Part shown: one piece after another, positions 1 to 64,000 of the stretch
How positions within the stretch are numbered: position 1 is the first letter of the stretch
Layout of the letters: each line of letters starts with the position of its first letter
Assembly (NCBI RefSeq): GCF_001723355.1
Contig: NZ_LPWE01000010.1
Span: 62,001 to 126,000, forward strand
Origin: Methyloceanibacter stevinii
GTDB taxonomy: Bacteria > Pseudomonadota > Alphaproteobacteria > Rhizobiales > Methyloligellaceae
Length of the DNA: 64,000 nucleotides
Direction of reading: 5' to 3'
Notes under the pieces: model-generated
Seen by the model: only the letters and a program-made list of their open reading frames with translations
The model's database searches: none
Told to the model about the DNA's origin: nothing
Program-made: the position numbers and the translations under genes

Positions 1-1
1 G

Positions 2-64
2 GGCAAGTGCCAATTCGCCGACCTCGCAATCCACGGCGAAAACGGCACGATCCCGGTCATGTAG
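2..64 (+). CDS. 3' end of an unidentified gene cut by the window edge
   Basis: An open frame enters from the left edge and ends at a TAG at 62-64 with about 20 residues (ending ...NGTIPVM). No family is recognisable from this tail. It does not look like the C-terminus of YejA, the solute-binding protein that often precedes yejB. The 270 bases that follow, up to yejB, hold no gene I can support. Confidence 0.3.
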   Translation, partial: GKCQFADLAIHGENGTIPVM

Positions 65-337
65 CCTCTAAAACAGCATGGGCGCCGCGCGAGGGCGTCC
101 TGCCGGCTCACCGCGCGCGCTCCCACGGACGTGGGCCCCCTGGGCCCGAAGGCCGCCGTTTTGGCGCTTCACCGCCTAGCCTTACCAACTTGCAACAATT
201 CTGGGCATTCTGTCGGGTTCCGTTCGCCTCTAGAATCCAGTAAGCAAAGTCTGCAAACGCCGATCCTCCGGCCCTACTGGCCTGAGCGGCGGCACTCATT
301 TGCGACCGGCAGCGCAGCGACGGGAAGCCCGACACAA

Positions 338-1456
338 TTGGCCGCCTATATCCTCCGCCGACTCTTACTGATCATTCCAACGATGCTCGGCATCATGCTG
401 GTGACCTTTGTCATCGTGCAGTTTGCGCCGGGCGGGCCCGTCGAGCGGCTGATCGCGCAGCTGACCGGCACCGATGCGGGCGCGACCGCGAAATTCAGCG
501 GCGGCGGCAGCGACTTTGCCGGAAGCGGCGGTCAGCAGGGCATGCCGGGCGGCGACGTGAGCGGCGCCTCGTCGAAATACCGGGGCGCGCAAGGGCTGGA
601 CCCCGAGTTCATCGCCAGCCTCGAGAAGCAGTTCGGTTTCGACAAGCCGGCCCACGAGCGCTTCGGCCAGATGATCTGGAACTATATGCGCTTCGATTTC
701 GGTGAGAGCTATTTCCGCGACACGAGCGTGCTGGAGCTCATCGCCGAGCGCATGCCGGTTTCGATCTCGCTCGGACTTTGGATGACGCTCATCTCCTACG
801 CGATCTCCATCCCGCTCGGAATCCGCAAGGCCGTGAAAGACGGCACCCGCTTCGACGTTTGGACATCGAGCGTGATCGTCATCGGTTATGCCATCCCAGG
901 CTTCCTGGTGGCGGTGTTCCTGATCGTGCTGTTCGCGGGCGGGTCCTTCCTGCAGATCTTTCCTCTGAGAGGACTTGTCTCGGAGGACTTCTGGTCCCTG
1001 CCCTGGTACGCGAAGATCGCCGACTATTTCTGGCACCTGGTGCTGCCGCTGACTGCCATGGCGCTGTCGGCTTTCGCGACGACGACCTTCCTCACCAAGA
1101 ACTCGTTCTTGGAAGAGATCAGCAAGCAATACGTCACCACCGCACGCGCCAAGGGATTGACGGAGCGGCAGGTGCTTTACGGACACGTCTTCCGCAACGC
1201 CATGCTGATCGTGATCGCCGGATTTCCGGGCGCGTTTATCGGTGCGTTCTTCGCCGGGTCGCTACTGATCGAGACCATCTTCACGCTGGACGGGCTGGGA
1301 CTGCTCGGCTTTGAGTCCATCGTTAATCGCGACTACCCGGTCGTGTTCGCGACCGTCTACATCTTCTCGCTGCTCGGACTGCTGATCAATCTTCTGTCCG
1401 ACCTCACCTATACCTGGGTCGATCCGCGCATCGACTTCGAGACGCGGGAGGTCTGA
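338..1456 (+). CDS. yejB: YejB-type ABC transporter permease (peptide/microcin C family)
   Basis: This is the inner-membrane permease of the YejABEF oligopeptide/microcin-C-type ABC importer. The first hydrophobic helix ([17 protein letters not shown], then [11 protein letters not shown]) is the typical YejB start. A glycine-rich periplasmic stretch containing [18 protein letters not shown] and five further membrane segments of the BPD_transp_1 fold follow. The frame is open upstream to 131, but the family starts just before AAYILRR, so I chose the TTG at 338 (about 372 residues, the normal length). The stop overlaps the yejE start by one base (TGATG), implying translational coupling. Start codon choice is the main uncertainty. 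Confidence 0.88.
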
Positions 1457-2616
1457 TGGACGCACCGACCGACGTCACCGTCACAGAGGAAGTCGCGGCC
1501 GAGGGCATCCCACAGCCGCGTCCCTGGGTCTCCGCGCTCAACAGGCGCCGCTGGCAGACCTTCAAGGCCAACCGGCGCGGTTACTGGTCCTTGTGGATCT
1601 TTCTGTTCCTGTTCGTGATCAGCCTGTTCGCCGAGTTCATCGCCAACGACAAGCCCATCCTCGTCGAATACGAGGGCCAGCTCTATTGGCCGATCTTCCA
1701 GGCTATCCCGAGACGGATTTCGGCGGCATCTTCGAGACCGAGGCAGACTATCGCGACCCCGTCGTGCAGGAGCTCACCGAGAAGGGCGGGCTGGATGCTG
1801 TGGCCGCCGATCCGCTTCTCCTACAACACACAGAACAAGAACCCGCCGATGGCATTCCCGGTGAAGCCGACCTGGCTGCTCACCGACAAGGATTGCGAAC
1901 TCGCCGTCGAGAAGGGCTTCCACCCCTGCAATTCCAGTCTCGAGTGGAACTGGCTCGGAACCGACGATCAGGGGCGCGACGTGGTTGCTCGGATCATCTA
2001 CGGCTTCCGCATATCCGTGCTGTTCGGACTCGTGCTGACGGTCTTCTCGACCATCATCGGCGTCGCGGCCGGCGCGATACAGGGCTATTTCGGCGGCTGG
2101 ACCGATCTCATATTCCAGCGCTTCATCGAGATCTGGACCAGCGTACCGCAGCTCTACCTGTTGATCATCGTGGCGGCGGTGATCGAACCGAACTTCTGGA
2201 TTCTGCTCGGCATCCTTTTGGCCTTCTCCTGGGTTGCCCTCGTGGGCGTGGTCAGGGCCGAATTTCTGCGCGCGCGCAATTTCGAATATGTCACGGCTGC
2301 GCGGGCGCTGGGTCTGCCCAACCTGAAGATCATCTTCAAGCACCTGCTGCCCAACGCGATGGTCGCCACGCTGACCTTCATGCCCTTCATCCTGAACGGC
2401 TCCATCACCACGCTCACGTCGCTGGACTTCCTCGGCTTCGGCTTACCGCCGGGATCGCCGTCACTCGGCGAGTTGCTGGCCCAAGGCAAGGACAATCTCC
2501 AGGCGCCGTGGCTCGGACTGACGGCCTTCTTCGTGATCGCCATCATGCTCAGTCTCTTGATTTTCGTGGGCGAGGCGGTGCGCGATGCGCTCGATCCGCG
2601 CAAGACGCTGACCTGA
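1456..2616 (+). CDS. yejE: YejE-type ABC transporter permease, with a compensated double frameshift
   Basis: Second permease of the Yej importer, 386 residues, with an N-terminal membrane helix, a periplasmic domain and the C-terminal BPD_transp_1 permease domain including the EYVTAARALGLPN coupling segment. Between about 1700 and 1790 the frame encodes a non-homologous stretch. The family sequence (GYPETDFGGIFETEADYRDP) is found there in the adjacent frame, and the family resumes at WPPIRFSYNTQ. The pattern fits one missing G in a CCAGG context near 1700 and one extra C near 1790. The reading frame is restored, so an automatic gene call looks intact while about 30 residues are wrong. Confidence 0.87.
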   Translation: MDAPTDVTVTEEVAAEGIPQPRPWVSALNRRRWQTFKANRRGYWSLWIFLFLFVISLFAEFIANDKPILVEYEGQLYWPIFQAIPRRISAASSRPRQTIATPSCRSSPRRAGWMLWPPIRFSYNTQNKNPPMAFPVKPTWLLTDKDCELAVEKGFHPCNSSLEWNWLGTDDQGRDVVARIIYGFRISVLFGLVLTVFSTIIGVAAGAIQGYFGGWTDLIFQRFIEIWTSVPQLYLLIIVAAVIEPNFWILLGILLAFSWVALVGVVRAEFLRARNFEYVTAARALGLPNLKIIFKHLLPNAMVATLTFMPFILNGSITTLTSLDFLGFGLPPGSPSLGELLAQGKDNLQAPWLGLTAFFVIAIMLSLLIFVGEAVRDALDPRKTLT

Positions 2617-2625
2617 GGAAACGCC

Positions 2626-3540
2626 ATGCACGGTTCGCACGACCATAGCCACACAGTGAACGCAAAGAACGAAACCCGCATGGGGATCGCCGCCCTGCTG
2701 ACGGGCGGCTTCATGGTCGTCGAGCTGGCCGGCGGCATCGTCGCCAACTCCCTGGCGCTGATCGCCGACGCCGGGCACATGCTGACCGATTTCGCGGCGC
2801 TCGGGCTTGCATGGTTTGCGTTCCGCCTGGCGCGCGCCCCGCCGATTGGAAGCGTACCTACGGCTTCGACCGCTTTCAGGTGCTGGTGGCGTTCACCAAT
2901 GGCCTGGCGCTGTTCGTGATCGCCGGTTGGATCGTCTACGAGGCGATCACCCGGCTGGTGGCAGGTGAGGCGCATGTGGCGGGCGGCATCATGGTCGTCA
3001 TCGGCGTCGCCGGCCTGCTCGTCAATATCGTGTCTTCCTGCTCCTGCGCGGCGCGGACCGGGAGAACCTCAATGTGCGCGGTGCGGCCCTGCACGTGCTC
3101 GGCGATTTGCTCGGCTCGGTGGCCGCGTTGATCGCGGGCGCAGTGATCATGCTGACGGGCTGGACACCGATCGATCCGTTGCTGTCGATCCTCGTGGCGG
3201 TGATCATCCTACGCAGCGGCTGGTTCGTGGTGACGGAGTCGGCGCATATCATGCTCGAGGGCGCGCCGCAGGAACTCGACACGCGCGAGATTGCGCCGGA
3301 CCTCGTGGACAATGTGCCCGGCGTCGACGAAGTCCACCATGTCCATGTGTGGTCCATCACGCAGTCACGCCGCATGGCGACCCTGCACGCCGTGATCGGA
3401 GACGCGGCGCAGGTCGACATGGTCGTGAAGGGCGTGAAGGCGCGGCTGAAGGAAAAATTCAATCTGGATCACGCGACGGTCGAGGTCGAGTGCACCGCCT
3501 GCGCCGACGCGACGGACGAACCTCATCGACGACCTCATGA
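2626..3540 (+). CDS. Cation diffusion facilitator (zinc/cobalt-type CDF) transporter, frameshifted
   Basis: Inner-membrane metal/proton antiporter of the CDF/ZnT family, about 304 residues. The N-terminus is His-rich (HGSHDHSH). Helices 2 and 5 carry the metal-site HxxxD motifs (HMLTD and HVLGD), and the cytoplasmic domain begins near HHVHVWSITQ. The protein is spread over three frames with breaks near 2838 and 3033. A third shift near 3500 would bring the frame to the TGA at 3538-3540, which overlaps the yejF ATG. Each break is explained by one missing base. The gene lies nine bases after yejE and overlaps yejF, so it is embedded in the yej operon. Substrate cannot be read from sequence. Confidence 0.82.
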
Positions 3541-5171
3541 CCGACAAGCCCAGTCTTCTGACCGTCGACAAGCTCTGTGTGGATTTCCGCGCGGGCGAGA
3601 AGGTGACCCATGCGGTGAAGGACGTCTCGTTCGAGATCGACCACGGCGAGACGCTCGCGCTCGTGGGCGAGTCCGGATCGGGCAAGACCGTCTCGGCCCT
3701 ATCGATCCTCCAGTTGCTCCCCTACCCCGCGGCCTCGCATCCGGGTGGGGCGATCTACTTCAAAGGCGAGAACCTCCTGGCGTTGCCGCCTGGGGGCCTG
3801 CGGCATGTGCGCGGCAATCAGATCTCCATGATCTTCCAGGAGCCGATGACCTCGCTGAATCCGCTCCACACGATCGACCAGCAGATCGCCGAGGTCCTGC
3901 GCATCCATATGGGGATCACCGGGGCGAAGGCGCGCACGCGCATTCTCGATCTGCTCAACAAGGTCGGCATTCAAAACCCGGAGGAGCGGCTCGGCTCCTA
4001 CCCGCACCAGCTATCGGGTGGGCAACGCCAACGCGTGATGATCGCGATGGCGCTGGCCAACGAGCCGGACCTCCTGATCGCCGATGAACCGACCACCGCG
4101 CTCGACGTGACGATCCAGGCGCAGATCCTCGAGCTCTTGTTGCAGCTCAAGGCCGAGTTCAACATGGCGATGCTGCTCATCACCCACGACCTCGGGATCG
4201 TGCGCAAGATGGCGGACCATGTCTGCGTGATGCATCACGGCAAGATCGTCGAGCACGGGGTGACCAAGGACATCTTCGAGAACCCGAAGGACGATTACAC
4301 CAAGCATCTCATCGCCTCGGAGCCGAAAGGCTCCCCGCCGCCGGCCGACGCCAACGCAAAGACGATCCTCAAGACCGACGATCTCAAAGTGTGGTTTCCG
4401 ATCAAGCGCGGGTTCCTGCGCAAGACGGTCGGCCATGTCAAAGCCGTGGACGGGGTCGATGTGGATGTCAGGGAAGGTCAGACCTTGGGCGTGGTCGGCG
4501 AGTCCGGTTCGGGCAAGACGACGCTCGGCCAGGCGATCCTGCGCCTGATTTCGTCCGACGGCCCGATCGTCTATCTCGGGCAGCGCATCGATGGCTACAA
4601 CTCGAAGCAGATGCGCCCCCTGCGCAAGGATCTGCAGATCGTGTTCCAGGACCCGTACGGGTCCTTGAGCCCGCGCATGTCCATCGGGCAGATCATCGAG
4701 GAAGGCTTGCTGATCCAGAATCCGGACATCTCGCGAGAGGACCGCGATGCGCGGGTGGCGCGGGCGATAACCGAGGTGGGGCTCGATGCGAAGGTCCGCG
4801 ACCGCTACCCCCACGAGTTTTCCGGCGGTCAGCGTCAGCGTATCGCCATTGCCCGCGCGCTCGTGCTGGAGCCGAAATTCTTGATCCTCGACGAGCCGAC
4901 GTCGGCGCTCGACGTTTCCGTGCAGGCGCAGATCGTCGACCTCCTGCGGGATCTCCAGAAGAAGCATAGGCTCGCCTATCTCTTCATCAGTCACGATCTG
5001 AAGGTCGTCCGCGCGTTGGCCAACTCGATCATCGTGCTGCGGCACGGCAAAGTGGTGGAGCAAGGCCCATCGCAGGAAGTGTTTGCCAATCCGAAGACGG
5101 ATTACACGAAGGCGTTGCTGGCGGCGGCCTTCGAGCTCGAGACCACGCCCGCCGACGCCGTTTCCACCTGA
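3537..5171 (+). CDS. yejF: YejF-type ABC transporter ATP-binding protein, two nucleotide-binding domains
   Basis: Cytoplasmic ATPase that powers the Yej importer, 544 residues, with two complete ABC modules. Walker A GESGSGKT occurs near residues 45 and 322. The signature motifs are LSGGQRQRV near 158 and FSGGQRQRI near 427. Walker B is LLIADEPTT and LILDEPTS. Linker regions match the oligopeptide/dipeptide ATPase C-terminal extension after each module. The ATG overlaps the end of the CDF gene (ATGA). The solute-binding partner yejA is not in the window. The gene ends two bases from the convergent peptidase gene. Confidence 0.94.
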
Positions 5172-5173
5172 GG

Positions 5174-6037
5174 CTACCGTTCAGGCTTGGCGGCGAGGCG
5201 CCGTGCGCTCGTGACCTCGAACCCGGCATCCTTGATGCGCCGCCGGGCCTCTTCGAAAGGCTCGTGTTCGACCGCCATGTGATAGGCGTTGGCGTGCAGG
5301 AAGCTGTCGGCGCCGGTCATGATGCCCACATGGCCTTCCCAGAAAACGAGATCGCCACGCTTCAGTTCGGCACCTCCTGCGATATCGAGAGGCTCGCCCG
5401 CCTCGGCCTCTTGCATGTCCGCATCGCGCGGCAAGACATGACCGGCGGCCCCGGCGGCAAGTTGCACGAGGCCGGAGCAATCCAGACCGACGCTGGTGCG
5501 CCCGCCCCAAAGATAGGGCGCGCCGAGGAAGCCTTCGGCGACCGTTACGAAATCCGGCGCATGGTGGCCGACGGGTGCGATATGGCTGGCATAGACGAAG
5601 CCACCCGTATCGAGCGGCACATACCGCCCGCCCTCCTCGGTCACGCTCACGCGTGCATTCAGGCTGAGCATGCCTCGTGGCGGCGCCTTGGCGTCCGGTT
5701 CCGGGAAGACATAGGTGCGAAGCGCCGCGATGCGGTGGGTCGCCGGTGCGCCTATGCCGCCGAGCCCCTCGCTCGGCACATAGCCCACATAGCCGTCGTG
5801 ATCGAGCTGCACCCAGGCCCAGCCGTCGGCCTCGTGGAACACGACAAGTGTCTCGCCATGGAGCGCCTCGGTATCGAGGTTGGCATCGTCACGTGGCTCA
5901 CGGCGCAACGGCAAGGTGCTGACCGCGACCTGGCGCGGTTCTCCTTGCACGTAGCGAGGCGCATCGACCACGCCACGCAAGCTCTCGGCCGCGAGATCGT
6001 CGCGGAAGGCATGCCGGCGTGGATCGAGCTTCGTCAC
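5174..6037 (-). CDS. NlpC/P60-family peptidase with bacterial SH3 domains
   Basis: A 287-residue probable cell-wall (gamma-glutamyl/DL-endopeptidase) hydrolase. Two SH3-like segments (roughly residues 35-95 and 100-155) precede a C-terminal NlpC/P60 domain. The catalytic cysteine is Cys187 in GLDCSGLV and the histidine is His236 in GHVGIM, with a third polar residue near 248. This arrangement resembles YkfC-type dipeptidyl endopeptidases. No signal peptide is visible, which suggests a cytoplasmic role in muropeptide recycling. The start codon overlaps the stop of the upstream aminopeptidase gene (ATGA), so the two form an operon that could degrade cell-wall peptides together. Confidence 0.88.
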   Translation of the reverse strand: MTKLDPRRHAFRDDLAAESLRGVVDAPRYVQGEPRQVAVSTLPLRREPRDDANLDTEALHGETLVVFHEADGWAWVQLDHDGYVGYVPSEGLGGIGAPATHRIAALRTYVFPEPDAKAPPRGMLSLNARVSVTEEGGRYVPLDTGGFVYASHIAPVGHHAPDFVTVAEGFLGAPYLWGGRTSVGLDCSGLVQLAAGAAGHVLPRDADMQEAEAGEPLDIAGGAELKRGDLVFWEGHVGIMTGADSFLHANAYHMAVEHEPFEEARRRIKDAGFEVTSARRLAAKPER

Positions 6038-7449
6038 GCGTTCAGTTCTCCGCGAAAGTACTCGTACAACGCGCGCGCCGCGTGCGGCTCACCGCCCCGC
6101 GGGCGGCCCGGCTGGTCGCGCGGAACCCAGCCGTAGATGTCGAGATGGGCGTAGCGCTTGGCGTCCTTCACGAAGCGCTTGAGGAACAGGGCCGCCGTCA
6201 CCGAGCCGGCGAACGGGCCGTCCGAGATGTGGTTGACGTCGGCAATGCTGCTCTTGAGCATCTTGTCGTAGGGCGCCCAGAAGGGCATACGCCAGACAGG
6301 ATCGCCGACAGCTGACGCCGCCTTGATCATGCCCTCGGCGAACGCCTCGTCGGTCGCATAGAAGGGTGGGAGGTCGGGTCCCAGCGCCACGCGCGCGGCG
6401 CCCGTCAACGTCGCGAAGGTGACGAGATAGTCGGGCGCCTCCTCATCGGCAAGGCTGAGCGCGTCGGCCAGCACCAATCGGCCCTCCGCATCGGTATTTC
6501 CGATTTCGACCGTCATGCCATTGCGGCTGGGCAGGACGTCGCCAGGCCGGAAGGCGTTGCCCGCGACGGAGTTGTCCGCGGCCGGTATGATCACGCGCAG
6601 GCGCACCGGCAGCTTGGTGCGCATCACCATCACCGCAAAGCTGAGCGCCGCAGCGGCGCCGCCCATGTCCTTCTTCATCAGGTTCATGGCCGTTGCCGGG
6701 TTGGTTGAGCCGCCCGTATCGAAGCAAATGCCCTTCCCGACAATGGTGACCTTCGGCGCGCTTTCCGATCCCCAATGGAGGTCGATCAGGCGCGGGGCCC
6801 GGTCGCTCGCGCGGCCGACCGCATGGATCATCGGGAAATTGTCCGCCAGCAGGGTCGAGCCTTCGGTGACCTTGATGGAGGCGCCGAAGGTCTTGGCGAT
6901 ATCGCGCGCGACGGCTTCGAGTTCGGCCGGTCCCAGATCGTTGGCCGGCGTATTGATCAGGTCGCGCCCGAGATAGACCGCCTCCGCCAGCGCCAGGACG
7001 TGCGCGCGATCCGCGCCCTCGGGCAGGACCAGGCGTTTCACGTCGCCCGTGCCGCCGCACTTGTAGCGCGTAAAACGGTAGCAGCCCTTGAGGAAGCCAA
7101 GCGCCGCCAGATCGGGATCTGGCAAATCCCCAACAAAGCGGTAGTCGCCCGCCGGCAGCACGCCGGGGAGAGCGCCTGTGAGCATGGGCTCATGCTCCGC
7201 CCAATCGGATCCGCCCGTGCCCAAGAGAACCCTGTCGATCGCGCCCGTCTCGTCGGGGACCAGCAGTACTGACCCTTGCGCGGGCTTCCAGCCCCGCGCC
7301 TCGACCCAGCGGACCGCATGGGCGCCGAGCCGCGATACGTCCTCTCCCGAGGCGATGAATTCAATGGGAATGGACGGCGAGCCGGGCTCCAGAAGCAGCT
7401 CTTCGAGCGTTTGGCGCAAAGGATCGAGCGAGGTCACGTGTGTTTGCAT
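6034..7449 (-). CDS. Leucyl aminopeptidase family protein (peptidase M17)
   Basis: A cytoplasmic di-metal aminopeptidase of 471 residues. The M17 catalytic core is clear: KGICFDTGG, then KKDMGGAAA, then the family signature NTDAEGRLVLADAL holding metal-binding Asp and Glu. The C-terminal HLDIYGW also fits. The frame is open far upstream, but homology begins at MQTHVTSLDPL, so I place the start at 7449. It is translationally coupled to the downstream NlpC/P60 gene. It belongs to the shorter PepB/M17 branch rather than classical PepA, so I give no symbol. Confidence 0.92.
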   Translation of the reverse strand: MQTHVTSLDPLRQTLEELLLEPGSPSIPIEFIASGEDVSRLGAHAVRWVEARGWKPAQGSVLLVPDETGAIDRVLLGTGGSDWAEHEPMLTGALPGVLPAGDYRFVGDLPDPDLAALGFLKGCYRFTRYKCGGTGDVKRLVLPEGADRAHVLALAEAVYLGRDLINTPANDLGPAELEAVARDIAKTFGASIKVTEGSTLLADNFPMIHAVGRASDRAPRLIDLHWGSESAPKVTIVGKGICFDTGGSTNPATAMNLMKKDMGGAAAALSFAVMVMRTKLPVRLRVIIPAADNSVAGNAFRPGDVLPSRNGMTVEIGNTDAEGRLVLADALSLADEEAPDYLVTFATLTGAARVALGPDLPPFYATDEAFAEGMIKAASAVGDPVWRMPFWAPYDKMLKSSIADVNHISDGPFAGSVTAALFLKRFVKDAKRYAHLDIYGWVPRDQPGRPRGGEPHAARALYEYFRGELNA

Positions 7450-7506
7450 GAAAAATCCCGGATGAGTCTTGAAGGGGCCGCGCATTAATGGCAGGGGAGC
7501 GGAAAC

Positions 7507-8199
7507 ATGACAACGACGGAAGGCGGAACGATGACCGGTACGGGCTACACGTTGGTGATTGGCGACAAGAACTACTCGTCGTGGAGCCTGCGCCCCTGGT
7601 TGTCGCTGAAAGCCTGCAGCGTCCCGTTCGACGAGGACCGCATCCGCCTGAGGATGCCCGAGAGCAAGGCCGAGATCTTCAAGCGCTCGCCGTCGGGCAA
7701 GGTCCCGGCCCTCAAGACCGATCTCGGCGTGATCTACGACAGCCTGGCGATCGTCGAGTATCTCGCCGAGCAATATCCGGATGCCGGGCTGTGGCCCGCG
7801 GATCCCGCCGCGCGCGCAGCGGCACGATGCGTCTCGGCCGAGATGCACGCGGGCTTTCAGGCTCTGCGCAACGACATGCCCATGGATCTCATTTCGCGCT
7901 TTCCGATGCCGGAACTCAGCGAGACCCTGGAGAACAACATCCGCCGGGTCGTCGCGATCTGGATGGACACACGAGCGCGCTTCGGCCAGGGCGGACCGCT
8001 GCTGTTCGGCGGCTTCACGAATGCCGACGCCATGTATGCGCCGGTCGCGACGCGCTTCCGCACCTATGGCGTTCCTCTCGCCGAGTTCGGCGACGACGGC
8101 ACGGCCGCCGACTACATAGACGCGATCTACGCGTTGCCCGATATGGCCGAGTGGCTTGCGGGTGCGGACGCCGAAATGCGCGAGCGCGAGTTGGTCTAG
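7507..8199 (+). CDS. Glutathione S-transferase family protein
   Basis: A 230-residue soluble protein with an N-terminal thioredoxin-like GST domain (LVIGDKNYSSWSLRPWLSLK) and the SGKVPAL and DSLAIVEYL motifs that form the glutathione site. An all-helical C-terminal domain follows. SSWSLRPW carries the likely catalytic serine. An ATG at 7531, eight codons in and closer to where homology begins, is an alternative start. The gene is divergent from the aminopeptidase gene. The substrate is unknown. Confidence 0.86.
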   Translation: MTTTEGGTMTGTGYTLVIGDKNYSSWSLRPWLSLKACSVPFDEDRIRLRMPESKAEIFKRSPSGKVPALKTDLGVIYDSLAIVEYLAEQYPDAGLWPADPAARAAARCVSAEMHAGFQALRNDMPMDLISRFPMPELSETLENNIRRVVAIWMDTRARFGQGGPLLFGGFTNADAMYAPVATRFRTYGVPLAEFGDDGTAADYIDAIYALPDMAEWLAGADAEMRERELV

Positions 8200-8357
8200 A
8201 CCGCCTTCTCATTGAAAGCCGGGCGCGATCCAAGCCGGCGCGTGCGCCGCCTTATGGTTAAGACTTTTTATACATCTGTCCCACATCATGACACTCAACA
8301 AAGCATGCGAGAAACAGCGGGCGTACCGACCCTCGCCCGCCGGGGACAGTCACACCT

Positions 8358-9384
8358 ATGGTCCGCAACCACTCACCGCGACATTCACTGCTGATAGCGC
8401 TGCTGGCCACATCTGCCGCAGCGGTACTCCTTGGCGGTTGCGGTCACGCCGGCGGAGGCATGGGCGGCGGCCTCGCCAGTAGCGGGCTCGGCCTCTTCAA
8501 GAAGAAACCGCCCGAAGTGCAGATGACCGCCGCCGAGGCGTTCGAGGCCACGACCAAGTGGAACGACGCCTACAACAAGGACACCACCAACGCGCGCAAC
8601 GCGCTCGGCTATTCCGCTGCGCTGCGCACACTGGGAAACAAGAAGCGCGCCTCGAAGTATTGCAGACCGCCTACGCGGCCAATCCGAACAATCCGGAGCT
8701 TGCCGCCGAAATCGGCAAGGTCGCGCTCGAGACCGGCCAGGTCAGCGTCGCCACCAAGGCGCTCCAGACCGCCGAGGAGAAAGGCGTCAAAGACTGGAAG
8801 ACGCTCTCGGCTCAGGGCACGCTCGCCGCCAAGAGGGGCGACCATGCCAAGGCCCAGCAATACTATCAGGCGGCCCTGCGGCAGAAGCCTGACTCGACAT
8901 CCGTGATCAACAACCTGGCGCTGTCCTATACGTTGGACGGCAAGGCCAAGCAGGCCGAGACCCTTCTTCGGAAAGCCGAGAAAGACGGTCGCAGCGACAA
9001 GCGCCTGCGCCAGAACCTCGCGCTCGTTCTCGGTGTCCAGGGCAAATACAACGAGGCCAAGGACGTCGCCGCCGTCGACGTCGGCGAGACCCAGGCTAAA
9101 CGGAGCGTGGCTTACTTGAAGAACATGCTCTCCAAGCCGACCGCGGTTGCTTCCGCCGAACCGCAAGCCCCGGCGCAAGCGGACCAGGCTGGTCGCCCTT
9201 TGGCCCGAGCGCCCCCGCCAAGCCGGCAGCGCCGGCTGTCGCGGCGGCGAGCCCGCTGCAAGCGCGCCCTCTTCCGACGGTCCAGATGGTCAAGCCGGTC
9301 GAGGAAGTGGTCTCCGCACCGCCGAAGGTCGCGCAAGCATCGAGCCCCGGCACCTCGACGTTCTCCAAGTCGTCGTCGCGATAG
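8358..9384 (+). CDS. tadD: TadD-like TPR lipoprotein of the Tad pilus, frameshifted twice
   Basis: Predicted outer-membrane lipoprotein with tetratricopeptide repeats that assists secretin/pilus assembly. A signal peptide ends in a lipobox (LLGGC, Cys about residue 28). TPR helices follow, e.g. ALEVLQTAYAANPNNPELA and HAKAQQYYQAALRQKP. The protein crosses three frames. A base is missing near 8650 in a GCGCGC run and another near 9188 in CCAGG. The true C-terminus is then a Pro/Ala-rich tail ending STFSKSSSR before the TAG at 9382-9384. It converges on tadC and lies beside the cpa/tad operon. A TTCG-loop terminator follows. Confidence 0.83.
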
Positions 9385-9438
9385 AGCCCCCTGGGCACCG
9401 CCGCAGGGCCTAGCAAAAGTTTTGAGGGAAACGAGGGA

Positions 9439-9463
9439 GGCGCTCTTCGGAGCGCCTTTCTTG
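9439..9463 (+). terminator. Rho-independent terminator after tadD
   Basis: A perfect seven-base stem GGCGCTC/GAGCGCC closed by a TTCG tetraloop, followed by TTTCTT. It lies 55 bases after the reconstructed tadD stop and 75 bases from the convergent tadC stop. Confidence 0.8.
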
Positions 9464-9536
9464 TGGGCGCCCTTGTATCCTGCCCGGTGCGGTGCCCGCT
9501 CCGGAAGGCGGGACCGTCCAGGCGCCGCGACGCGGT

Positions 9537-10517
9537 TTACTGGCGGAAGTTGTCCATGACTTGGATGCCGGCCGGTCCGAGAATGACGACGAACAGCACC
9601 GGCAGGAAGAACACGATCATGGGCACGGTGAGCATCGGCGGCAAAGCCGCGGCCTTCTTTTCGGCTAGAGACATGCGCATGTCCCGGCTTTCTTGCGCCA
9701 GAACGCGCAAGGCCTCGCTCACGGCCGTTCCGTATCGTTCCGCTTGGATCAGGCTCGTACCGACGGCCCTCACGGCCGCAAGTCCCGTGCGCTTGCCAAG
9801 GTTCTCATAGGCAAGGCGCCGCTCCGGCAGATAGGACAGCTCGGCCGTGGTGAGGCTGAACTCCTCGGCCAGTTCGATGGAGCGCGGGCCGATTCTCGCC
9901 TGCACCTTGTTCATGGCCGCTTCCACCGACATGCCGGCCTGAACGCAGATCAGCAGCAGATCCAGCGAATCCGGGAAAACGCTCGTGATGGATTTCTGCC
10001 GGCGCTGAATCAGGTTGCTGATGAAGATGTCCGGGAAATAGAAGCCCAGATACGCCCCGCCGATCGAGATTCCCAACCGCGCCATCATGGGCAGACCGAA
10101 GTCGTTCACAAAGAACAGATAGGCGAACGCGACCGAGAAGCCGGCGAAGGGCAACGCTGCCCGGAAGAATAGGAACGCGACGACCGGCGCTTGACCGCGA
10201 AAGCCGGCCATCTTCAAACGGTCCCGCGTCGAGTCCGTTTCGAGCGCCTTGCTGAGATTGAGGTTCTCCACGACCTGCTTCATGAAGCTCTTCGGTTCGC
10301 GGCGCAGCCTGGCTTGACGGCTCTCGTCGGCCATCGCCGCCACGCGCTCGGCCCGAAGCTTGTCGCGCTCGCTTGAGACATACTTCATGCGCGCGCCGAA
10401 TCGGTCCCCGGCAAAGTACGGCATGATCAGCGAGGCAACCGTTGCAAAAGCCGCGATCGCGGTAAGGAGCACCACGACAGCCTTCGGGTCGGTCACGAAA
10501 TCCATAATAATCGACAT
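9537..10517 (-). CDS. tadC: TadC, type II secretion F-like inner-membrane protein
   Basis: Inner-membrane platform protein of the Tad pilus, 326 residues from the ATG at 10517 (MSIIMDFV). The frame continues upstream without homology. A first helix lies near residues 13-35. The T2SSF domain begins around SVFPDSLDLLLICVQAGMS, and the C-terminal hydrophobic segment is TVPMIVFFLPVLFVVILGP. The gene follows tadB by 14 bases and is the last gene of the - strand cpa/tad operon. Confidence 0.93.
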   Translation of the reverse strand: MSIIMDFVTDPKAVVVLLTAIAAFATVASLIMPYFAGDRFGARMKYVSSERDKLRAERVAAMADESRQARLRREPKSFMKQVVENLNLSKALETDSTRDRLKMAGFRGQAPVVAFLFFRAALPFAGFSVAFAYLFFVNDFGLPMMARLGISIGGAYLGFYFPDIFISNLIQRRQKSITSVFPDSLDLLLICVQAGMSVEAAMNKVQARIGPRSIELAEEFSLTTAELSYLPERRLAYENLGKRTGLAAVRAVGTSLIQAERYGTAVSEALRVLAQESRDMRMSLAEKKAAALPPMLTVPMIVFFLPVLFVVILGPAGIQVMDNFRQ

Positions 10518-10531
10518 GGCTTGTCCGTTCG

Positions 10532-11524
10532 TCAGATCTCGAAGTTGATCATCTTGCGCATGACCAGAATGCCGATGAGCATCCACACAACCGCCGCGAT
10601 CAGCATGACTTGTCCCATCTTCCGGGTCCAAAGCAGGGAGATGTAGTCAGGCGAAATGAAATAGACAGCCGCCATCACGAGAGGCGGCAGAGCGCCGATG
10701 ATCATGGCGGACGCCTTGGCCTCTGCACTGAGCGCCTTGACCTTGGCCTGCATCTTGTAGCGGTCCCGCAGCACACGCGACAGATTCGACAGGGCCTCGG
10801 CAAGGTTGCCGCCGGTCTGCGACTGGATGGCGATGACGATCGAGAAGAAGCTCACCTCTTGGAGCGGCACGCGCTCATGCAGGCGGTTCGACGCGCGCGG
10901 CAACGGAATACCGATACGTTGCTGTTCCACAAGCTCCACGAACTCGCTGCGCACCGGTTCGGGCGATTCCGATGCGATCACCTCCATGCAGTCCGTCAGC
11001 GGAAGACCGGACCGGATGCCGCGCACGATGATGTCGATCGCATTGGCGAACTCGGTCAAGAACTTGGCCTGGCGCGAGCGGATACGGCGGGACAGCAGCC
11101 AGCGCGGCAAGCCGATCCCGCAGACCACCATGCCGAGCAGCGACACGATCGGCGAAAGTCCGGACAGGAGAAAGACCAGCCCACCGAGAAGCGCCATGAT
11201 TGCGCAGAAGATGTAATAGACCCGAGGCTTGACGTTCAGACCGGCCTGCATGAGCCGCACCCGCAGCGAGGGCCGCTTTTGCTTCTTCTGCTTGGCTTCA
11301 ATGTCCTTGAGCGTGTCCTGAACCTGCCGGCGCCGGGTTTGCAGCTGCTGCGGCACGGCGGCCCGTTGACGCAGCGATGTCTGTCCTTTGGCAGCGACTT
11401 CGAAGCGCTTGTCGACATTGCGTTCGCCGCTGAGGTACGGCATCACCAAAACATAGACCACGCCGCCGACGGCGAGCGCGGCCAGAGCGATGGCGGCGAA
11501 CTGAATGAGCTCAGGCGGTAACAA
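10532..11524 (-). CDS. tadB: TadB, type II secretion F-like inner-membrane protein
   Basis: Paralogous partner of TadC in the pilus inner-membrane platform, 330 residues. There is one N-terminal helix, a basic cytoplasmic stretch rich in Lys/Arg/Gln, two central helices (VYYIFCAIMALLGGLVFLL), a T2SSF domain starting at EFANAIDIIVRGIRSGLP, and two C-terminal helices. The start overlaps the end of cpaF by 14 bases, indicating coupled translation. Confidence 0.93.
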   Translation of the reverse strand: MLPPELIQFAAIALAALAVGGVVYVLVMPYLSGERNVDKRFEVAAKGQTSLRQRAAVPQQLQTRRRQVQDTLKDIEAKQKKQKRPSLRVRLMQAGLNVKPRVYYIFCAIMALLGGLVFLLSGLSPIVSLLGMVVCGIGLPRWLLSRRIRSRQAKFLTEFANAIDIIVRGIRSGLPLTDCMEVIASESPEPVRSEFVELVEQQRIGIPLPRASNRLHERVPLQEVSFFSIVIAIQSQTGGNLAEALSNLSRVLRDRYKMQAKVKALSAEAKASAMIIGALPPLVMAAVYFISPDYISLLWTRKMGQVMLIAAVVWMLIGILVMRKMINFEI

Positions 11525-13046
11525 ACTTCTCTCCCAGCGGACGGCCGTTCTCGTCGGCGACTTCGGCCGAAGCTAAACACTCTGTTAGGCGCTGATGCTC
11601 GCCGAAATAGACGGCCTTGTCGTAGAACATCGGGCGCGCGATTCCGGTCGAGCGGTGACGCCCGACAATGCGGCCGTTGGCGTCCTCGCCCATGAGGTCG
11701 TAGACGAACAGGTCCTGGAGAGTGACCACGTCGCCCTCAAGACCGACGACTTCGGTGATGTGCGTGATCTTGCGGCTGCCGTCACGCATCCGCGAGGCCT
11801 GCACAATAATGTCGATCGACGACGTGATCATTTCGCGAATGGTTCTGGCCGGGAGGTTGAACCCGCCCATGAGGATCATGCTCTCCAAACGGCTCAGGCA
11901 TTCGCGTGGACTGTTGGAGTGCAACGTGCCCATCGAGCCGTCATGACCCGTGTTCATGGCCTGGAGCAAATCGAAGGATTCCGGGCCGCGCACCTCGCCG
12001 ACGACGATGCGGTCGGGGCGCATGCGAAGGCAGTTCTTGACGAGATCGCGCATCGTGACCTCGCCCTCTCCTTCCAGGTTAGGTGGGCGTGTCTCGAGCC
12101 GGACCACGTGCGGCTGCTGCAATTGAAGCTCCGCCGAGTCTTCGCAGGTGATGACGCGCTCGTCCCGATCGATATAGGCGGTGAGGCAGTTGAGTAGCGT
12201 TGTCTTACCGGAGCCCGTGCCGCCGGAGATGACGACGTTGCAGCGCACCCGCCCGATAATCGATAGAAGCGTCTGGCCTTCTGGACTGATCGAGCCAAAC
12301 CGCGCCAGTTGGTCGAGGGTCAGCCGGTCCTTCTTGAACTTGCGGATGGTCAGGGTAGGACCATCGATCGCCAGTGGCGGCGCAATCACATTCACGCGAC
12401 TACCGTCGGGCAGTCGCGCGTCGCAGATCGGGCTGGACTCGTCGACGCGTCGGCCGACCTGGCTGACGATCCGCTGACAGATGTTCATGAGCTGCGCGTT
12501 GCTGGCAAAGCGGACAGACGCTGCCTCGACCTTGCCGCTCACTTCGATGTAGGTGGTCTCCGCGCCGTTGACCATGATGTCGGCAATGTCGTCGCGGATA
12601 AGCAGAGGCTCAAGCGGGCCATAGCCGAGCACATCATTGCAGATGTCCTGGAGCAGTTCTTCCTGCTCGGCGATGGACATGACGACATTCTTGATCGCCA
12701 CGATCTCGCTGACGATGTCGCGGATCTCCTCACGGGCCGCCTCGGCGTCCAGCTTTCCGAGTTGGGTAAGATCGATCGTATCGATCAGCGCGTTGAAGAC
12801 CGTCGTCTTGACGTCGTAGTACTCCTCGGAGCGCTTGGACTCCGGCGCCTTGCGCGGCGCCGGCACGGCCTCCACGGGCACCTTCTGGGCCGGCGCTGCA
12901 GGGGGAGGCGCTTCACTCCGCTCGGTTGGCGAAGGGGGGACGTCGGGCGCGGCCACTGGTGGCGCCTTGGGAACCGCGGTGGGTCCCTGCTGGGGCGCTG
13001 GCGTGGAGCTGACCTGTGCCCCGGTGCTGTTTCTCTTTCCAAACAT
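11511..13046 (-). CDS. cpaF: CpaF/TadA pilus assembly ATPase
   Basis: Cytoplasmic secretion ATPase (VirB11/GspE superfamily) that drives assembly of the Flp/Tad pilus, 511 residues. A Pro/Ala-rich leader occupies roughly residues 15-75. The helical N-terminal domain comes next, followed by the ATPase core with Walker [10 protein letters not shown] near residue 276, the Asp box [13 protein letters not shown], Walker B region [12 protein letters not shown] and the His box [14 protein letters not shown]. It lies between cpaE and tadB as in Caulobacter and rhizobia. Confidence 0.95.
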
Positions 13047-13055
13047 GGATACGTA

Positions 13056-14340
13056 CTAGCTGCGCGCTTTCTTGAGGTTGAGCCGCTCGAGCAGCGGCGC
13101 GAGAAGCGATGAGCCTTCGTTCTTGTGCTCGACCCGGTTCGTCAGAAGGTTCGCAAGGCTCCGGACGCGTCCGCCGCCTTCGCCTTCTCGGCGACTTCCT
13201 CGATCATTTGACCGTTGTTCGCAGCCGTGCCGAAGAGCTGGGCGTCGAATTCGATGACCACGCGCGGCTCGAGCTCAATGGCATGGCCGAAATCCTTGAC
13301 CGGAATCTCGGGGCGCTTGGGCACACCGACCTGGTTGAGCACGAGCATCGGCGGCCGGTCGTTCGGCCGGGCGGCTTTGAGCTGGTCGGCGAGATTCTTG
13401 GTGTTCCGCAGGCTTGCCAGATCAGGCATCGCGGTCATCACCACATGGTCCGCCTTCAGAACCACGTCCTTCGCCCAAGCCGTCCACATATGCGGGACGT
13501 CGATCGCGACCCACGGCACGCTCTCACGGACAATGTCGAGCACGGATTCGCAGGCGTTCGCATCGATGTCATAAGGCCGGTCGAGCGCGATGGGGGCCGC
13601 AAAAAGACTCAGGTGTTCCGAGCACCGCGACAGCAAACGATCCAGAAGAACCTCGTCCAGGCGTTCCGGCGCGGACAAGGCGTCGCCAATCCCTTGGAGC
13701 GGGTCTTGGTTGAAGTCGAGCCCGGCCGTGCCGAAGGGAAGATCCATGTCGGCGATGACGACATCGCTTTCCAATGCGCCCGCGATGGCAAACGCGGTGT
13801 TGTGGCAAACGGTGCTGGACCCGGCGCCGCCCTTCGTGCCGACGAAAGCAATGGACTGTCCGACCGGCCCGGTCGACGGATCCGTATAGATCGAAGAGAT
13901 GCTTTCGATTAGCTGCGCGCGCCCGTGGGCGCAACGACGTACTCGCTCACACCACGGCGCAGGAGCTCGCGGTAGAGCACCACGTCGTTGACATGTCCGA
14001 CCGCAATCACCTTGGTGCCCGCGTCGCAGACTTCCGCGAGACGCTCCAGATCGGCAAGCATCTCGGTCCTGTCCAAGAGAGACTCGATGACGATGAGATT
14101 GGGGGTGGACGCGTCGCGGTAGAACGCGACCGCCGCTTCGACGCCTCCCATCTGCACCGTGACGTGCGCTTTGGACAGGCGCCGATCTTCCGACGCCTTC
14201 TGAATGACAGAAGCGGTGTCCTGATCCTCGCAGAACGCTTGGATATTGACCCGTGGAATCGGACGCGCGCGCGGCTCTTCAGGCAGGTCCTGCGTGGACT
14301 GCGGTGCTGATTCCAGGGAATAGGCGACGTTGCTCGACAT
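13056..14340 (-). CDS. cpaE: CpaE/TadZ pilus localisation ATPase, frameshifted twice
   Basis: MinD/ParA-like protein that positions Tad pilus assembly. An atypical response-regulator receiver domain comes first (VNIQAFCEDQDTASVIQKA... LIVIESLLD). The ATPase domain follows, with a deviant P-loop GTKGGAGSSTV. It is split over three frames. A base is missing near 13915 in a GCGCGC run just before QLIESISSIYTDP, and another near 13160. After the second break the protein continues LANLLTNRVEHKN and ends KKARS at the TAG complementary to 13056-13058. Total length is about 427 residues. The gene is three bases downstream of cpaD. Confidence 0.88.
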
Positions 14341-14343
14341 TCG

Positions 14344-15100
14344 TTAGTTTCCTACGCCGGATTCACTCGTGAGCGCGCGCTCAGGCAAAGGCTGATTCTG
14401 AGGAGCCCACTTGGCGCCCGTCGGATCGCCCTTCACGTATTTTCTCCAGACCGTGTCGCGCCGTTCGCCCGGACGCGGGGCCTCCGGCCTCGGCGAGAGA
14501 AGGTCCTGCGGGTCGGCGATCATGGCCGCCAGGTTCTTCTGTGTGGCGCAGCCCATATTCGGCGAGGGCAGATTGGCGGGATTTCGTGCAAGGTTCTCCG
14601 ACCAATCAGGCAATCAGGTCCCTTCGCGCGGAATTCCATGTAGGACAGGCGCACCGGTGCCGAAGGGTCGCCATTCGCATAGTAGGGCTCCACGCGGACA
14701 TCCCGCGGGCTGATGCCGCTTCGGCGCATGGCGTGGCGAACATCACCGTAAACGCGCTTGGCTTCGGCCTGATTGCCGCTGCCAGAAGGCGTCCGCACGA
14801 TCAGACCGCCCGTTCCGCTTTCGTGGTAGTTGGCGAGATAGCCGTACAGCCGGTTCCACTGCGTGCCGCTTAGGCACGCGTCCCGCGCGGCGCGGCGATA
14901 TCCAGCATCGCCTCGCCCTCTCCGACTTGGATCGGATGGCGCTGCGTGGGATCGGACAAGGTGAACGGCGCCTGCATGCGCGGACCTTGCGCGCACCCGG
15001 CGACCGAGAGCGTCATTGTGGGCGCTGCCACCATGACGGCCGCGAGCAGAGCGAGCTTTGGTCGAGCAAAGCCCGTGAGACCTTGAGCGGTAGACTTCAT
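14344..15100 (-). CDS. cpaD: CpaD pilus biogenesis lipoprotein, frameshifted twice
   Basis: Outer-membrane-associated lipoprotein of the Tad secretin complex, about 251 residues after joining frames. The signal peptide has a cysteine in a lipobox-like SVAGC near residue 36. The family core is clear: WNRLYGYLANYHESGTG, then VRVEPYYANGDPSAPVRLSY, then the characteristic NLARNPANLPSPNMGCATQ and NLAAMIADPQDLLSPR. Breaks lie near 14888 and 14608, each fitting one lost base. The gene sits between cpaC and cpaE. Confidence 0.85.
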
Positions 15101-15118
15101 CTGACTTTCCTCTTCCCT

Positions 15119-16714
15119 CTACTCGACGATGAATCCGACGTCGCCTGCGTAGTCACCGACAGGCGCGCGTTCGGGATCACGTCCGTAAATCCGATTCATT
15201 TGGCCAAGGAGATCGCTGTTCACGTCCGATGCCCAGGCAAAGCCGTCGTCGGGCCGCGCCAGCTGCTGGCGGGCGGCCGGCTTGACCACATAGGGCGTAA
15301 CCAGAACGACGAGTTCCGTTTCCTTCGACTGGAAGTCGCGGCTGCGGAACAGCGTCCCCAGGACGGGCAGGCTTTTCAGGCCGGGGTACCCGCTGATGGC
15401 TTGCCGCGACTGGTCCGACAGCAATCCAGCGATCACGATCGAACCACCGCTCGGCAGTTCGACGGCGGTCTCGGCGCGGCGGACCTTCAGGGCCGGGATC
15501 GAGATGTTTCTCAGGACGACCGCGCCTTCGGTGGACAGTTCGCTGACTTCCGTCGAAATCTTCAGGCTGATCAGCCCCTCGGACATCACGACCGGGGTGA
15601 AGGACAGGCCGATACCGAACTTCTTGAACTCGACGGTGATCTGATCGAGCTGCTGTGCGACCGGGATCGGGAACTCACCGCCGGCGAGGAAGTTCGCCGT
15701 CTCTCCGGAGATCGCGGTGAGGTTCGGCTCTGCAAGCGTACGGATCAGGCCGTTCTGGTCGAGCGCGCGCAGGACGGCGTCGACCTGGCTCGTCCCTGAC
15801 TGCCACCCCGCGCCTGCAAGCGCGGCACCGGGCGACTGTCGACGAGATTGGGCAGACCGCCGGCGCGAGCAACCCGCCCGCGGCGCGCCCACGGCACCGT
15901 TGATGGGGTACGGCAAGGCGGAGAGCGCGGCGAAACCGAAATTGCCGGAATTAACGATGGCAGCCAGATCCACGCCAAGCTGCTTGACGACGTTCCGCTC
16001 CATTTCGACCACGGAGACTTTGAGAAGGACCTGCTCGCGGCCTTCGACGGTGATCATGTTGATCACCCGGCTGGACCCTTGGTTGCCGCCGGAGCTGCCA
16101 CCACCGCTGCTGTTGTTGATCGTAACCGCGGCACCGCCGCCACCAGCCGTCGTGCTGGTCGGCGCAGCGCCGGAATCCAGGAAGCTGTTCACGATCTCGC
16201 TCGCGCGTGTCGCGTCGATCGGCGTGGGAACGCTGCCGGTCAGGACCACGTTCTGACCAACGGTCTCGACATGGACGCGTGAGCCGGGGACCAAGCGCGC
16301 GATCAGGTTCTCGAGGGCGCCGAGGTCCCGCTCGATGGTGACCTCGAGCACGGCGACCTGACCGCCATTGTTGTCGATGAAGAGAATGTTGGCTTCGCCG
16401 AGATTCTTGCCGATGAGATAGGCGCGGGTGGCGCTCTGCATTACCGCGTCAATCTGCTCGGGATTGGACACCATGACCTCGCGCACAGGACGCGGCAACT
16501 CGACAATCATCGACTTGTTGAGGCCGAGCTTGATCTGGCGGACCTGGCCGTCTCCGACGCGCAGGAGCGATTGGTGATAGGACTGAGCGTAGCCTGTTTG
16601 CGGCGCCATCGTCATCGCGGCCGCAGCGAGAACCGCCGCGATCGCGGCCGGCAGGAACAGGGCAGCAAAGAGAGAGCGACGCATCCGTTTGCCTTTTTTT
16701 GTTGTATTCGTCAT
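15119..16714 (-). CDS. cpaC: CpaC/RcpA secretin of the Tad pilus, with a scrambled internal stretch
   Basis: Outer-membrane secretin channel, 531 residues as read. A signal peptide is followed by the pilus N-terminal domain (VELPRPVREVMVSNPEQID), a BON-like segment, a Gly/Ser-rich linker and the secretin domain (LAEPNLTAISGETANFLAGGEFPIP... GLSFTPVV). Roughly 15795-15870 is read in the wrong frame. The neighbouring frame gives GGLPNLVDSRPV, so two offsetting indels are likely. ATG at 16684 is an alternative start closer to the signal peptide. Codons between cpaB and cpaD are otherwise continuous. Confidence 0.9.
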   Translation of the reverse strand: MTNTTKKGKRMRRSLFAALFLPAAIAAVLAAAAMTMAPQTGYAQSYHQSLLRVGDGQVRQIKLGLNKSMIVELPRPVREVMVSNPEQIDAVMQSATRAYLIGKNLGEANILFIDNNGGQVAVLEVTIERDLGALENLIARLVPGSRVHVETVGQNVVLTGSVPTPIDATRASEIVNSFLDSGAAPTSTTAGGGGAAVTINNSSGGGSSGGNQGSSRVINMITVEGREQVLLKVSVVEMERNVVKQLGVDLAAIVNSGNFGFAALSALPYPINGAVGAPRAGCSRRRSAQSRRQSPGAALAGAGWQSGTSQVDAVLRALDQNGLIRTLAEPNLTAISGETANFLAGGEFPIPVAQQLDQITVEFKKFGIGLSFTPVVMSEGLISLKISTEVSELSTEGAVVLRNISIPALKVRRAETAVELPSGGSIVIAGLLSDQSRQAISGYPGLKSLPVLGTLFRSRDFQSKETELVVLVTPYVVKPAARQQLARPDDGFAWASDVNSDLLGQMNRIYGRDPERAPVGDYAGDVGFIVE

Positions 16715-16722
16715 GCGCTTTC

Positions 16723-17511
16723 TCAGTTGATCCCGAAGGCGCGCGACGGCACGCCGTATTTCAAAAGCTTCACTGTGCTTGAACCGTCGTCGCCAATCGG
16801 CGCCGCGGACTCTCCGTTCGTCTGCGCGTCGGCAAGACTGCGCAGCGACAGGGAGATCTCCCCTATCGACTGCGCGAGCATCAGCACCTCCGCTTGACGC
16901 GGAGAAAGTTCGAGCGTGGCCGTCTTTCCAGAGACGGACTTCTCACCATCGTTGTTTTCCAGGGCCTGGCCGATGGCGAGCACGCGAACGTTGCGGAGAA
17001 TGGCCTCGCTGACCATCTGGTCCTTCCGGCCGACTTGCTGCTTGTGCGATAGGATCACGTCCACCCGGTCGTTCGGCAGGATGAAGCCGCCGGCGGCTGT
17101 TTCCTCTTGGATCGGCGTCGACACCGCCCGCATGCCGCGCGGCAGAATGGCGGCCATGACGCCGCCTTCGGAAATCTTGATGAGCTTTTGATCTTTGATG
17201 GGTTCGCCCGCGATGAAGGGCGCGCGCGCGACGGCGCCGGAAAGCTCCGATGGCGCGTCTGGCTGCGATTCCCGCGTGATCAGTCCCGGCGTCACGCCCT
17301 CGACCGGCCATTGCTGCCATTTGAAGTCGGCTGCATCCACGCTGTCGCCGAGGTTGATGTCCTTGGACGCAACGAGCACATCCGTGGCGCCCACGGTCTT
17401 CTCGACCTCCTGCACCTCGGGAGGCCGGGAAACGATGGAGTTGGCCATCCACGCCGCGGCGATTGCTGCAGTCGCGGCAATCACCAGAACGACGGCCCTT
17501 CCCTTTTTCAT
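16723..17511 (-). CDS. cpaB: CpaB/RcpC Flp pilus assembly protein
   Basis: Periplasmic, membrane-anchored Tad pilus protein, 262 residues. One N-terminal helix (VVLVIAATAAIAAAWMANSIV) is followed by a SAF/beta-clip domain (DVLVASKDINLGDSVDAADF... GEPIKDQKL) and the RcpC region (GMRAVSTPIQEETAAGGFILPNDRVDVIL). It starts eight bases upstream of cpaC, so the two are co-transcribed. The 253 bases between it and cpaA contain no pilin gene. Confidence 0.92.
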   Translation of the reverse strand: MKKGRAVVLVIAATAAIAAAWMANSIVSRPPEVQEVEKTVGATDVLVASKDINLGDSVDAADFKWQQWPVEGVTPGLITRESQPDAPSELSGAVARAPFIAGEPIKDQKLIKISEGGVMAAILPRGMRAVSTPIQEETAAGGFILPNDRVDVILSHKQQVGRKDQMVSEAILRNVRVLAIGQALENNDGEKSVSGKTATLELSPRQAEVLMLAQSIGEISLSLRSLADAQTNGESAAPIGDDGSSTVKLLKYGVPSRAFGIN

Positions 17512-17764
17512 TGTCAGCCCTTCCCCTTCGGCGCTTTGAACATCGCGCCAGTTAAGGCCGACTGTGCCGCATCAAACCTCAACGCGAAGTTAATGCCTGT
17601 GCCAAATTGGGCGCAGAACCCTTGGGTTTGGGCGCCGTGGTGGTGCCAGGGTCGAGGCCTGAGTGGGACCAAAATAGAAGCCCGGCCACGCGGCATCGCG
17701 GCGCCAGAGCCCTGGTGCCGTTAGTTGACGTCGATCGGGAGATGCGTAGGTGCGCTAGGGCGTG

Positions 17765-18271
17765 CTACCCGCCAAACGCGGCCATGAACGCCGTATGGGG
17801 GTAGACCAGAAGGCCGGCGGCAGCGAGAGCGATGCCGTAGGGGACCCCCTCTTTGGAATCGTGCAGCCGCGTGATCCACTGTTGCGAGTACAGCGCCGCC
17901 GGCAGCGGCATGGACCGCATCGCGAGCAAGAACAGCGTCAGAACGCCGCCAAACACAGCGGCATAGATCGCGTAAGCCAAGACGTGCTCGGGCCCCATCC
18001 ATAGGCACGTGGCCGCGAAGAACTTCGCATCGCCGCCGCCGATCCACCCCATAGAGAACATCGCGAAGGTGATCACGAGCGCGCCCATGGCCAGAGCGAC
18101 GCTAAGACCCGCGGTCTCCCAGCCGATGCCGGCCAGCGGGGCCAGCAAGGCAAAACCGGCGATCAAGGCCAGCGAGATCCAGTTGGGCAGCGTCATCGAG
18201 AACAGGTCGTAGGCAGCCGCGAAGGCCATCGCCAACGGAAAGATCGAGATGATGAGTAGGTCGGTTACCAT
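17765..18271 (-). CDS. cpaA: CpaA/TadV prepilin peptidase
   Basis: Polytopic inner-membrane aspartyl protease (A24 family, small type) that processes Flp pilin and TadE/F pseudopilins, 168 residues. The catalytic aspartates are in AYDLFSMTLPNW and in GGGDAKFF. Five to six membrane helices are visible. The frame is open upstream, but the family begins at MVTDLLIISIFPLAMAF, placing the start at 18271. The gene is the first of the - strand cpa series, divergent from the CpaC-like gene at 18479. Confidence 0.88.
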   Translation of the reverse strand: MVTDLLIISIFPLAMAFAAAYDLFSMTLPNWISLALIAGFALLAPLAGIGWETAGLSVALAMGALVITFAMFSMGWIGGGDAKFFAATCLWMGPEHVLAYAIYAAVFGGVLTLFLLAMRSMPLPAALYSQQWITRLHDSKEGVPYGIALAAAGLLVYPHTAFMAAFGG

Positions 18272-18478
18272 GTGCCGTTCTGCCTCTACCGGACGCTTTG
18301 GAGTCTCGCACGAGAACGGGCGGTCCCGTGCAGCGGGGGCAGTCTTGCGGCCAAGGATTAAAGACCGCGTTAACCGAACGGTGGTGAACGAGGTTTGCCA
18401 ATCCTTCACCTTTTGCGGGTGAGATCGCCCTAGACATTCAGTCCTCGTTAGTAGTTGAGCGTAGGGGATAGGAAGCCA

Positions 18479-18988
18479 ATGGCATTCCGCTTTCGCCCAG
18501 GCCGTCAGGCCTGCGGTATCTCAGTAGCCGCGACCATGGCCATAGCCTCCATTCAGCCCGTGTGGGCCTCGGGCATGCACGCCTCGGGTCGGGACATCGA
18601 AGTCCTCATGGACCAAGCGATGATGGTGCGCCTGGAACGTCCCGCCGCGGAAATCGTGATCGGCAATCCCTCGATCGCCGATGTCGCGGTGCAGAGCAGC
18701 AATACGCTCGTTCTAACCGGCAAATCATTCGGCGAGACCAACCTGATCGTGACCGATCGGGACGGGAAGGTTCTCGTGAACCGCCGCATCGTGGTTCAGG
18801 AACCCGATGGGGGCTTCGTCACCGTTTACCGGGGCGTCAGCCGCGAGACCGTTCATTGCGCGCCCAACTGCGAGACGCCGCTCGTCATCGGCGACAACGC
18901 AACCTATTTCGATACGATCGCGAAAGAGGTTCGCGTCAAGCAAGGCATCGGTCAGTCCTCCGCGGAAGGCGAAGCCGGCGGCGAGTAG
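18479..18988 (+). CDS. Stand-alone pilus-formation N-terminal domain protein (CpaC N-domain-like)
   Basis: A 169-residue exported protein. A signal peptide ends near ASIQPVWASG. The following domain matches the N-terminal domain of secretins such as CpaC (MVRLERPAAEIVIGNPSIAD and LVLTGKSFGETNLIVTDRDG). No secretin domain follows. The C-terminal part has three cysteines around VHCAPNCETP. I chose the ATG at 18479 because GGAAG sits at the right distance; a TTG at 18455 is possible. It is divergent from cpaA and probably accessory to the Tad secretin. Confidence 0.82.
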   Translation: MAFRFRPGRQACGISVAATMAIASIQPVWASGMHASGRDIEVLMDQAMMVRLERPAAEIVIGNPSIADVAVQSSNTLVLTGKSFGETNLIVTDRDGKVLVNRRIVVQEPDGGFVTVYRGVSRETVHCAPNCETPLVIGDNATYFDTIAKEVRVKQGIGQSSAEGEAGGE

Positions 18989-19023
18989 CCCGCAACACTC
19001 TTCCCTGCGTCCAAACGCACCGA

Positions 19024-19050
19024 AGCCCGGCGCGATTGACACGCCGGGCT
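19024..19050. terminator. Hairpin between two convergent pilus genes
   Basis: A perfect nine-base inverted repeat AGCCCGGCG/CGCCGGGCT with a nine-base loop lies between the convergent ends of the CpaC-like gene (18988) and the TadG-like gene (19082). There is no T-run on either strand, so termination is inferred from position and stability only. Confidence 0.45.
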
Positions 19051-19081
19051 CCGAGATACCGCACCCTTTGCCGTCTTGAAG

Positions 19082-20626
19082 CTATTGCGCGATGCGCAGT
19101 TCGCTCAAGCCCTGGGCAATATCGGCGAAGATCGCCGCCAGTTGCGAGTTGGACGGCGAGTTGTAGTACATGTCCGGCTTTGACGCGCAGTTCCTCAGCA
19201 GGGTGTGGGTCGAGGAACTGCTCACGCGAAAGCCGATCGTGTAGATCAGAATGCCCTTCGCCTTGATGTTGTTGCAGACCGTCTCCGTCTTTTCATCGAG
19301 CTCGTTCTCCGCGGTCGAGCCGCTGGTGCTGCCCAAATGGCCCTCCGACGGATAGCCAAAGGCGTTGTAGTTGGAACCGTTATGGTTGTAGACGCGGCCC
19401 GGGTCGTTCGATCCGTCCGTCAGTAGCACGATCGCCTTGACGCGCTCCTCTTCGTCGTACGCCTCCGCTTCCGTGAAGGGCGCGCTCGGCGACAGCACGC
19501 GCCAGCCCCAAAGGAGCCCGGCCGGGATGTTCGTGTAGCCGTTCGCCTGCAGCGCATTGATCGCGTCGGTCACATCGCTCTTGCTGTCGCTCAGAGCCGT
19601 GATGGGGCGCGGGGGACAATTTTTGTTCGGTCCGTTGGAATGGTTCTGGATGCTGATTTTGTCATACTTGCCCGTATACCTTTGGCACTTCTCAGGCGTA
19701 CGATTTCTCGACCGTCTCTCACCGCATTTTTGGTCGTCGATGTAGTTGTTGGGGTAGCTGTACCCGTCATCATTGTCCGAGTCCGGCTCGTCCGGCGCAA
19801 AGTAGGGCGCAAAAAGGGAATCGGGGTTTCGGTTTTCGTCACCGGGCGTGGCGTCTGTAAGTTCGTATGCATAACCTGATCGCTCGCGCACGCACCCCTC
19901 CCAGTCCCAGGAAGATTTCTTGCGGCGCAGCTTGTCGAAGAAGTCGAACGGTTTCGTACCGGATCCGAAGTCTTCCTTTGCGACCTGAGACTTGGCGTTT
20001 TTGTCGAGCCAAGTCGCGTTCTTGTTATCAGTGCCGACGTTCACCGCTGCGGCAAACGGCACGAGAGCCACGTCCAGCGTGTCCGACGTGTTGCGATCGC
20101 CAAACATGTCGTTGACCATCTTCTTGGCGGCGTCTTTCATGGCGTTCATCTTGCCGCTGGACCCCATCGAGCCGGTCGTATCCAACACGAGGGCAAGTTC
20201 GATGTTGCGCTGACGCTTCGTGATCGTGTTTTCGATTCCAACGTCGAGGTTGTTCACGTTGGCGAGGCGCAGAAAGGTGGTCGGCACCGAGGCCGTCGCC
20301 TTCACGACGATATCGTCGCCGACAAAGCTCACCTTGAAGTCGCTCTTGATGTCCTTCGACAGAGCCGATGCGTAGTTTGCATCGAAGAACTGCTGCGCCT
20401 TCTCTTCAAGTTCCTCTTCGGTCAAACCAACCCACGAGCCGATTGCAAGAGCTGCGGCGTCGGCCGCGTCCGAAACGGAGCCGCGAACTGTCATGGCCCG
20501 GCCGTAATCGATGGCGACACCGACCATGAGAATGATCGGCACAATGGCCAGACCGAAAACCACCGCCGCATTGCCGCGCTTGTCGCGCGGAAAACGGCGC
20601 GCGCGCGCCGCCGAGAACTTGAACAT
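19082..20626 (-). CDS. TadG-like pilus protein with von Willebrand factor A domain
   Basis: A 514-residue envelope protein. An N-terminal TadE/G-like segment (RGNAAVVFGLAIVPIILMVGVAIDYGRAM) acts as pilin-like membrane anchor. The helical DAADAAALAIG region follows. A vWA domain has the metal-site motif LVLDTTGSMG near residue 147 and LLTDGSNDPG further on. A long acidic, Cys-containing insertion (around DEPDSDNDDGYSY) is inside the vWA fold. Putative role is in Tad pilus or surface attachment. It is divergent from the TadE gene across a 218-base AT-rich spacer that must hold both promoters. Confidence 0.88.
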   Translation of the reverse strand: MFKFSAARARRFPRDKRGNAAVVFGLAIVPIILMVGVAIDYGRAMTVRGSVSDAADAAALAIGSWVGLTEEELEEKAQQFFDANYASALSKDIKSDFKVSFVGDDIVVKATASVPTTFLRLANVNNLDVGIENTITKRQRNIELALVLDTTGSMGSSGKMNAMKDAAKKMVNDMFGDRNTSDTLDVALVPFAAAVNVGTDNKNATWLDKNAKSQVAKEDFGSGTKPFDFFDKLRRKKSSWDWEGCVRERSGYAYELTDATPGDENRNPDSLFAPYFAPDEPDSDNDDGYSYPNNYIDDQKCGERRSRNRTPEKCQRYTGKYDKISIQNHSNGPNKNCPPRPITALSDSKSDVTDAINALQANGYTNIPAGLLWGWRVLSPSAPFTEAEAYDEEERVKAIVLLTDGSNDPGRVYNHNGSNYNAFGYPSEGHLGSTSGSTAENELDEKTETVCNNIKAKGILIYTIGFRVSSSSTHTLLRNCASKPDMYYNSPSNSQLAAIFADIAQGLSELRIAQ

Positions 20627-20844
20627 TTGACACCCCTGTCTGTTTTAGCCGGCAGGGGCATCATTCGACGTGCCCCCTGTCCAGCGGGCGTCATCTAAGC
20701 AGAAACGTCCTTACGGCCCGTCTCTCAATTCGATAAAATTCAAATATACTTATAATTAAGACGGGTTTCTTCTCTGTTTACCTTTGCCGTTAGCAGAATT
20801 TCCCATTTACTCGCCGTTAAACTACAGCCTCTATTCGTTTCAAC

Positions 20845-21417
20845 ATGTTGATCTTCATTAGAGAGGCGGTCGCGGGGTCGCGGCGCATCGAGGCTGGCGC
20901 TCGCTTCCTCCATGACAGCCGGGGTGCCTCTGCCCTGGAGTTCGCCGTGATCGCGGCTCCGCTTTTCTTCCTCATTTTGGCAGTGGTTCAGGTCGGGTAC
21001 GTTTTCTTCGCGAACTTCGCCCTCGACGGCGCGGTTGCGAACGGCGCGCGCCTCATCCGGACGGGTCAGGCACAGATGCAAGGCTTCGACGCGGCGAAGT
21101 TCAAAGACGAGCTGTGCAAGGGTTTTGTCGGGCCCCTATCGTGCGGAAAACTGATGCTCGACGTGCGCAGCTACGACAACTTCGCCTCCGCCGCCGCCGG
21201 ACTAACGCCACCGATGAATTCGGACGGGAAGACAAATCCCAATGTGGCCTTCGATCCGGGCAGTCCCGAGCAAGTAGTCATCGTTCGCGCCTTCTACCCG
21301 CTCGAACTAGGCTCGCTTTTTCCGTCTGCAATGGGGCTCCACGCCCTCGGAAACATGGCAAATGGAGACCGTATGCTGGTGTCCACAGCCGCCTTCCGTA
21401 ACGAACCGTATTTGTAG
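20845..21417 (+). CDS. tadE: TadE-like pseudopilin
   Basis: A 190-residue minor pilin-like protein of the Tad system. The prepilin-type segment [20 protein letters not shown] carries the Glu at position 5 after the processing region, expected to be cleaved by CpaA. The remainder is periplasmic, with two cysteines around LCKGFVGPLSCGK. ATG at 20845 is used. The next gene starts ten bases after the stop. Confidence 0.87.
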   Translation: MLIFIREAVAGSRRIEAGARFLHDSRGASALEFAVIAAPLFFLILAVVQVGYVFFANFALDGAVANGARLIRTGQAQMQGFDAAKFKDELCKGFVGPLSCGKLMLDVRSYDNFASAAAGLTPPMNSDGKTNPNVAFDPGSPEQVVIVRAFYPLELGSLFPSAMGLHALGNMANGDRMLVSTAAFRNEPYL

Positions 21418-21427
21418 GGGCTGCCGC

Positions 21428-22018
21428 GTGACATCGTTCCGACGCATGGGATTGCGCTTCCAGCGGTCTATGAAGCCCCGCACACGCCGCTTCGCTGACG
21501 CACGCAGCGGCGCTTCGGCTTTGGAGTTCGCGTTCGTCGCACCCCTATTGATTGGCCTTTACCTCGGTGCGGTCGAAGTGAACAACGCACTCACGGTCTA
21601 CCGCCGGACACTGCAGGTTGCGACGACGGCCGCCGATCTCACCGCCCAGGTCAAATCCGTAACGAAGAGCGAGATCAACGACATTCAGGCTGCGGCGACG
21701 AGCATCCTCACACCTTACGCGACCAAGCCCCTTAAAATCGTGCTTTCGAGCGTGGTTGCCGACGACAACAACGTGGGAAAAGTCGAGTGGAGTTGCGCCA
21801 ACACCGGCGCGGCGCGTTCCAAGGGCTCGACGTTCAAAGTCCCGAATGGACTGACCGAACCCGACAGCAGCGTGATCGTCGCTGAAGTGACTTACGCGTT
21901 CAAGCCGCTGGTCGGTCTCAGCACCTTCTTCAGCCCCGGCTCGTTTACGATGGGGCAGACTTTCTATGCGCGGCCGAGGCGGAGCCTGACCGTCAAGAAG
22001 ACGGACAATTCCTGCTAG
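21428..22018 (+). CDS. TadE/TadF-like pseudopilin
   Basis: A 196-residue second pseudopilin-like protein, with [20 protein letters not shown] as the prepilin-type hydrophobic segment after a basic leader. The GTG at 21428 follows an AGGGG ribosome-binding site and fits the spacing after tadE; ATG at 21446 is the alternative. The stop overlaps the convergent rimO stop by four bases. Probably works with TadE in pilus assembly. Confidence 0.84.
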
Positions 22019-23388
22019 GCATCGGCTTTCGCGGGCTGGCGCACGGGGCTTGCCCACAGATCGTACTCGCTTGCGTCCGTCACCGTTGCCAATAGCCGGT
22101 CGCCCGGCCGAAGCCCCTCACAATCGTCGATGAAGACGTTTCCGTCGATCTCCGGTGCGTCCCAATGAGACCGTGCGATCGCGCCTTCGGAGTCGACATC
22201 GTCGACGATGACCTCGAGCGTTTCGCCGACACGGGCCCCGAGCACTTCGGCACTGATGGCCTGCTGGTGCGCCATGAGACGGGCATAGCGCTCTTCCTTG
22301 ACCTCTTCGGGGACTTCGCCCGGCAGCGCATTGGCCGGCGCCCCATCGACGTCTTCATATTTGAAGCACCCCACACGCGCGAGACGCGCCTCGCTCAGCC
22401 AGTCGAGCAGTTGGGTGAAGTCTTCCTCCGTCTCGCCCGGAAAGCCCACAATGAACGTCGAACGCACGGCGAGATCGGGGCACTGCGCCCGCCAGCGTGC
22501 GAGACGCTCCAGCGTCTTCTCCTGATGGGCGGGCCGGCGCATCGCTTTCAGAATACGCGGGCTGGCATGCTGAAACGGAATGTCGAGATAGGGAAGGATG
22601 CGTCCCTCGGCCATCAACGGCAGGACCTGGTCCACATGCGGGTACGGATAGACGTAGTGCATGCGGACCCAAACGCCGAGCGAGCCCAAGGCCGCTGCGA
22701 GATCGGCGAAACGCGTTTGCGCTTGCCGGCCACCCCACTCGGTCTCCGCGTATCCGAGATCTACGCCATAGGCGCTCGTGTCCTGCGAGATCACCAGGAG
22801 TTCCTGAACACCGGCGGCGACGAGCCGCTCCGCCTCGCGCATGACGTCCGTGAACGGCCGGCTTTGTAGAGGCCCGCGCAAATGCGGAATGATGCAGAAG
22901 CTGCAGGAATGGTTGCAGCCTTCCGAAATCTTCAAATAGGCGTAGTGGCGCGGCGTGAAGCGAACGCCTTCCGGCGGCACGAGATCCAGGAACGGATCGT
23001 GCGCGCGCGGCACAGCCTTGTGCACCGCCTCGACCACAGCCTCATAGGCCTGCGGTCCCGTTATCGCGAGCACGTCGGGATATTGATCGCGGATACGCCC
23101 GGCCTCGACGCCGAGACAACCCGTGACAATGACGCGGCCATTCTCTGCCAACGCTTCCCCGATGGCCTGGAGCGATTCTTCCTTGGCGCTGTTGAGGAAA
23201 CCGCATGTGTTGACGACGACGGCGTCGGCGCCCTCATAGCTTGGCGACAGCACGTAACCTTCCGCGCGCAGGCGCGTGACGATCCTCTCCGAATCCACAA
23301 GGGCCTTGGGACAGCCAAGGCTCACGAGGCCGATCTTCGGGGCGTGTGCGCCGCTCGGCGCATTTTCGTCGGGTGTGGTTTCAGTCAT
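22015..23388 (-). CDS. rimO: Ribosomal protein S12 methylthiotransferase RimO
   Basis: Radical-SAM enzyme that adds a methylthio group to the conserved aspartate of ribosomal protein S12, about 457 residues. The N-terminal UPF0004 cluster ligands are in [16 protein letters not shown] and TGCLG. The radical SAM motif is [11 protein letters not shown]-terminal TRAM domain covers [13 protein letters not shown] onward. ATG at 23388 (MTETTPDEN) is chosen; one three codons earlier is possible. It is a paralogue of miaB at 50062 in the same window. Confidence 0.95.
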
Positions 23389-23552
23389 CGGTCGCACTTA
23401 TAGGCTTGCCGGTGCCCGAGGCAATAGGGCGTGAGGGGCAAGGCCGCGGCGTCGGCAAGGCCGTTGCATGATACGCCGTTTGGCGTTTATCTCCCGGTGG
23501 CTGAGGGCCACCGGCACGGGGGGACTCTTCAGCTTGCGAAAGGGGCTTGCTC

Positions 23553-24146
23553 ATGCGTCTGCGTCCGATGTTTTTGGCCTTCTTGACCGGGGTCCTGGTT
23601 TGCGGCGTGCCGCTCGGCGCGGCCTCGGCCCAAACCACATCAGCGAAGAAGACCCCTCCGGCCCAGAGCGATCCCAACAAGCCTGCGACACGAGTCGCCG
23701 GAAGCTACGGCAACTGGACACTTCTGTGCGGCAAGGAGGGGGATCCGAAGACCGCCGAGGAGCGATGCTCGCTCGTCCTGCCGCTCATCGAGAAGAAGAC
23801 CCAGAAGCTGATCTTCCGGGTGATCCTGGTCTACGGCCCCAAGGGACGGCTGGTCCTTCGCGTGGACGGGCCGACAGGCGTTGCGCTCCAGCGCGGCGTG
23901 CAGCTCGCGACGGATTCGGAGAAGGTCTACACAATGCCGTACCAAACTTGCCTCCCCATGGGCTGCAAGGCGCTCTATCTCGTGCCCGACGAGATGAAGC
24001 AGGATCTGCTGAAGTCGAAAAAGGGAACGATCGTCGTCTACGCGCTGAACGGCAAACAGATCCAGACGGTCGCCGAGTTCGATGGGCTCGCGTTGGGGCT
24101 TGAGGCCCTCGACAAGAAACGCACCGCAATCGTGAACAACAACTAG
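23553..24146 (+). CDS. IalB-like invasion-associated exported protein
   Basis: A 197-residue secreted protein of the IalB family (PF06776), first described in Bartonella. A signal peptide ends near GAASAQ. The family core is GSYGNWTLLCGK and RCSLVLPLIEKKTQKLIF, with the paired cysteines TCLPMGCKALY. ATG at 23553 follows AAAGGGG. In free-living alphaproteobacteria the family is common and its role is not established, so no virulence role should be assumed. Confidence 0.88.
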   Translation: MRLRPMFLAFLTGVLVCGVPLGAASAQTTSAKKTPPAQSDPNKPATRVAGSYGNWTLLCGKEGDPKTAEERCSLVLPLIEKKTQKLIFRVILVYGPKGRLVLRVDGPTGVALQRGVQLATDSEKVYTMPYQTCLPMGCKALYLVPDEMKQDLLKSKKGTIVVYALNGKQIQTVAEFDGLALGLEALDKKRTAIVNNN

Positions 24147-24168
24147 CGCCGCCAAGACCGGTCGGCGC
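24146..24168. terminator. Short hairpin between convergent ialB-like and asmA-like genes
   Basis: GCGCCG/CGGCGC inverted repeat with an 11-base loop, in the 27 bases separating two convergent genes. No T-run; weak evidence. Confidence 0.3.
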
Positions 24169-24173
24169 GAAAC

Positions 24174-26503
24174 CTAACGCAGCGATTCCATGCGCAGCGG
24201 CGCGGAGCCGTCACCATCTGCGGGCGCCACCGAGAAGGACGGCGCCAGCGCGCTCGGCTGCGCTTCCTGACCCGCGGCGGGACCGCCGCTCGTGATCTGC
24301 GTACGGCGGCGAGCGCCACGCTTCTCACGAAGAACCACACCGGGAATGACGATCTCCGTGGCGGCTTCACCGCTTCCGGCCACAAGCGGGTTACGCGCAA
24401 TGCCGATCCGGGGATTCGTCAGGGGGCCGGCAATCCGAAGCGGCGGCAGATGTTCGGCCGTCGAGGCTACGCCGCCGCCTTGCGTCTTCTCGACCGGCCC
24501 CGGATTCACCACAAGATCGAGACTGTCGCGCGGTAGGTTCACGACGCCGTCGGCATTGATGTTCGCCGACGGGCTCCGCAGTCTGAGGTTCCGGGTCGAC
24601 GCCAAACCGTGATTGATGTCGAAGCTGCCCGCAAGCAGGCTGAAAGGCATTGTGGCCCCGGGATCCTGGTGCAGGTCGAGCTTCCCGGACTCAAGTCCGC
24701 TGACGAGCTTGGACGCCGCCATCCCGTCGACCGCGCCGTCAGCGATCGCGAAGGCGCCGTTGCCCATGAGCGACAACGCCATTTCCTGCCAGTCCCCGCC
24801 GATACCCGAGACGTTGAGCGTCAGCTTGCCTTGGCCGCCGATCCGCTCTGTTCCGAACGCATCCTTCAGCAGCGAGCGGGTGTCGACATCCTCGAGACGA
24901 AGATCACCGGCGAAGCTCGGATCGGAATCGTTCAAGGCGGCTGTCAGCGTTCCACGCCCGCTGCCGCCATAGAATGTCATGTGCCAGAGCGTGGCCGCGA
25001 GCGTGCCGTTCGCGAAGTCGAGGCTCACCGCGCTCGGTCCGATCTGCACGCCGTCGAGCCGCGCCCTTCGGATATCCAGGTCGACGTCGGCGTCGAAGAG
25101 CGGTTCGTTGGACCGGGGGACGGAAGCCGTCGCCAGCACCTGGTCGATGGCCTCCTGCGGCATCGAGATCGTGAGGCTGGGCTGCGAGACGCCCGGTCCC
25201 GGCTTGAGAAGACGGGGAACCCCCGACGCGGCGTCGGGGTTCGGCGGTGGCGCGATGTCCTGCTCGACATGCGTGGCGGGGCCCGCGTTTGCGTTCGCCG
25301 GGCTTGGAGCCGCGAATGCCAACGGCGTCGCAGCTTGGATCGCGGGCAGCGAACCCTGGCCCGTCATCGCCAGAACCGGGCCGAGATTGAGTTCGTCGAC
25401 GATGAACGATCCCTCGATGCGCGGCCGGGTGGCGGTCAGCGCGATCTTCGCGCTTCCCTGGCCGCGTGCATTTTCCTGCACAAAACGTATGTCGCTAAGG
25501 TCCACCTGCTCGCCGGTCCAGGCAACCGTGCTCTGCATCTCTCCTTCGCCCGTCACCGGGACGGCGCCGGAGACACCTTTCAGCCAGGCGAGGAATTGGC
25601 GGACAGAGCGGGTCTTGGCGGAGAGGGTGCCCTCGCCGGACAGGCGTGGAACCATCGCAATGTCGCCCTCGTAGCGCGCGGACACGGTATCCGCCTCGAT
25701 GGCCAGTTGCAGCTGCGCGGCGCCTTGGTCTGCAATGGCGGCCGGGGACGCGAGTTTGAAGTCGAAGCCGACGGCCTTGCCCTTCCAGTTGAGGTGCCCG
25801 CGCCCGGCCATCGGCGAGGTGAGAGCCGGCATGGTCAGCGCGGCGTTGACGCGCTCGAAGCGATGCGGTTTGGCGCGGCGGGCGCTGTGAACGAGGACCG
25901 TGCCGTCGCGGATCTCCAGATCTTCTATGGCGAACTCTTGCGAAGCAGCAGCGCCATCCGCCTGCCCGACGGCCGACAGGACCGACGAGGCGTCGTCCGA
26001 GCCGCCACCCACATGCAGGGAAAGCACCGGCCGGTCGAGCACGACGCGCTCGATCGAGTCGGGGGCCCCAAAGAAATCAAGAAACCGAGATCGATTTCGA
26101 GTTTCGGGATCGCCAGCGCCGCGGCGTCCGGCTGCGCATTCGGCGCACTGATGACGGCATCGGTGATCTCGATATGGGGAGTCGGCAAGAAGGAAAGCCG
26201 CGTGCCGCCGTTGATGGCGAGGTCGCGCCCGGTATGCGCTTTGAGCCAAGAGACGGCCCGCGTTTCGACCCAGCCGGTCGGGGCCAATAGGTTGGCGCCG
26301 GCGAGAGCCACGGCACACACGGCGGCTACGCCGCCGAAAATCTTCAGTCCAAGGCCCCAAACGCGGCGCCGGGGTGCCTGCGGAGGGACCGCGCCTTCCA
26401 ACTCGACGCCGCGAAGCCGCACAGATGCGGGCTGCAGCGATCGCGAAACAGGCACGAGTGCGCGCGAACGCTGTCGCGTCTTGTCAGATGTGTGGCGCTG
26501 CAT
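24174..26503 (-). CDS. AsmA-family envelope protein, frameshifted once
   Basis: A roughly 776-residue inner-membrane-anchored periplasmic protein of the AsmA family, which takes part in outer-membrane lipid homeostasis. A cytoplasmic leader precedes one helix (GLKIFGGVAAVCAVALAGANLL). The AsmA N-terminal motif follows (GRDLAINGGTRLSFLPTPHIEITDAV). The C-terminal AsmA repeat region includes FDINHGLASTRNLRLRSP. The frame changes near 26070 in a GGGGCCCC run; one restored base joins LGFLISLG to APDSIERVVLDRP. The tail is Arg/Ala-rich. It starts 117 bases after the DUF1513 gene. Confidence 0.85.
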
Positions 26504-26620
26504 TGATCCCCCGGACGAACTGTCCGAATTAGCCCGACAAATGCGGTGAGAATTGGAACGAAACGCAAGAGCGAGCGCTTCGTCCACGGACAAACTGCCC
26601 GGTACGCTTGATTGCGCCGA

Positions 26621-27718
26621 TCAGCGCACGAGAATTGCGTGGTTGTCCCAGTGAAAACGCGTGGAATGGCGCGGGCCAAGGCCATCCGCGCTCCCCGACA
26701 GGAGCCAGCCCTCGCCGCTGGTGAGCAAGAATGTCGCACCCTTGTGGGTGGGCGCCAGTCCGCAGCCGTCGCGCAGACTGCACGATCCGAGAAAGCGCCG
26801 TGCTTTCGGGTCCCAATAGGTCACGACCCCACCCTTAGGCGCGGACGCCGCCACAACCGAACCATCCGAGTCGGCCGTCACCGACCCGATGTAGTTCTTC
26901 AGGGTGAGTTGAGTCTCTTCCGGCGCCGGGATGACGGTCAGCGTTTCGCCGCGCCGGTGGAAGCCCATCAGGGGCGGCAGGTCGTCGGCGTCGCCGCGAT
27001 ACTGGCAACCGAACGCCACAATGTCGTTGCCCGCGACCGTCAGGTGGCGAATGGACAGCCGGCGCAACTCATCGGGGTGACCGTGCCGCTCCAAGAGGTC
27101 TCCCGTCTCAAGGTCCACATAGGCGAGCGACGGTTCCATGTCGGCGAGGTTGAGTTCCTCGCGCCTGCGGTCCGGATGGGTCTGAATGCCGCCATTGGCC
27201 ACGACCAGCGTGCGTTTGTCGGAAAGCAGCGCCAGGTCGTGTGGACCGATACCGTGGCTCGGGATCTCTCCGATCTGGCGGTAGCCGGCTGCCGCATCGC
27301 GAACGCCGATCACGCCGCGCCCGCCGACGTAATCGTTTTCGGTGGTGTAGAGCAGCCTGCCGTCGGCGGAAAACACACCGTGCCCATAGAAGTGCCGGCC
27401 GGGACGTGCCGAGAACCAAACCGGCTTACGCGCATCCATAGGCACGGCAACGCCGAAACGGCCGGGACGACGCGCGAAGGCCACCCATTCCGAACCGCCC
27501 GGACGCAGCGCGACATCGTGGCCGCGGGCCGGCAGCAGGACTTCGCGAATGTCGCCGCGTTCGAGGTCGAACAACGCCGCAGAATAGTTGCCTTGATCGT
27601 CCTTGCGCGCGGCGGCGAAGCGCTCCGGCAACGACGCGGCGGCAAGTGGGCCGGGAACGGTCAACGCCAGTGAGGATCCGGCCAGCGCCGTGAGAAACGT
27701 GCGGCGGTTGAGTGTCAT
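26621..27718 (-). CDS. DUF1513 periplasmic protein (imelysin-cluster member)
   Basis: A 365-residue exported protein with a Tat-like signal (NRRTFLTALAGSSLAL). The body reads as a beta-propeller-like family, DUF1513/COG3490, with repeated strands such as GHDVALRPGGSEWVAFARRPG and GIGPHDLALLSDKRTLVVANGG. The family is nearly always found with imelysin and di-heme oxidoreductase genes. It starts two bases after the imelysin gene and is last in the riboswitch-controlled operon. Its biochemical role is unknown. Confidence 0.88.
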   Translation of the reverse strand: MTLNRRTFLTALAGSSLALTVPGPLAAASLPERFAAARKDDQGNYSAALFDLERGDIREVLLPARGHDVALRPGGSEWVAFARRPGRFGVAVPMDARKPVWFSARPGRHFYGHGVFSADGRLLYTTENDYVGGRGVIGVRDAAAGYRQIGEIPSHGIGPHDLALLSDKRTLVVANGGIQTHPDRRREELNLADMEPSLAYVDLETGDLLERHGHPDELRRLSIRHLTVAGNDIVAFGCQYRGDADDLPPLMGFHRRGETLTVIPAPEETQLTLKNYIGSVTADSDGSVVAASAPKGGVVTYWDPKARRFLGSCSLRDGCGLAPTHKGATFLLTSGEGWLLSGSADGLGPRHSTRFHWDNHAILVR

Positions 27719-27720
27719 GG

Positions 27721-28824
27721 CTAGTCTCCGTCACCTGCGTTGAAGCCGAAGCTGAGCCCCGCGCCCTCGGCAATCAATCCGGATGCGGTCGTGTTCGCGC
27801 TCTTCAAGCCGACACGCAGAGCCTCGAGCTTGCCGCGCTGTTCGGGGTCGGTGACCGCCTCGGCCACCGGCTCGGTTTCGGCGCCAAGAACGTCGATACT
27901 GTGCTTGAGGTCGAACACGATCGAGTCTTCGACGCCCGGCGACTGGTCGGCAACGATCGCCGCGAAGCCCCCATCGACGAACAGGGCCTGCACGGACTGA
28001 AGATTGACGGTCATGTTCGGAAAGGTCTGACCGCTCCGCCAGAATGCCGCGAGGCGCGGGCGGGCGCGCTCGGCGGACTCGCCCAGCACCCGGCCGAGCT
28101 TTTGGTCGCGCACGCGTTCGACGCCGCTGCTGAAGGCCTTGAAGAGTTCAAGCGTGACGTCTTTCGGCGCGCGGTAGAGCACGCCGTCGGGCTCGGGCTC
28201 CAGGAAGCTCTTGGTGAAGGGCGCATCGGGCGCCCACGCTTCGACAAGGTCCTTGGAGAGTTGCGCAATATTGTCAGTCACCGCCGCGGCGAAGCGGCAG
28301 CGAAACACCGCATCGTCACCGGGGCTCGCAAGTGCGTCGGATCCTTTGCCGTAAAGAAGGATTTCGAGGGCCGGCAAGCCCTGCAGCGCGACACTCTTCT
28401 TGGCAAGCGTCTCCACGCTCGTGACACTCTCGTCCTTGGCCAAGAGGACCCGCTGGACCTGCCGGTAGCCGAGGCCCTTCCGGTCCGGCCAGAAGAACAG
28501 CCTCTCGTAGCGATGCTCGTGATTGACCGGTCCGAACTGAAAGATCTCGACCGCGCTCCAGCCGTCGACGGCCTTAGCGAAGGCCGCACGGGCATCCGCG
28601 AGCGTCTTTTCGGAGGGATCTTTGCAAAGCACGGCGGTCGTGGCCGCCAAGGTCGCGGCATCGTTCGCGAATGCATCGTAGCCTGGCCGGATGACTTTCG
28701 TCAGCGCCGCCTCGGCAACGGCGGCATGATCCGCCTCTGCCTGCGCCGCGGGCCCGGCCGAACCGAGAGCAAGAGCCACAATCCCGAGGGACAGGGCCGA
28801 ATGGAGGAAACGGGTCATTGGCAT
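27721..28824 (-). CDS. Imelysin-family periplasmic protein (COG3489 type)
   Basis: A 367-residue exported helical protein of the imelysin/peptidase M75 family. The signal peptide ends near GPAAQAEA. The domain shows FGPVNHEHRYERLFFWPD and LPALEILLYGKG, the latter at the position of the family GxHxxE motif, here with Pro in place of the His. Family members are linked to iron or other metal handling and probably are not peptidases. The gene lies between the di-heme oxidoreductase and DUF1513 genes in one operon. Confidence 0.88.
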   Translation of the reverse strand: MPMTRFLHSALSLGIVALALGSAGPAAQAEADHAAVAEAALTKVIRPGYDAFANDAATLAATTAVLCKDPSEKTLADARAAFAKAVDGWSAVEIFQFGPVNHEHRYERLFFWPDRKGLGYRQVQRVLLAKDESVTSVETLAKKSVALQGLPALEILLYGKGSDALASPGDDAVFRCRFAAAVTDNIAQLSKDLVEAWAPDAPFTKSFLEPEPDGVLYRAPKDVTLELFKAFSSGVERVRDQKLGRVLGESAERARPRLAAFWRSGQTFPNMTVNLQSVQALFVDGGFAAIVADQSPGVEDSIVFDLKHSIDVLGAETEPVAEAVTDPEQRGKLEALRVGLKSANTTASGLIAEGAGLSFGFNAGDGD

Positions 28825-28872
28825 AGGTCTAACATCTGATTTCCAGCTTGGCGTGGGGCCGGGTTGTCGCGA

Positions 28873-30444
28873 CTAGAGCGAGTTCAAAAACGCCAGGAGG
28901 CGTTCCCGATCTTCCTTGTCCAGCGAGGCAAACCGGTCACGGGCCGCTTGGCCCTCACCGCCGTGCCACAGGATTGCCTCCGTGAGATTGCGGGCCCGGC
29001 CGTCATGAAGGAACTGGGTGTGGCCGCTCACCGTCTCGGTCAGACCGATACCCCAGAGCGGCGGCGTGCGCCATTCGCTCCCCGTCGCTTTGCCGTCCGG
29101 CCGATCGTCCGCCAGCCCCTCGCCCATGTCGTGGAGCAGCATGTCCGTGTACGGCCAGATGAGCTGGTTCGACAGGTGTGTCTGCTCGGGCACGTCGCCG
29201 GTCGTGAAGTTGGGCTGGTGACATTGAGCGCAGCCGACCTTGTAGAAAAGCTCTTTGCCCTTCAGCACCTCGGGCGCGTCCACGTTCCGGCGCGGCGGTA
29301 CCGCCAGGTTCTGCGTGTAGAACGTCATCAGATCGAATAGCTCGTCGCCCACTTCCACGTTCTGGTATTTGGGCGAGTTGCCGGACGGCGCGTCGATGCA
29401 CGATGTCTGCCTCTCGGTGCATTCGCCGGCGCCGCTCGGATGCAGCGTTGTCGAGATACCGATGTCACCGGAAAACGCATCGGCGTTCTGTTCGACGATG
29501 GTCGGCACATTCGCCTTCCAGCCGAAACGGCCCAGCATCTCCTTGTCATGCAGCTTGGACCACATCCGGTTCGGACGGCCCGAAATGCCGTCCCCGTTCG
29601 CATCATCCGGGTCGGCGTTGGCCTTGATCTGCTCTTCCGGAACCGCCTCGAGCAGTCCGAGCCCGATCATCGGCGGTGCGATGCGTGGACCCACCATCAC
29701 GTCCGGGCTGATGGGACCGTAGTTGAGTCCGGTCAGTTCGTAGTGCGGCGCGCGCAACGAGACTGTCTCGCCGTCCGCGAGCGAAACTTCTTTCTCCTCG
29801 TAGGACACTTTGACGGCGCCCTCGGCGTCGTGGCCCTGGATCGACATGTCCTGCAATTGCCCGCCGTAGACAGGGTCAGGCAGCACCGTCACCTTGCCGG
29901 AGGCGAGAAGCGCCTTCTCGTCATCGGTCTTGGCGGGCACCGAGAGCCGGAACAGGAGCGATGCCGTCGGCCCCGGCGTGTTCGAAGCGAGCGGAGGATG
30001 GCCGCGTCCGTCTTTGAGGTGGCAGTCCTGGCAGCCCCGCACATTGAACAGCGGTCCGAGACCGTCCGAGGCATCGGTGGAGGCGGGCGCCGAAACCCAA
30101 TGCCGCCGGAAAATGCTGTTCCCGATTTTGAAGTCGAGTTCCTTGCGGAAACCCATATTGCCGGATGATTGCGAAAACGCATTGGCGGTGTCGGTCGCGG
30201 CACGGGAGGTGGCGCCGCCGCCCGGCCGGTCTTCGCCCGGCTCGGCTTTTGTGAAATCGATTGCCGGCACGGGCACGTTGGGTGCCCCCGCTCCGCCAGC
30301 CGAGCGCGCGTACAATACGAGGCCCGCCAGCAGCGGTACGCAGGCCCCAACAAGAACGACACCGCCAAGCCATGCTTTCGCGTGACTTGACGGTGCTGTC
30401 GGGGTCGACTGACTCTGAGAAGGCGTGAACCGTACTGTGTTCAC
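28873..30444 (-). CDS. Di-heme oxidoreductase (putative peroxidase) family protein
   Basis: A 523-residue c-type cytochrome of the DHOR family (formerly DUF1111/COG3488). An N-terminal membrane anchor (GGVVLVGACVPLLAGLVLY) places it in the periplasm. Two CxxCH heme sites, GCQDCH near residue 135 and GCAQCH near 403, bracket the core. FLHDGRARNLTEAILWHGGEG near the C-terminus resembles MauG/cytochrome c peroxidases. It could change the redox state of a metal before uptake (inference). It starts 12 bases after the porin stop. Confidence 0.9.
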   Translation of the reverse strand: MNTVRFTPSQSQSTPTAPSSHAKAWLGGVVLVGACVPLLAGLVLYARSAGGAGAPNVPVPAIDFTKAEPGEDRPGGGATSRAATDTANAFSQSSGNMGFRKELDFKIGNSIFRRHWVSAPASTDASDGLGPLFNVRGCQDCHLKDGRGHPPLASNTPGPTASLLFRLSVPAKTDDEKALLASGKVTVLPDPVYGGQLQDMSIQGHDAEGAVKVSYEEKEVSLADGETVSLRAPHYELTGLNYGPISPDVMVGPRIAPPMIGLGLLEAVPEEQIKANADPDDANGDGISGRPNRMWSKLHDKEMLGRFGWKANVPTIVEQNADAFSGDIGISTTLHPSGAGECTERQTSCIDAPSGNSPKYQNVEVGDELFDLMTFYTQNLAVPPRRNVDAPEVLKGKELFYKVGCAQCHQPNFTTGDVPEQTHLSNQLIWPYTDMLLHDMGEGLADDRPDGKATGSEWRTPPLWGIGLTETVSGHTQFLHDGRARNLTEAILWHGGEGQAARDRFASLDKEDRERLLAFLNSL

Positions 30445-30456
30445 GCGCCCACCTTT

Positions 30457-31857
30457 CTAGAACGCGAACGTGCTGCGAGCGCCAATGACCGTTGCATTGT
30501 CGGCTTCTACGCCGCCATCCGGGTTCATGATGTACTGGAAGTCCGGCTGCAACGTCCAGCCGTCGATGACCTCCATGGTGTAAGCGATCTCGATCAAGGC
30601 CTCGTAGCCCTCGCCGGCCGGATCACCATTGGTAACGTTGAACGCCTGCGCCTGATCGGAAATGCTCGAATAGGCATAACCGATGGCCAGTGCGTCGTTC
30701 GGACGGCCCGGGATCATGCCCGTCATGGTCACACCCACGTCGAAGTAGAAATCGACATAGTTGCGATCGTCCGGCGCTCCGGCGAAGCGGGTGAAGAAGC
30801 CAAGGCCCTGCCCCTCTTCCGTACCCGGCGCGTGCCACAGAAGCTGATCCAAGATCACATAGAGAGCGTAATCGTTGTCCAGCGGCTTGCCGTCCTTGCC
30901 GGAGATCGCGATGGGGTTGCCGCCCACATCGGTATAGATGTGGTTGAAGTCCCCGAAGTGGTTCCAACCACCGACCTTGATCGAACCCGGTAGTTCACCG
31001 CCCGCCAGCGAATAGCTGTAGGCGCCTTCCGCCATCAAGAGCGTACGATCCCGCAGACCGAAGTCCAGACCGTCGTTGTTGCACACTTGCGGATCGTCCG
31101 CAGCGCAGTCCGGTGCCGGATTACCGTTGTAGACGCCGACCATCAGGCTGGTTTGCTCCGTCGGCGTAACAGCGACACGAACGCCGGGCGTAGCCAGCGG
31201 GTAGGCCGGGCCGCCGCCGGGGTTGTTTTCGGCCGCGATCGGCGCCCAACCCCACGTGCCGTTGATGAAGTAGCCACCGCCTTCGGCGAAGAAGAACTCA
31301 GCGTCCGCCGCGAGCTGACCGACCTTCACCGAAACCGTATCGTTGAACAGGAACTGCTCGAACCAGATCTCGAACAGGCGCGTCGCGTCATTCGCCTCGA
31401 AGCTGCTGACCGGCATCAGGGAGCCGATATTGGAGCCTGTGATGGAGTTGCCGTGAATCTGGTAGCCGTTGGCGTGGAAGCAAAGACCGTCCCACAGACC
31501 GAGCTTCTTCATATCGGCATTGACGTAGAGCTCGAGCACACCTTGATACTCGCCGCCCTCGTCGGTGCCGCCCCAATTGTAGAACGGCTCGGCGACGTAG
31601 GCGCCGCCAATGTCGATGCCCGTGTTGTTCAGCGACCCGGTCATGCCGCCCTTAGCGCCATCGATGAAGTCGAGCTTTCCGTTGGCCCCTGAGGCAAACT
31701 GGTCGAACGGATCTTCCGGGATCTCGCAGGCGGCGTTGGCCGCGGCCGGCGCAAGGACGAGTGCGAGCGCACCGAACGCCGCAGCGCGCAGCCCCTTGCC
31801 GATTTGAAAGCCTGTAGGAACGCGCAACGCGCGTGGAGAATTCTGTGTGTCGGACAT
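30457..31857 (-). CDS. OprB-type carbohydrate-selective porin family protein under cobalamin riboswitch control
   Basis: A 466-residue outer-membrane beta-barrel of the OprB family (PF04966). A signal peptide (FGALALVLAPAAANAACE) follows a 20-residue leader. The body is rich in Gly/Asn/aromatic strands (GVLELYVNADMKKLGLWDG, LFEIWFEQFLFNDTVSVKVGQL) and ends with the expected terminal Phe (ARSTFAF). The frame is open far upstream through the riboswitch, but the AGGGAAG ribosome site and signal peptide place the start at 31857. OprB homologues pass sugars in Pseudomonas. Substrate here is unknown, and the B12 riboswitch argues against a simple sugar role. Confidence 0.88.
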   Translation of the reverse strand: MSDTQNSPRALRVPTGFQIGKGLRAAAFGALALVLAPAAANAACEIPEDPFDQFASGANGKLDFIDGAKGGMTGSLNNTGIDIGGAYVAEPFYNWGGTDEGGEYQGVLELYVNADMKKLGLWDGLCFHANGYQIHGNSITGSNIGSLMPVSSFEANDATRLFEIWFEQFLFNDTVSVKVGQLAADAEFFFAEGGGYFINGTWGWAPIAAENNPGGGPAYPLATPGVRVAVTPTEQTSLMVGVYNGNPAPDCAADDPQVCNNDGLDFGLRDRTLLMAEGAYSYSLAGGELPGSIKVGGWNHFGDFNHIYTDVGGNPIAISGKDGKPLDNDYALYVILDQLLWHAPGTEEGQGLGFFTRFAGAPDDRNYVDFYFDVGVTMTGMIPGRPNDALAIGYAYSSISDQAQAFNVTNGDPAGEGYEALIEIAYTMEVIDGWTLQPDFQYIMNPDGGVEADNATVIGARSTFAF

Positions 31858-31863
31858 TCTTCC

Positions 31864-31907
31864 CTCCGAAGCCGAGTGACTAAAAAATCGCGTCAGCGCT
31901 TTCGGAG
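31864..31907 (-). promoter_or_regulatory. Hairpin that could sequester the porin Shine-Dalgarno
   Basis: On the - strand CTCCGAA (31901-31907) is complementary to TTCGGAG (31864-31870). The second copy overlaps the ribosome-binding site just before the porin ATG. This is the expected geometry of a translational expression platform for the upstream cobalamin riboswitch. A six-base hairpin GCGAAC/GTTCGC at 31935-31952 lies between the two and could be the alternative partner region. Confidence 0.5.
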
Positions 31908-31969
31908 AATTCCGGCGGAAGATCCCGACAATGTGCGAACACCCCCGTTCGCCCATCAGCCCTGTCACG

Positions 31970-32157
31970 GTCGAAGGCAGGTCTCCTGGCTCACGGTTCA
32001 TCGCTTTCTGCCCGACCTTCCCGGTTGCCCAGTGGTCACGATTGGCAGCGAGCTCACCGCTCACAGTTGCGGGGGCAGCCACGGCTTCGGCGCCATAGAG
32101 GCACACACCGTGTTCCCTTTTCATCCTCTCGGAACGAGTCTTCGAGGAACCTTCAAC
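31970..32157 (-). promoter_or_regulatory. Cobalamin (vitamin B12) riboswitch
   Basis: On the - strand the leader contains the diagnostic B12 box GCCAGGAGACCTGCC (31976-31990), the core segment GCTGCCCCCGCAACTGTGA (around 32063-32081) and GGGAACACGGTG upstream of it. The outer P1 stem can be traced: GTTGAAGG (32150-32157) pairs with CCTTCGAC (31970-31977). These elements occur in the order of known cobalamin aptamers. The aptamer is 113 bases upstream of the OprB-type porin start, so adenosylcobalamin or a related form should repress the porin operon. I found no cob, btu or metE gene in the window. Confidence 0.93.
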
Positions 32158-32163
32158 GCGTTC

Positions 32164-32192
32164 ACGTTGGAGTGTGGCCGAAATATTGTCAA
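32164..32192 (-). promoter_or_regulatory. Candidate promoter for the riboswitch transcript
   Basis: On the - strand a perfect TTGACA (32187-32192) is followed after 17 bases by CAACGT (32164-32169), a weak -10. The predicted start of transcription, about 32157, coincides with the 5' end of the riboswitch P1 stem, which supports the call. Confidence 0.4.
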
Positions 32193-32332
32193 TCGAGGCA
32201 CTTGCGTTGCGCCTCTCTATCGTGGCTTGCGTTGCAAAAGAGCAACGCCCCCTGTCCTGCTTCATTTGATCAGCCCCCCAAAGGCTCGGTTTTGGTCTCT
32301 TTGATCGTTCTCGCCGTTTGCGCCGTTGATCC

Positions 32333-32366
32333 GACTCGGAATGCGTAAAATACAACATTCCGAGTC
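32333..32366. repeat. 11-base perfect inverted repeat between imelysin gene and riboswitch
   Basis: GACTCGGAATG (32333-32343) and CATTCCGAGTC (32356-32366) form a perfect stem with a 12-base AT-rich loop, 73 bases after the imelysin stop. It probably ends the imelysin transcript, though the T-rich stretch is on the + side rather than the - side. An operator role is possible. Confidence 0.55.
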
Positions 32367-32438
32367 ATCTTTTCTCAAGATCGATTGACGTCGCAGCAGC
32401 TGATTTCTCTTCAACTATTGCCGACCGTACTGTTTGGT

Positions 32439-33716
32439 TTATTCAGCTCCCACCTTCTCAGGCGCATCGAGACTGTCCGATCCCTCGAACTCGATGGCTT
32501 TCAGATCCAGCGTTGCCACGGCCCGCTCGATCGCCTTGGTCTGAACGAGCAGAGCGTCGACCACGTCCTGGACGACCTTGTTGCCCTCGTCGTTCCCCTC
32601 ACCAATCATCTGATCGTAGTTCTCGGTGGTCAGAGCACGCAGATAGAGCGTGTTCATCGCGTCCATGGTGGCATCGAGCGCGGCCATCACTTCGGCGTCT
32701 ACTTTCGGATCCTTGGCCTTGACCACATCCGAGACGCTTGGGCCCGAAACGACGGAGCCGTCGGCACGGCGATAACGGCCCGTGTAGACATTGTGGATGC
32801 CGAGCGCGTCGAAGAAGTGTGCGGCATGGGTGTTGTCGGAGAAGCAGTCATGCTCCTCTTCCGGGTCGTGCACCATCAGGCCGAGCTTGATGCGTTCACC
32901 GGCCAGCTCGCCATAAGACAGGCTGCCGAGACCGGTCATGATGACGGTCAGACCGCCTTCATCGCCTGCATCCATGACGGCCTTGCGCGCATCGCCGCCT
33001 TCTTTCCACTGATCGGCCATCCACTGCAGATCGTCGATCAGGAGTTGGGTGACGGTGCTCAGGTACTCGGCGCGCCGTTGGCAATTGCCGTTGGAGCAAT
33101 TCTTCAGATCGTAGTCGGACGCGGGACGCTCGCCGGCGCCGGGCTCCGTGCCGTTCAAGTCTTGTCCCCAAAGCAGGAACTCGACCGCGTGATACCCCGT
33201 GGCCACGTTCGCCTCGACACCGCCCGCTTCCTGCAGCGTGTCGGAAAGCAGCGCCTTCGTGATCTTCGAGGTGTCGATCTTCTTGCCGCCGAGCGACAGG
33301 GAGACGTTCTTGATCACGTCGGCCACGTAGAGTTCGTTCTCGGGCGACTCGTCGCCATAAACCTCGGCGACGTAGTCGATCAGACCTTCGTCCAGCGGCC
33401 AGGCATTCACCTTGCCTTCCCAATCATCGACGATCGGGTTGCCGAAACGGTAGGCCTCGGTCTGCATGTAGGACGGGCGCGCGGCGATCCAGGCGGCGCG
33501 GGCGGCCCGCAGATTCGACTCCGTCGGGCTCTCCAGGAAGTCGTCGATCGCGAGCTGCATCGTCCTGGCAGTCTCAAGCGAATCTTCGTATCCGGCCTGC
33601 GCGATGTCGGCGTAGTTCTTCAAAACGTCCTTAGGGCTATCGGCCAGCGCGGGCGAGACGTAACAGCCAAACGCCAGGACAGCCGCCGGCACCATCGTCT
33701 TTAGTCCTCGAAACAT
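32439..33716 (-). CDS. Imelysin-family periplasmic protein (IrpA/COG3487 type)
   Basis: A 425-residue exported protein of the imelysin family. The signal peptide ends PALADS. The family motif GxHxxE is present as GYHAVEFLLWGQD near residue 180, followed by YRRAD and LSYGELAGERIKL elements. Start at 33716 is supported by AGAGGGAG; the frame is open to 33779 without homology. It is the first gene of the imelysin, di-heme oxidoreductase, imelysin, DUF1513 set, but here a hairpin, a riboswitch and a porin gene separate it from the rest. Likely binds iron or another transition metal in the periplasm. Confidence 0.9.
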   Translation of the reverse strand: MFRGLKTMVPAAVLAFGCYVSPALADSPKDVLKNYADIAQAGYEDSLETARTMQLAIDDFLESPTESNLRAARAAWIAARPSYMQTEAYRFGNPIVDDWEGKVNAWPLDEGLIDYVAEVYGDESPENELYVADVIKNVSLSLGGKKIDTSKITKALLSDTLQEAGGVEANVATGYHAVEFLLWGQDLNGTEPGAGERPASDYDLKNCSNGNCQRRAEYLSTVTQLLIDDLQWMADQWKEGGDARKAVMDAGDEGGLTVIMTGLGSLSYGELAGERIKLGLMVHDPEEEHDCFSDNTHAAHFFDALGIHNVYTGRYRRADGSVVSGPSVSDVVKAKDPKVDAEVMAALDATMDAMNTLYLRALTTENYDQMIGEGNDEGNKVVQDVVDALLVQTKAIERAVATLDLKAIEFEGSDSLDAPEKVGAE

Positions 33717-33941
33717 CGAACTCCCTCTCAAGTTGCTACGACTCGCCGGTCGTTTTCTATCTAAAATCACCAATTTCAATCGCTTTTGTCTATGACAAGG
33801 GCGAAAGATGCGACGGCCCAGCGGCCAGGGACCGTGGGCCGCCGCAAGGCTGAGATGAGGAAGCGTTTCGGCTCGGGCTGAAACACTTCAGACACTCGGG
33901 CTGGGCGGCCGAATGTCTTGCCAGAACCCTACGGGGGGCCC

Positions 33942-33973
33942 TATCATGAATGAAGTGAACAGTTTTCATGATA
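33942..33973. promoter_or_regulatory. Palindromic operator upstream of the LysR-type regulator
   Basis: A perfect nine-base inverted repeat TATCATGAA (33942-33950) / TTCATGATA (33965-33973) with a 14-base spacer ends 13 bases before the regulator's ATG. Position and symmetry fit autoregulation by the LysR protein. It also lies in the spacer shared with the divergent imelysin gene. Confidence 0.6.
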
Positions 33974-33986
33974 ATAGTTGAATGAT

Positions 33987-34895
33987 ATGCATCTTAAGGA
34001 AGTCGACGCCAATCTGCTCGTGACGCTCGATGCACTGCTGGTCGACGCCAGCGTCACACGTGCCGCCGAACGGCTCGGGCGCAGCGCCTCCGCCATCAGC
34101 CATGCCTTGGCTAAGTTGCGGGAATTGTTTGACGATGAGCTTTTCGTGCGCGCCGGGCAGAGGCTTGTTCCAACCGCTCGGGCTCAGGAACTCGCGCCGA
34201 CGGTCCACGTGATCCTCGCGGGCATGGAGAGCCTGCTTCGTCCCAACAAGCCGTTCGACCCGTCACTGACGATGCGCGCGTTTGCCGCAGCCTCCAGCGA
34301 GGCCGGTGAATTGATCCTCATCGAGCCCCTGCGCAAGCGCTTGCAGGAGGGCGCGCCGAGCGTCCGGGTCGATTGGACGTCGTCCAACATGGAGTCGATC
34401 ATCGACGAGTTGCGCAACGCGCGCTGCCACTTCGTCATCGACATCATGGGCGAGAGCGCCGAGGCGCCGGACGTGCGCGCCGCCAAGCTTTTCGACGACG
34501 AACTGGCAACCCTGGCGCGGCCGGGGCACCCGTTCTCCAAGCGGCGCCCGAACGGCGAAGCCTTCGCCGCCGCGGAGCATGTGGCCGTCCACTCCCTCCC
34601 GGGGTTCCAGGGGCTCGCAGACCGGCTGGCGCAGGCGGGGCACGACATCCGGCGAACGTCGCAGGTCTCCTCCGCGCTTGTGGGCGTCATGGCCACGCTC
34701 AACAGCGATGCCCTGCTCACGCTCCCGGCCTCGCTCGCGAGCCTGCTGGAGCGTCAGTTCGGCCTCTCGCGGATCGCACAACCCATTGAACCTGTGACCT
34801 TTCCGGTGCGGCTCCTGTGGCACACAAGCTATGACCGGGACGAGTGTCATCAATGGCTGCGCGGCGAGTTCTCGCTCCTCGCCCAGGAACTCTAA
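33987..34895 (+). CDS. LysR-family transcriptional regulator
   Basis: A 302-residue DNA-binding regulator. The N-terminal winged helix-turn-helix (residues 8-65) reads VTRAAERLGRSASAISHALAKLRELFDDELFVR. The C-terminal periplasmic-binding-like effector domain starts near residue 90. It resembles the NodD/LeuO-like subgroup in the LRELFDDELFVRAGQRLVPT stretch. ATG at 33987 is preferred over TTG at 33978. It is divergent from the imelysin gene, which makes that cluster a candidate target, but no inducer can be inferred. Confidence 0.9.
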   Translation: MHLKEVDANLLVTLDALLVDASVTRAAERLGRSASAISHALAKLRELFDDELFVRAGQRLVPTARAQELAPTVHVILAGMESLLRPNKPFDPSLTMRAFAAASSEAGELILIEPLRKRLQEGAPSVRVDWTSSNMESIIDELRNARCHFVIDIMGESAEAPDVRAAKLFDDELATLARPGHPFSKRRPNGEAFAAAEHVAVHSLPGFQGLADRLAQAGHDIRRTSQVSSALVGVMATLNSDALLTLPASLASLLERQFGLSRIAQPIEPVTFPVRLLWHTSYDRDECHQWLRGEFSLLAQEL

Positions 34896-35057
34896 AGATA
34901 TGGCATCGAAGACCCGTCCTCCGGCGCTATGGCCCGTATGTCGAAGCGGCCAACTTGCTAGGGGGAGTAGTCTGTAAGGAGCTTCGTGGGCGTGCCGGCC
35001 GCGGGGTACCTCTGAACCCGGGACAGACCGAAGCACATTTGAGGCTACGGGTCTGAT

Positions 35058-36397
35058 TCAACATTCCTGGGGCAGGACGAGATCTACCCGGAGGCCGCCG
35101 AGGTGCGAATCCTTCAGCGTCACGTCGCCCCCGTAGAGGCGCGCCAAGTCACGGACGATCGCGAGCCTAATCCGGATCCGGCCGCGCGAGAGTCCCAGCG
35201 TTCACCGATGTTGAAGACGACTTCACGCGCTTCCGGCGGGAGGCCGGGCCCGTCGTCCTCGACCGTCATTCCCGTCGCATCGCCGCCGATACAAGCGATT
35301 CTCACCGTCGATCTGGCGTGCTTGCAGGCATTGTCGACCAGGTTGGCCAACATCTCGTTGAGGTCGGCGGGATCGCAGGCCAGGCGGCGCCCCTCCGGCA
35401 CATCAACCTCGATCGCGACCGACTCGCCCTTGTAGAGGCGCTCCAGGGCCGAGGCGACTTCGAGGGCCGCCTTCCGAGGATCGGCGACGACGCCAGGGGT
35501 CGAGCGCATGGCGACGGCGCGCGCACGCGCGATCTGATAGTCGATATGGGACTGCATCTTCCGGCACTGACCGAGAATCGTCGAGGAGGCCTGATCCTGG
35601 CCTTGGTCGCCCAGCCGATAGGCTTCGTCCGTCACTATGGCGAGCGGTGTCTTCAGACCATGGGCCATGTTGCCCGCCTGGGTGCGGGCACGCTGGATCA
35701 AGTCGCCTGTCGAAGTGAGCAACCGATTGAGGTCATCCACGAGCGGCACGACCTCCGTCGGGAACTGACCGCTCAGCTGGCTGGCATGTCCGGAGCGGAC
35801 ACTCTGCAGAGCCGTCCGCAATTGCCGCATCGGCTTGAGCGCATACAGGATGAGAAGCGCCGCGGCTCCTACGAGCGACAGGCCGAATGCGGCCAGCGAC
35901 ATGGAGAGCGTTTTGTTGAAGCTCGCCACCACGGCGTCGAGATGACGTTCGTCCGTGCCGATGATGAAGCGGTCCGGCCTCTCGCCGGGATCTTCCCATA
36001 CGGCCTTCTCCACCGCGATTAGGGCTCCCGTCGGTCCTTCGATGACGTGGCTGTGCACGCCGATATCGTTCGGCGCATCGGGCGGCATGCTCAGCGGCGG
36101 GCCTTCGAGCGACGCCGAGCGCGCGAGCACTTTGCCGTCCTTTTGGACTTCCCAGTAGAAACCGGAGAGCGGAACGTCGTAGCGCGGGTCGCTGAGGTTG
36201 CGCTGCAGATGCAGGCTACCGTCCTGGTGAAACTCGGCGAGCCGCTGCAACTCGTCGAGATGCACATGCAGCTCGTCGTAGAACTGTGTGGTCACGTGAT
36301 GTTTGAAGATCGCGGACAGAACCAGGCCCGCGCCGATCGTACCGAGGGCGATCCACAACGAGGCGGCAAGGATGAGTCTGCTCTTGAGGCTCGTCAT
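35058..36397 (-). CDS. Sensor histidine kinase, frameshifted near the C-terminus
   Basis: Membrane sensor of about 446 residues. Two helices (9-31 and about 166-185) bracket a periplasmic sensor domain, followed by HAMP/dimerisation and the phospho-acceptor His246 in GNMAHGLKTPLAIV. The N box is NLVDNACKHA and the G1 box is DDGPGL. Near 35178 one base is missing inside the G2 box. The protein then resumes as LAIVRDLARLYGGDV and ends VLPQEC at the stop complementary to 35058-35060. It starts six bases after the response regulator stop and is of the PhoQ/QseC-like type. The stimulus is probably linked to the divergent metal-type RND pump. Confidence 0.88.
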
Positions 36398-36403
36398 GAC
36401 GGT

Positions 36404-37057
36404 CTAATCCATCCTGTAGCCGAGGCCGCGGACCGTCGTGATGCAGTTCGCCCCGAGTTTTCGGCGGAGGCGGCTGACATACACTTCGATGGTGTTCGAT
36501 TCCCGGCTGTCCTCGAGCGCATAAAGGTGCTCGGCCAGTTCCGCTTGCGAAACGATCCGGCCGATACGATGCAGGAAATAAGTCAGCATCTTCATCTCGC
36601 GCGCCGTGAGCTTAACGGGCGTTCCGTTGAGCAAGACGCTGCCCGATCCGGCATCGAGCTCGATTCCCCGATGGGTCAACACTGCGCTTGCGATCCCCGA
36701 TGCGCGGCGGACTAGTGCGCGCAGCCGTGCGGCGACCTCGGGCACATGAAAGGGCTTTGTCACGTAGTCGTCGGCGCCGGCGTTCAGGCCTTCCACCTTT
36801 TCCGCCCAGGTGCCGCGCGCGGTCAGGATCAGCACCGGGAGGGCACGGTGCGCGGAACGCCAGCGTTTGAGGACGTCGATACCCTGCATTTCCGGCAGGC
36901 CGAGATCGAGAACGGCGGCCGCGTATTCCTCGTCGAGACCCATCGTATAGCCGTCCGTGCCGTTGTCCGCGCGCTCGACCGTAAAGCCGGCCTGGGACAG
37001 ACCGGACATCAGCCTTTTGGCAATTTCGTTGTCATCCTCGACCAGCAGGATGCGCAT
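36404..37057 (-). CDS. OmpR/PhoB-family response regulator
   Basis: A 217-residue two-component regulator. The receiver domain has the acidic pair EDD at 7-9, phospho-acceptor Asp51 in VLDLGLPE, the Thr in ILTARG and the Lys in YVTKPF. The C-terminal winged helix (residues 125-217) reads LTAREMKMLTYFLHR... SNTIEVYVSRLRRKLG. It is divergent from the RND pump genes. Paired 11-base-spaced TTCAGGT repeats between them match how this family binds DNA, so it probably controls both directions. Confidence 0.94.
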   Translation of the reverse strand: MRILLVEDDNEIAKRLMSGLSQAGFTVERADNGTDGYTMGLDEEYAAAVLDLGLPEMQGIDVLKRWRSAHRALPVLILTARGTWAEKVEGLNAGADDYVTKPFHVPEVAARLRALVRRASGIASAVLTHRGIELDAGSGSVLLNGTPVKLTAREMKMLTYFLHRIGRIVSQAELAEHLYALEDSRESNTIEVYVSRLRRKLGANCITTVRGLGYRMD

Positions 37058-37101
37058 GGGGTTCCTCTCGCTCCGTGTGCGTCACGCTTCTAGCACGAGC
37101 C

Positions 37102-37166
37102 ACCTGAAAGGAACCTGAAAAGCCCTGTCAGGTCCCTGCAAGGTTCCGTTCAGGTTGGTTTCAGGT
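37102..37166. promoter_or_regulatory. Two mirror-image direct-repeat operators for the response regulator
   Basis: TTCAGGT occurs at 37149 and 37160 on the + strand (starts 11 bases apart), and on the - strand at 37113-37119 and 37102-37108 (also 11 apart). Each pair therefore faces one of the two divergent transcripts. Eleven-base-spaced tandem heptamers are typical of OmpR/PhoB-family sites. On the - side a TGCTAGAAG extended -10 follows the second repeat. Confidence 0.75.
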
Positions 37167-37221
37167 AGCGCCTGTAGCCCTGTCGTTGGCCGGCACATTC
37201 GCGGCCAGGACGGAGCAAGCT

Positions 37222-38277
37222 ATGCGCGTGTTGCCTTTGACGTGCGTCATCATTTTTGCGGCGGTTACGGTTGGTGCAGCGTCAGCTGAAACCAAGACCG
37301 TGACCCTGTCAGCCGATCAGGTGCGCCGCCTCGACATCAAGGTCGAGTCCGTGCGGCCCGCCGAAGCTGAAACCTTGGCGACGCTTCCTGGAACCGTCGT
37401 TCCGCCCGTCAATTCGCGCATCGTCGCGACGGCGCCTTTCTCGGGAACCCTGACCCAGGTCCATGTGCTCCCCGGACAGCGCGTGAGCAAAGGAGAGGCG
37501 GTTGCCACCATCTCCAGCCGCGATCTCCTGGATGTCCAGAGCCAGTTGTCTCAGGCCGAGGCCGAGCTGCAGATGGCGGACGCGGTCGCGCGCCGCAAGC
37601 GGCTGCTCGTGGACAAGCGCTTCCAGAATCCTGTCGTGGCCGAAGAGGCCGAGGCGCAGGTCGCGAAGATCAAGGCGGTAATTGAGCAGTACCGGCGGAC
37701 CTTGTCCCTCAACGGGATCTCGTTGGGCGCGAACGGGTTGTATTCAATTCCCGCCGCCGCCGACGGCACGGTCGTCGAAGTCGACGCCATGCCCGGGGAA
37801 ATGATCGAGGCCATGGGTCCGGTCGTGACCATCGATACCAGCGACGAGCTGTGGGTCGAGGTCCAGGTCCCGGCGCGTCTTCTGCCCGTGATCGAGCCGG
37901 GCAGCGCCATTCAGATTGTCGGCGGTCCGAAAGGGCGCGTCGTGTCGATCGGCAAATCGCTCCAGGGCGTGACCCGATCCGCGATCCTTTATGCGGCGGT
38001 CCCCTCCAATAGCGGCCTCCTGGCAGGGCAGTTGGTGTCGGTCCTGCTTCAGAGGCCCTCGGTAGGCGGTGCTTTCTCGGTTCCGAGCAAAGCCGTGGCG
38101 CGCATCGACGGCCACAGCGCCGTGTTCGTCCGCAACGATGCCGGGTTCGCGATCGCGCCCGTGGAATTGCGCGGCAAGTCGACCGAGGCAGCGACCATCG
38201 TCGGAAACATCCCGTCGGATGCAATGGTTGCCGCGAGCGGCCTCCCCGAACTCGAGCAAATGCTGGCGGGAGAGTAG
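37222..38277 (+). CDS. RND efflux periplasmic adaptor (membrane fusion protein, CusB/CzcB-like)
   Basis: A 351-residue exported adaptor linking an RND pump to an outer-membrane channel. The signal peptide ends VGAASAE. A lipoyl half-motif (NSRIVATAPFSGTLTQVHVLPGQRVSKGE) and an alpha-hairpin (LDVQSQLSQAEAELQMADAVARRKRLL) follow. The second lipoyl half is SIPAAADGTVVEVDAMPGEM. A beta-barrel domain completes it. ATG at 37222 is chosen because the longer frame lacks homology. It starts 55 bases after the operator repeats and three bases before the permease gene. No TolC-like gene is nearby. Confidence 0.9.
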   Translation: MRVLPLTCVIIFAAVTVGAASAETKTVTLSADQVRRLDIKVESVRPAEAETLATLPGTVVPPVNSRIVATAPFSGTLTQVHVLPGQRVSKGEAVATISSRDLLDVQSQLSQAEAELQMADAVARRKRLLVDKRFQNPVVAEEAEAQVAKIKAVIEQYRRTLSLNGISLGANGLYSIPAAADGTVVEVDAMPGEMIEAMGPVVTIDTSDELWVEVQVPARLLPVIEPGSAIQIVGGPKGRVVSIGKSLQGVTRSAILYAAVPSNSGLLAGQLVSVLLQRPSVGGAFSVPSKAVARIDGHSAVFVRNDAGFAIAPVELRGKSTEAATIVGNIPSDAMVAASGLPELEQMLAGE

Positions 38278-38280
38278 GGG

Positions 38281-41200
38281 ATGCTGCGTCGTCTGATCGA
38301 ATTCTCGCTCACGCAGCGTGTCTTCATGCTGCTCGTTTACGCGCTGGTGGCGGCTGCCGGCGTCTACGCGTTCCGCACGATCCCCATTGACGCCTTTCCC
38401 GACATCTCGCCGGTCCAGGTGAAGATGATCCTGAAGGCGCCGGGAATGACCCCGGAAGAGGTCGAGACGCGCGTCAACACGCCGATCGAGATGGAGCTTC
38501 TCGGTATTCCGGGACAGACCATCCTGCGATCGTCCGCAAAATACGGCGTCGCCGACATCACGCTCGACTTCGAGGAAGGCACCGATCTCTATTGGGCACG
38601 GCAGCAGGTTGCCGAACGTCTCGCCAGCGTTCGCGGCGATCTTCCCGGCAGCGTGACCGGGGGGCTCGCGCCGATCTCCACGCCGCTGTCGGACGTGTTC
38701 ATGTTCACGATCGAAGGCGGCGACCTCTCGCTCGAGGATCGGCGCAGCCTCCTGGACTGGACCATCCGTCCGGCTCTTCGGACCATTCCGGGTGTGGCGG
38801 ACGTGAATGCGCTTGGCGGCATGGTGCGGACCTTCGAGGTCGCGCCGAACGGCGCCGCGCTGGCCGATGCCGGTCTCGGCGTTTCCGATTTGGCCTCTGC
38901 CATCGAGGCCAGCAACCGCAATGACGGCGCAGGAAGGCTCACCGAAGGCGAGAAGGCGCTCGTGGTGCGCTCGGAAGGGGCGATCACAACCCCTAAGGAT
39001 CTCGAGCAGATCGTGCTCAAGATGGACGGCGAGCGTGTCCTTCGGCTCGGCGATGTGGCCACGGTCGGGATCGGCAATCTCACCCGTTACGGCGCTGTTA
39101 CCGAGAACGGGAACGACGAAGCGGTGCAAGGGCTCGTGCTGTCCCTGCGGGGCGCCGATGCCAGCGCCATTGTCCAAGCTGTTCGCGAGCGTCTCGACGA
39201 GCTGAAGCCGAGCTTCCCGCCGGGCGTCACCATCGACGTGTTCTACGATCGCTCCGATTTGATCTCGAACGCCGTCGGTACGGTGACCAAGGCGCTGCTC
39301 GAGGCGACGGTCCTGGTTGTCATCCTCCTGGTGGCGTTTCTCGGAAACCTGCGTGCGGCCTTCGTGGTGGCGCTGACGCTCCCGTTCGCAGCGCTCCTGA
39401 CCTTCGTCATGATGCGGCTATTCGGGATGACCGCCAATCTCATGAGCCTCGGCGGGCTCGCCATCGCTATCGGTCTGATTGTCGATGCCGCCGTCGTCGT
39501 CGTCGAAAACACGGTCGAGCGTCTTCAGCACGCCAAGCCTGATTCCAAGATTCCCAAACTCAACGAGGTCTATAGAGCCGCCAGCGAAGTGGCCACGCCG
39601 GTGACGGCTGGCATCATCATCATCTGCCTGGTGTTCCTGCCACTGCTGTCGCTGTCCGGCTTGGAAGGCAAATTGTTCGGCCCCGTGGCGCTGACGATGA
39701 TCATGGCCCTGAGTGGCTCGCTCGTTTTGTCGCTGACGCTCATTCCCGTCCTGGCGTCGTTCGTCCTCAAGTCCGGTGCACACGCCGAGCCGTGGCTGGT
39801 GCGCATGATGACGCGCGGCTATCGCGCGCTCCTCAAGGCGTGTCTGCGCTTTCCGTTGCCCGTGTACCTGCTGGCGGCCGCCGGACTTGTCGCCCTCGTC
39901 GTCGCCTACGGCGCGATCGGCAAGACCTTCATGCCGACGATGGACGAGGGGAACGTGATCATGCAGATCACGAAACATCCCTCGATTAACTTGCAGGCCA
40001 GCATCGACGGCGACCTGCTGATCCAGCGCGCACTCAAGGAAAAGGTGCCTGAGGTCGAGCACATTGTCGCGCGCGTCGGCTCCGACGAACTCGGTCTCGA
40101 CCCGATGGGTCTGAACGAGACGGATATGTTCCTCGTTCTGAAGCCGAAGGACGAGTGGCGCGTGCCGGACAAGCAGTGGCTCATCGAGCAATTGCGCACG
40201 GCCATGGCCGATCTTCCCGGCTATGAGTTTGCCTTCACGCAGCCGATCGAGATGCGCACCGCCGAGATGCTGACCGGATCGCGAGGCGATCTGGCCGTCA
40301 AGATCTTCGGCCCCGATCTCCAGGTGCTGTCCGACATCTCCGCGAAGATTCAATCGACACTGCGAAACGTGCCGGGCGCCGCGGAGGTATCGACGGTCGC
40401 CAATGACAGCGTCGACTACATGCAGATCGATGTCGACCGCCTGTCGGCGGGCCGCACCGGCCTGTCTGTCACGCGGCTACAGGACGAGCTGCGGTCGGTG
40501 ATCGAGGGGGCACCGGTCGGCCTCGTCGCGGAACCAGGACGGCGAACGAACATCGTCATTCGCGGCAGCGAGGTCGTCCGCGAGGATCCCGACGTGTTCG
40601 CCATGACGCAGTTTGCCGCTGGCGATGGAGGCCTCGTACGCGTGGGCGACGTGGCCAAGCTCGAGCGCGTCGCCGGGCCGATCAAGATCAGCCGGGAGAA
40701 TGCATCGCGGTTCGCCGTGGTGCAGGCCTATGTGACCGGTCGCGATCTCGTTGGATTTGTCGAGGAAGCGCAGCAGGCGGTCGCCGAGAAGGTTCAGCTG
40801 CCCCAAGGCTACCGTCTGGTCTGGGGCGGCCAGTTCGAGAACCAGCGCCGTGCGGCGACGCGTCTGTCCATCGTCATTCCGATCGCGCTTGTCCTGATCT
40901 TTGGCGTCCTGTTCGCGACGCTGCGGTCCATGCGGCAGTCGCTGCTGATCCTCGCCAACGTGCCGTTCGCACTTGTCGGCGGACTGCTCGCCCTGTGGCT
41001 ATCCGGCGAATACCTATCGGTTCCGGCGTCCGTCGGTTTCATCGCGCTGCTCGGGATCGCCGTGCTCAACGGCCTGGTCCTGGTCAGTCACTTCAACGAA
41101 CTGCTCGCAAACGGGATGGCGGTTCGCGAGGTCGTCTTCGAAGGCGCCGTACGCCGGCTGCGGCCGGTCATGATGACCGCCAGCATCGCCGCGTTCGGGC

Positions 41201-41445
41201 TTGTACCGCTTCTGTTCGCCACGGGTCCTGGTTCGGAAATCCAGAAGCCTCTGGCGATCGTCGTGATCGGCGGCCTCGTCAGCTCGACGGCGCTCACACT
41301 CATCCTGCTTCCGATCCTGTTCCGGCGCTTTGGCGTCGCGGCCCTTTCATCCCGCACATCCGATGGAATGCTCTCATGGACCAATCCCTTTGCAAACTCA
41401 CGCTCGTCTGCCCCCCGGACAGCGCCGACCACATCGCCGAGCTGA
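38281..41445 (+). CDS. RND efflux permease, heavy-metal (CusA/CzcA-like) type
   Basis: A 1054-residue inner-membrane proton-driven pump with the 12-helix RND fold and duplicated periplasmic loops. Helix 4 reads GLAIAIGLIVDAAVVVVEN, carrying the proton-relay Asp and Glu typical of the heavy-metal efflux branch. IPIDAFPDISPVQV near the N-terminus is also characteristic of CzcA/CusA. The last 25 residues overlap the DUF3240 gene by 70 bases and look non-homologous, so a base may be missing near 41360. The DUF3240 partner supports a metal role. The metal cannot be told from sequence. Confidence 0.92.
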   Translation: MLRRLIEFSLTQRVFMLLVYALVAAAGVYAFRTIPIDAFPDISPVQVKMILKAPGMTPEEVETRVNTPIEMELLGIPGQTILRSSAKYGVADITLDFEEGTDLYWARQQVAERLASVRGDLPGSVTGGLAPISTPLSDVFMFTIEGGDLSLEDRRSLLDWTIRPALRTIPGVADVNALGGMVRTFEVAPNGAALADAGLGVSDLASAIEASNRNDGAGRLTEGEKALVVRSEGAITTPKDLEQIVLKMDGERVLRLGDVATVGIGNLTRYGAVTENGNDEAVQGLVLSLRGADASAIVQAVRERLDELKPSFPPGVTIDVFYDRSDLISNAVGTVTKALLEATVLVVILLVAFLGNLRAAFVVALTLPFAALLTFVMMRLFGMTANLMSLGGLAIAIGLIVDAAVVVVENTVERLQHAKPDSKIPKLNEVYRAASEVATPVTAGIIIICLVFLPLLSLSGLEGKLFGPVALTMIMALSGSLVLSLTLIPVLASFVLKSGAHAEPWLVRMMTRGYRALLKACLRFPLPVYLLAAAGLVALVVAYGAIGKTFMPTMDEGNVIMQITKHPSINLQASIDGDLLIQRALKEKVPEVEHIVARVGSDELGLDPMGLNETDMFLVLKPKDEWRVPDKQWLIEQLRTAMADLPGYEFAFTQPIEMRTAEMLTGSRGDLAVKIFGPDLQVLSDISAKIQSTLRNVPGAAEVSTVANDSVDYMQIDVDRLSAGRTGLSVTRLQDELRSVIEGAPVGLVAEPGRRTNIVIRGSEVVREDPDVFAMTQFAAGDGGLVRVGDVAKLERVAGPIKISRENASRFAVVQAYVTGRDLVGFVEEAQQAVAEKVQLPQGYRLVWGGQFENQRRAATRLSIVIPIALVLIFGVLFATLRSMRQSLLILANVPFALVGGLLALWLSGEYLSVPASVGFIALLGIAVLNGLVLVSHFNELLANGMAVREVVFEGAVRRLRPVMMTASIAAFGLVPLLFATGPGSEIQKPLAIVVIGGLVSSTALTLILLPILFRRFGVAALSSRTSDGMLSWTNPFANSRSSAPRTAPTTSPS

Positions 41446-41755
41446 TGCTGACTCTCGAGCCACCGCTGCCGGGATTCACGACATGGGCTGCCGAAGGCCA
41501 CGGTTTCGGCTTCGGCGACGCGACCGTCAGCGAGCGCGTGCGCGGGCGCGTGAAACGCAACGTGATCGTGGCCGTGCTCGGCCGCAGGGTCGCAGCGACG
41601 TTCTCGACCTGATCGAGCAAAAGGGCGCCGTCGCCCACCTCACGTACTGGACCGAACCTGTCGACGGCTTTGGGCAGATGCAGCGGACTGACCCGGCGCC
41701 AGAGCAACGTGACGAGAAACCCGAAACCCAACCAAACCAGGAGGCCAAACAATGA
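41376..41755 (+). CDS. DUF3240 small cytoplasmic protein of metal RND operons, frameshifted
   Basis: About 126 residues after joining two frames. The start CKLTLVCPPDSADHIAELML and the central FTTWAAEGHGFGFG match the DUF3240 family, a PII-like small protein found next to czcA-type genes. Near 41590 one base is missing in GCCGCAGGGTCGC. After it the protein reads SDVLDLIEQKGAVAHLTYWT and ends with a Gln/Pro/Glu-rich tail. Its stop overlaps the next ATG (ATGA). A regulatory role in metal efflux is inferred from context. Confidence 0.8.
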
Positions 41756-42063
41756 CCACCAACCGTCCCACCACACCCGTCAGCCCACGCCGCTTTCAGC
41801 CGCTCAGAAGAGCGATTCTCGTAGCGATGACGGCCGCTTTGCTGGGAGCACCCGCGCTCGTCTCAGAGGCGCGCGCGGCATCGTCGCAAACAGCCGCCGC
41901 TCAGCTTGAGCCCGCAAACTGGTTCGGCGCGAATCGAAAAGCCAAGAAGTCCAGTAACGTCAGAAGCAGCGATGCGAATGCCGGCCGGCGCAGCTGCTGG
42001 GAATACCGGCGCCATGGAGGACGGTGGAAGCGGGTCAATGTCTGCTTCCTCGAAGGCAAGTAG
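41752..42063 (+). CDS. Small exported hypothetical protein in the RND operon
   Basis: A 103-residue protein with a signal peptide (ILVAMTAALLGAPALVSEARA). The mature part is short and basic with two cysteines (RRSCWEYRRHGGRWKRVNVCF) and is likely periplasmic, possibly disulfide-bonded. Its ATG overlaps the DUF3240 stop, so it belongs to the pump operon. I recognise no family. Confidence 0.6.
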   Translation: MTTNRPTTPVSPRRFQPLRRAILVAMTAALLGAPALVSEARAASSQTAAAQLEPANWFGANRKAKKSSNVRSSDANAGRRSCWEYRRHGGRWKRVNVCFLEGK

Positions 42064-42547
42064 GTGCGTCGCGTTCCGAAAGCGGCCAGGGCCGTATTGC
42101 TGCTCCTGCTGCTGTCTACGATCCCGTTTTCTGCACGCGCCCCAATGCCAGAATAGTTCGGGCGATACAGGACGGCGGACGCCCCGGAACTCTTGGGCAA
42201 TCTCCGTGATACGCCATTGGCGGCGGTCGCGTCCGCGAAGATCTCACTCGTGCGGCGCGGGTTGCGCCGGGCTTGCGAGACCTGCCGGGCATGCGTGTGA
42301 AGCGCTGCCACAAACCCCACCCCGAGAGCCACGAGCACGATGGCGAACGGCAGGGGGCGGTCACGGCGATGGCCTGAAGAGCGCCAAGGCCGCCTGCTAT
42401 CAGCTGGGCCGCTGCGACCGCTCCCATGCCTACGCCCCATTGAAGACGCTCAAGGACGAGCGGTTCGGTATGTCCGCTCTTCTCCCCGAAATGGACCTGC
42501 CGTGCGGCCTGAGGGATCTCGGAGCGATGCAGGCTTTAAGGTGTTGA
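42064..42547 (+). CDS. Uncertain disrupted reading frame, possibly an exported metal-binding-type protein
   Basis: A GTG directly after the preceding stop, behind GAAGG, opens a frame encoding a clear signal-like segment (ARAVLLLLLLSTIPFSARA) that meets a TAG at 42154. Beyond it, stretches with strongly coding-like third positions appear in successive frames: ADAPELLGNLRDTPLAAV, then MRVKRCHKPHPESHEHDGE, then AACYQLGRCDRSHAYAPLK ending at 42547. The frame order matches the one-base losses seen elsewhere, but the in-frame TAG needs an extra error. The His/Cys content would suit a periplasmic metal protein. Neither the product nor its integrity is established. Bases 42548-42710 hold nothing I can support. 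Confidence 0.35.
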
Positions 42548-42710
42548 AAACTATACCGTTTTTTGACTGTTTTCGTTTCGCTGTGCGCAATGAAGCCTTG
42601 TTCGGTATCGGTGGTTTCGAGCCCAAGCTCATTTGTTTCCGTCATGATGCTCCGCTACCATGGACTCCTCGCCCGCTCGCCGCCGAGGGCCGGGCGCCTG
42701 GAGGACACCC

Positions 42711-45700
42711 ATGGTTGTGTGGTTTCGCACCGGCTTCGCCGCTGTGCTTTTCGCCTGCGTCTCCCTATCCGCTCTCGCCGCCGACAAGACCTATCAAGAC
42801 GACGCGCTGGACGAAGCGGCCATCACGCTCAAAGCCGACCTAAAGAACGAGTCCGGCACTATCGAGCGGCCCGTGCCGATGCTGAAGGAGCAGGCCGCCG
42901 TGCAGCTGCGGAAGCAGTATCTCGGGAACGCCGCCTTTATCTATGGCCAGATCGTCACCGCCGCGCCGAACGACTCCGAGGCTTGGCGGCGCTCGCCGAT
43001 ATCTGGCTGGCCATCCCGCCGGACGAGGACGACGATGGTAGCGAGCGCTACCGCGAGGCCAGAACCGCCGCCTATGTCGCCTACACCCAAGCGAAGACGC
43101 CCGAGGGCGAAGCCGCGGCACTCGGCTCTCTCGCAAACGCATTCGCCAAGGGCAGCGAGTGGCGTCCGGCGCTGAACGCGCTGCGGCTTGCGACCACGCT
43201 CGACGACGATCCGGGCCTGGCGGCCACCTACGCTCAGCTTCGCGAGAAATACGGATTCCGGGTCGCCGATTTCAGCGTGGATTCCGACGCGACCTCACCC
43301 CGGGCATGTTTCCAGTTCACCGAGCCTCTGCTTGCGCGCGCGGATTACGCCCCGTTCGTCGCCGTCGCCGGCGAGGACAAGCCGGCCCTGTCGCTCGACG
43401 ACAAGCAGCTCTGCGTCGAGGGCCTGAAACACGGCGAGTCTTATAGTGTGACCCTGCGTGCGGGCCTGCCCTCGTCCGTCCACGAGGACCTCGTCAAGAA
43501 CGCCCCGTTCACGATCTACGTGCGCGATCGCACACCGTCAGTGCGGCCCGTGGGCAAGGCGTATGTGCTGCCCAGCACCGGCCAGCAGGGCATTCCGCTG
43601 CAGTCGGTCAATACCGGCGCGCTCGATGTCACGCTGTATCGCATCGGCGATCGCAATCTGCTGGGGACCGTGCTCGGCTACGACTTCCAGCGCAATCTCT
43701 ACGGCTACAGCCTCGAAAACATCGCCGACGAAAGCGGCGAGGAAGTTTGGAGCGGCTCGCTCAAGGTCAAGAAGGACCTGAATAAGGACGTCACGACGGC
43801 CTTCCCGATCAGCGAGGCCGTGCCACACCTGGCGCCCGGTATCTACATCCTCGCCGCGCGGCCCTCGGACGTCCCGGCGACGACTACGGCGAACGCGCGA
43901 CCCAATGGTTCGTCGTGTCCGACTATGGGCTGACGGCCTATTCCGGCTCGGACGGCATTCATGCCTTCGTCAACTCGCTGGCCACGACGGAGCCGATCTC
44001 CGGCGTCGAATTGCGGCTGATCGCCCGCAACAACGAAGTTCTCGGCACGGCAACGACCGATGCGAACGGTGCTGTGACGTTTGCGCCGGGCCTCGCGCGC
44101 GGCAAGGGCGGTCTTGCGCCCGCGCTGCTGGTCACGGGCGCCACGAAGGGCGACTATGCCTTCCTCAATCTGAAGACACCGGGTTTCGATCTGACCGACC
44201 GGGGCGTGGCCGGCCGGGACGCGCCGAAGGGGCTCGACTCCTTCGTCTTCACTGAGCGTGGCGTCTACCGCACCGGCGAGACCGTGCACATCACTGCGCT
44301 GCTCCGGAACGCAGCCGGCATCGCCGTGCCGAACCTCAACGCGACACTCGTTGTCGACCGGCCGGACGGCATCGAGTATCGCCGCATTGTCGCGCGGGAC
44401 TCAGGTGTCGGCGGCCTATCCGCCGATCTGCCGCTCATCGCCGCGGCCCAGACCGGCACGTATCGGGTCAAAGTCTATTCGGATCCGAAGGCGGCGCGAT
44501 CGGCGAGACGAGCTTCCTCGTCGAAGACTATGTGCCTGAGCGTCTCGAGTTCGACATCTCCACTGATGCGAAAAGCCTGTCGCAAGGCTCCCCCGCCAAG
44601 ATCGCTCTCGACGGCCGCTTCCTATACGGGGCGCCGGCGTCGGGGCTTCCAGTCGACGGCGAACTGAAGGTCACGGCAACCAGCGCCCGGCCCGGTTACG
44701 ACGGCTATGTGTTCGGTACGAAAGACGCCGACAGCGGCGAGAGTTTCACTGTCGAGACGCTGCCGCTCGCGGATCTCCCTGAGACCGATCCCAAGGGCCA
44801 AGCCACGTTCGACGTGGCGCTCGGCGCGTTGCCGCCCTCGTCGCGCCCGCTTCAAGCCAAAGTCGTGGTGCGCCTGGCCGAACCCGGCGGCCGCGCGGTC
44901 GAACAGGACCTGACGCTGCCGATCAAGCCGAAGGCGGACATGATCGGGGTGAAGCCGTTGTTCAAGAGCACATCTCTCAGCGACAACGACACCGCCAAGT
45001 TCGACGTGGTGATGGTCGCGCCCGACGGCACGCAACTGGCCAGCAAAGGCCTGAAATGGCAGCTGCTGCGCATCGAGCGGAAGTACCAATGGTACCGCCA
45101 ATACGGCAGTTGGAACTACGAGCCCATCAAGGTCACGCGCCGCGTCGCGAATGGTGTGATCGACGCAAGCGCCGGTGCGCCTGCTTCGATCGAGATACCC
45201 GTTTCCTGGGGCCGCTACCGGCTCGAGGTCGAAAGCCCCGACCCGCTCGGGCCCGTCACGACCTACGGCTTCGACTCCGGCTGGTACGCCGAGGCCAGCG
45301 CCGATACGCCCGACCGCCTCGAGATCGCGCTGGACAAATCGGGCTATGCGGAAGGCGACACGATGAACGTGGCCGTGACCGCGCGCAGCGCCGGCACCGT
45401 CACGCTTTCGGTGATCGGCGACAGGCTGCTCACCCAGAGCACGACCGACGTCGAGCCGGGTCTCACGACGATCCCCCTCACGGTGGGTTCGGACTGGGGC
45501 ACCGGCGCCTATGTGCTGGCGACGCTCCGCCGTCCGCTCGATGCGGAGGCCAAACGCATGCCGGGCCGGGCCATCGGCACTCAATGGTTCAGCATCGACA
45601 AGGCGCAGAACACGATCGGCGTCGCGATGGACCTGCCCGAACTCATCCGGCCCAACTCGAAGCTGCTTGTGCCGGTTAAGCTCACCAACCTCGCCCCGGG

Positions 45701-47922
45701 CGAGCAGGCGCACATCGTCGTCTCGGCGGTCGACGTGGGCATTCTCAATCTCACCGGCTACGAGCCGCCGAACCCGGACGAATACTATCTCGGCCAACGC
45801 AAGCTTTCTTCCGAGGTCCGCGACCTGTACGGGCAGTTGATCGACGGCATGCAAGGAACGCGCGGCCAGATCAGGACCGGCGGCGATGGCGGCGCCGGAA
45901 CGCTGCAGGGCAGCCCCCCGTCCGGGCCGCCGCTCGCCCTCTATTCCGGCATCGTCACCGTGGGCGACGACGGCACCGCCGAGATCGAATTCGACATTCC
46001 CGCCTTCACGGGAACGGCGCGGGTCATGGCCGTGGCCTGGAACAAGACCCAAGTCGGACACGGCTCGGGCGACGTGATAGTGCGCGACCCCGTGGTGGTG
46101 ACGACCACGCTTCCGCGCTTCCTGCTCATGGGCGATCACTCGACGCTGCGCCTCGACCTCGACAATGTCGAAGGCGCGAGCGGTGACTACACAATCGCGC
46201 TAGCGACGACAGGTCCCATCGCGCTGCCCAAGACAGAGGGAGTCCTCGACATCGACGCCAAGACGCGCAAGGCCGCGTCCTTCGAGATTGCGGCTCTGGG
46301 CGTCGGCGAAGGCAGCGTCGACGTCACCGTGCGCGGCCCCGAGAGCTTCGAGGTCGCGCGGCGTACACGATCGAGGTGCAACCGGCCACGCAGATCTTTG
46401 CGCGCCGTACGGTGACACCGCTTGCACCCGGCAAGAGCATCACGCTCTCCAATGACGTGTTCGCCAATCTCGTACCGGGGACTGGCAGCCTCGCGCTCTC
46501 CGTCACGCCAACCGCGGCGCTCGACGTCACCGGCCGGCTGGCGGCGCTCGACCGCTACCCGCTCGGATGCACCGAACAGATCGTCAGCCGCGCGCTCCCG
46601 CTCCTTTACTTGAGCGAACTGGAGACGGAGCAAACGCCAGACCCGGATACGGCCAAGCGCATCGATACCGCCATTGAGACCGTGCTGGCCCGTCAGGGCT
46701 ACGAAGGCGGGTTCGGCCTTTGGTCGCCCGGCGGCGGCGATGCTTGGCTCGATGCCTATGTCGCCGACTTCCTGACGCGCGCACGGGCGCAAGGCCACGC
46801 CATTCCCGACGAGCGCTTCAAGCTCGCGATCAACCGCTTGCGCAATTATGTGAGCACCGCGCCGGACGTCTCCAACGACGGCGGTCTCGCCCTGTCCTAC
46901 GCGCTCTATGTGCTGGCGCGAAACGGGGCGGCGCCGGTGGGCGATCTGCGCTACGTGGCCGACGTCAAGATGGGCCAACTCGGTTCTCCCGCGGCGCAGG
47001 CCGAGATCGGCGCGGCGCTCGCCATGCTCGGCGACCGGGTGCGCGCCGAAAAGGCCTTCCGTGTCGCCGCCAGCGCGCTTCCTGATGAGATCGTGACAAC
47101 GAACGGCCGTGTCGACTTCGGATCCCGCCTGCGGGATGCCGCCACGGTGGTGACACTCGCTGCCGAAGGCAAAGCGGCGGAGCCGATCCTCGTCAGCGCG
47201 ACCAAGGAGATCGGCGTCGCACGCAAGGCCGTGACCCGCACGTCCACGCAAGAGGATGCCTGGCTCATTCTGGCCGCGCGCGCGCTTGGGAACCAGGGCG
47301 TCGAGCTCGATGTCGCGGCGGGTGCGGCAGAGCCGGTGCCGCAGAGCGGCCCGCTCTATCGGGACTACAGCGAAGAGGACCTCGGCATCAGCCCGGTCGC
47401 GGTAACCAATCGCGGCAGCGCGCCTGTCGACGTGGTGTTCTCCGTGTCCGGCGCACCGACATCGCCCGAGCCCGCAACCGACAGCGGCTTTGCGCTCGAG
47501 CGCACCTTCCACACGCTGGACGGCCAGGAGGTCGACATCGCAGAGGCCAAGCAGAACGAACGCTATGTGGTTCTGCTCTCCGTGACGGAGGCCAAGCCGC
47601 AATTCGCGCGCGTTGCTCTGACCGACCACGTGCCCGCGGGCTTCGAGATCGACAATCCGAAGCTGGTCTCGTCGGCCGACACGGGCGGACTGCCCTGGAT
47701 CACTCATGCGCGCGTCCGGTGCATACGGCGTTCCGTGACGACCGTTTCGTGGCGGCGTTCGACCGCACCGCGAAGAGCCCGGTCGTCTACCGCGTCGCCT
47801 ATATCGTGCGCGCCGTCTCGCCGGGCACTTATGTGCTGCCGCAGGCAAGCGTCGAAGATATGTATCAGCCCGACCGCTTCGGCCGGACGGCGACGGGCAC
47901 GGTGAAGGTGACGGCGCGCTGA
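42711..47922 (+). CDS. Bacterial alpha-2-macroglobulin, frameshifted about five times
   Basis: A periplasmic protease-trapping protein of about 1737 residues, homologous to E. coli YfhM. A signal peptide (FAAVLFACVSLSALAADK) is followed by a TPR-like/MG N-terminal part, macroglobulin domains (MG2 at VFTERGVYRTGETVHI, bait-region side around DGMQGTRGQIRTGG), and the thioester domain with GCTEQ near 46567. Breaks near 42990, 43878, 44493, 46358 and 47715 each fit one missing G or C. The homologous protein continues in the next frame every time, to TGTVKVTAR at the end. The stop overlaps the pbpC start. The pair is thought to defend and repair the envelope under protease attack. Confidence 0.88.
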
Positions 47923-50009
47923 TGGGGACTCCGCAGAGACGCAACTGGCGCCGCCGCCTCACTTATGCGGCGGTCGGCGCGTTGTGGTGCGGCGCCATCG
48001 CCGCGGGAGCGCTTGTCGGCCTCGCCGATACGTTCGGGCCGCCGCCGCTCGGCAAGAACCTCAACTATTCCAAGACCGTGCTCGGCAGCGACGGCGACCT
48101 GTTGCGCGCGTATCTCGCGCCCGATGGCCGCTGGCGTCTGCCCGCCTCACGCACGGATGTGGACCCGCGCTTCCTGGAGGCGCTGCTCGCCTATGAGGAC
48201 AAGCGCTTCTACGACCATCATGGCGTCGACCCGCTTTCCATGACGCGCGCTTTCTTCCAGTTCGCGACGCGTGGAGAGATCGTCTCGGGCGGGTCGACGA
48301 TCACAATGCAGGTCGCCCGCCTCCTGGAGCCGCGGCGCAAGCGCTCGCTCTATGCGAAGTACCGCCAGATGGTGCGGGCGCTGCAACTCGAGCAGGCCTA
48401 CAGCAAGAACGAAATCCTCTCGCTCTATCTCACGCTGGCGCCCTATGGCGGCAACCTTGAAGGAATCCGCGCGGCGTCCTTCGCCTATTTCGGCAAGGAG
48501 CCGCGACGCCTGACACTCGGCGAAACGGCGCTGCTGGTCGCCTTGCCGCAGTCGCCGGAATATCGCCGCCCCGATCGCCACCCGAAACACGCGCGTGCAG
48601 GCCGGAACCGCGTTCTCGATCGCATCTCTGACAGCGGCATCTTCAGCCCTGCGGAACTGGAGGCGGCCAAGGCCGAGCCGGTGCCGGACGCGCGCAGACC
48701 CATGCCGCTCGGCGCGCCCCATGCCGCGGACGACGCCAAGGCCGCGTTCGCCGGTCAATCGATCATCCGGCTGACGATCCGCGCGCGGCTGCAACGGCGC
48801 CTGGAGCGGCTGGCCCGCGAACGCGCCGTCGCTCTCGGCGATGCCATGTCCGTGGCCATCGTGGTCGTGGAGAATGACACGGGCCGCGTGCTCGCCCGTG
48901 TCGGCACGCCCGACTATTTCGATCTGGACCGCGCCGGTCAGGTGGACCTCACCCGCGCGGTGCGCTCGCCAGGCTCCACGTTGAAGCCCTTTATCTACGG
49001 GCTCGGCTTCGAGGACGGCCTGATCCATCCGGAGTCGCTGATCGAGGACAGGCCCATTCGGTTCGGCGACTACGCACCGGAGAATTTCGACCAGACGTTT
49101 CAGGGCACCGTCACGGTGCGCCGGGCGCTGCAACAGTCCCTCAACGTGCCGGCGGTGTCGCTGCTCGATGCGGTCGGCCCCAGCCGCCTTCTGGCGCGGC
49201 TCGACGAGGCGGGCGCGCGGCTGACGCTGCCTGAACACGAAACGGCCGGGCTTGCACTGGGGCTCGGCGGCATCGGCATTCGGCTTGTCGATCTCACCGC
49301 GCTCTATGCGGGCCTGGCGCGCCAGGGAACTGTCGTGCCGCTCTACGAACGCGAGGCAGAGCCGCGCTGGCCGGAACGGCGGCTGATGGAGCCGGTCGCG
49401 GCCTGGTATGTAGGCGACATCTTGCGCGACGCGCCGCCCCCGCCGAACGCGCTTGGCGGGCGGATCGCCTTCAAGACGGGCACGAGCTACGGCTATCGCG
49501 ACGCTTGGGTCGTCGGCTTCGACGGGCGCTATACGGTCGGGGTCTGGACGGGGCGGCCCGACGGCGCCCCGGTGCCCGGTCTTTTGGGGCGCACAGCGGC
49601 AGCGCCGATCCTGTTCGACGTGTTCGCCCGTCTCATCGAGCAGCCGCGTCCTCTGCGCCCGCACCCAAAGGGGTCCTGCTTGCCCGCACCGCGCAGTTCG
49701 CCGCCGCCCTCCGCCGCTTCGCGCGAGCGCCCTTGCCGGCACCGCGCGCGCACCGGACGTGCGCATCCTGTTCCCGCCCGACGGCGCCTCCTTAGCACTC
49801 GAGGCCGACGGGGACACCATCGATCCGTCGCCATCAAGTTCACCGGCGGCACGGCCCCGCTGAACATCCTTGTGGACGGACTGCCGCTGCAGTCGGCACG
49901 TGGGGCCGGAACCGTATTCTTCTCGCCCCAAGGCCCCGGCTTCGTGCGGCTGACCGTGACCGACGCGCTTGGCGCGGCCGACAGCGTGCTCGTCCGGCTG
50001 CAGCAATAG
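47922..50009 (+). CDS. pbpC: Penicillin-binding protein 1C, with a scrambled segment before the C-terminal domain
   Basis: Bifunctional murein synthase of 695 residues as read. An N-terminal helix precedes the glycosyltransferase GT51 domain (YEDKRFYDHHGVDPLSMTRA, GGSTITMQVARLL). The transpeptidase domain has STLK in SPGSTLKPF, SLN, and KTG in FKTGTSYGYRDAW. A C-terminal BiPBP_C domain covers FTGGTAPLNILVDGLP onward. Between about 49665 and 49830 the frame is wrong and neighbouring frames give the family-like APDVRILFPPDGASLALE, so offsetting indels are likely. The start overlaps the macroglobulin stop, the usual operon arrangement. Confidence 0.9.
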   Translation: MGTPQRRNWRRRLTYAAVGALWCGAIAAGALVGLADTFGPPPLGKNLNYSKTVLGSDGDLLRAYLAPDGRWRLPASRTDVDPRFLEALLAYEDKRFYDHHGVDPLSMTRAFFQFATRGEIVSGGSTITMQVARLLEPRRKRSLYAKYRQMVRALQLEQAYSKNEILSLYLTLAPYGGNLEGIRAASFAYFGKEPRRLTLGETALLVALPQSPEYRRPDRHPKHARAGRNRVLDRISDSGIFSPAELEAAKAEPVPDARRPMPLGAPHAADDAKAAFAGQSIIRLTIRARLQRRLERLARERAVALGDAMSVAIVVVENDTGRVLARVGTPDYFDLDRAGQVDLTRAVRSPGSTLKPFIYGLGFEDGLIHPESLIEDRPIRFGDYAPENFDQTFQGTVTVRRALQQSLNVPAVSLLDAVGPSRLLARLDEAGARLTLPEHETAGLALGLGGIGIRLVDLTALYAGLARQGTVVPLYEREAEPRWPERRLMEPVAAWYVGDILRDAPPPPNALGGRIAFKTGTSYGYRDAWVVGFDGRYTVGVWTGRPDGAPVPGLLGRTAAAPILFDVFARLIEQPRPLRPHPKGSCLPAPRSSPPPSAASRERPCRHRARTGRAHPVPARRRLLSTRGRRGHHRSVAIKFTGGTAPLNILVDGLPLQSARGAGTVFFSPQGPGFVRLTVTDALGAADSVLVRLQQ

Positions 50010-50061
50010 GGCTTGCGCCCCTGCCTCTTGACGAATGTCAGGGCCTTGCTCACAACAGCGC

Positions 50062-51441
50062 ATGACCCAGAGCCGCAAAAAGCTCCATATCAAGACCTTC
50101 GGCTGCCAGATGAATGCGTACGATTCCGAGCGCATGGCCGAAGCGCTGGCGCCTGCCGGTTACGATGTGACCGAGGCCATGGACGATGCGGATCTCGTGA
50201 TCCTCAACACCTGCCACATCCGCGAGAAGGCCGCCGAGAAGGTTTACTCGGAACTCGGCCGCGTGCGGCTGAACAAAGAAGCCCGCAAGGGCCAAGGGCG
50301 CGGCACCATGGTCGCCGTGGCCGGCTGCGTGGCGCAGGCCGAAGGCGAGGAGATCATCGCCCGCGCGCCCGTGGTCGATATCGTGGTCGGCCCGCAGAGC
50401 CTGCACAGGCTTGCCGACCTCGTGGCCAAGGCCGAGACCGGGGAACGCTCGGTGGAGACCGCATTCCCCGCCGACGACAAGTTCACCGCGTTGCCGAAGC
50501 GCGTGGGCGGCAAACGCCAGGTTTCCGCCTTCGTGACGGTCCAAGAGGGCTGCGACAAGTTCTGTACGTTCTGCGTCGTGCCCTATACGCGCGGCGCCGA
50601 ATACTCGCGGCCCGTGGCGGACATCGTCGCCGAAGTGGAACGGCTCGCCGCCGCCGGCGTGCGCGAGGTCACGCTGCTCGGCCAGAACGTCAACGCCTAC
50701 CACGGCGACGGCGAGGATGGCTCGTCTTGGTCCCTGGCGCGGCTGCTGCGGCGGCTCGGGGAGATTCCGGACATCGCCCGCATGCGCTTCACCACGAGCC
50801 ATCCGCGCGACATGGACGAGGACCTCATCGCCCTGTTCGGGGATGAAGAGAAGCTGATGCCGTATCTGCATCTGCCCTATCAGGCGGGGTCGGACCGGAT
50901 CTTGGCGGCGATGAACCGCAAACATACGGCCGAGGAATACGAGCGCCTCATCGAGCGCATCCGGGCCGCACGGCCGGACCTCGCCCTTTCAACGGACATC
51001 ATCGTCGGCTTTCCCGGCGAGACGGATGAAGACTTCCAGGACACGCTCGACGTCGCCAAGCGCGTGGGCTTCGCCCAGGCCTTTTCCTTCAAATACAGCG
51101 CCCGTCCGGGCACGCCCGGCGCCTCGCTCGACGGACAAGTTCCGGACATGGTTAAGAAGGAACGGCTGGCCATGCTCCAGGCGCAACTCGAAGAAAGCCG
51201 CCGCGCCTTCGACCGTGCGACAGTCGGCCGCCGGATTCCGGTGCTCTTCGAGGGCAAGGGGCGGAAACCCGGACAGATCGCCGGGCGTTCTCCTTACCTT
51301 CAGGCCGTGTATGTGGACGGTCCGGAACAGTTGATAGGTCGCATCGCCGAGGTTGACATCTCGGCCGCAGGGCCGAACAGTCTTACCGGTGTCATGAACG
51401 CGGGATTTGAATGGCTAGAGCCGATTCGAACAGCCGTTTGA
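50062..51441 (+). CDS. miaB: tRNA-2-methylthio-N6-dimethylallyladenosine synthase MiaB
   Basis: Radical-SAM methylthiotransferase modifying A37 of tRNAs, 459 residues from ATG 50062. The UPF0004 cysteines are in FGCQMN, NTCHIRE and GCVAQ, the radical SAM cluster is GCDKFCTFC, and the TRAM domain begins near [12 protein letters not shown]. It heads the conserved miaB-phoH-ybeY-corC-lnt run. Paralogous to rimO at 22015. Confidence 0.96.
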
Positions 51442-51469
51442 GCTGCAAGGCAGTTTTCGGAAAGCACTT

Positions 51470-52558
51470 TTGACGCGCGGGCGAGTAGCAACGGCAAAGC
51501 GCCTAGATACGGCGCAAGCAAATGGGGTCCAAGAGCCCCTGGTCGTCTATTTTGACGATATGGCCCTTGTGCGCGACCTTCTTGGCCATTTCGACGCGAA
51601 CCTCGCCGTTCTGGAAGAGCGGCTCGGCATCGAAGCCGTGGTCAACGGCACGGCGATCGCCTTGCGCGGCCCGGTTGAGGCCTGCGCCGCCGCAAAGGTC
51701 ATCCTCGAGCACCTCTACAATCGCCTTGCCGCGGGAGAGACCATCGGCGTCGGGGACGTTGCCGGCGCAGTCCGTCACGCCACCGCAGCCGACGTGGCCG
51801 AGAGCGGCGTTCGGCCCAAGGCACAGCAGATCAAGACCCGCAAGCGCGTCATCACCGCAAGGACGCCCGCGCAAAGCGCCTATCTGGAGTGCCTGCAGAA
51901 CAACGACCTCGTTTTCGCCACCGGGCCGGCCGGTACGGGCAAGACCTATCTGGCCGTGGCGTTCGCCGCAGCGGCTTTGGAGAGCGGTCTTTGCGACCGG
52001 CTGATCCTGTCGCGCCCGGCCGTGGAGGCTGGCGAGCGCTTAGGCTTCCTGCCGGGCGACATGCGCGAGAAGGTCGATCCATATTTGCGCCCGCTTTATG
52101 ATGCCCTTTACGACACGCTGGGCTCCGAGCGGGTGGAACGCGGGCTCGAGACCGGCATGATCGAAATCGCCCCACTCGCGTTCATGCGCGGGCGCACGCT
52201 TTCCAATGCCATGGTCATTCTCGACGAGGCGCAAAACTGCACGGCGGTTCAACTGAAGATGTTTCTCACGCGCCTCGGTGAAGGCAGCAAGATGATCGTG
52301 ACCGGCGATCCTACCCAGGTCGACCTGCCCAAGGGGCAGGATTCGGGCCTGTTCCAGGCGATCGAGATCCTGCGTGGGATCGACGAGATCGGCCACATCG
52401 CCTTCGCCAATGCGGACGTGGTCCGGCGCGAACTCGTCGGGCGCATCGTGGCGGCCTACGATGCCGCCAGCCAGTCCGAGCGTCCGGACGCAAAGCCCCT
52501 CGTGGAGCCCTCGCCTGCAGAGCGGACGACCGCTGCTCCCGGCGCCGGGGAAGACTGA
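51470..52558 (+). CDS. PhoH-family ATPase (YbeZ-like)
   Basis: A 362-residue cytoplasmic P-loop ATPase of the PhoH family. An N-terminal KH-like region precedes the PhoH core with Walker [12 protein letters not shown] near residue 155 and Walker B ILDEAQNC. The likely start is TTG at 51470 behind GGAAAG. The stop overlaps the ybeY start (ATGA). The YbeZ-YbeY pair acts in ribosome quality control and 16S rRNA processing in other bacteria. Confidence 0.93.
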
Positions 52559-53154
52559 TGAGCGACGACGGCCCTAGACCGAGTACCAGGCAGACTCCCG
52601 CCACATGCGTGCTGGACGTCGACGTCGTGCGCCACGACGGCGCGTGGACCGAACGCGGTATCAGCGACGCCATGTTGGAGCTTGCAGCTCACGCCGCGCT
52701 TGCCTCCGCACCGCCTACGAAGACCGCGCATTGCGAAGTGACCGTCGTGCTGACGGACGACGCCGAGATCCGCGAGCTCAATCGAACCTGGCGCGGCAAG
52801 GACGAGCCGACGAACGTGCTCTCGTTTCCGTCGGGAGACATGCCCGGCACGGCGGGCGCGATCGATGACGACGTCCCGGATGGCGTCCCTGTGCTCCTCG
52901 GCGATATCGTCATTGCGCTCGAGACCACCGCCGCGGAAGCGGCCGAGAAGGCCATTCCCCTGTCCGACCACGTGTCGCATCTGGTGGTGCACGGCGCCCT
53001 GCACTTGCTGGGCTTCGACCATCTTAACGACAAAGAAGCCGAACAGATGGAAGACTTGGAACGACAGGCCCTGGCATCGTTGGGCATTGCGGACCCTTAC
53101 GCGGACGATGTTCCCGCCCGGGACAGCAATGCAGGCCTAGCGGAGATCGCATAA
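52558..53154 (+). CDS. ybeY: Endoribonuclease YbeY
   Basis: A 198-residue zinc-dependent RNase acting in 16S rRNA 3' maturation and ribosome quality control. The metal motif [11 protein letters not shown] near residue 143 supplies the three histidines (HxxxHxxxxxH). [18 protein letters not shown] is the family signature upstream. The start overlaps phoH and the next gene begins directly at the stop. Confidence 0.95.
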
Positions 53155-54135
53155 ATGAGTACCCCCGCGCCAGAGCGCGATCGCGAAATAGAATCGGCCC
53201 GCACGACCGAAGACGAGTCCTCCTGGTTCGAACGGCTGCTGCAGACGTTCGGACTTAACGACGAACGAGACCTGCGCACTTTGATCGAGAGCGCTCTCGT
53301 CAAAAGCACAAGCGATGCGCTGAGCCCGCAGGAACGCAGCATGATGCTGCGTATATTGCGTTTCGGCACGCTGACCGTGGAGGACGTCATGGTCCCCCGC
53401 GCCGACATCGTCTCCGTGGACGACAGCGTGAGCATCGAGGACCTGTTGCGCGTGTTCCGAAAGTCCGAACACAGCCGCGTTCCGGTCTATCGCGAAACCT
53501 TGGACGACCCGCGCGGCATGATCCATATCCGCGACTTGATGTCGTGGATCACCGAGGAAGCGAACGGCACCGACGACGGCCGCATCGACCTCGGCAAGGT
53601 CGACCTCACGCGGACCGTCGGCTCAATCGAAATCGCACGCGAGTTGATCTACGTGCCGCCGTCCATGTCCGTGCTCGATCTCCTGCTCAAGATGCAGACG
53701 GCGCAGCTTCATCTCGCGCTCGTCGTCGACGAATATGGCGGCACGGACGGCCTCGTCTCGATCGAGGATCTCGTGGAAGAGGTCGTGGGCGATATCGCCG
53801 ATGAGCACGACGTCGAAGACGAACCCATGCTGGAGAACGATCCGGTGCTCGGCCTCGTCGCAGACGCCCGGCTGCCCATCGAAGAGTTGGACGAGTATCT
53901 GGGCGTCGACCTCGTCACCGACGAACAGGAAGAGGATATCGACACGCTGGGCGGCGTGGTGTTTGCGCTCGCCGGCCGGATTCCCGCGCGTGGCGAGGTG
54001 GTGAGCCATCCGTGCGGCGTCGAGTTCGAGGTTCTGGACGCCGACCCGCGACGGATCAAGCGCGTGCGCATCCATCTGCCCAAGGGGCATATCATCCCCG
54101 CCGAGAAGAGCGGCGCAACGCCAAGCGAGTCTTGA
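53155..54135 (+). CDS. CorC/HlyC-type CBS-domain protein
   Basis: A 326-residue soluble protein with two CBS domains (roughly residues 75-195: VMVPRADIVSVDDSVS and YVPPSMSVLDLLLKMQ) and a C-terminal transporter-associated (CorC_HlyC) domain from residue 215. It lacks the N-terminal DUF21 membrane domain, like E. coli CorC/YbeX, which is linked to magnesium/cobalt efflux and ribosome metabolism. It begins at the ybeY stop and overlaps the lnt start (TTGA). Confidence 0.92.
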   Translation: MSTPAPERDREIESARTTEDESSWFERLLQTFGLNDERDLRTLIESALVKSTSDALSPQERSMMLRILRFGTLTVEDVMVPRADIVSVDDSVSIEDLLRVFRKSEHSRVPVYRETLDDPRGMIHIRDLMSWITEEANGTDDGRIDLGKVDLTRTVGSIEIARELIYVPPSMSVLDLLLKMQTAQLHLALVVDEYGGTDGLVSIEDLVEEVVGDIADEHDVEDEPMLENDPVLGLVADARLPIEELDEYLGVDLVTDEQEEDIDTLGGVVFALAGRIPARGEVVSHPCGVEFEVLDADPRRIKRVRIHLPKGHIIPAEKSGATPSES

Positions 54136-55778
54136 GCGGCGCCGTGGCAGGGCCCGCGCGCATCGCGGCCTGGACGGCGGGCCTGACCGGGCTGAAACGC
54201 GCTGCCATGGGCATTCTGCTCGGGGCGATTTCGGTTCTCGCCTTCGCGCCGTTTCATCTGTGGCCCATCCTGTTCGTGAGCCTTGGCGGGCTCGTTTGGC
54301 TGCTCGACGGCAGCTACCGCAGCGGAGAAACGCGCACCGCGCGCGTCCTCGCCGCCGCCCTGACGGGCTTCTGGTTCGGCTTCGGCTTCTTCCTCACGGG
54401 GCTCTATTGGATCGCCGAAGCTTTCCTGGTCGAGCCCTGGCGCCACGGCTGGTTGATCCCCTTCGTCATGACGGCATTCCCGGCCGGCATGGCCTTGTTC
54501 TTCGCAGGCGGCTGCGCGTTCGCCATGGTGCTGTGGCGCGAAGGCCCTGCCCGGATCTTCGCCCTGGGCCTGGGGCTCGGACTTTCGGAGCTCGCGCGCG
54601 GATACGTGCTCACGGGTCTTCCCTGGAACCTGATCGGATACGGGCTCCTCGCTGACCCCTCGTTGATGCAACTCGCCGCTGTCTTTGGCGTCTACGCCGT
54701 GACCGTGTTCGCGGTTCTGGTGTTCGCTTCCCCTGCGGCCATTTGGAGCGGTGGCGGCACACCCAGCCGCGGGTCGGCCGCTCTGGCCACCCTCCTCCTG
54801 GCACTGGTCGCTGCATCCTATATCTGGGGCGCCATGCGCCTCGCAGACGCGACCGATACGCCTACGAACTTTCGCGTCCGCCTCGTACAGGCCAATATCG
54901 ACCAGGCCGAGAAATGGCGGCCCGAGAACGCCACCCGGATCTTCGAAACCTATCTCGAAATGACCGAACGGCCGGGGCTCGAGGACATCGACGTCGTGGT
55001 CTGGCCGGAAACGGCCCTGCCTTTCGCGCTCGACAAGTCTCCGGATGCGCTCGCCGCGATCGGAGACATGCTTCCCGACGGGACGGCACTGCTGGTTGGA
55101 AGCGCACGCTGGACGGAACGGCGTAACGACAAAGGAATCCTTCTCGCGCGCCATGCCTACAACAGCCTCATGGCCGTGGACGATGAGGGGCAGGTTGTCG
55201 CCGTTTACGACAAGATCCACCTGGTCCCCTTCGGCGAATATCTGCCTTACCAGGACTTCCTGGAGAGCCTCGGCGTCATGCAAATGACCGGTGTGCGCGG
55301 CGGCTTCAGTGTGGGGACGGGTCCGCGCTTGATGGCCGTTCCCGGAGCGCCGCCGGCACTGCCGTTGATTTGCTATGAGATCATTTTTCCGAACGAGGTC
55401 CGTGCCGAAGCTTCCCCTCCTGGCGGCGCCGAACGGCCCGGGTGGATGTTGAACGTCACCAACGATGCGTGGTTCGGCTCGAGCGCGGGGCCTTATCAGC
55501 ACTTCTACCAGGCGCGCGTGCGCGCGGTGGAACTCGGGCTGCCTTTGGTGCGTGTCGCCAATACGGGCGTGTCGGCGGTTGTGGATCCTCACGGCCGCGT
55601 TCTTGCGAAGATCGATCTCGATACGAGGGCTATCCGCGACGTCGGCGTGCCCACTTTGGGCCTCATCACGCCCTATGCCGTATGGGGGTTGTGGGCGGAG
55701 TTTCTTGCCCTCGGAATCGCCTTATTGGGATGGCTTGTTTGCCGCATCTGCACCGGGCCACCGCGCTTGACTGGCTGA
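54132..55778 (+). CDS. lnt: Apolipoprotein N-acyltransferase
   Basis: Inner-membrane enzyme adding the third acyl chain to lipoproteins, 548 residues. Six or more N-terminal helices precede the periplasmic nitrilase-like domain. The catalytic triad is visible: Glu in WPETALPF, Lys in YDKIHLVPFGEYLPY and Cys in LICYEIIFP. The TTG at 54132 overlaps the corC stop; a GTG at 54144 is a close alternative. It ends about 90 bases before the XRE regulator gene. Confidence 0.95.
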   Translation: MSGAVAGPARIAAWTAGLTGLKRAAMGILLGAISVLAFAPFHLWPILFVSLGGLVWLLDGSYRSGETRTARVLAAALTGFWFGFGFFLTGLYWIAEAFLVEPWRHGWLIPFVMTAFPAGMALFFAGGCAFAMVLWREGPARIFALGLGLGLSELARGYVLTGLPWNLIGYGLLADPSLMQLAAVFGVYAVTVFAVLVFASPAAIWSGGGTPSRGSAALATLLLALVAASYIWGAMRLADATDTPTNFRVRLVQANIDQAEKWRPENATRIFETYLEMTERPGLEDIDVVVWPETALPFALDKSPDALAAIGDMLPDGTALLVGSARWTERRNDKGILLARHAYNSLMAVDDEGQVVAVYDKIHLVPFGEYLPYQDFLESLGVMQMTGVRGGFSVGTGPRLMAVPGAPPALPLICYEIIFPNEVRAEASPPGGAERPGWMLNVTNDAWFGSSAGPYQHFYQARVRAVELGLPLVRVANTGVSAVVDPHGRVLAKIDLDTRAIRDVGVPTLGLITPYAVWGLWAEFLALGIALLGWLVCRICTGPPRLTG

Positions 55779-55871
55779 CCTGGGCCAACCTATGTACTTG
55801 CCTAACCTAGAAACTTTGGCGGGAGAGCCCGGCGGCCTCTTTCGCAATCAGCCCCAAACGAGAACGATTCA

Positions 55872-56288
55872 ATGGCAGGGAAAAAACCCAATCCCATCGA
55901 CGCCCATGTTGGCAGCCGAGTCCGGCTAAGGCGCATGCTTCTCGGCATGAGCCAGGAGCGCCTCGGCGATAGCATGGGGCTGACCTTTCAGCAGGTGCAA
56001 AAGTACGAGAAGGGCGCAAACCGTATCGGGGCGAGCCGCCTTTACCACATCTCGAAAATACTCGGCGTGCCCGTGGGGTTCTTCTTCGAGGAAGCTCCCA
56101 ACATCGAAGAGAACGCGGCCACGCCCGGCATGGCGGAACCGGAATCCGAGGCCTTCATCCTCGACTTTCTGAATACGCGCGAAGGACTTGAGCTCAATCG
56201 CGCCTTCACCAAGATTCCTGATCCGAAGGTTCGTAAGAGCATCGTCGACCTCGTCCGCGCGCTGAGCGAGCCGAAGGGTCAGAAGTAG
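55872..56288 (+). CDS. XRE-family helix-turn-helix regulator
   Basis: A 138-residue DNA-binding protein. The Cro/CI-type HTH (residues 10-65) reads VRLRRMLLGMSQERLGDSMGLTFQQVQKYEKGANRIGASRL. The C-terminal part ends FTKIPDPKVRKSIVDLVRAL, a tail seen in the rhizobial PraR-like regulators that sit upstream of metK. The target is unknown. ATG at 55872 follows an A-rich ribosome site. Confidence 0.92.
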   Translation: MAGKKPNPIDAHVGSRVRLRRMLLGMSQERLGDSMGLTFQQVQKYEKGANRIGASRLYHISKILGVPVGFFFEEAPNIEENAATPGMAEPESEAFILDFLNTREGLELNRAFTKIPDPKVRKSIVDLVRALSEPKGQK

Positions 56289-56357
56289 GGTCCGCAGCAC
56301 TCTCTCAACGTAAGGGGCTTGACCTCGGGTCGCGCCGTTGCCAGAACCGGCCCCGCA

Positions 56358-56375
56358 CGTCGGCCTGTGCCGACG
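56358..56375 (+). promoter_or_regulatory. Hairpin just upstream of metK
   Basis: Perfect seven-base stem CGTCGGC/GCCGACG with a CTGT loop, ending 22 bases before the metK GTG. I looked for SAM-II and SAM/SAH consensus elements around it and did not find them, so a regulatory role is only possible. Confidence 0.35.
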
Positions 56376-56397
56376 ATCTCACACGAAGGGAAGCCCA

Positions 56398-57573
56398 GTG
56401 GCCCGAGGAAACTACCTCTTTACGAGCGAATCCGTGTCCGAAGGACATCCGGACAAGGTTTGCGACCGCATCTCCGATGCCGTGGTGGATCTGTATCTTG
56501 CTGCCGATCCGCTCTCGCGGGTGGCCTGCGAGACACTTGTCACCACCAATCATATCGTCCTTGCGGGCGAGGTCCGGGGCCCGGAGAGCGTGACCAGCGA
56601 AGCCATTGAAGCGGCGGCGCGGCGCGCGGTCCGGGAGATCGGCTACGAGCAGAAAGGCTTCCACTGGGACCTCGCCTCGTTCGAGAACCTCCTGCACGAG
56701 CAGTCCGCCGACATCGCCATGGGCGTGGACGCCGATTCCGATAAGGAAAAGGACCGAGGCGCCGGCGACCAGGGCATCATGTTCGGCTATGCCTGCCGCG
56801 AGACGGACGCGCTCATGCCCGCGCCGATCTTCTATTCCCATCGCATCCTTCACGAGATGGCCAAGGCCCGTCACGCGGGCCGCACGCCGGAACTCGGTCC
56901 CGATGCCAAGAGCCAGGTGACGCTGGTCTATGAGAACGGCATGCCCGTCCGCGCCGATTCCGTCGTGGTCTCCACTCAGCACGACGAGAAAGCCACAACG
57001 GAACAGGTCGAAGCGATCGTCCGCGGCGTGGTGGACGAAGTCCTTCCGAAGGGCTGGGTCGACGGCAAGACGAAGTTCTACGTGAACCCGACCGGCCGTT
57101 TCGTCATCGGCGGCCCCGACGGCGATGCCGGACTGACCGGCCGCAAGATCATTGTCGACACGTATGGCGGCGCGGCCCCGCATGGCGGCGGCGCCTTCTC
57201 CGGCAAGGACCCGACCAAGGTCGACCGTTCGGCGGCTTACGCATCCCGCTACCTCGCCAAGAACGTTGTCGCGGCGGGACTTGCCGACAAGTGCACCTTG
57301 CAGGTGTCCTACGCCATCGGCGTGTCGCAGCCTTTGTCGCTCTATGCGGATCTGCATGGGACGGGAAAGGTGGCCGAAGACAAGCTCGAGAACGCCCTGC
57401 GCGAGGTGATGGATCTCAGCCCGCGCGGCATTCGCGAACATTTGGGCCTCAGCCGGCCGATCTACGAGCGCACCGCCGCCTACGGCCATTTTGGCCGGAC
57501 GCCGGAAAACGACGGCGGCTTCTCCTGGGAGCGCGTCGACCTGGCCGACCCGATTCGCGGCGCGCTCAGCTAA
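56398..57573 (+). CDS. metK: S-adenosylmethionine synthetase
   Basis: Cytoplasmic enzyme making SAM from methionine and ATP, 391 residues from GTG 56398 behind GAAGGGA. The family motifs are [16 protein letters not shown] near the N-terminus, the ATP-binding [13 protein letters not shown] and the phosphate-binding [19 protein letters not shown]. It supplies the cofactor used by trmB downstream and by miaB and rimO in this window. A strong terminator follows. Confidence 0.97.
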
Positions 57574-57601
57574 GGCGCAAGGACACGCAACGAACTCGCT
57601 T

Positions 57602-57635
57602 GATGGCCGGGCATCGTCCCGGCCATCGGCTTTTT
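57602..57635 (+). terminator. Rho-independent terminator after metK
   Basis: Perfect ten-base stem GATGGCCGGG/CCCGGCCATC with a six-base loop followed by GGCTTTTT, 28 bases after the metK stop and just before trmB. Confidence 0.88.
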
Positions 57636-57655
57636 GGGGGTAGACAGGCGACCCC

Positions 57656-58384
57656 ATGCTTGGCACGCAGCGTGAGATGACGACGGAGACACGAGACGGC
57701 GGCGACGCGCACCCGCTCCGCTCCTATGGACGGCGCAAGGGCAAACGGCTGACCGCCCGCAAGGCAGCACTCGTCGCCGATCTTCTGCCGCGGCTCCGTC
57801 CTGACCTCTCACACCCGGCCCCCAACGATGTGCGGACGTTGTTCGATCGCGCCTTGCGCGAGGCCTGGCTCGAAATAGGCTTTGGCGGCGGCGAGCACCT
57901 CCTCTGGCAGGCGCGCGCGAACCCGGATATCGGCATGATCGGCTGCGAGCCCTTCCTCAACGGCGTTGCCAGCCTACTCGGGGGCATCGACGATCACGGC
58001 ATCGAGACGATCCTCATCCATGACGGCGACGCGCGGGACCTCATCGCGTGGCTGCCCGACGCGTCGATCTCCCGCGCATTCATTCTTTTCCCGGACCCCT
58101 GGCCGAAGAAGCGCCAGGCCAAACGGCGGCTGCTGACGCCGGCGCTCGTCCGGTCCCTCGCCCGCATCCTCCAGCCCGGCGGCGAACTGCGGTTCGCCAG
58201 CGACGACATGAACTATGTGCGCGCGGCGCTGTTCACGATCGGCCGCGATGGGGATTATGTGTGGACCGCGAGCCGCGCCAACGACTGGCGGGAGCGCCCC
58301 GCGGACTGGCCGGAAACGCGTTACGAGCGTAAGGCATTGAGCGAGGGCCGGAAGCCGTCCTATCTTTGCTTTCGTCGTCGCTGA
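57656..58384 (+). CDS. trmB: tRNA (guanine-N7-)-methyltransferase
   Basis: SAM-dependent enzyme forming m7G46 in tRNA, 242 residues from ATG 57656; ATG at 57677 is equally possible. The SAM-binding motif is LEIGFGGGEHLLWQA, and the family motif FPDPWPKKRQAKRRL is complete. The N-terminal GRRKGKRLTARKA is basic as expected. It follows the metK terminator closely, so it may have its own promoter within the last 60 bases or depend on read-through. Confidence 0.95.
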   Translation: MLGTQREMTTETRDGGDAHPLRSYGRRKGKRLTARKAALVADLLPRLRPDLSHPAPNDVRTLFDRALREAWLEIGFGGGEHLLWQARANPDIGMIGCEPFLNGVASLLGGIDDHGIETILIHDGDARDLIAWLPDASISRAFILFPDPWPKKRQAKRRLLTPALVRSLARILQPGGELRFASDDMNYVRAALFTIGRDGDYVWTASRANDWRERPADWPETRYERKALSEGRKPSYLCFRRR

Positions 58385-58411
58385 CCTTGGAACAACCCCT
58401 TGGAGCACGCC

Positions 58412-58852
58412 ATGCGGACCGTCCTTCTCATCGTGCTAGCTTTCGTGCTGCCGAGCCTCGCTACGGCATTACCTGCGCGCGCCGCCGACATCGAATCCAC
58501 CTGCTACACGGACTGCGAATCCCAGACGACTTCCAACCCGGAATACAAGGCGTGCCTGTCCCGGAAAGCCGACGCCGCGGACGCAGCTCTCAATGAGGCT
58601 TATGGCACCCTCAAATCCGCCATTCGGCGGCACGCGGATGTCATGGGGCAGAAACCCGACCTCCAACTCGAGGCGCTCACGGCGGCCCAAAAGAAGTGGA
58701 TCGCCTATCGCGACTCCAACTGCACCTTCGAGGACGAACTCGCGTTCGGTGCCACGTCGATCGGGGGAAATTACTCGGCCTGCCTGTGCTCCTTGAGTCT
58801 GGCGCGCGCGGCCGATTTTGCCCGCATCAAGCGCCAGGTCCTGTCCGAATAA
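58412..58852 (+). CDS. LprI-like (DUF1311) exported protein
   Basis: A 146-residue secreted protein with a signal peptide (VLLIVLAFVLPSLATALPARA) and the lysozyme-inhibitor LprI-type N-terminal domain. ALNEAYGTLKSAIRR and LEALTAAQKKWIAYRDSNCTFE are typical of DUF1311. Six or so cysteines could form disulfides. ATG at 58412 follows GGAG. Inhibition of lysozyme is known for a mycobacterial member only, so function here is tentative. Confidence 0.85.
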   Translation: MRTVLLIVLAFVLPSLATALPARAADIESTCYTDCESQTTSNPEYKACLSRKADAADAALNEAYGTLKSAIRRHADVMGQKPDLQLEALTAAQKKWIAYRDSNCTFEDELAFGATSIGGNYSACLCSLSLARAADFARIKRQVLSE

Positions 58853-58896
58853 TCGGAACCGACTGAAAAATATCGAATTTCCGCGGCGTGGCGTGC

Positions 58897-58924
58897 TTGA
58901 ATCGTTCGAAAAAGACCGTATATT
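58897..58924 (+). promoter_or_regulatory. Sigma-70-type promoter of the rimP-nusA-infB operon
   Basis: TTGAAT (58897-58902), 16-base spacer, TATATT (58919-58924), in the 217-base spacer before rimP and just upstream of a leader terminator. Confidence 0.6.
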
Positions 58925-58953
58925 AGCGCCAGAAACTCATGATTGATTTGATC

Positions 58954-58981
58954 AGGGGTGGGCCTTGGCCCGCTCCTTTTT
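58954..58981 (+). terminator. Leader terminator/attenuator ahead of rimP
   Basis: AGGGGTGGGC and GCCCGCTCCT pair over ten bases (two G-U pairs) around CTTG and are followed by TTTTT. The hairpin is about 30 bases downstream of the predicted promoter and 88 bases before the rimP ATG. Promoter, terminator and gene therefore lie in attenuation order. It could otherwise simply end the LprI-like transcript. Confidence 0.75.
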
Positions 58982-59069
58982 GTTATGGGCTTCGGCCGCA
59001 CGCGGTGCGCATAGCGGTTTCTCGCTATCGTAGACCCTGATCGATCGAAACCCTTGAGTGCGGACATCA

Positions 59070-59627
59070 ATGTCGAGCGTTGCTGCAGACGAGGATCGCC
59101 GCTTTGTCCGGGAGACCGGGCAGGAGCGCGCTGTTGCGGACCTCGCCGAACCTGTCCTGGACGAACTTGGTTTCCGTCTTGTGCGGATCAAGATTTCAGG
59201 GCGTGACGGCGGCACGGTGCAGATTATGGCCGAACGGCCGGACGGACAGATGAGTGTGGACGATTGCGCGACGATCAGCCGGCGCCTGTCTCCCGTACTC
59301 GATGCCTACGACCCGATGCCCGGGACATACCACCTGGAGGTTTCCTCTCCCGGTATCGATCGGCCTCTGGTCCGCCCGAGCGATTTCGCCACCTGGGTGG
59401 GGCATGACGCGAAGGTCGAGCTGAATGAGGCCGTCGACGGCCGCAAACGGTTCAAAGGCCGGATCGAGGATGTGGTCGACGAGGAAGTGCATTTGAAGGT
59501 CGAGCTGGAAGGCAATTTGGAGCCGATGATCATCGGCCTGCCCTTCTCGCTCATCGGCGAAGCGAAGCTCACCGTGGATGCGGACGCGCTTCGTGCAGAT
59601 CTTTCGGGTGGCGACGCCGCCCATTGA
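59070..59627 (+). CDS. rimP: Ribosome maturation factor RimP
   Basis: A 185-residue 30S assembly factor. The N-terminal alpha/beta domain includes LGFRLVRIKISGRDGGTVQIMAE. The linker HLEVSSPGIDRPLV is the family signature, and a C-terminal SH3-like domain follows. ATG 59070 is chosen; a GTG at 59058 is possible. First gene of the operon rimP-nusA-ylxR-infB. Confidence 0.95.
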   Translation: MSSVAADEDRRFVRETGQERAVADLAEPVLDELGFRLVRIKISGRDGGTVQIMAERPDGQMSVDDCATISRRLSPVLDAYDPMPGTYHLEVSSPGIDRPLVRPSDFATWVGHDAKVELNEAVDGRKRFKGRIEDVVDEEVHLKVELEGNLEPMIIGLPFSLIGEAKLTVDADALRADLSGGDAAH

Positions 59628-59689
59628 ATTTTGCGGCAATCCGTTGGGGCTTGCCGGATACGAACGTAACTTTGTTTGGAGGCTAAGGA

Positions 59690-61354
59690 ATGTCTCAGGC
59701 AGGCGTGAGCGCCAATAGATTGGAGCTCCTGCAAATCGCCGATGCGGTCGCGCGGGAAAAGTCGATCGACCGCGAAGTCGTCATCACCGCCATGGAAGAC
59801 GCGATCCAGAAGGCGGCTAAGTCGCGCTACGGCAGCGAGAACGAAATCAAGGCGGAAGTCGACCCGAAGACCGGCGAGATCTCGCTAGCCCGTTTGCTGG
59901 AAGTGGTCGAGGACGTCACGCTTGAGGCCACGCAGATCGCGCTGGCCGAGGCGCGGCGCAAGAACCCCGCAGCCCAGGTCGGCGACTTCATCGCCGAGCC
60001 TCTGCCGCCGCTCGATTTCGGGCGCGTGGCAGCGCAGAACGCCAAGCAGGTGATCGTGCAGAAGGTGCGCGAGGCCGAGCGCGAGCGTCAGTACGACGAG
60101 TACAAGGACCGCGTGGGCGAGATCGTCAACGGCATCGTCAAGCGTGTCGAATACGGCAATGTGATCGTGGATCTTGGCCGCGCCGAAGCGGTCGTGCGCC
60201 GCGACGAGACCCTGCCTCGCGAAAACTTCCGCTATGGCGACCGCATCCGCGCCTATGTCTACGACGTGCGGCGCGAACAGCGCGGACCGCAGATCTTTCT
60301 GTCGCGGACGCACCCGGAGTTCATGGCCAAGCTCTTCGCGCAGGAAGTGCCCGAGGTCTACGAAGGCATCGTCACCATTCAATCCGTCGCCCGCGACCCG
60401 GGCAGCCGCGCCAAGATCGCCGTCATTTCCCGCGACAGCTCGATCGATCCCGTGGGCGCGTGCGTGGGTATGCGCGGCTCCCGCGTGCAGGCTGTCGTCA
60501 ACGAGCTTCAGGGCGAGAAGATCGACATCATTCAATGGTCGCCCGACGCCGCGACCTTCATCGTGAACGCGCTCGCGCCGGCGGAAGTCGTCAAGGTCGT
60601 GCTCGATGAAGATGCCGAGCGCATCGAGGTGGTGGTTCCGGACCAGCAATTGTCGCTGGCCATCGGCCGCAAGGGCCAGAATGTGCGCCTCGCCTCCCAG
60701 CTCACCGGTTGGGACATCGACATCATGACCGAGGCGTCCGAATCGGAGCGCCGTCAGGCGGAGTTCGCCGAGCGTTCGGCACGGTTCATGGAAGCGCTCG
60801 ACGTGGACGAGGTCATCGCCCAGTTGCTCGCTTCGGAAGGCTTCTCCTCCGTGGAGGAAGTGGCCTTTGTGGACACGGACGAAATTTCCTCCATCGAAGG
60901 CTTCGACGCGGAAACCGCGGGCGAGATTCAGGCGCGGGCGCGCGAGCATCTCGAGAAGCTCGAAGCCGAACTCGATGCCAAGCGCAAGGAACTCGGCGTT
61001 GCGGACGATCTGCTGCAGCTCGAAGGCCTGAGCACGGCGATGCTGGTGGCCCTTGGCGAGAACGAGGTTAAGTCGGTCGAGGATCTGGCCGACTGCGCCA
61101 CCGACGATCTCGCGGGCTGGACCGAGCGGCAGGACAAGGAGACGACCCGTCATTCCGGGTTCCTCGACGGTTTCGGCATGACCCGGGCCCAATGCGAGGA
61201 CCTGATCCTGGCCGCCCGCGTGAAGGCGGGCTGGATCGACGAGGCGGATTTGATCCCTGACGAGCCCGAGGAGACCGAAGAAGACGGCTCCGGGGACGCC
61301 GAGGGCGCCACGGACAATGACGAAACTTCCGGCGAAGACGCAACAGCGTCATGA
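59690..61354 (+). CDS. nusA: Transcription termination/antitermination factor NusA
   Basis: RNA-polymerase-binding elongation factor, 554 residues. Order of domains: N-terminal RNAP-binding domain (1-125), S1 domain ([21 protein letters not shown]), KH1 and KH2 ([32 protein letters not shown]), then two C-terminal helix-hairpin-helix repeats and an acidic tail ([16 protein letters not shown]). The stop is near the next gene, whose start is unclear. Confidence 0.97.
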
Positions 61355-61375
61355 GCCGGCTAGAACACAAGGCGA

Positions 61376-62062
61376 TTGCAGTTGGAAACGGCAGTGCATG
61401 GCAAGACGCGGCGGTCCCCGTCGCGACAGGCCTCTGGGGATACCCAGCGGCGCTGTGCGCTGACGCGTGCCCACCGGGCCAAATCTGACCTTATCCGCTT
61501 TGTGCTGGGGCCGGACGGCACCGTCGTCCCGGACCTCAAGGAGCGCCTCCCCGGCCGGGGGGTTTGGCTCACCGCCACGTATGATACGATAGCGGAGGCT
61601 GCGAAGCGTCGCGCCTTCGGCCGTGCGCTCAAGACCGATGCTCGCGCGCCGGACGGCTTGGCCGAGCAGGTTGACGGCCTCCTGGCGGAGTCTGCTCTTG
61701 GAGCGCTGGCCTTGGCCAACAAGGCTGGCGAACTGGTTTTCGGCCATACCAAGGTTGAAGAGGCCCTGCGATCAGGCCGGACCATCGCCTTGGTTCACGC
61801 CGCCGATGCGGCGGCGGACGGTGTCCGGAAACTGGACGGCAAGGCCCGCGCCGTCACCAGCGGCCCAAGCCTTCCGGCGATCTGCGTCTTTACCGCAGAT
61901 GAATTGGGTTTGGCATCGGGCCGGACAAATGTGATACATGCTGCCCTCATCCAGGGCGGTGCGGCTCAAAAGTTTCTTCCGGCGGCCTTGCGTGTCGAGC
62001 GCTACCGCAAGGGAATTTCTGCATTCGCAGACACACACGGATTGGATACGGAACAAGAATGA
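61376..62062 (+). CDS. YlxR-type RNA-binding protein with C-terminal L7Ae-like domain
   Basis: A 228-residue protein with an N-terminal YlxR/DUF448 domain ([38 protein letters not shown]; the GRGVW motif is typical) and a C-terminal L7Ae-like domain ([24 protein letters not shown]). The TTG at 61376 is the only usable start in this frame near nusA. An ATG at 61351 overlapping the nusA stop is in another frame, so a lost base near 61380 may hide the true start. The stop overlaps the infB ATG. Confidence 0.88.
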
Positions 62063-64000
62063 GCGAGACCAACGAGACTGAAGGCAAGAGCGGCGGGCGC
62101 AAGATGACGCTTAATTTGCGCCGAACGGTGGAGTCGGGCCATGTGCGCCAGAGCTTCAGCCATGGGCGCTCCAAGTCCGTCCTGGTCGAGAAGAAAAAGC
62201 GCCGGTCCATCGGATCTGGCGGCGCGGCCGACGAGGCCAAAGAGAAGCCGCAGGCCAAGTCCGCCGCAAAAGAGGCGCCTGCGAGAGAGCCTGCACCCAA
62301 GCCGGCAGCCAGCAAGCAGCGCCGTTCCGGCGCGTCTGAAACAGCTCTCCGAAGAGGAGAAGGGCGCGCGCGCCAAGGCGCTTGCCGACGCCCGGGTCCG
62401 CGACGCCGAAGAGCGCGAGCGGGCCAAGGAGGATGCTGCCAAAGAGGCCGCCCTCGCCGAGCAGCGCGCCAAGGAGGCCGCAGAGGCCGAGGCACGCGAA
62501 CGCGAAGAAGCGGCCCAAAAGGCCGCCGAGGCGGAAGCCGAGGCCAAGGCGAAGCCCAAGGCTGCGCCGAGCGCCGAGGCGCCGCGCCGGCCGATGGAGC
62601 CCGATCAGGAGGGCCCGAAGCGCCAGCCGATGCCCGGCATAAGAAAGCCACGCCGACACCGCGCCGTGGCGAAGAGCGCCGCGTTCGCGGACGCCTCACG
62701 ATTACCAACGCACTCGACGAAGAGCAGCGGCAGCGGAGCCTTGCCTCGCTGAAGCGCCATCGCGAACGGCAGAAGAAGCAGGGAACCGGACCTCAGACGG
62801 GCCAGAAGATCGCCCGTGAAGTGACGATTCCCGATGTCATCACGATCCAGGAACTCGCCAACCGCATGGCCGAGCGCGGCGTCGAAATCATCAAATACCT
62901 GATGAAGGACGGCGCGATGCACAAGATCACCGACGTGATCGATTCCGATACCGCGCAGCTCATCGCCGAAGAGTTCGGCCACACCGTGCGCCGCGTGTCG
63001 GAAGCCGACGTGGAAGAAGGCTTTATCGGCGAAAAGGACAACGAAGAGGATCTCGTCCCGCGCGCGCCCGTGGTGACCATCATGGGCCATGTGGACCACG
63101 GCAAGACCTCGCTTCTGGACGCCGTCCGGGCCGCCAATGTGGTCAGTCAGGAAGCCGGCGGAATCACTCAGCATATCGGTGCCTATCAGGTCACCATTCC
63201 GTCGGGTCAGAAGATCACCTTCATCGACACGCCGGGTCACGCGGCCTTCACCGCCATGCGTGCGCGCGGCGCCAAGGTCACGGACATCGTCATTCTGGTG
63301 GTGGCCGCCGATGACGGCGTGAAGCCCCAGACCATCGAGGCGATCAATCACGCCAAGGCGGCTGAGGTGCCGATCATCATCGCCATCAACAAGATCGACA
63401 AGCCGGGCGCCGACCCGCAGCGGGTCCGCACGGAACTGCTGAGCCACGAGATCGTGGTGGAAAGCATGGGCGGCGACACGCTCGAGATCGAGGTTTCGGC
63501 GCTCAAGAGAACCAATCTCGACGCGCTGCTGGAAGCGGTCGTGCTGCAGGCGGAAGTCCTGGAGCTCAAGGCCAATCCCGACCGCCCCGCCGATGGCGTG
63601 GTCGTCGAAGCCAAGCTCGAGCGCGGGCGCGGTCCCGTCGGCACGGCCTTGGTTCAGCGCGGCACGCTCCGGCTCGGCGACATCATCGTCGCGGGTTCCG
63701 CCTGGGGCCGTGTCCGCGCCCTGATCAACGATGTTGGCGAGCACACGAAGGAAGCCGGTCCGTCCGTTCCGGTCGAGGTTCTGGGCTTCGACACGGCGCC
63801 GGAAGCCGGCGATCAGTTCGCCGTCGTCGAGAACGAGGCGCGGGCCCGCGAGATCACCGAATACCGTGAGCGCGAGCGCCGCAAGACGCTTGCCGTCGCC
63901 GGTCAGCGCGGCAGCCTTGAGCAGATGATGAATCAGCTCAAGGAAGATGGGATCAAGGAATTCCCGCTCGTCATCAAGGGCGACGTGCAGGGCTCGGTCG
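62059..64000 (+). CDS. infB: Translation initiation factor IF-2, partial at window edge and frameshifted twice
   Basis: GTPase that places initiator tRNA on the ribosome. The N-terminal extension has [26 protein letters not shown] and a long Ala/Glu/Lys-rich helix. The IF2_N-like segment follows, then the G domain: G1 GHVDHGKT at about 63087, [17 protein letters not shown] and SALK. The gene runs off the right edge in domain II/III. One base is missing near 62332 (resumes [15 protein letters not shown]) and one near 62625 (resumes [15 protein letters not shown]). Because infB is essential, these breaks are best read as sequence errors. Confidence 0.94.

Follow-up and report, generated by a model that had tools for sequence, protein, structure and literature searches.

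A cobalamin riboswitch interrupts an imelysin operon with the order Imel1-porin-DHOR-Imel2-DUF1513 in the 64-kb stretch of Methyloceanibacter DNA analysed here (the window), and among related genomes this switch tracks the porin. Gene sets of this kind are generally associated with iron uptake, and the bacteria concerned grow on methanol. The riboswitch, its platform pairing, its regulon, its linkage to porins and an allele difference between species were all obtained by computation. With middling confidence we read an adenosylcobalamin (AdoCbl) switch with its own promoter, set before an acidic porin and metal-handling genes, as serving cobalt entry; B12 shortage probably opens a pore route, and the cargo of that route is most likely cobalt, the metal, like the direction of the response, the ligand class and the role of the downstream genes, being our inference.

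An imelysin operon with a riboswitch inside it

The operon and its surroundings contain the following features.

33978..34895, plus strand: divergent LysR-type regulator (PF00126/PF03466)
32439..33779, minus strand: Imel1, IrpA/ICMP-type imelysin upstream of the switch (PF09375, Peptidase_M75, 276 bits)
32263..32265, minus strand: surviving porin start codon of the plain operon behind TTTGGGGGGCTGA, now 5' of the switch
32187..32192, minus strand: TTGACA, probable -35 element, 24 nt upstream of the aptamer
31959..32168, minus strand: cobalamin riboswitch aptamer (RF00174, 120.3 bits, E 1.3e-29)
31927..31961, minus strand: P13-like hairpin with a G-rich loop, from folding
31864..31907, minus strand: hairpin covering the Shine-Dalgarno sequence, from folding
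30457..31857, minus strand: OprB-family porin, 466 aa, pI 4.1 (PF04966, 269.8 bits)
28873..30444, minus strand: DHOR, di-heme oxidoreductase (PF06537, 336 bits)
27721..28824, minus strand: Imel2, IPPA-type imelysin (PF09375, 167.4 bits)
26621..27718, minus strand: DUF1513 protein (PF07433, 366.3 bits)

The aptamer matches RF00174 over its full length (model 1-189; gathering threshold 31.5 bits) and is the sole Rfam match in the entire window at gathering thresholds, so that the full cobalamin aptamer called in the first-pass annotation is upheld by the covariance model. The B12 box, GCCAGGAGACCTGCC at 31990-31976 (minus strand), lies exactly where it had been placed, and the core, put at about 32063-32081, is indeed present but was one base off, since GTGGCTGCCCCCGCAACTG occupies 32082-32064 (minus strand). 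The four minus-strand genes for a porin, a di-heme protein, an imelysin and a DUF1513 protein are likewise as described, both in their families and in the gaps of 12, 48 and 2 nt given by their coordinates. Imel1 upstream, a switch allele of about 0.8 kb and the tracking of porins by the switch are points absent from that annotation.

Imel1, in which the GxHxxE motif reads GYHAVE and which matches PDB entry 7xrx ('Insulin-cleaving metalloproteinase outer membrane protein') with 385.7 bits, is the opening gene of the classic imelysin operon, and in Imel2 the motif is GLPALE, without the His. PF04966 covers the entire porin barrel (profile 2-372 of 372) and the porin matches the Porin B structure 4gf4 (phmmer, E 3.3e-18); DHOR carries two CxxCH motifs, at residues 138 and 405, and gave no match in a PDB sequence search. 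The N-terminus of the DUF1513 protein contains RRTFL, which we take to be twin-arginine-like. An NCBIfam scan yielded no name above its cut-offs for any of the five proteins, and the LysR-type regulator adjoins the operon in those members of the genus that have this stretch assembled. Two M75 proteins, a DHOR and a DUF1513 protein, in order and on a single strand, make this a COG3487-3490 imelysin operon, and since its IrpA/ICMP-type imelysin, encoded on that strand, directly precedes the switch, an already known operon is here divided by a riboswitch. We presume that PA4373 is the DUF1513 gene, fourth in the corresponding Pseudomonas operon. PA4370-PA4373 (ICMP, an EfeB-like di-heme protein and an IPPA-type imelysin; PMC3143127) has the same order of Imel1, DHOR and Imel2, whereas here a porin stands between Imel1 and DHOR and a B12 switch stands ahead of the distal genes.

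The expression platform and the switched allele

The porin ATG at 31857 is preceded by the Shine-Dalgarno sequence GGAGGG (31867-31862), which is covered at the base of its hairpin by the pairing of CTCCGAA (31907-31901) with TTCGGAG (31870-31864), and through this helix the expression platform is linked to translation initiation of the porin. Among seven sequences, 95.9% of cells in this base helix are paired and 0 of 7 pairs changed on both sides, these seven pairs varying too little to judge covariation; the upper helix is paired in 87.1% of cells, with two pairs changed on both sides, and the P13-like hairpin in 96.9%, with three. The entire platform is paired in 93.5% of cells over the seven leaders, against 36-41% when slid, and in five of its pairs both partners have changed, compared with 1.6 in shuffles, figures biased in its favour by the derivation of the structure from one of the seven leaders tested. 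Covariation is present in the platform as a whole, and the fold energy of the platform alone is not outstanding (z -1.30). The loop of the P13-like hairpin probably kisses a CCCCC loop in the core of the aptamer, a partner assigned from known structures. The TTGACA located 24 nt upstream of the aptamer suggests a promoter belonging to the switch itself, and TTGAC, found 20-24 nt 5' of the aptamer in 15 of the 17 aptamers examined, is common to this switch and most sister leaders. A full aptamer, B12 box, P13-like hairpin and hidden Shine-Dalgarno sequence are likewise found in the RF00174 switches of btuB, cbiMNQO and cob leaders, but here the controlled gene encodes an OprB porin, with DHOR, imelysin and DUF1513 genes behind it, and the switch sits inside a standing operon as an allelic difference between close species.

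The switch is part of an allele of about 0.8 kb that comprises the TTGACA promoter, the aptamer, the platform and the 5' end of the porin gene, and close relatives have the imelysin operon without that allele. On both flanks this genome (G000) shares 89-98% identity with G004 per 100 bases, as opposed to 53-58%, with gaps, in the differing stretch, which begins shortly after the stop codon of Imel1 and extends to roughly codon 85 in the porin gene. G000/G009, G006 and G008 all retain the operon together with the switched allele, the flanking DNA of the latter two being mostly 70-94% identical to that of G000. B12 control is dispensable, because the switch-less G004 and G017 retain Imel1-porin-DHOR. 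An acidic pI of 4.1-4.8 was computed for six switched porins (from a set of eight porin rows in which the switch-less G004 was kept separate and the misframed G002 left out), but since the porin of switch-less G004 has a pI just as low (4.06), acidity does not depend on B12 control. In G006, and at the second locus of both G004 and G009, the gene for the switched porin carries a frameshift or is split, by decay or assembly error. M. methanicus also possesses the switch, and its assembled porin gene is frameshifted. G013 was rejected as a further switched operon, the 3' part of its leader alone lying at a contig edge, with no Rfam match in L017; and Pfam gave no family for six proteins between Imel1 and DHOR in relatives (L023, L024, L025, L074, L079 and L085).

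The old porin ATG is in frame, 408 nt ahead of the ATG at 31857, in a context resembling the porin start in the switch-less G004, G017, G011, G019 and G005. A hairpin noted by eye after it in several species was discarded, the fold of 32170-32330 being ordinary (z -0.42). It is very improbable that messages from the Imel1 promoter are read from this ATG through the aptamer into the porin, bypassing the B12 block, even though the frame between the two start codons is open in G000, G006, G008 (exactly 408 nt) and G009 (372 nt), is closed in the free-standing G016 leader, and has a fully open counterpart of any kind in just 2 of 24 other aptamers. Simulated substitutions keep the frame open with P 0.13-0.39 (same sites) or 0.07-0.20 (random sites), the differences show no general third-position excess, and an N-terminal extension would bury the signal peptide. 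Such read-through, at first striking, was dropped as the simulation and the codon-position counts gave it no significant support.

Porin linkage, regulon and the likely cargo

Of the 75 riboswitches in the bacterial family, 10 are followed on their own strand, at a distance of at most 1.2 kb, by an OprB-family match, where 0.036 would be expected; the pairs span three genera of the family, and one additional pair (L065) is found in another Hyphomicrobiaceae MAG. Among 126 DHOR genomes scanned outside the family, on the other hand, not one has a switch listed on the same strand in the upstream 16 kb. Some switched OprB-family porins lack any imelysin or DHOR gene in the stretch examined (L031, L041/L061, L065, L047, L049); the switched porin of M. 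marginalis (G005) adjoins Cation_efflux and RND genes, and in G016 a leader of the same type precedes a Peripla_BP_2 gene. The porins without imelysin or DHOR neighbours, the scan and the divergence of G000 from G004 between two similar flanks all favour the notion that the porin is the only meaningful B12 target, DHOR, Imel2 and DUF1513 still serving iron and being switched merely by way of a recombined porin 5' allele. We hold this to be possible but on balance doubtful, the retention of the switched allele with the operon in G000/G009, G006 and G008 arguing against it.

The five other strong switches of the genome precede genes that import cobalt, belong to TonB-type uptake or make B12, namely CbiM-CbiQ-CbiO/NicO, ExbB-ExbD-TonB, a TonB receptor with a Peripla_BP_2-FecCD-ABC importer (BtuBFCD-like), HupE with cob genes (CobO/CobQ), and CobW-CobN. 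The operon thus shares its switch family, and hence its regulation, with the cobalt, Btu-like and cob genes. A weak match, C2:71717 (31.8 bits), was left out of account, no B12 gene being recognised by eye among the surrounding ORFs. Demand for B12 is likely, because the genome has four MM_CoA_mutase matches; M. caenitepidi has the ethylmalonyl-CoA pathway and lacks isocitrate lyase (PMC6417678).

That the set imports iron, the switch tying iron supply to B12 status, is improbable, although the PA4370-PA4373 imelysin operons are described as Fur-regulated and linked to EfeB-like peroxidases (PMC3143127), homologues as raised in iron limitation or Fur-regulated (PMC3143127, PMC7567364), and a Geobacter OprB-family porin as lying with feoAB under a Fur box (PMC545781). 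Ferritin-family genes furthermore adjoin the operon in two relatives (L058 and L081). Against iron stand the cobalt, TonB and B12 targets of the other strong switches and, for the two box patterns searched, the lack of any match to the Irr-type pattern TTTAGAAN3TTCTAAA with up to three mismatches in the 64-kb window, and the absence of TGA-N9-TCA at the Imel1 promoter. An FTR1 iron permease was sought in the genome and not found.

The solutes that OprB pores admit are of the size of sugars, and cobamides, at 1.3 kDa, are too large for them. Import of a corrinoid or B12 precursor by the operon is therefore extremely improbable, despite the B12 switch and the BtuBFCD-type receptor and importer in the same regulon, which mean that a BtuB-like system is already present; we know of no corrinoid-binding imelysin. 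Of what the first-pass annotation proposed, cobalamin control and a tie to cobalt or B12 supply are supported. The switch is conserved beside these genes in relatives (G009, G006, G008), and riboswitches near such genes elsewhere were found with OprB within the family, none being listed in the DHOR genomes scanned outside it. Corrinoid entry through the porin is unlikely, and a cobalt or corrinoid role for the whole DHOR-imelysin-DUF1513 set is not supported, in view of the scan of 126 genomes, the ferritin-family neighbours and the iron-regulated homologues (PMC3143127).

In the cobalt reading that we prefer, a riboswitch of class I (adenosylcobalamin-type), transcribed from a promoter of its own, would control translation of the OprB-family porin inside a standing imelysin operon. 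With ample AdoCbl the aptamer would close, the kissing loop form and the ribosome site of the porin be locked in its hairpin; with scarce AdoCbl the porin would be produced, and both translation and stability of the message for DHOR, Imel2 and DUF1513 would improve. The porin would speed passage of Co(II) across the outer membrane, the imelysin and di-heme proteins, whose ancestral metal would be iron, may buffer the metal or pass it on in the periplasm, and CbiMQO/HupE/NicO of the same regulon would carry it inward for B12 synthesis. A translation-type switch may, however, leave DHOR, Imel2 and DUF1513 barely affected, and because Co(II) passes ordinary porins a dedicated pore may be unneeded.

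Comparison with known systems and significance

Suspected metal entry has likewise been attached to the OprB family in Geobacter (Fur-boxed, with feoAB; PMC545781) and in cyanobacterial SLH/OprB porins, whereas control here is by cobalamin. Comparable, too, is a B12 switch in Novosphingobium that heads a TonB receptor with NiCoT and cobW, a candidate route for cobalt through the outer membrane (PMC7689651), but the entry protein is a TonB receptor there and a passive porin here; according to that review, a receptor specific for cobalt has yet to be confirmed in the outer membrane, and porins are given as one route. In Anabaena the alr4027-btuB2 operon, induced upon cobalt starvation, has a cobalamin switch ahead of genes for a putative metal binder and for a transporter of the outer membrane (PMC10878165); the proteins differ, and neither a porin nor an imelysin was noted there. 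For the imelysin EfeM, binding of Cu, Zn and Fe is reported, in a text that mentions neither cobalt nor Co2+ (PMC9174327). In the openly licensed literature we found no pairing of imelysin with cobalt, B12 riboswitches and OprB co-mentioned but unlinked and, as far as the sources were accessible, no description of a B12-switched porin within an imelysin operon and no link between cobalamin riboswitches and imelysin, a Leptospira paper mentioning both without connecting them.

We think it unlikely, if conceivable, that OprB, DHOR, Imel2 and DUF1513 form a dedicated cobalt acquisition device in these Methyloceanibacter, a passive cobalt-favouring pore with a periplasmic redox and binding stage, switched by AdoCbl. 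If true, this would be porin-based cobalt entry, together with an imelysin/di-heme device moved from iron to cobalt through riboswitch allele exchange. The closely similar operons with and without the switch (G000/G009 versus G004) constitute a natural experiment on what B12 control contributes. The findings also suggest that an allele comprising the 5' end of a gene can carry riboswitch control from one species to another. The recurrent B12-switched OprB porins are concrete, testable candidates for the still unsettled outer-membrane step of cobalt uptake.

The cobalamin riboswitch within the imelysin operon

The full-length cobalamin aptamer that the first-pass annotation had placed on the minus strand was recovered in the Rfam check with 120.3 bits, as the sole match above threshold in the 64-kb window, and the genes following it are indeed of the families then named, i.e. 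OprB porin, di-heme oxidoreductase (DHOR), imelysin and DUF1513.

Features at the switch
32168-31959, minus strand: cobalamin riboswitch
ATG 31857, minus strand: OprB porin start with GGAGGG in front
30457-32358, minus strand: 633-aa ORF of a mechanical gene caller, reaching back through the switch and beyond the old porin start codon
Between aptamer and porin ATG, minus strand: predicted P13-like hairpin with G-rich loop
Between aptamer and porin ATG, minus strand: predicted hairpin with its base over the porin Shine-Dalgarno
Upstream of Imel1, divergent: LysR regulator neighbouring the operon

The DHOR has two CxxCH motifs and the imelysin downstream of the switch (Imel2) the GxxxxE motif of the IPPA type, and a second imelysin (Imel1), upstream on the same strand, has a GxHxxE motif and is close to 7xrx; these two were the only M75 matches in a profile search of the M. 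stevinii genome, in which FTR1 gave none. The genes thus have the known order Imel1-DHOR-Imel2-DUF1513, like that of P. aeruginosa PA4370-PA4373, which is Fur-regulated according to PMC3143127, but here a porin and a switch are inserted after Imel1. The interval separating LysR from Imel1 has, at the start of LysR (33940-33975), an inverted repeat, TATCATGA ... TCATGATA, as a possible LysR operator; it is exact in the related genome G009 and imperfect in G004 and G006.

Since TTGAC is found 20-24 nt 5' of 15 of the 17 aptamers examined, this one included, the switch probably has a promoter of its own. The hairpin over the Shine-Dalgarno, together with the comparison of seven leaders of porin type, points to a platform of translation type, since its helices are paired in 93.5% of cells vs 36-41% with the partner slid. 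Five pairs have changes in both partners; P13 contributes three of them and the upper stretch of the second hairpin two, whereas the 7 pairs over the Shine-Dalgarno contribute none.

Distribution and history of the switch

DHOR occurs in 19 of 30 family genomes and cobalamin switches in 29. Retention of the switch beside the operon in relatives holds for part of the family, with four of the 19 having it before porin-DHOR (G006, G008, G009 and M. stevinii itself, G000), 11 lacking it there and four cut off by contig ends (G007, G013, G015, G022). Outside the family 126 DHOR genomes were scanned (the best-scoring 88 of 136 in the order and 38 of 45 in the rest of the class), partly under stricter filters and with an incomplete listing, and contig ends may conceal some switches. 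Among the listed matches the closest same-strand switch upstream of DHOR is 16.4 kb away (G345), so that none falls inside 16 kb.

The recurrent partner of the switch is the porin, not the imelysin. When switch and OprB listings were crossed, 10 of 75 family switches were followed on their own strand, at no more than 1.2 kb, by an OprB-family match vs 0.036 expected. The ten do not all count as separate events and represent at least three contexts.

Switch-headed OprB genes in the family
G000, G006, G008, G009: four porin-DHOR operons
G016: adjoins LysR, without Imel1; contig stops after the porin
G004, G009, G005: second porins
G002, G003: weaker relatives, 39.8 and 56.6 bits

A further pair is found in another Hyphomicrobiaceae MAG (locus L065), and OprB genes without a switch are likewise common, including four more distant loci (L058, L062-L064). 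G016 also has a porin-type leader before a BtuF-like Peripla_BP_2 gene (L036 8262-9433, minus strand), closely resembling the porin leader and by eye seeming to retain a short relic of the porin start. The second switch-headed OprB of G004 and G009 (L031 6869-8571 and L033) is in two frames with the same break in both, and in L031 it is followed by TonB receptor, outer-membrane-efflux and membrane-fusion genes. In M. marginalis (G005, L061 807-9221) a switch-headed OprB porin has an RND pump and a Cation_efflux protein as neighbours, an unusual mixture of metal entry and efflux genes. In G017 a switch precedes an 810-aa TonB receptor (L038 7339-10253), a candidate cobalt or cobamide receptor with only about 30% likeness, along part of the protein, to the BtuB-like receptor of the regulon.

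In blocks of 100 bases, G000 and G004 share 89-98% identity on either near flank, vs 53-58% with gaps in the stretch that begins shortly after the Imel1 stop and reaches roughly porin codon 85. Furthermore, G004 and G017, which have the plain porin start and no switch at the operon, fall among the switched genomes in the Imel1 and DHOR trees (some forks being open), and because of these two observations we infer that switch, promoter and porin signal peptide behave as one allele that has been lost, gained or exchanged on more than one occasion. The plain start context of switch-less species (GGGGGGCTGA-like, then ATG) persists on the 5' side of the switch in G000, G009, G006 and G008, and its frame crosses the aptamer and enters the porin without a stop in these four and not in the free-standing G016; chance accounts well enough for this openness.

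Gene order was also read at 28 further DHOR loci, where the Imel1-DHOR interval holds no ORF of at least 150 aa in 17 and one in nine, L058 has an OprB there (47%), and no Imel1 was seen in L026. Seven of the nine intervening ORFs were Pfam-tested (L080 and L082 lying outside that set); those of L023, L024, L025, L074, L079 and L085 look secreted and had no Pfam match, and that of L081 is of the ferritin family. In other Hyphomicrobiales, ferritin-family genes accompany imelysin operons, either within or next to them (L058 4125-4616, L081 6939-7424), and together with the gene orders of relatives this is in keeping with an iron-type ancestor.

Proposed function and B12 demand

Shortage of AdoCbl would most likely free the porin ribosome site, more porin would admit more Co(II) across the outer membrane, and ECF/HupE/NicO importers of the same regulon would move it inward. 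We regard this cobalt reading as a whole as an even bet; that DHOR and Imel2 merely hitchhike, riding along without handling cobalt, seems less likely. The switched porins are acidic (pI 4.1-4.8), which fits cation passage, but a switch-less porin is equally acidic, which speaks against acidity as a mark of the switch. In a search of openly licensed literature, no paper connected imelysin, DHOR or OprB to a cobalamin riboswitch, in agreement with the first-pass annotation, which knew of no system so regulated; the kind of riboswitch is already known, and what is new is its target, its position within the operon and its repeated linkage to porins.

The M. stevinii genome has six strong cobalamin switches and one marginal match at 31.8 bits.

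The five strong switches in M. stevinii besides that of the porin, by the genes that follow
DUF4198-CbiM-CbiQ-ABC-NicO
MotA_ExbB-ExbD-TonB
TonB receptor-Peripla_BP_2-FecCD-ABC, a BtuBFCD-like unit whose substrate we infer
HupE with CobO and CobQ
CobW-CobN and further cob genes

CobN-type matches fall in two adjoining ORFs of 436 and 661 aa, not in a single one (L010 10687-14023). The genome has four methylmalonyl-CoA-mutase-type matches, and for M. caenitepidi PMC6417678 describes the ethylmalonyl-CoA pathway together with a lack of isocitrate lyase; B12 should therefore matter when cells grow on methanol.
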